Virus record (IMG/VR): IMGVR_UViG_3300047557_000632
Location: 1-20,597 of that record
Origin: a virus
Strand: one strand, 5' to 3'
Length of the DNA stretch: 20,597 nucleotides
The position numbers and the translations under genes were made by a program. Shown piece after piece: positions 1-20,597 of this stretch. Position 1 is the stretch's first letter, and each line of letters opens with the position of its first letter. The notes beneath the pieces were generated by a model that ran no database searches, was not told where the DNA came from, and worked only from the letters and a program-made list of their open reading frames with translations.

Positions 1-1100
1 ACAGTAGACGCTGCACCCGTTGGCCCTGTAGGCCCTGTTGGACCCATGCCCGCAGAAATCGTAACTGTTACCGCATCACCTACGTTTGTAGCAGTAACAC
101 CGGTTCCAGTGAAATCGAAAGAAGTAACGTTAGTTGTTAACGTTGTTCCTTCATCTTTAACCGTAATGTTTGCGCCGCTACCAGCAGGGCCAGTTGGACC
201 AGTAGGTCCTGAGCCACCAGAAACCCCGGTAGGTCCCGTGGGGCCTGCAACTGTAGAAGCGGCTCCTGTTGGTCCCGTAGGTCCTAAATCGCCAGTTGGA
301 CCTGTCGGTCCCGCTACCGTTGAAGCCGCGCCAGTTGGACCTGTCGGGCCTAATGTTCCATTAGCACCTGTTGGACCAGTAGGTCCGGCTACCGTTGAGG
401 CTGCACCTGTCGGACCGGTTGGACCAAAATCTCCTGTTGGACCTGTGGGACCTGCGACTGTGGACGCGGCGCCAGTTGGGCCAGTGGGGCCTGCGGAACC
501 AGCATTACCTGTGGGACCGGTTGGCCCTGCAACACCAGCGTCTCCAGTGGGGCCGGTCGGACCTGCTGCACCGATTGTCCCTGTGGGTCCTGTGGGTCCA
601 ATATTACCGGTCGGGCCAGTAGGACCACCAGCGGGTCCTGTAGGGCCTATGTCGCCAGTGGGTCCAGTGGGCCCTGTGTTTCCTGCGATCCCATTAGAAC
701 CAGTTGGGCCTGTTGGACCATTACCGCCATTAGCTCCAGTCGGACCAGTAGGCCCAGATCCACCAGCGGAACCAGTGGGACCTGTTGGGCCCGTGACTGA
801 TGCTCCGGTTGGTCCGGTTGGGCCTCCTGCCGGTCCTGTTGGTCCTATGTCTCCGGTGGGACCTGTTGGTCCGGTATTACCTATGCTTCCATTTGCACCC
901 GTGGGTCCTGTTGGGCCTGTAACAGATAAACCTGTTGGCCCTGTCGGTCCGCTGCCACCAGTGGGTCCAGCCGATCCCGTTGGTCCTATTGAGCCAGTAG
1001 GTCCTGTGGGCCCTCCGGGTGTTCCTGCCGCTCCAGTAGGTCCCGTTGCACCCGTTGGACCAATTGCACCGGTCGGTCCTCCGGGTAAGCCCGCTGGACC
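1..1100 (-). repeat. Gly-Pro-Thr triplet repeat tract with higher-order units
   Basis: The 9-base unit for GPT recurs almost throughout. Higher-order blocks are visible: five occurrences of a GAASTVAG insert (near 1-12, 247-266, 311-330, 389-408 and 461-480), and two copies of a block with the protein pattern [20 protein letters not shown] (near 600-660 and 811-890). Units differ at synonymous third positions. A beta module interrupts the tract at about 48-190. Confidence 0.85.
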
Positions 1101-1166
1101 AGTGGGACCAATTACGCCCTGATCGACAATTAAAGTAATGCCGCTACCATTTATTGTCGTACTCAA
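1..1166 (-). CDS. Collagen-like tail fibre protein, GPT type (truncated by the window edge)
   Basis: At least 388 residues; the C-terminus lies beyond position 1. The frame starts at TTG 1166 overlapping the previous stop as TTGA, with GGGGTGA 4 bases upstream; an in-frame stop lies a few codons further up and no ATG is available, so TTG is the only plausible start. After a short head ([20 protein letters not shown]) come about 100 Gly-X-Y triplets, mostly GPT, with variants such as GAA, GDI, GSA. A small beta module interrupts it at 48-190 ([14 protein letters not shown] ... [18 protein letters not shown]), a type often seen repeatedly in phage fibres. Phage collagen-like fibres trimerise into a rod. 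A chaperone or binding domain probably follows beyond the edge. Confidence 0.88.
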
Positions 1167-1645
1167 TTTGTCACCCCATCAGAGCGAACTATAAATAAAA
1201 GAAACACAATTAAGTCTTTAGCCGGAGTTGATCCACTTGCAGGAATGGCTATTTTAATGTTTCCAGAAAATCCAACTGGATTGTTTGCATTAATATCTAA
1301 TTCTGTGTCTGTGGACAATACGGACCACGTTGATTCATCTATCACCAACGTAAACGATCCGCCAGCAAGATTCTGGTTTGTGATTGTCAGGCTTACAGGT
1401 GTAGGAGTGGGTGAGTAGTCGGCTATGTCGAATGTGAGACCGTAGCGTGAGTCTCTAACATTGGAAAGTTGCCTGCGAATGATTTGACTAGTGACGGTCG
1501 CTCCTGTTAAATCATTGGGCGTTCCATCTGAATCTGAAAGAGTAAGATTCCAGTAAGTTTTCTGGTTGTACACCAGCTCACCGGCAATAATTTGATTATC
1601 GAATCCACTGATTTGTGTCAGCGTATTCTTATTGAAGATCGCCAC
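1163..1645 (-). CDS. Beta-rich virion protein upstream of the collagen fibre (unknown)
   Basis: 160 residues. The start is [20 protein letters not shown], followed by a strand-turn pattern ([40 protein letters not shown]) that resembles an immunoglobulin-like or BppU-type baseplate domain: 'polarized input, D-L-T-G-A-x-V'. Such proteins often anchor fibres in siphoviruses. The ribosome binding site GAGGG lies about 10 bases before the ATG. The stop codon overlaps the TTG start of the collagen-like gene (TTGA). Function is inference. Confidence 0.7.
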
Positions 1646-1668
1646 GTTTCCCTCACTCGGTAAATTGA

Positions 1669-1695
1669 CGTTCGCTAAGCACTCTCAGCAGAACG
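1669..1695 (-). promoter_or_regulatory. Intergenic hairpin
   Basis: In the 76-base gap between the 96- and 160-residue genes, CGTTC pairs with GAACG and, inside, GCTGAG pairs with CTTAGC (one G-U), with a one-base bulge and an AGTG loop: 11 pairs in all. No U-run follows on either strand, so it is not a normal intrinsic terminator; an RNA-processing or stability element is possible. Confidence 0.45.
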
Positions 1696-1721
1696 ATGGG
1701 CTATCTTGTCTTTTCTAGAGT

Positions 1722-2012
1722 TTAACCCCACGGAAGCGGTGGGTCAATCGTTGAGGGTGACTGCTTTTCCTGAAGCCTTGTACTAACAATCTCTTCCGTT
1801 CCTTCCTTACTGACTTTCTGCCAGACCCATCCTAAAACCTGATCTTGTGTAAGGCTGTTGTAAGGTGTGAAATCACCGCTAGGAGGGCTTAACAATGTCA
1901 CTCCTGAGAATGACTCATCCGCCTCGCTTACGGTCCACGAAGCCGCTATAACAACGTCTGAGAGACCATCTACGATGGGTTTTATTTCTAGTTTGGTGAT
2001 CTGCCAGTTCAT
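1722..2012 (-). CDS. Small conserved-type phage protein next to the tail-tip gene
   Basis: 96 residues. Layout: MNWQITKLEIKPIVDGLSDVV, a strand with ASWTVS, then FTPYNSLTQDQVLGWVW, and an end in IDPPLPWG. I associate this layout with a small domain of unknown function common in aquatic phages (lysine/proline N-terminus, 'FTPYxxLTxDQVxGWV' core, 'PPPW' end). It starts in an ATGA overlap with the tail-tip gene. A role as a virion or fibre accessory protein is inferred from position only. Confidence 0.75.
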   Translation of the reverse strand: MNWQITKLEIKPIVDGLSDVVIAASWTVSEADESFSGVTLLSPPSGDFTPYNSLTQDQVLGWVWQKVSKEGTEEIVSTRLQEKQSPSTIDPPLPWG

Positions 2013-5000
2013 TCTAGCTCCGCAAGTCTAGCCTCTAATGCCTCGACCTTATGAATCAACTCTAACAATGCAAGATCTTTTAGCATTTGAAATTTAGTGT
2101 TGTCGAAAGTTAAAACTCGATCATTTGTTCCCGGCACTTTTTGATAATCGCCATTGGGAAGCATTGGTGATTCAACTAAAGCCTCTGCAATGCCTGCGCC
2201 GACTTGCTGCGCCGTATAACCCCAGACTGGATTAGATGCTTCATGCTTCCATTTCCAAATAACCGGCTTGCCAATTGCTTTTATAGCCTCCAGTGCATTA
2301 GGAACCGGAATGTCGCCTAAGACATCTTTCATCCTCGCATCAGAGGTTAGCGTCGACCACGTTGCGGTTGACCCTCGCTGATTGATATAAACGCCCGCAT
2401 AGGTTCCGCCTGACAGCGTGTAATACACCATATTCCCGGTCGTGAGATTGGTGTTCTCTGATCCTAAAAATGTTTGCAGGGTCGCTGTAGATCCGGTCCC
2501 CGCTGCACCAACTACTGAAGTCGAGCCGTTCTTAAATCCACCGACATAGGTTTCCGAAACAAGCCCACTTGTAATCTTGCTGCCGGGAAGATTAGGAATG
2601 TCTGACGCGCTAAGACTGATCGTCCCGCCGAGCGTAAGACTTCCGCTTGTCGTAACCGTCCCGCTTAAAGTGATCCCAGAAACAGATCCGGTTCCACTAA
2701 CGCTCGTAACCGTTCCCGAACCTCCTGCTGGAGTGGCAAACGTTCCATCGCCTCTCAGGAATTGAGTCGTAGAGCCGTTGAAGGCAGAGAAATTATAAGA
2801 ACCGTATCTGATAGTTCCGCTGCGGATATTTAGCGCATAACCTGAAGAGTCTGCAATCGAGACTTCCGTTCCGCCGCTCGTGTTGTATCCCCTGACAGCA
2901 GCCGAATAAGATCCATCCTGATAGCCTAAGAAACCACTGACTACACCTGAGCCGTAATCTCTGGTTCCACTTGCACCCGACCGAATGTTTGTCGAGCCCG
3001 TTCCTACCCACGCTCCTAATGTGCCTTCAATCGAAGCATCAACTGTTTTTGCGTAATAACCATAGGAACTGTTACTAAGCCCCGTGACGTTGGGAATCTC
3101 TGCGCTTGCTCCTACTGCCGTCGATCCGGTGATGACAGGGTTAAGCCTTAGTAGTGCGTCTGTGCTTGTGCCAGTGCCTCCAAACGTCGCTAGTAATGTA
3201 TTACTAGAGTTGTAAACCGCAACCTTATTAGAGACTCCCTTGTTGATCTCGACCCGCTGCGCCCCGCTTACGCCCGTAACTAACTCACCTCTAAGATATG
3301 CAGCATTTGCATAGAGGTTTCCTGAAGGTTGATCGAGATACCAGCCGAGGGTTCCAAAGTTTGTGGTTGTCGGAGGAGTCGGCCCGTTGTAGTTATCTGA
3401 CCTAATGCTTTGAAAGATAGACGCGGCAATCGGACCCGTCCACGCTGTTGAGTTAGCCGGAACACCGTCCACCGTAACTGCATTGGCGTTATAGCGTCCT
3501 TGTATGTACCAAAGCACTTGCCCGATGGCAACCGCAGGAGTTGATGAGGACCAGCCGCTAGGAACCGCAGATCCAGAGGTCGGAGTCGTAAAGGTTGGTG
3601 CTGATGCGCTTTGTGATTGAACCAAATAAGCTGTTAGCGCAGCAATCCCTACTAAGCCAGAACTGCCCGTTGGACCGGTCACAGACGATCCTGTTGGGCC
3701 TTGCGACCCCGTGGGGCCTGTTGGTCCCGCCAAAGCCGTTGGAGACCAAACTAATACTGAACTTGTAGCCGAGAGCGAACTTTTAGCCGAGTCATTTTCT
3801 ACAGAGAAAGCGAAGTAATAACTGCCCGCAGAAAGTGTAATGTTGTCGAACTTGAAACTTGATGAGTTGGCAAACGTAGAGCCATTGGAAAGAATGGTTG
3901 AACTCCAGACTTTCCAATCCGTAGCCGCTGGGCTTGCAGATGTTGTGTAAAACAACGTGATCGCCGTGACTCTTCCGACTGCTGGCATCGTGCAAGTAGC
4001 CGAGAAAGTCGGAGGAGCTGCCGAAGGTGCTAGATCTCCAATGACCGGAGCATTCAGTGAAGAGAAGTAATTAGGACTCGGCAGGCTTGAATTGGGGGCC
4101 GCGGTAAAGGCGGTAATGCTCGCATCGTCGTAGACCACCGCGTTGTACTCAGAAAGCTCTAGGCTTGCACCGAGGTTGCCATCATCGACAGTCGCCTCGG
4201 ATACCTTCATCACTCTAAAGAGCTTATTCGTCCATCCGTAGTCAGAGTTTGTAATATCAACCACATCTCCCGCGTCAACCTGAATGCCGGGGTAAGTGGA
4301 AGTGATCGTGACGATCAAATCCTCTCTAGCTTGCTCAAGCCTACGATTGCCTAAGTATTGAGCCTGTACAGAGTCGTTTGTAAACTCTAGGGTTGTTGTC
4401 TGTCTGTTGGGTGGCTCGTTGGGATATAAGAGACCCGCGGGTGTCTCCATATAAACAAGATCCGGCTGATCTCTGTTTAATTTAGATGGAAACTCAATTT
4501 GGATTTGGTTGATTTGCTGATTGATGTCTGTGGCCGAAACTCTGATCTCGCCGATAAGATTTGTATCATTAAATGAAAAGGTCGAGCTTTCCGATTTGTT
4601 GATGACAATCGACCAAAGACCCGAAGCCGCGTTGTAAGCCATCCAACTATCTGAACACTCCAGCATCTTCTCGACGTTCTCAAGGACTGGCCTTCCTGTG
4701 TCGACTACGCCGTTAATCCTGTAGCGAGCTTGCGTAGCTGAACCGCCGCCTGCTGGTGTGTATGTGATCGTTTGATCGGAGTAAGTATTGAGAGCCGTCG
4801 AGCTTGTAGAGTCCACTAGGCCCGTCATGCCAGCGCCGTACCTTGTGTCCGTCATGTAGTCGTACCAGACATCTCCGGGCTTCGCTACAGATCCGCCTTT
4901 AGGGTAGTGCTTGCAGTAAAAGGTAATAGGTTGGAGACTGGTTGTCCCTGCGTCTGCGCTGTAATTAAGTTTGACAATCGCAAAGGCTAAACCATTCATC

Positions 5001-5560
5001 TGCCGACCCGAAGAAGGCCAACGGAGCGCGACAGGAATATCTGATCCGCCCATAAATACATTAGGTGCGGTTCCGTTTACAGATGTAATCGTTCCTGCAT
5101 TTGTCGATGTGTAAAGACTGATATACAGATTACCGGAGATTTTTGTGTCGACATTTCCATCACCGTCGGTCAGAGACACTACTTTAGTCTGGTCTGTTCC
5201 GTCAAAAGTGACTAAGCGATCACCGTAGTAAAACTTTGCGCGGTCATAAGAGAATGTCGCACTTGCATCTGATGAGATGGAACTGATCGCAAGAACGTAA
5301 TACATCGTCTTTTGATCGCTCGACAAGACTGCGTCAACAAAAACGCCACCTAGCCACGCATCACCATAAACAACAGGGATTGAGTTGTTGTTAGCTGGAG
5401 GGACCTGTTGCCTTGCGCCAGTGTCCTGTGAGTTTGGAGGCTTAGACCCAAAGACTCTTGTGATGACATAAGAAACGGCAAAGTTAACCGCAAAGGTCGC
5501 CGCAGCAAACGCTACCGTTCCGGCTGTAAAAAAGTAAGCTGCAACAATTGATCCGGGCAT
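2009..5560 (-). CDS. Tail-tip host-attachment protein (J-like) with C-terminal S74 intramolecular chaperone
   Basis: 1183 residues. Residues 5-37 are hydrophobic, as often seen in such tail-tip proteins. Then comes a conserved-type start (NSIPVVYGDAWLGGVFVDAV, 59-78) and a long beta-rich region. About 503-605 resembles a fibronectin III-like domain, about 608-633 is a short collagen-like run ([15 protein letters not shown]), and 633-1060 is a Ser/Thr/Gly-rich fibre that probably includes receptor-binding parts and a GTVTSVSGTGSVSG repeat near 948. The end is a Peptidase S74 domain starting at SDARMKD, with the Ser1073-Lys1078 dyad spaced as in endosialidase-type chaperones, and a final coiled coil. 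After trimer folding the chaperone should cut itself off before Ser1073. The stop overlaps the next start (ATGA). Confidence 0.88.
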   Translation of the reverse strand: MPGSIVAAYFFTAGTVAFAAATFAVNFAVSYVITRVFGSKPPNSQDTGARQQVPPANNNSIPVVYGDAWLGGVFVDAVLSSDQKTMYYVLAISSISSDASATFSYDRAKFYYGDRLVTFDGTDQTKVVSLTDGDGNVDTKISGNLYISLYTSTNAGTITSVNGTAPNVFMGGSDIPVALRWPSSGRQMNGLAFAIVKLNYSADAGTTSLQPITFYCKHYPKGGSVAKPGDVWYDYMTDTRYGAGMTGLVDSTSSTALNTYSDQTITYTPAGGGSATQARYRINGVVDTGRPVLENVEKMLECSDSWMAYNAASGLWSIVINKSESSTFSFNDTNLIGEIRVSATDINQQINQIQIEFPSKLNRDQPDLVYMETPAGLLYPNEPPNRQTTTLEFTNDSVQAQYLGNRRLEQAREDLIVTITSTYPGIQVDAGDVVDITNSDYGWTNKLFRVMKVSEATVDDGNLGASLELSEYNAVVYDDASITAFTAAPNSSLPSPNYFSSLNAPVIGDLAPSAAPPTFSATCTMPAVGRVTAITLFYTTSASPAATDWKVWSSTILSNGSTFANSSSFKFDNITLSAGSYYFAFSVENDSAKSSLSATSSVLVWSPTALAGPTGPTGSQGPTGSSVTGPTGSSGLVGIAALTAYLVQSQSASAPTFTTPTSGSAVPSGWSSSTPAVAIGQVLWYIQGRYNANAVTVDGVPANSTAWTGPIAASIFQSIRSDNYNGPTPPTTTNFGTLGWYLDQPSGNLYANAAYLRGELVTGVSGAQRVEINKGVSNKVAVYNSSNTLLATFGGTGTSTDALLRLNPVITGSTAVGASAEIPNVTGLSNSSYGYYAKTVDASIEGTLGAWVGTGSTNIRSGASGTRDYGSGVVSGFLGYQDGSYSAAVRGYNTSGGTEVSIADSSGYALNIRSGTIRYGSYNFSAFNGSTTQFLRGDGTFATPAGGSGTVTSVSGTGSVSGITLSGTVTTSGSLTLGGTISLSASDIPNLPGSKITSGLVSETYVGGFKNGSTSVVGAAGTGSTATLQTFLGSENTNLTTGNMVYYTLSGGTYAGVYINQRGSTATWSTLTSDARMKDVLGDIPVPNALEAIKAIGKPVIWKWKHEASNPVWGYTAQQVGAGIAEALVESPMLPNGDYQKVPGTNDRVLTFDNTKFQMLKDLALLELIHKVEALEARLAELE

Positions 5561-5563
5561 GAT

Positions 5564-6001
5564 TTACTCTCGAAAGAAGGTAGCTTGCAAAGGCTTATAT
5601 TTATATCGTGTGTAATCAATGTCTGGGCTAGATGGCATGAGGCTTGTGCACACAATGTCTACCCGCTTAGAGTCCAGCATGTACTGAGCAAGTTTGTTAA
5701 ACCTCAACCAAAGCCTGCCACCGAGACTTGTGTTCCTGTACTCAGGCATGACCCACCACGCTACCTCGTGAAGCTCTCTGACGTAGCGATTCCAAAAGTT
5801 TCTTGTGATGTACGCAGCAAGGAATCCGTGTAGGTTGTCATCAACCAAAACAAATCCTCTGCCATGAATCATCTGATCGAAAAGGTTTCGGACTTGCGGT
5901 TCGTTTTGATTGTGTTTTAGTGCTTCTATGCCTGCCTCGTCTGCATACGCCTTCATCATCTCAATAAGATGAGGCACATCGTATTTTGTCGCTTCTCTCA
6001 T
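5564..6001 (-). CDS. GNAT-fold acetyltransferase-like protein in the tail-tip cluster
   Basis: 145 residues. The N-terminus MREATKYDVPHLIEMM is the usual first strand and helix of GNAT enzymes. The central strand AWWVMPEYRN and the loop RNTSLGG (89-95) correspond to motif A, which binds the acetyl-CoA pyrophosphate; the usual R-x-x-G-x-G/A is only partly kept. The C-terminal IDYTRYKYKPLQATFFR fits the closing 'Y-x-x-x-G-Y-x-x' strands. It starts in an ATGA overlap with the previous gene and ends 3 bases before the tail-tip gene. Substrate unknown: it could modify a virion or host protein, or be a non-catalytic structural relative. No catalytic residue can be assigned with certainty. Confidence 0.75.
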   Translation of the reverse strand: MREATKYDVPHLIEMMKAYADEAGIEALKHNQNEPQVRNLFDQMIHGRGFVLVDDNLHGFLAAYITRNFWNRYVRELHEVAWWVMPEYRNTSLGGRLWLRFNKLAQYMLDSKRVDIVCTSLMPSSPDIDYTRYKYKPLQATFFRE

Positions 6002-6654
6002 CCCGCGTCTCTTATATCGTTAGGATCTGGTAATTGGGTTTGTGCGCTTCCGGGATCTGACTGTGATCCAGATTTAGGTGGAGCTCCAAAGTCAAAGTAT
6101 TGACCGGCAATAGCTGCGACTCGGCTCATGCTCGTGTCAGATGCGTAACGCTGTTGCCACGTCGTGAGATTGGTTTTGATCCCTGCAATCCGATTCTCAA
6201 GAATCGATCGGAAAGAAGAACATGAAATGGAACACGTTGCAGTCCTGCTTCGTGCATTCTCGTTCCAATCCTCCGTAATGGACATGTTTGAAACAATGCC
6301 CTGATAGCGCTTGAAAAACTGCGTTGTCGGGCTTGTAATGATCTGATAATTAGAGTCGAAGAATCCTCGCCAAATCTCGACAGTAGAGCCTTTAATGTTT
6401 GATCCTAAGACCAAAGAAATGTTTGTCGGGTCGATTCCTATAAGACCAATCACCATATCTATTGAAGTCGCCTTGATCTCACGATTTACCGCACCGACAG
6501 ACAAGAGACTTCCGAGGCTCGTAAATGAAATGCCGCCAGCAACAACTGGAGCCGCGGCATTGCAAAATGTATAAGTCGCGGTTGATGTTGTAAGACGTAC
6601 AAATTCGCCGTGTGTGATGGTTGCGCTATTCAGCGCTGTCATTGGGGTACTCAT
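5998..6654 (-). CDS. Minor tail / baseplate hub-type protein (DUF2163 or lambda L-like)
   Basis: 218 residues from the ATG at 6654, which overlaps the preceding stop as ATGA; a start 12 codons upstream (6690) is possible but less likely. The protein has beta strands around GSTVEIWRGFFD and KRYQGIVSNMSITEDWNE, then SFRSILENRIAGIKTNLTTWQ and QYFDFGAP. This order, and the position before the tail-tip gene, matches proteins of the DUF2163/gpL type that join the tail tube to the tip. The C-terminal 25 residues are low-complexity (Ser, Gln, Pro, Asp). Confidence 0.55.
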   Translation of the reverse strand: MSTPMTALNSATITHGEFVRLTTSTATYTFCNAAAPVVAGGISFTSLGSLLSVGAVNREIKATSIDMVIGLIGIDPTNISLVLGSNIKGSTVEIWRGFFDSNYQIITSPTTQFFKRYQGIVSNMSITEDWNENARSRTATCSISCSSFRSILENRIAGIKTNLTTWQQRYASDTSMSRVAAIAGQYFDFGAPPKSGSQSDPGSAQTQLPDPNDIRDAG

Positions 6655-7298
6655 TGGACGTTCTCTCTGAAAACGAAGTCGGCATCCCAATCAACAAAAG
6701 CGCCATTCGTCATCGGTCTTAGTGTGTAAGTAGGGCAGACCTCAGCAACGACAGAGAACGTGCAGGAAGCCCCTACAGCCGTCAATGTTCCCGTCGAGGG
6801 TGTTCCTATGATCGGTCGGTGAATCGTGACGCTAACGGTCGATCCTGAGCCTCTCAAGACCTCTGTGGTGACTTTGTAGGGATAGTTGCCAATCTGGATG
6901 AAGTCGCCAGCAGCAAAAACAACCATTCCTGATGCAACCGCTGGCAGATTGCCGATTGAGATCGTTGTCGCATTGGCAGCAGGAACGCTCGCAAGAGTCA
7001 GCGCCGCGGCCTGAACCGAACTGAGACCGCCCTTATATTCCGTGAACCACTGAAGGTTTGTAGTGTTGAATGTGATGGTCGCTGCATTCTGTCTATCCAG
7101 ATTGTCAATCGTCTGAATGACATCCCTGACTTGCGGGTAATAGAGATAAGCATGAGGCTTAACTGTGAACACCCACGGAACCGAGGTCACATACTGAGCT
7201 GTCCTTACTTGCCCTGATCGTGAGTATTGCTGCCCAACCATTCTTCGGTTGTTAACCGTGATGGATTGTGAAATGTTTAGGATGGTCTGGAAGCTCAT
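6651..7298 (-). CDS. Minor/distal tail protein following the tape measure
   Basis: 215 residues, almost entirely beta-type, rich in Thr, Val and Ser. The start MSFQTILNISQSITVNNRRM leads into HAYLYYPQVRDVIQTIDNLDRQ, and the C-terminus is NGAFVDWDADFVFRENV. The first gene after the tape measure in siphoviruses usually encodes the distal tail ring (Dit or lambda M type), so that role is likely; no defined motif proves it. GAGG lies 6 bases before the ATG, and both ends share 4-base overlaps with neighbours. Confidence 0.6.
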   Translation of the reverse strand: MSFQTILNISQSITVNNRRMVGQQYSRSGQVRTAQYVTSVPWVFTVKPHAYLYYPQVRDVIQTIDNLDRQNAATITFNTTNLQWFTEYKGGLSSVQAAALTLASVPAANATTISIGNLPAVASGMVVFAAGDFIQIGNYPYKVTTEVLRGSGSTVSVTIHRPIIGTPSTGTLTAVGASCTFSVVAEVCPTYTLRPMTNGAFVDWDADFVFRENVQ

Positions 7299-9025
7299 GC
7301 TCGGCCTCTAGGTGATAGTGATTTTTGAGCGTAGGAGTTTGCCGCCCATACCGCTCGATTGCTGCCCATGATCCGATCTTCAAAAGACTTAACGTCAATG
7401 GCTTGTATGTTGTAGTTGTTAACAGTGGTCGCTCCGCCCATCGCGTAATTTGGTACAACCTGCCCAGACATGCTCGGCACAAACAACTCAGGACCTCTTT
7501 CGCCCACAATGTAAGGGCTCCCGGAATTAACCGGACCTCCTCCGGCTCGCTTGCCAAAGATCCCGCCGATAACGGGAATGGTCGACATGAAGTTCTCAAA
7601 CAATGAGGGAGCGCCCGTCATGTTTGGCTTAAAGATGGCATCCAAAAACTTATCAAGCGATCTTGAGGCGAGTTTCTGTAAGAGTGAACTTAGTGCAGAC
7701 TTGAAAGCCTGTGAGGCTGACTTACCTTGCATGAAGGCTTCGACAATCGTAGTGCCGAGAGATTTATAACCGTCCCGAAGATCCTCAAGAAGCTCTAATT
7801 GCTCGTCCTTTTCTTTCTTCGTGAGATCCATCGCCTCTAGTTCTTTGTTGGCAGTGACCTCGGCCTGCCACATTGTGTCAAGCATGACCTGTTGAGCTTC
7901 TTTCTCTATCTCAATCTGTTTCTCGTAATCCTTAATGATCTGGTCCTGCCGCATCTTTCGCAGATCTTCGGCTGCCGCTATTTCTTGCGCGGCTTCCTTT
8001 GCATTCCTTTGTAGTTGCTCCTGCATCTCAGCTTCTTCTCTGCGGAGCTTGATGATTTGCTCCATCTTTTCTAAGCCAGCAGGGCCACCTTGTTTTGCAG
8101 CCTCAAACCTAAGTGCGGCTTCCTCGCCTTCTCTGAGTTTGAGAATCTGAGCGTCTAAGCCTTCTAAATAAGACTTAAGTGCTTTCGCCGCTGAGTCTGC
8201 GCTTGTGTCCTTTACAGGCTTAACTCTCGTTCCTGACTGTATGCCGCCTTTAGCAACATTGGCAACCGGAGCGGGAGCTTCTTCTTCGCCAAATCCTAAG
8301 AACTTTTTAACGCCCGTCCACGCGTCTCTAGCTTTGCCCACAAGCGTAAGAAAGCCGATCTTCGCCTTCTCGGTTAACTGGTCTATCGCGTCACCGATTT
8401 CACCAATAGCTAAAACACCCTTTTTAGCTTCGCCGGTGAACTTGTCGGTGTTTCTTGAGAGCTGGTCGATCTTAGATATATCTATGTTGGCAAACTGTTT
8501 ACCAAACAACTGAACCTGAAGTCTCGCCCGCTCTGCGCCCGGACCCATTTGGGAAAGCACCGAGGTTAAGTCTCTAAAGATCTCGATCTCAGGACGCAGC
8601 ATCCCGCCAGCATCGGCAATACTTACACCGAGTTCCTTAAACAGATCGGCTTGTTCCTTTTGCCCGTCAGCGGCCCCACCTAAAGTCGTAGAGAACCGAT
8701 CCCACATCTGTGCGGCATTGTCTGCTTCCTTCCCTGACTGCACCATCGCGCTTTGCAGGGCTAGGACTTCCTCAATCGCTAGACCGGAGCCCTCAGCAAA
8801 GTCATTAACCGCATCTGCTGCTTTGAAAAAGGATGTAGCAAAAGCTGTGGCAGCGCCCGCGGCTAATAACATCGGGCTGCGTAGTGCGCCTATAGCCGTA
8901 CCTAAAACATCAACAGATACTTTTAGCTCGCGGGTTTTTTGTCTCGCCCTGTCGACTTCTTGAACAAACTTTGCACTCTCTAGACCGAGAGCTACTTGTA
9001 GGGCTGCAATGAGTTTACCCGCCAC
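7295..9025 (-). CDS. Tape measure protein
   Basis: 576 residues. It spans the tail lumen, sets tail length and is ejected ahead of the DNA. Evidence: length; a hydrophobic Ala-rich stretch near 50-75; long charged coiled coil at about 285-430 (many Glu/Lys/Gln); and the typical C-terminal block from 493 on, RAGGGPVNSGSPYIVGERGP followed by ELFVPSMSGQVVPN. The start is GTG, decided by GGGGGA 6 bases upstream. At about 0.15 nm per residue the tail would be at most about 86 nm. No lytic transglycosylase or peptidase domain is visible. The stop overlaps the next start (ATGA). Confidence 0.94.
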   Translation of the reverse strand: MAGKLIAALQVALGLESAKFVQEVDRARQKTRELKVSVDVLGTAIGALRSPMLLAAGAATAFATSFFKAADAVNDFAEGSGLAIEEVLALQSAMVQSGKEADNAAQMWDRFSTTLGGAADGQKEQADLFKELGVSIADAGGMLRPEIEIFRDLTSVLSQMGPGAERARLQVQLFGKQFANIDISKIDQLSRNTDKFTGEAKKGVLAIGEIGDAIDQLTEKAKIGFLTLVGKARDAWTGVKKFLGFGEEEAPAPVANVAKGGIQSGTRVKPVKDTSADSAAKALKSYLEGLDAQILKLREGEEAALRFEAAKQGGPAGLEKMEQIIKLRREEAEMQEQLQRNAKEAAQEIAAAEDLRKMRQDQIIKDYEKQIEIEKEAQQVMLDTMWQAEVTANKELEAMDLTKKEKDEQLELLEDLRDGYKSLGTTIVEAFMQGKSASQAFKSALSSLLQKLASRSLDKFLDAIFKPNMTGAPSLFENFMSTIPVIGGIFGKRAGGGPVNSGSPYIVGERGPELFVPSMSGQVVPNYAMGGATTVNNYNIQAIDVKSFEDRIMGSNRAVWAANSYAQKSLSPRGRA

Positions 9026-9344
9026 GATTTCCCCCTAGTATTTCAAGAAACTCCGCTTTGAATCCGGGTAGCGAAGTGAACGCCAAAAAATCACGCTCTT
9101 GTTTTGTCATGTAATTGGGAGGAATAAAATACTCCTCCAGATGCGGGAAGAACTCGCGGCTTTTCATCGGGTTCTTAGACAATGCGTTGTAAACAATTGC
9201 CATTAAGTGCGAGATCAATATTAAGTTATGTCTCGCCCCGATCATGCCGTCGCGGTACATCAATTCTAACTCTCGGACGGTCGCCACATCAAGGCTATCG
9301 AACACTTCAGGACTTTGGCCGTTAAAGATCGCCGTAGCCCTCAC
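9015..9344 (-). CDS. Tail assembly chaperone, downstream frameshifted part (lambda T-like)
   Basis: 109 codons from a GTG. It is probably translated mainly as the C-terminal extension of the upstream chaperone through the frameshift at 9368-9374, giving a fusion of about 272 residues (155 + 8 + 109). No ATG is available and no good ribosome binding site precedes the GTG, which argues against independent initiation. The part is helical, with EVFDSLDVATVRELELMYRD near its start. It overlaps the tape measure start by 11 bases, the classical place for a T-like frame. Confidence 0.75.
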   Translation of the reverse strand: MRATAIFNGQSPEVFDSLDVATVRELELMYRDGMIGARHNLILISHLMAIVYNALSKNPMKSREFFPHLEEYFIPPNYMTKQERDFLAFTSLPGFKAEFLEILGGNRGG

Positions 9345-9364
9345 CTGCCGATATAGCGACCCCT

Positions 9365-9832
9365 TTAGTTTTTTTGGGTGGCCTCGTAATCAGGATTGAC
9401 TGCTTTCTCAATCAAACTGACTAAGTGCTTAATCTGCGCCTCTGAAAACGTCTCGGAGATTTGCTCGTAAGATAAAGCAAGCATTTCGTCGCCTTCTTCA
9501 AATCCAACAAGATTCACATACGCGATTTCGCGCATCAAATCCTGAGCCTTAAACTTTGCCGCTTCTCTTAAACTTCTTCCCTCGACAACAATGTCATCGT
9601 CCTTAAACTCAGCATTAACGTTTTGATTGATCTTGTAGAGCTTTTGAAATGTGGCGTGTAGATTCTCGTACTCTTCAGCAACTAAAGCATCCGGTGGGTT
9701 CTTGATCTTGTCCTCAAGTCCTAACATTTCTTTCCGAGTCGGAAGATAGACTTTTAAGGTATGCCCAGCGAAATCAATATCCGCGTGAGTCTGTCGTTGA
9801 AATGACTTTCCAAATCTGTCCTGTATTTTCAT
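9365..9832 (-). CDS. Tail assembly chaperone, upstream part (lambda G-like)
   Basis: 155 residues, mostly helical and acidic. Located just before the tape measure gene, where G-like chaperones lie, and it ends in CAA AAA AAC TAA, containing an in-phase -1 slippery heptamer. These chaperones coat the tape measure protein and recruit tail tube subunits. The sequence itself has no strong motif; residues around MLALSYEQISETFSEAQIKHL fit the C-terminal helix seen in such proteins. AAGG lies 7 bases before the ATG. Confidence 0.78.
   Translation of the reverse strand: MKIQDRFGKSFQRQTHADIDFAGHTLKVYLPTRKEMLGLEDKIKNPPDALVAEEYENLHATFQKLYKINQNVNAEFKDDDIVVEGRSLREAAKFKAQDLMREIAYVNLVGFEEGDEMLALSYEQISETFSEAQIKHLVSLIEKAVNPDYEATQKN
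9368..9374 (-). other. Programmed -1 frameshift site A AAA AAC
   Basis: The heptamer lies in the correct phase (CAA AAA AAC, zero frame) immediately before the TAA stop of the upstream chaperone frame. Slipping back one base gives CTA AAG GGG TCG..., open for eight codons until the GTG at 9344 and in the same frame as the downstream 109-codon frame. A possible stimulatory stem (GGTCGC at 9361-9356 with GCGATC at 9332-9327, one G-U pair) starts 6 bases after the heptamer. Lambda G/GT uses a different heptamer, but the architecture is the same. Confidence 0.8.
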
Positions 9833-10305
9833 TTTCTAACCTTTGCTCGTTGTTTTGCTGCCCAGAGATCCATATGAGCGCCCAATAAAGACGCTAGACG
9901 ATCAAGGGCAGATGATGCCATTGATTGAAAAGAGTTACGTATGAACGGTCTTGCGGGTTGCTCGGCAGTGCCGAATTCTATGGCTTCGGCAGCGGGTCGA
10001 TATTCGCCCTTTGCATCTCGATAACCAACACCGACATCGACAAAACCAAAAGCCACCGTATCGCGGCTCAGATACTTTTTGCCTTTGTCTTTTCGGGTTG
10101 CAACCTTTGCGCCGTTCCTGACTTTTAACTGGAGCTTGCCAGTATCGACGGGAACCCTTCCCTTAATAGCGGCCTTAACGGGCTCCATCGCGGACTTAAG
10201 ACCGGGAAGTAAAGAGCGTCGAGCTTTGGTCGTGCCAAATTCCTCGGCTAACTCTAAAAGGGAATCTTCAAACTCTTTGAATCCCTTAACTTCAAGTTTG
10301 CCCAT
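9829..10305 (-). CDS. HK97 gp10-like tail/head-tail joining protein
   Basis: 158 residues. Family signatures are PVDTGKLQLKV (about 56-66) and, later, AAEAIEFGTAEQPARPFIRNSF, the expected 'VDTG-x-L ... E-x-GT-x-x-x-P-A-x-PF' layout. Between them lies a Lys-rich loop (ATRKDKGKKY). The N-terminal 40 residues are helical. In many HK97-like phages this gene sits before the tail tube gene; here it comes after it. Its stop overlaps the chaperone start by 4 bases (ATGA). Confidence 0.82.
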   Translation of the reverse strand: MGKLEVKGFKEFEDSLLELAEEFGTTKARRSLLPGLKSAMEPVKAAIKGRVPVDTGKLQLKVRNGAKVATRKDKGKKYLSRDTVAFGFVDVGVGYRDAKGEYRPAAEAIEFGTAEQPARPFIRNSFQSMASSALDRLASLLGAHMDLWAAKQRAKVRK

Positions 10306-10516
10306 TTGTAACGATGCGCTTGAAGATCTGATCGTTTAGTTTCAGGACGTAATCAACTATTTCATCCGGTGACATGCAGTCCGCGTGATTAGCTGCAATC
10401 TGATGGCACAGTGAAATATTGATGAGCCGTTGTTGTGGATACCCAAACCAGTTCTTAGCACCAGTTTGGGCCTGCGCGATGAGATAGCTCAGTAAATCGT
10501 CACTCGCTCGCTGCAT
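10292..10516 (-). CDS. Small unknown protein upstream of the gp10-like gene
   Basis: 74 residues, helical, with SPDEIVDYVLKLNDQIFKR near the C-terminus. It overlaps the 59-residue gene before it by 17 bases and the gp10-like gene after it by 14 bases, so the three look translationally coupled. Without it the gp10-like gene would have no evident ribosome binding site. No family is recognised; a tail assembly role is a guess from position. Confidence 0.6.
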   Translation of the reverse strand: MQRASDDLLSYLIAQAQTGAKNWFGYPQQRLINISLCHQIAANHADCMSPDEIVDYVLKLNDQIFKRIVTNGQT

Positions 10517-10679
10517 ATTGCCTCATTACATTAAGACAGACAGCTTCAGCGGCTTCGGCTTCCTGTAAGGCGGCATCCACCTCTTGAAGGGTAAAGGGAT
10601 GGCCTTTAGCGTAAAGATGGAGATCGCCATAGTATCCCTTCATGCCTTCCAGAAAATCAGACATTGTTTGACCAGCCAT
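10500..10679 (-). CDS. Small unknown protein after the tail tube gene
   Basis: 59-residue frame. It starts with ATG at 10679 inside the end of the tail tube gene, preceded by AGAGGT 7 bases upstream; a second in-frame ATG at 10664 would give 54 residues. The protein is largely helical, with an acidic Ala/Glu-rich stretch (FTLQEVDAALQEAEAAEAVC) in the second half, and no membrane segment. It overlaps the next small gene by 17 bases. I recognise no family. Its place between tube and chaperone genes suggests a tail assembly accessory, by context only. Confidence 0.55.
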   Translation of the reverse strand: MAGQTMSDFLEGMKGYYGDLHLYAKGHPFTLQEVDAALQEAEAAEAVCLNVMRQYAASE

Positions 10680-11151
10680 ATTGGTTACCTCTGGGGTGGA
10701 TGGTGAATGTCACCTGAGCTTCAGCGCCGGGTGCAGGGTCAATCGTCCACTGGCTTACACGTCCGTTGAAAGCGTAGTAAACAATGTTTGTGCCGTCCGT
10801 TGCTGCGACAACAAAAGTGCGATCAATCGTGCCGTTATAAGCATCGCCGCGAAGCAGAAGAAGAACCGTATCTGACGGATTCCATGCCGCTACGCATGTC
10901 AAAGATGTTGGAGCCGATTGAACCGGGATCTTGTCAGATTGACGCGAACCAGCAACCGAGAAGTTAGCCACCGCATCATCTTGCCCAAAAGCAGGTATCG
11001 CTTCGACAGGAACAAGATTGGCTGAGACGGCGATAGCCGAAACGCTTGCAACCACAGAAAGGTTCGCAGTTGTCAACGGGGTTGGAGTTGCAGTTGGTTG
11101 GCAATACAGCGAGGCTGAAAAGCCGGGTAAAACTTTAGTTGGAAGAGCCAT
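10657..11151 (-). CDS. Major tail tube protein
   Basis: 164 residues, a beta-rich protein of the size expected for a siphovirus tail tube subunit. Evidence is mainly position (after tail completion, before chaperones and tape measure) and composition: many Ala, Val, Ser and Thr, with strands such as DKIPVQSAPTSLTCVAAWNP and EAQVTFTIHPRGNQYGW at the end. A strong ribosome binding site (GAGG then TGAAAA, ATG) fits high expression. The last 23 bases overlap a small downstream frame. Confidence 0.78.
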   Translation of the reverse strand: MALPTKVLPGFSASLYCQPTATPTPLTTANLSVVASVSAIAVSANLVPVEAIPAFGQDDAVANFSVAGSRQSDKIPVQSAPTSLTCVAAWNPSDTVLLLLRGDAYNGTIDRTFVVAATDGTNIVYYAFNGRVSQWTIDPAPGAEAQVTFTIHPRGNQYGWSNNV

Positions 11152-11154
11152 TTT

Positions 11155-11161
11155 TCACCTC
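11155..11161 (-). promoter_or_regulatory. Strong ribosome binding site of the tail tube gene
   Basis: GAGGTGA just before the ATG at 11151 (6 bases from GAGG). Together with the capsid gene site it is among the best in the window, matching the two most abundant structural proteins. Confidence 0.65.
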
Positions 11162-11162
11162 A

Positions 11163-11567
11163 CTAAGCAGGAATGTCTAAAGTGCAATCAAGAACGATTT
11201 GATTTAATTTACTGTCATTGTCGTAGGTGTGAAAGAGCCAATCAACATCGACCTTTGACACAAAAAATAGACCACCAAAAGTACCTTGATAACCGTGTAA
11301 GGCATCCACAATCTGTTGCGCCTTACTAAAACAATTCGCCATCAACTGAGCAAACACCGTCGCCTGAAACACCGGTCGATCTATACCCTTAACCGATTGC
11401 GGCCCTGTGTAAACCGGCTGATGTACATCTCTAAGCTGCCACGTTACAAAAGTCGGTTCGCTTGCAAAGTTACGGTTAAACACTGCATAAACTGGAGTCG
11501 GTGTGCAAACTGTGACTAGTTGCGCCTGTATCGCCTGAGCATAAACAACCGCGCTATTTTGCCCCAT
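11163..11567 (-). CDS. Tail completion protein (DUF3168/gp17-like)
   Basis: 134 residues. The order of elements fits the DUF3168 tail-completion family: PTFVTWQLRDVHQPVYTG (early strands), RPVFQATVFAQLMANCFSKAQQIVDAL (strand plus helix), then GYQGTFGG and a closing beta segment. Such proteins cap the tail tube at the head-proximal end. It starts one base after the head-closure stop and lies immediately before the tail tube gene, the usual place. The family assignment is by pattern and context only. Confidence 0.65.
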   Translation of the reverse strand: MGQNSAVVYAQAIQAQLVTVCTPTPVYAVFNRNFASEPTFVTWQLRDVHQPVYTGPQSVKGIDRPVFQATVFAQLMANCFSKAQQIVDALHGYQGTFGGLFFVSKVDVDWLFHTYDNDSKLNQIVLDCTLDIPA

Positions 11568-11568
11568 C

Positions 11569-11910
11569 TTAGACCGCCACGCTAGGTTCGTTTCTGTAGC
11601 ACATTAAAGAGACCCACTGTCTGTCATCGTGCTCAAAAACCTCTGCGATTCGCCAACTGTTTCCTCTAAATGTAATCGAGTAATCCTCTTGATTATCCGA
11701 GATCGTCCGCATGTTAGGCGTGTAGTTCACAATGAAGTCCATCATGTTGTCGTATTGCCTGAACTTCTCTAACGTGCGAATCCGATTGTGAACCGACTTA
11801 GTTTTTGCTCGCGTCTTAAACCAAAGCGTCTCGACCGTCGTTTGCTCACCCAAATTCGTGATGGTGAACGACAGATTATTGATGCTTATCTCGTCGACGC
11901 GTAAGACCAT
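11569..11910 (-). CDS. Head closure / head-tail joining protein
   Basis: 113 residues, the size of SPP1 gp16-like and Phage_H_T_join proteins that seal the connector and dock the tail. The C-terminal half has the family feel: FIVNYTPNMRTISDNQEDYSITFRG, then WRIAEVFEHDDRQWVSLMCYR, i.e. a beta strand with W-x-I-x-x-V followed by a charged turn and a closing strand ending in CYR. Its position between connector and tail-completion gene supports the call. No single diagnostic motif is present. Confidence 0.7.
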   Translation of the reverse strand: MVLRVDEISINNLSFTITNLGEQTTVETLWFKTRAKTKSVHNRIRTLEKFRQYDNMMDFIVNYTPNMRTISDNQEDYSITFRGNSWRIAEVFEHDDRQWVSLMCYRNEPSVAV

Positions 11911-11917
11911 TCTTAGC

Positions 11918-12562
11918 TCACATTACGAGTGGCTTGTACACGCGCAAAAGCTGATCCACTGCAAAAGGAATCTGCTTTAGATTCTCAGCGGATGTAGCCG
12001 AGCGATTGTTGTACAAGTGAGTGAGAAGCATGAGACCGGCCTGCTTGACTACAGGATACTGACCGATTACAGAGCCTTGTAAGGTGTACTGGCAAAGCAT
12101 TGGCGCGGTCATATAGGTGTTGATGTTGTTGGGAACCTCGAAGAGAACAATCTTGTTCCCAGTGGGGTCGTAGTAATAGTTTGAGCTTGTAATCGTCGTT
12201 AAGACCGGAGGATTTAGGTCGTTGTAATACTTCACCCAGTTTATCGTCACGCCATTCTGCGAGACTTCGGGTAAATCAAGGCTTACAGGTGCAGCCATAA
12301 GCCCCGAAATCATGTAGGAAGCCTGATAGGTGACGTTAAAGACCGGGACACCTAAATAATCCTCAATCGCCATCCTTGTGGCGAGCTCCAACTGAGCAAG
12401 GTAATCGTCCTGTGACTCATCCTGAAATAAATTCAACTGGTTGGTGATTTCTTCGTAAGTAAGCCATTGAGTGACCGAATCTCGACCACTCTGAATGACC
12501 TTCGAGTAGTTGAACGGGTTTCTGGAACCCGCTCCGAAGTTACCTTGCAGTTGTGATGGCAT
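11918..12562 (-). CDS. Head-tail connector protein (HK97 gp6-like)
   Basis: 214 residues. It resembles connector proteins that form the ring under the portal. The pattern YEEITNQLNLFQDESQDDYL followed by LELATRMAIEDYLG (about 36-70), and near the end LLTHLYNNRSATSAENLKQIPFAVDQLLRVYK, is the usual 'helix, ring, IP-x-AV-x-LL' layout of the family. The middle is a longer beta-rich insertion than in the shortest family members. It starts one base after the capsid 2 stop and precedes the head-closure gene. Confidence 0.8.
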   Translation of the reverse strand: MPSQLQGNFGAGSRNPFNYSKVIQSGRDSVTQWLTYEEITNQLNLFQDESQDDYLAQLELATRMAIEDYLGVPVFNVTYQASYMISGLMAAPVSLDLPEVSQNGVTINWVKYYNDLNPPVLTTITSSNYYYDPTGNKIVLFEVPNNINTYMTAPMLCQYTLQGSVIGQYPVVKQAGLMLLTHLYNNRSATSAENLKQIPFAVDQLLRVYKPLVM

Positions 12563-12563
12563 C

Positions 12564-13592
12564 TTAGGTTCCGATCAAACGTACACCGGCAGTTACATCA
12601 CGAACGGTCGAGACCATCCGCTTCTCAGCATATATCGTAATCGTTCCGGGCTGGGTCTGCTCCATTCTCTGAAGCGTCATCTCTGAATGATCGACGATCC
12701 ACATAAACCGCGGCCAGTTTGCAAGATAGATTGGAGAAGCACCGATTGCAGGAGCATCCAAATAAGGATTAGCAATAACCGGCCAGCCCATAATGTTTAC
12801 CGCAGGGCCTTCGTCTTTCTCGCCTGTCTCAACAAGCGCATAAGAATTACCACCGTGAGCGTATTCCCTCAGCGTTGCAATAGCTGTCGGGTGCATCATC
12901 CACGCAGTTCCGGGCATTCTCCAAAACTGACCGGGGAGGGCACTAGCAACATCTACAAGGCTTTCCCACTCAATGCCGCCTGAGTGGGTATAACCCACGG
13001 TATTAAGTGTGTGTATGCCAGCCGTTATAGCCGTTCCTGACGTTCCGTAAGCAGCGGATGATCCAGCAGTACCAGCGTACATCTTCAAGCCTCTGAGACC
13101 GTTTGTAGCGCCTGTGGAGGTTGTTGTTGAGCCTGCCTGATCGTTATTGATTGCCATAGACGCAGCTTCAATTTGGCTGAATTCCATTGCAAGATCTTCG
13201 ACAAGCGCAGCGTCTAATCCGTTGATGTCATCCATCGCCGCTGCCCTGATTGGCATCTGAGCGGAAATAACACGCATCGGAAGCTGCCAAATACTGGTGG
13301 CGATGTTGGGTGAGCCTGAGTTAGCGTTAACCGTGTAGCCCCACGGGTTAGTGGAGTTAGCAGCGTTACCCGTCTTAACGACAAACTGAATATCCGAGTC
13401 TGCCGTCATTGTCTGATTTGCATAAACCCGAAAAGGGTTCCAGTAACGAAGCGATGCAAACACATCCTCGTTATATACGCGACCGCCAACCCCGCTGCCT
13501 GAGCCGGTTAGGGCTGAGGCTTCCGAGAGGTTGACAGTGCTTTTGCCCTCGTGGAGAGCCTCTTTCAAGCCTTCCAAAATCACCTGTTTCAT
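12564..13592 (-). CDS. Second capsid protein, paralog of major capsid protein 1, lacking the delta domain
   Basis: 342 residues from the ATG at 13592, chosen because GGAGAG lies just before it. A longer TTG start at 13634 would read through a stable hairpin. The body aligns along its whole length with capsid protein 1: EASALTGSG, VGGR, VKTGNA, WGYTV, ATSIWQ, AQMPIRAAAMDDINGLDA, NNDQ, GLRGL, and the end GTITIYAEKRMVSTVRDVTAGVR. Only about 20 residues (MKQVILEGLKEALHEG...) precede EASALTG, so the coiled-coil scaffold domain is missing. It may be a vertex protein, a co-assembling minor shell subunit or the remnant of a duplication. The frame is intact and the conserved core is kept, which suggests function. 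T4 gp23/gp24 is a known precedent for two related shell proteins in one particle. Confidence 0.88.
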   Translation of the reverse strand: MKQVILEGLKEALHEGKSTVNLSEASALTGSGSGVGGRVYNEDVFASLRYWNPFRVYANQTMTADSDIQFVVKTGNAANSTNPWGYTVNANSGSPNIATSIWQLPMRVISAQMPIRAAAMDDINGLDAALVEDLAMEFSQIEAASMAINNDQAGSTTTSTGATNGLRGLKMYAGTAGSSAAYGTSGTAITAGIHTLNTVGYTHSGGIEWESLVDVASALPGQFWRMPGTAWMMHPTAIATLREYAHGGNSYALVETGEKDEGPAVNIMGWPVIANPYLDAPAIGASPIYLANWPRFMWIVDHSEMTLQRMEQTQPGTITIYAEKRMVSTVRDVTAGVRLIGT

Positions 13593-13595
13593 AGT

Positions 13596-13601
13596 CTCTC
13601 C
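13596..13601 (-). promoter_or_regulatory. Ribosome binding site deciding the second capsid gene start
   Basis: GGAGAG, with ATG at 13592 only 3 bases beyond (5 bases from GGAG). It favours initiation here over the upstream TTG at 13634 that overlaps the previous stop codon. Confidence 0.65.
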
Positions 13602-13626
13602 AAAAGGGAGAGGGCTTGCGCCCTCT
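13602..13626 (-). promoter_or_regulatory. GNRA-loop hairpin with short U-run between the two capsid genes
   Basis: On the minus strand AGAGGGC pairs perfectly with GCCCTCT (7 base pairs, 13626-13620 with 13615-13609) across a GCAA tetraloop. It is followed by CCC and then TTTT. It lies between the stop of capsid protein 1 and the ribosome binding site of capsid protein 2. The U-run is short and displaced by three C, so it is at best a leaky terminator; an RNA-stability or processing element is the alternative. Confidence 0.55.
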
Positions 13627-13630
13627 TTGA

Positions 13631-14980
13631 TCAAGCAGCCGTACCGGTCGAACGATAACGCACACCAGCGTTAGGATCGCGCACCGAAGTGGCTGCACGA
13701 GTCTCGCCGTAGAACGTGATCGAACCGGGGAGCGTCTGGTCGTAGCGACGGAGAACCATCGAGAGACGCATAACGATGGTGTGGAACTGCTGCCAATCCG
13801 CGAAATACATCGGATAGTAGGAGGTCGTTCCTGCTGCGCCGGTGGTGGGCTGGCTGGGGTTATCAAGGTACTTGTTGACTGCAACCTTGAAGCCGAGCAA
13901 CTCACCAACGATGCCATCGGTACGTGACAGACCGTCGATGTAGATCGGACGCTTCTGATCGTCCACGAGGCCGCGGATGCCCTGAAGCAGGATCGGGTTA
14001 ATCATGAACGCTGCTGTCGGTGTCCAATACTGCTGTGGCAAGCTATAAATAAAGTTCACTACGTCTTTGTAGTTCACGTTATTTGCCGCGACTGTGTTGG
14101 CGTTTGTGGTCAACTGATCGTAGGTAGCAAGCGAGTGCAGACCGTTGGTAGTTGCAGTTCCCGAAGTACCGAAAGCAGCCGTCGAGCAAGAACCGCCCGT
14201 GTAGGTTGCATTAGCGCCAGCGTACTGATCCAAACCGCGCAGACCATCAGCACCGCCCGTCGTTACCGAGGTTCCGGTTCCCGACTGATCGTTGTTCTGG
14301 ATCATCGAGGTTGCCATTGCCTGCTGGAACTCCATCAACATATCGTCAACAACGTTAGCCTCAAGGCCGTCGATGTCATCGAGTGCTGCCGTACGGATGG
14401 GGAACTGAGCATTCAAGTCCTTAAGGATTACTTGCCAAATGCTTGTGGCTTCAGTCGTGGATGCGCCGTTGTTCTGAACGGTGTAGCCCCACTGAGCGCC
14501 TGCATTGCCGGTCTTGACGCGGAACTGATAAGCCGAACCGTCAGTTGCAACGATGCGCGACAGATCCATCAAAGGATTTCCGAGACGCTTTGCAGCGAAC
14601 ACGGGATCGTAAGCTGTGCGGCCACCAACGTCGTAGCCAGAACCCGTAAGAGCCGAGGCTTCCTTGATGTACGCTTCGCACTGATCGACCGATTCAAAGA
14701 TCTTGACTTCACGCTCAATGTTGTTACCGGCCTTCATGTACTCCTTAAGAACGTCTTTGAAACGACGATTTGCTTCGCCACGAACGGTCTTGTGAATAGG
14801 ACGGATGATAGAAGGAGCGGCAACTTTTGCCTCTAAAGCGGCAATCTTTGCTTCGGTTTCAGTTTTAAGCGACTCGACAACCTCGGCAACTTTTGCTTCA
14901 ACAGCTTGAGCGGTTTCTGCCAATTTGGCAGCGCTAGATGCTTCGATTGCATCTAATTTTTCAATGACTTTTTCCAACAT
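13631..14980 (-). CDS. Major capsid protein 1, HK97 fold, with N-terminal scaffolding (delta) domain
   Basis: 449 residues. Residues 1-55 are an Ala/Glu/Lys-rich coiled coil and about 56-106 a charged linker; together they match the delta domain that acts as internal scaffold in HK97. The mature shell protein probably begins near Glu107 (K106-EASALTGSG), close to where HK97 is cut after about 103 residues; the exact site is inference. The body has family-like stretches such as VKTGNA, WGYTV, ATSIWQ, DDIDGLEANVVDD, GLRGL, and a C-terminal QTLPGSITFYGETR...VRDPNAGVR, typical of the P-domain and A-domain ends. It is immediately followed by a clear paralog. Strong ribosome binding site upstream. 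This is the likely main shell protein. Confidence 0.94.
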   Translation of the reverse strand: MLEKVIEKLDAIEASSAAKLAETAQAVEAKVAEVVESLKTETEAKIAALEAKVAAPSIIRPIHKTVRGEANRRFKDVLKEYMKAGNNIEREVKIFESVDQCEAYIKEASALTGSGYDVGGRTAYDPVFAAKRLGNPLMDLSRIVATDGSAYQFRVKTGNAGAQWGYTVQNNGASTTEATSIWQVILKDLNAQFPIRTAALDDIDGLEANVVDDMLMEFQQAMATSMIQNNDQSGTGTSVTTGGADGLRGLDQYAGANATYTGGSCSTAAFGTSGTATTNGLHSLATYDQLTTNANTVAANNVNYKDVVNFIYSLPQQYWTPTAAFMINPILLQGIRGLVDDQKRPIYIDGLSRTDGIVGELLGFKVAVNKYLDNPSQPTTGAAGTTSYYPMYFADWQQFHTIVMRLSMVLRRYDQTLPGSITFYGETRAATSVRDPNAGVRYRSTGTAA

Positions 14981-14988
14981 TTTGAAAT

Positions 14989-14993
14989 CTCCT
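14989..14993 (-). promoter_or_regulatory. Strong ribosome binding site of the major capsid gene
   Basis: AGGAG 8 bases before the ATG at 14980. It overlaps the protease stop codon. A strong site here fits the need for several hundred capsid copies per particle. Confidence 0.7.
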
Positions 14994-15753
14994 AACGGGT
15001 TGAAATAGCTTTGAGCAACTCTCGGTATTCGAGCGCTTTCAGCAACTCCGCCGCATCAGACTCACTCTGAGTGGCAGTTTGTTGATCGCCCACAGCATCA
15101 CGCTGTTCCAAAATGGCTTTCAACACACCGGACGCGGCGGTCGCATCCCGGCGAGATAGCCCTGCATCACGCAAAGCCTTCTCAATCGTTCTCGGATTGG
15201 GTTTTGAGCCCATCCAGTACTCAAGTCTACTGATCTCAGCCTTCGGATTATTAGGCTGCATCACGATAGAAACCTCGGCCAGACCACCTTTGACGATCTG
15301 AAAGAACATGTCTGGATCGTCTGTAGGCTCACCATTCTCATCAACCATCTGATACTCATCTGCGTAAGCACCGACAGAAACGCCGCCAACCATCCGCGGG
15401 CTTTCCTTCATGATCGTATAAAGATCAGACCCGGAAGTGGTGTTCAGGAAGATCTTTCCTGTGCCGGTCATGCCTTCGTCCGTAATATCGAACTTCGACC
15501 ACTCACCGACAGGCATCATGTCGCTTGAATGTTGAAAATACATCGGAAGCGGCCTTCCTGCTTCCATCCACATCTCGTGCCACGCCTCAAAAGCCTCGGG
15601 TGTGTAAAAGAACCGTCGACCGTCTGCGCCTTCTCTCGCGCCCCACGTCGTAAGTGTGGCTTCGATTTCACCCGTGGGCTCGCCCGTTGCCTCGTCGGCT
15701 TTCCTGCCTAGCTCAACTTTGGCTTCGTAGAAAAAAGTGATGTTCTTAGCCAT
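14992..15753 (-). CDS. Prohead maturation protease, HK97 family (S78)
   Basis: 253 residues. This serine protease is packaged inside the prohead, removes the N-terminal scaffolding domain of the capsid protein and then digests itself. Likely catalytic residues are His75 in PMYFQHSSD, Ser126 in GGVSVGAYAD and Glu160 in LAEVSIVMQPNNP, in the order and context typical of the family. The C-terminal 70 residues are charged and helical, probably a self-cleaved or scaffold-interacting tail. AAGGA lies 8 bases upstream of the ATG. The gene lies directly before the capsid gene whose product is its expected substrate. Confidence 0.93.
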   Translation of the reverse strand: MAKNITFFYEAKVELGRKADEATGEPTGEIEATLTTWGAREGADGRRFFYTPEAFEAWHEMWMEAGRPLPMYFQHSSDMMPVGEWSKFDITDEGMTGTGKIFLNTTSGSDLYTIMKESPRMVGGVSVGAYADEYQMVDENGEPTDDPDMFFQIVKGGLAEVSIVMQPNNPKAEISRLEYWMGSKPNPRTIEKALRDAGLSRRDATAASGVLKAILEQRDAVGDQQTATQSESDAAELLKALEYRELLKAISTR

Positions 15754-16024
15754 TGATAGGTTCCTTTTTTACCATTCCGTCTACCAACTTAGGCTTTGGC
15801 TTTCTCTTGTCTGCCGCGGCCTTGAGTTTCTCTAATAGATCCTTAAGCATTTCCGGCTCTGCCTGTTTTACCGACCACCTTAAGGTTTCCACCACCTCCA
15901 GTGTCTTGCGGAGAGCTACCGGGAATAGCGCTATCGCCACCAGCGGCAAGCAACAGATCATCAGCACCATCGAGAGAGTTAAGTCCCAGATATTCACGCG
16001 CTTCATTCTGCGTAAGAATCCCAT
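15746..16024 (-). CDS. Overlapping small membrane protein with helical tail (unknown function)
   Basis: 92-residue frame overlapping the last 182 bases of the portal gene and the first 8 bases of the protease gene. An AGGAG sits exactly 6 bases before the ATG at 16024, better than at many neighbours, and decides this start over one at 16045. The protein begins with a basic patch (MGFLRRMKR), then a long hydrophobic segment (about residues 14-40, including MVLMICCLPLVAIALFPVAL) and an amphipathic helix continuing across the portal stop into a lysine/proline-rich tail. The helix runs smoothly through the portal stop, which a chance frame would rarely do. A shorter 34-residue product from the ATG at 15850 is the alternative. 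I do not recognise a family. A minor membrane or holin-like role cannot be excluded, but nothing shows it directly. Confidence 0.5.
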   Translation of the reverse strand: MGFLRRMKRVNIWDLTLSMVLMICCLPLVAIALFPVALRKTLEVVETLRWSVKQAEPEMLKDLLEKLKAAADKRKPKPKLVDGMVKKEPING

Positions 16025-17240
16025 TCTTAACTCCTGCAACGACATAATTCATCTGATCCAGCGGAGCGCCCTTTAGGAAGTCTTGCGTTTGAAACTGAAC
16101 GTGCAGATTCGGATAGCCCTTTAACAGCGACAATTTTAACCGCTGCTCAACGTTCGTAATGAACGGCATCATCGTTGACTTGTAGAACTCATCCAGCATC
16201 GTTTGGGTGTTGTTGTACTTCGACTCACCGACTCCGATCATTGCGGGAGGCACACCAAACAATCCGCAAATCCGCGTCATTGTTTGCTTCTTAAGCTCTC
16301 TAGCATCCACATCCTGAAGCGTCAAAGGTTTGATGGCTTCGTAAGTCATGCCTTGATCCAACAGCATAGACTGCCCCGGCTTGCTCTGATCCGAAGGCTG
16401 GCTGTTCAGCATGTTTGTCCACGCTTCTTTGAGACGGGATGCAATCTCTTTGAACTTTGAGTCAGGGATAACTTGCTCGGTGCGGAACAAACCAGATGGT
16501 TTTGCACCGTTCAACATAATGAAGTTGGAATAGAGGTCGATGTCCTGATCTAAGGAAACCAACTCGACAGCTTGCAAGCGGTTAAACGAACTGGAACCCT
16601 GCCACGGCTCAGACTTCGTGTGCATGACCTGAAAATACTTGAGCGGCTCGTCTTTATTGAATCCGTAAGAGGAACTTGTAAGCGTGTAGTACGGATAACG
16701 CGTCTCTGAGATCCTCGGCACGATCAGCGTCGAGTCGAGAACATACATTTCCAGCGGAATCTGTGTCGGTTCCTGTGCGTCTTTCCTCCAGAGTAATACA
16801 AAAGTCTCGCCAGCCAGTTCATGCCACATCGTGAACTGATACCAGAACTCGTATTGACTTTGGAAGTTGTTAGGATTGGAAAGAAGATTAAGAACGCTTG
16901 CAGCTCGGCTCTTTTCACGCTCAGGAACGCTCGGATCGGTCTGTGTGTCTACAAATGTGCCGTCAGCCTGCTTCGACATGATCTTTACAGGCAGTTGAGC
17001 AAGAGATCGAGCTTTTGCCCCCACACAAGCCATAACCGTCGAGTTTCTAGCGAGTGTCGTTATGTCGACAGTTCGCCCTGCTTCGTTAACCGCAGAGGTC
17101 GTAACGTATAAAAGTTGGTTAGATCCGTAGCCCTGCCCTTTACCACGGAGCATGACGTTGTTGCCTAAAACAGTGTTACCAAAGAGTGAATTAGACTCTT
17201 TTTTGTCTGTTTTACGCTTAAATACGTCGAATAAGCCCAT
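15843..17240 (-). CDS. Portal protein, HK97 family
   Basis: 465 residues. It forms the dodecameric ring at one capsid vertex through which DNA enters and leaves and to which the tail attaches. Family hallmarks include RNSTVMACVGAKARSLAQLP (about 65-84), the LNGAKPSGLF segment, the stretch TRICGLFGVPPAMIGVGE in the C-terminal third, and KNGILTQNEAREYLGL near the end. The last 35 or so residues are rich in Gly and Ser and low in complexity. The DNA for the last 60 residues also encodes a second reading frame (15746-16024). Order terminase-portal-protease-capsid is the HK97 standard. Confidence 0.95.
   Translation of the reverse strand: MGLFDVFKRKTDKKESNSLFGNTVLGNNVMLRGKGQGYGSNQLLYVTTSAVNEAGRTVDITTLARNSTVMACVGAKARSLAQLPVKIMSKQADGTFVDTQTDPSVPEREKSRAASVLNLLSNPNNFQSQYEFWYQFTMWHELAGETFVLLWRKDAQEPTQIPLEMYVLDSTLIVPRISETRYPYYTLTSSSYGFNKDEPLKYFQVMHTKSEPWQGSSSFNRLQAVELVSLDQDIDLYSNFIMLNGAKPSGLFRTEQVIPDSKFKEIASRLKEAWTNMLNSQPSDQSKPGQSMLLDQGMTYEAIKPLTLQDVDARELKKQTMTRICGLFGVPPAMIGVGESKYNNTQTMLDEFYKSTMMPFITNVEQRLKLSLLKGYPNLHVQFQTQDFLKGAPLDQMNYVVAGVKNGILTQNEAREYLGLNSLDGADDLLLAAGGDSAIPGSSPQDTGGGGNLKVVGKTGRAGNA
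16031..16035 (-). promoter_or_regulatory. Ribosome binding site inside the portal gene
   Basis: AGGAG on the minus strand, 6 bases before the ATG at 16024. The same bases encode part of a conserved portal stretch (AGVKNG), so the match could be accidental. It is the main sequence evidence for the overlapping gene. Confidence 0.5.
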
Positions 17241-17248
17241 TTTTACCC

Positions 17249-18907
17249 CTAAAAGACTCTGAATCCGTACGATTCAGACGGCATCGGGTTGTCCAGACTA
17301 CAGTGCATCGCAATGATTAAGGCAATAATCCCGTCAACCTTAGCATGACGATCCACACCGGCTTTCTTGACTTTGATATTGCCTTGCACATCTGTGAACA
17401 CTTCGCAATTCCCCAACTGATGTCCTAAGAATGGGTTTCCGTCGTGTCTGATTTTGTGGCCTAAGATGAGTCGCTCGACATGCTTAGACGGGTTAGAAAG
17501 CACCGCCATTCCTTGACCGACTTTCTTAACTGGCATTCCGACTTCATAAAGCCTTGCTACTAAAGCCGCAGCATTGTAAGCGTCGTAGCCCACTTCTTTT
17601 ATGTCGTATTTCTGGCTTTGCCCAATAATATACGCTGAAATCTCCCTATCGTCCATCACGTTACCTTCGGTGATGTGCAAGATCCCCGAATTGATCGCTT
17701 GTCTGAAAATGTCCTGATAATGAGTTGGCAGTAATTCAAAGCCATCTTCGGGCAGAAAGAACTTCCACTCGGCTTCGTAATCGTCCTCTGCAAATCTTTT
17801 TAACGTACAAACCGCGTTTAGATCTCGTGTTGCCGCTAAGTCAAAACCGATAAATACAGCTTCAGGCTCTCTTTCTGTCAGCCCTACAGACTCATCCCAG
17901 TGAGTTCTATCGACCCACGCGGTTTCAGCAGAGACATAGACGTTAAGTGTCTTACATAAGAATTCATTGAGCGCCGCGGGCTTAATCTTCGCTTCTTCGC
18001 AGCGGGCAACAATCGCATCGTGCGAAACCGAGATATTGTGCATCGGGTTAGCCTTAGCCCACGTCTTTTCGTCTCGCCAATCATCACCGGCATCCAGAGA
18101 GTAAAGAAGGCCAAACCATCGCGGGTTATCTGGAACATCCTGATGAAGGATGTGCTCCATCACCTGAAAATCCTCGAAAAACTTTGTGTCGCGAGTAAAA
18201 GAAGCGGTGGTTATGTATAACCGAAGAGGATTAAGCCGAGATACCATCCCTGAATGCAAGACCTCAATCGCATTCCTGTCTACGATCTGACTCGCCTCGT
18301 CAATGATCGCGCACGAAGGGTTGAGCCCGTCTCCAGTCTTTTTAGTATCTCTGGAGAGAGCTTTCATCATGCTTTGACTGTCGCCGTTCTTCACAATCGT
18401 GAACTTGCCGAGAATAAAGAGCCTCGAGATTTCCTGCGGCAACGTTTCGACGAAACCCTTAGCCGTAGTAAACACGATTGACGCTTGATCTCTGTTAGTA
18501 GCGAGCGTGTAGACCTCGGCTCCCGCTTCTCCGAAGGCTAGCTCATAAAGAGCGATAAGAGCCGTCAGCGTCGATTTGCCAGCCTTTCTGGGGATGTAGA
18601 CAATGACATCCTGCACCATCCGTTTACGCCGGTCTTTCTTGTGCCTGAAGCCGTAGATCGCGCAGGCAATAAGGATCTGAAAAGGCTCAAGACTTACAGA
18701 GTATCCCGCCCACTGTCCCTTTACATGCTTACAGAGGCCGGCAAATTGTAAGAAGTGATTGACCGGGCTAGGATCAAAAACCCATTCCCACTCTTTGTTT
18801 TCTATGTGATTAAGAAACCGCTGGCAGGCTAGGCGAACATTTCGACAAGCGTCGATCTCGCCTTTTACGATGCCGACAGCGTAAGCAATACCATCTTCTA
18901 TTCTCAT
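17249..18907 (-). CDS. terL: Terminase large subunit (ATPase and nuclease)
   Basis: 552 residues, normal length for an HK97-type large terminase (Terminase_1 family). It powers DNA translocation into the prohead and cuts the concatemer. The N-terminal ATPase has Walker A PRKAGKST (106-113) and Walker B CAIIDE (199-204, with the catalytic Glu). ITTAS at 232-236 fits the coupling motif. The C-terminal RNase H-like nuclease shows acidic residues in the expected places: IGFDLAATRD (Asp356), VGYDAYN (Asp442) and KVDG (Asp525). The gene starts within the small terminase stop (ATGA) and ends 8 bases before the portal start. It looks complete and functional. Confidence 0.96.
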   Translation of the reverse strand: MRIEDGIAYAVGIVKGEIDACRNVRLACQRFLNHIENKEWEWVFDPSPVNHFLQFAGLCKHVKGQWAGYSVSLEPFQILIACAIYGFRHKKDRRKRMVQDVIVYIPRKAGKSTLTALIALYELAFGEAGAEVYTLATNRDQASIVFTTAKGFVETLPQEISRLFILGKFTIVKNGDSQSMMKALSRDTKKTGDGLNPSCAIIDEASQIVDRNAIEVLHSGMVSRLNPLRLYITTASFTRDTKFFEDFQVMEHILHQDVPDNPRWFGLLYSLDAGDDWRDEKTWAKANPMHNISVSHDAIVARCEEAKIKPAALNEFLCKTLNVYVSAETAWVDRTHWDESVGLTEREPEAVFIGFDLAATRDLNAVCTLKRFAEDDYEAEWKFFLPEDGFELLPTHYQDIFRQAINSGILHITEGNVMDDREISAYIIGQSQKYDIKEVGYDAYNAAALVARLYEVGMPVKKVGQGMAVLSNPSKHVERLILGHKIRHDGNPFLGHQLGNCEVFTDVQGNIKVKKAGVDRHAKVDGIIALIIAMHCSLDNPMPSESYGFRVF

Positions 18908-19377
18908 GTGCCGAACTTAGGCCCTGCTAGGAATTCGCCCATCTTAGAGCCGTCCTCAAGTTTGTTTGCCGCCAATCGAGACCGCGGAGTAAGCCCCATT
19001 TCGTTCATCAGCTTGATTGAGTTCTCCATCGCTTTGTTTGCAAGGCTGATGTAAGGATTGGGAGCGTGAGTCTTTCCACCGTTAGTCTTAACAACTAAAG
19101 GATGTTTTGCCTGCTCTTTCCTTGCGTCGATGTAAAGCTGGAGCTGGTCGGCAAGCATCATGAGCGTGTGCCTGTCTTGATCTGAGCCAATGCCGTAGAC
19201 ATCAAACAAGTAATCGGCGGTCTCTTTTACAAATCTCTCGCGGTTAAATAAGGTCGGGTTGTCTGCCCACTCGGCAAACGGAACTCTAATCTTTACCTTC
19301 TCCGGCAGCGGGATGCCCGTGTTCTCTCCCTTTGTGCCGTGTACTAAGTGAACTTCAGGTGGATATTTCCGCTGCAT
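18904..19377 (-). CDS. terS: Terminase small subunit, P27 family
   Basis: 157 residues. The small terminase recognises phage DNA and hands it to the large subunit. The C-terminal half carries the P27-type pattern: HPLVVKTNGG (about 92-101), then APNPYISLANKAM and MNEMGLTPRSRL, matching the family's 'PNP...lGLTPxSR' signature. The N-terminal part is charged and its DNA-binding fold is not obvious. A GAGG ribosome binding site sits 7 bases before the ATG, inside the end of the methyltransferase gene. The stop overlaps the large terminase start by 4 bases (ATGA), consistent with translational coupling of the two packaging subunits. Confidence 0.88.
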   Translation of the reverse strand: MQRKYPPEVHLVHGTKGENTGIPLPEKVKIRVPFAEWADNPTLFNRERFVKETADYLFDVYGIGSDQDRHTLMMLADQLQLYIDARKEQAKHPLVVKTNGGKTHAPNPYISLANKAMENSIKLMNEMGLTPRSRLAANKLEDGSKMGEFLAGPKFGT

Positions 19378-20584
19378 TTTCTAGCCTCGCTTTCTGTCCG
19401 GTGAATTCTTCCCATCGCTTGACGATAACATCGCAGTATTTTGGGTCTAGTTCCATCAGATACGCAACCCGACCATTCTTTTCTGCTGCTACTAAAGTAG
19501 TGCCTGAACCTCCAAAGCTATCTAAAACAATGTCGCCGCCTTTGGTGTTGTTAAGCATTTGGTATTCAAACAACGCGACAGGCTTCATTGTTGGATGCTC
19601 GCCGTTTCGACTAGGCTTATCGAATTCTAAAATAGTTGTTTGCTTTCTATCTGCAGCCCAAAGGTGTCCAGCACCTTCTTTCCATCCGTACAAACAAGGC
19701 TCATGCTTCCAATGATAATCCTGCCTCCCCATTACCATCGTTGATTTTTTCCAAATCAAGCACTGTCGCACCTTCCAACCTGCGTCCTGCGCCGCACCTC
19801 GAAAGTTGTACCCCTCAGAGTCAGCGTGCCAAATGTAAAAAACAGCGCCAGCTTTCATCACCGCGTCAGCCGCGGTATATGCGTCGCGCAAAAACTGACG
19901 AAAAGTATCGTCTGACATGCTGTCGTTTTTAATCGTCAAAGCATCCTTTGTTTTGCCTTCGTATGCCACGTTATAAGGTGGATCTGTTAACCACATATCA
20001 ACCTGCCGACCATCGCACAGCTTTTCCAGATGATCGATGCTCGTACTATCACCGCACATCAACCGGTGCTTGCCTAGTATCCAGATGTCTCCAGGCTTTG
20101 TAATAGGCTCCGGTGGAGGCTCAGGAACAGCGTCCTCATCCGTCAACCCTTCGTTTACAACTTCCGGCTTAAGTGCGTTTATTTCCTCTTCGCCAAAGCC
20201 TGTAAGACTTAAGTCTAATCCCTCAAGCTCCAACTCCTCCAGCTCCAGACTGAGAAGCTCGTTGTCCCATCCGGCATTCAAGGCTAATTTGTTGTCGGCA
20301 ATGATGAGCGCCTTCTTCTGAATCTCGGTTAGGTGCGACAGTTCTATTGCCGGGATTTCCTCGAGGCCCAACCGCATCGCAGCCTTCAGCCTTCCGTGGC
20401 CAGCAATGATTCCTTTCTCGCCGTCGATCAGGATCGGGTTGGTCCAACCGAACTCTTTTATCGACGCAGCGATCTGCGCGACTTGCTCGTCTGAATGCGT
20501 TCGGGAATTCCTTGCGTAAGGGGTGAGATCCCCCACGCGAGTCATGACGACTGAGGGAATTCCCTGTTTTTTTGTCCTACCCAT
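19355..20584 (-). CDS. ParB-like nuclease domain fused to DNA adenine methyltransferase
   Basis: 409 residues. Residues 14-85 look like a ParB/sulfiredoxin-type domain, with the motif GIIAGHGRLKAA at 58-69. The C-terminal half is a DNA methylase of the N4/N6 family: catalytic motif IV TDPPYNV (DPPY at 201-204) comes before the SAM-binding motif DSFGGSGTT (355-363). That order is the beta class, and DPPY suggests N6-adenine methylation. Residues 110-165 form an acidic, proline-rich linker. ParB-methylase fusions are common in phages; the target site cannot be read from sequence. An in-frame stop (TAA at 20593-20591) lies just upstream, so this ATG is the first possible start, although its ribosome binding site is weak. 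The 3' end overlaps the small terminase by 23 bases, which ties its expression to packaging genes. A role in marking phage DNA against host restriction before packaging is inference. Confidence 0.93.
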   Translation of the reverse strand: MGRTKKQGIPSVVMTRVGDLTPYARNSRTHSDEQVAQIAASIKEFGWTNPILIDGEKGIIAGHGRLKAAMRLGLEEIPAIELSHLTEIQKKALIIADNKLALNAGWDNELLSLELEELELEGLDLSLTGFGEEEINALKPEVVNEGLTDEDAVPEPPPEPITKPGDIWILGKHRLMCGDSTSIDHLEKLCDGRQVDMWLTDPPYNVAYEGKTKDALTIKNDSMSDDTFRQFLRDAYTAADAVMKAGAVFYIWHADSEGYNFRGAAQDAGWKVRQCLIWKKSTMVMGRQDYHWKHEPCLYGWKEGAGHLWAADRKQTTILEFDKPSRNGEHPTMKPVALFEYQMLNNTKGGDIVLDSFGGSGTTLVAAEKNGRVAYLMELDPKYCDVIVKRWEEFTGQKARLENAAEIST

Positions 20585-20597
20585 CCTGTTTTATCCC

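Follow-up and report, generated by a model that had tools for sequence, protein, structure and literature searches.

Two adjacent HK97-fold capsid paralogues, the second without the long N-terminal domain, conserved as a pair in a family of phages: a possible parallel to the T4 head

In the head of phage T4, gp24 makes up the 11 pentameric vertices and is probably a duplicate of the major shell protein gp23; 10 N-terminal residues are cleaved from gp24 and 65 from gp23, and bypass mutations in gp23, some of them in the axial domain, allow it to replace gp24 (PMC9958956). The two proteins are HK97-fold paralogues, 28% identical over 278 columns, whose genes lie in the order major then minor in a genome of 168,903 bases which also encodes separate scaffold proteins. 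Behind gene 23 come a hairpin with T6 (-12.9 kcal/mol in its best 40-nt window, just short of the -13 kcal/mol used as threshold below), then segD and then gene 24, itself followed by a further hairpin (-14.3). In contrast, phage JBD30 (37-kb genome, T=7 shell, 415 copies of the major capsid protein, MCP) has one MCP, from which its pentamers are also built, and a decoration protein, gp39, of another fold (PMC11445458); thus a separate penton protein is not needed by phages of this kind. A match which had made JBD30 look like a second case with two MCPs proved to be a coincidence of text, since the paper describes one.

A simpler arrangement is found in HK97 and in Burkholderia phage KS9, where a protease gene is followed by an MCP (gp5 in both) with an N-terminal domain, by an annotated putative terminator in HK97 or a strong hairpin in KS9, and by a connector gene, with one annotated MCP in the stretches examined and no paralogue behind the hairpin. 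The Rhodobacter capsulatus gene transfer agent (GTA) also has one capsid protein. The closest described phage to the locus analysed here is Methylophilaceae phage P19250A (KX815270), the only one of 50,697 phage records to carry the pair of genes reported below. In the 38,749-base genome of this siphovirus the protease and the second capsid gene are annotated as 'hypothetical protein' and the first capsid gene as 'gene transfer agent capsid protein'. Phage Venkman belongs to the same genus-level cluster as P19250A, and its annotated genes include 'a capsid protein' (PMC8163748); the hits in those phage records do not include it. In the open-licence literature, as far as its available text extends, no description of a siphophage with two MCPs, or of this pair, was found.

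The window, that is, the whole 20,597-base virus record analysed, carries a run of head and tail genes on its minus strand in the order terminase small subunit, terminase large subunit, portal, a 99-aa ORF, prohead protease, MCP1, MCP2, head-tail adaptor and tail genes. MCP1 (13631..14980, minus strand, 449 aa) is the main HK97-fold capsid protein and has an N-terminal delta or scaffold-like domain; MCP2 (12564..13592, minus strand, 342 aa) is its paralogue without such a domain. The prohead (head maturation) protease (14992..15753, minus strand) lies directly upstream of MCP1 and an Ad1-like head-tail adaptor (11918..12562, minus strand) directly downstream of MCP2, an arrangement kept in 74 of 74 testable representatives for the protease and in 71 of 72 for the adaptor, the sole exception being L266, where the ORF matching the adaptor and the end of MCP2 overlap. 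The ORF list begins MCP2 at a TTG at 13634, overlapping the MCP1 stop, while the likely start, judged from the sequence, is the ATG at 13592, with GGAGAG just 5' of it. Among the tail genes, a large tail-tip protein contains a collagen-like GPTGPTG stretch (2009-5560), and a GPVGPVG-repeat ORF on the plus strand (46-1122) could be the antisense of a gene for a collagen-like fibre.

That MCP1 and MCP2 are adjacent same-strand HK97-fold capsid paralogues, as proposed in an earlier note made on this DNA, is confirmed. They are 41% identical over 348 columns (BLASTP, E 9e-74), and profile-profile comparison with 29 relatives each aligned residues 102-445 of MCP1 with 21-342 of MCP2 (E 7.9e-87), values which rule out a chance similarity; the six motifs listed in that note (EASALTGSG, VKTGNA, WGYTV, ATSIWQ, NNDQ, GLRGL) and the common C-terminus all appear in the BLASTP alignment. 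Both proteins match PF05065 (MCP1 E 5.5e-21, 75.6 bits; MCP2 E 3.2e-19, 69.8 bits; curated cut-off 24.2 bits) and TIGR01554 (91.3 and 62.6 bits, respectively; cut-off 27.5 bits), the MCP2 match to the latter starting at position 87 of the 385-position profile. The AlphaFold models are of low confidence (mean pLDDT 64.9 for MCP1 and 57.5 for MCP2), and in Foldseek these low-confidence models matched GTA and HK97 capsids with probability 1.00, the GTA capsid being the best structural match of both, followed by HK97-type capsids. The R. capsulatus GTA capsid (6tb9, 6tba) is the closest solved relative of both proteins in sequence as well as in fold.

The asymmetry of the N-termini was also borne out. 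In the profile-profile comparison nothing aligned ahead of MCP1 102 and MCP2 21, so that MCP1 has about 101 residues and MCP2 about 20 before the shared homology, and the difference of about 106 against 20 residues given earlier is essentially correct. The N-terminal domain of MCP1 (approximately residues 1-106, 14663..14980, minus strand, border approximate) is absent from MCP2, and the low-confidence model predicts it to be helical, with a long helix at 2-54 and another at 66-83. A helical domain of about 100 residues ahead of the mature fold is therefore present in MCP1 and absent in MCP2. The same holds across the 324 pairs available before the final two scans of viral contigs: the distance from start to the conserved GGR was 30-53 residues in all 324 MCP2 and 110-129 residues in the 284 MCP1 with a defined start (40 pairs lacked one), ranges which do not overlap. 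For MCP2 the start chosen was the furthest upstream of the ATGs lying at most 56 residues from GGR and at least 20 nt past the MCP1 stop; if MCP2 is begun right at that stop, at most 76 residues still precede GGR (323 pairs, without L352). The MCP1 domain would act as scaffold and is probably cleaved by the protease. In MCP2 the short N-terminus (13545-13592 in the window, and in relatives) carries a conserved helix-like segment of about ILxGIKxALxEG.

Conservation of the pair was assessed over 507 listed loci, gathered by eight scans of viral contigs and one of genome contigs, each keeping at most 80 loci, together with P19250A and the window; some of these loci are slices of one contig, and the counts leave out the records of KS9, T4 and HK97, which served for comparison, as well as two slices of the window. 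Both genes are uninterrupted and in the order MCP1-MCP2 in 471 of the 507: the two are conserved neighbours. Neither end is cut in 402 of these pairs, the others running off the fetched DNA, and 321 of the 471 are distinct when compared over the stretch between the end of MCP1 and that of MCP2. One copy is interrupted in four of the 507, MCP1 in L434, L470 and L503 and MCP2 in L283, so that a second copy broken in relatives, which the earlier note had named as evidence against its reading, was met in just one locus. In addition, the end of MCP1 is frameshifted in L464, which is counted among the 471. Since MCP1 too is interrupted in three loci, these breaks, frameshifts or stops and in four of the five loci in MCP1, look like sequence or assembly errors. 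The remaining 32 loci are cut off: 19 hold MCP1 only and 12 MCP2 only, the DNA of these 31 running on for no more than 187 nt where the missing gene would lie, and in L233 neither gene is complete, the first 41 residues of MCP1 alone being present. As all 32 end beside or within the missing gene, there is no true absence among the loci listed.

As members of the family served as seeds of the scans, single-copy relatives may exist further away; none that could root the duplication was found in the genome-contig scan or by tblastn to E 10, which beyond P19250A returned distant MCPs only. The genome-contig scan gave six relatives, five of them carrying both genes (in L173 MCP1 is cut by the contig start) and the sixth, L176, beginning at the contig end. 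These phage-like contigs, L171-L176, which hold the pair or part of it, come from metagenome-assembled genomes filed under Alpha-, Beta- and Gammaproteobacteria, under Rhodocyclaceae and under the archaeon Nitrosotalea, the contig in the archaeal bin being probably misbinned. P19250A has protease, MCP1, hairpin and MCP2 in the same order as the window, with identities of 58.5% for MCP1 and 55.6% for MCP2, and differs from it in a 77-nt gap with a longer hairpin, against the 38 nt of the window.

The gap between the two genes contains a hairpin, an addition to the earlier note. In the window it lies at 13609..13626 (minus strand) within the 38-nt gap, with a 7-bp GC-rich stem and a GCAA loop, and is followed by CCCTTTT, apparently not a clean U-tract; other members of the clade have CCCTCTATGG. 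Eighty representatives were chosen at a mean identity of both proteins of at most 93%, and a gap passed if the most stable 40-nt span after the MCP1 stop reached -13 kcal/mol or lower. With L352, which has an insert, set aside, 79 of 79 representatives passed (median -18.7), compared with 11 of 79 at the MCP2-adaptor junction, 14 of 78 at the protease-MCP1 junction, and 11% on average and 29% at most in other spans of equal width. Against dinucleotide shuffles z was below -2 in 64 of the 79 gaps (-2.2 in that of the window). Among the loci listed, 309 of 310 pairs examined passed; in the exception, L464, the hairpin is present inside the frameshifted MCP1 end, which runs through it. The 80 representatives show 67 distinct stem-loop sequences, and a T-run of at least four lies near the stem end in 60 of them (from 6 nt inside to 12 nt past it), not always directly behind the stem. 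Across the family, then, the gap element is a GC-rich hairpin, in most members with a T-run nearby, resembling an intrinsic terminator. Capsid genes elsewhere are followed by hairpins too, namely in HK97, in KS9 and behind T4 gene 24, so that the feature is not peculiar to the pair; given its presence behind the MCP of HK97 and KS9, the element may predate MCP2, which lies on its connector-gene side. In L352 (4387-4983) an ORF for a homing endonuclease (phrog_314, E 1.7e-15 in PHROGs; no match in Pfam or PDB sequences) sits in the gap behind the hairpin, placed as the GIY-YIG gene segD (on the other strand) is between T4 genes 23 and 24.

The ribosome sites of the two genes also differ on average. 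A Shine-Dalgarno-like 4-mer precedes MCP1 in 80 of 80 representatives and MCP2 in 54 of 80, and anti-SD pairing is stronger for MCP1 in 56, weaker in 23 and equal in one (Wilcoxon p 8.5e-5, the members not being independent). The gap hairpin and the weaker average start site of MCP2 together suggest that less MCP2 than MCP1 would be made. This case is weakest in the window itself, since the hairpin of its clade appears to have no clean U-tract and the Shine-Dalgarno of MCP2 is good there: an SD-like site is present at both genes, that of MCP2 being the GGAGAG at 13596..13601 (minus strand), in agreement with the ribosome site of its own that had been ascribed to it. Also, a hairpin of this kind may merely protect an mRNA end. 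CTCTCC (13607-13612), overlapping the 3' arm of the hairpin, could pair with GGAGAG; of the 16 short-gap variants listed, 15 retain the two stretches. These letters suggest that 13596-13612 may be a two-state RNA element, in which the 3' arm would either close the hairpin or mask the MCP2 ribosome site.

A tree was built from 41 of the 80 pairs, with KS9 gp5 as outgroup. In it a single branch, with a length of 1.51 changes per column and an SH-aLRT support of 100, splits the MCP1 and MCP2 clusters; the overlong outgroup branch gives no position for the root of the duplication. Selection was estimated by the NG86 method on the 241 of 3160 representative pairs that were unsaturated, where the median dN/dS was 0.20 for MCP1 and 0.23 for MCP2, and on 2562 non-independent pairs in the window clade, where it was 0.050 and 0.055. 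These similar values indicate that both genes are kept under comparable constraint. If MCP2 were a spare copy, redundant or in decay and serving no necessary function, its somewhat faster change (median MCP2/MCP1 dN ratio 1.37) and the one split copy, in L283, would find an explanation; nevertheless, such decay is ruled out as a general account by purifying selection at these levels in MCP2 and by the 471 uninterrupted pairs of 507 listed. With no true absence among the loci listed, and with breaks that look like sequence errors since MCP1 shows them too, this explanation is left with very little probability, and the intact frame stressed in the earlier note holds well beyond the window.

Three further readings concern the place of a functional MCP2, and on these the pattern of conserved positions has to be weighed. 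Over the 80 representatives, 78 positions are conserved alike (at least 85% in each protein), spread over the N-arm, E-loop, spine, axial and peripheral parts, while 18 are conserved differently. Mapped toward the pentamer interface on weak models, 7 of these 18 fall in the axial domain, which comprises 147 of 342 residues, so there is no enrichment, the domain borders being set from low-confidence models. MCP1 has insertions of its own, three in the presumed axial domain (7, 7 and 8 residues) and one of 4 residues at the C-terminus; MCP2 has 3 extra residues in the E-loop and a single one at position 226. The spread of the differing positions over several domains would suit a minor shell subunit without vertex specificity, mixed into hexamers or placed only around the portal vertex, where MCP2 would tune head size, stability or portal fit; conserved pairing, absence of the scaffold domain and a probably lower expression fit this equally well. 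Such a subunit seems rather unlikely, however, as all three paralogue-specific inserts of at least 7 residues lie in the presumed axial domain, and the described HK97-fold shell paralogue of T4 is a vertex protein. More doubtful still is a protein outside the shell proper, acting as decoration, as assembly chaperone or in an alternative small particle with the HK97 fold reused: the conserved helix-like segment at the N-terminus of MCP2 would agree with it, but the 78 positions conserved alike are what is expected if lattice contacts were kept, and the decoration protein described for JBD30, gp39, has another fold. As a class, a minor shell paralogue is strongly favoured for MCP2, and the vertex protein is its likeliest member, at about even odds on the present comparison.

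The reading preferred here, which has an even chance of being right, is that MCP2 joins MCP1 in the shell as the scarcer partner, most likely as the vertex pentamer, in parallel with gp24. The head would be built from two paralogous HK97-fold proteins, of which MCP1, with its scaffold-like and probably cleaved N-terminal domain, would be abundant and form the hexamers that make up the bulk of the shell. MCP2 would be kept scarcer by its on average weaker ribosome site and by the hairpin that follows MCP1, near which most members have a T-run. MCP2, derived from an old duplication and without the scaffold-like domain, would co-assemble on the prohead driven by MCP1 and most likely supply the pentamers of all vertices but the portal one, 11 in number, as does gp24 in the T4 head. 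In a T=7 shell such as that of JBD30 (415 copies), about 360 MCP1 and 55 MCP2 would be expected. Of the interpretation put forward in the earlier note, in which a second protein without scaffold assembles on the first, for example at vertices, the absence of decay, the conservation as neighbours, the missing N-terminal domain and the T4 parallel stood; the differing positions did not gather in the axial domain.

The parallel with T4 covers HK97-fold paralogues in the order major then minor, a shorter N-terminal peptide in the minor protein, and a hairpin with a T-run behind the major gene. MCP2, like gp24, is a paralogue of the MCP with a short N-terminal peptide, encoded beside it. The systems differ in the identity between paralogues (41% for MCP1 and MCP2), in the far larger T4 genome with its separate scaffold proteins, in segD between the genes, and in the hairpin following gene 24, none being found behind MCP2 of P19250A. 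MCP2 and gp24 show no detectable sequence relation (E 0.94 in a single comparison), and no T4 chain is among the three PDB sequence matches, so membership of MCP2 in the gp24 family is rejected. Moreover, the vertex role is known for gp24, whereas for MCP2 we infer it, together with the lower expression and co-assembly.

The annotation of P19250A can be corrected in this context, since its MCP2 (P19250A_0006, KX815270 6066-7124), filed as 'hypothetical protein', scores 50.4 bits against TIGR01554, above the capsid-model cut-off of 27.5. It is conceivable, although we give it somewhat less than an even chance, that the family containing P19250A has evolved, independently of T4, a similar shell made of a scaffold-bearing hexamer protein and a scaffold-less penton protein, in a ratio set by the hairpin at their boundary, which in the window clade would possibly be two-state. 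T4 alone hardly explains why pentamers and hexamers share one protein in many HK97-type shells but not in T4, which uses two. If the proposal is true, a second, unrelated and smaller system with a T4-like division of labour would offer an independent case in which the changes that make a pentamer specialist can be studied.
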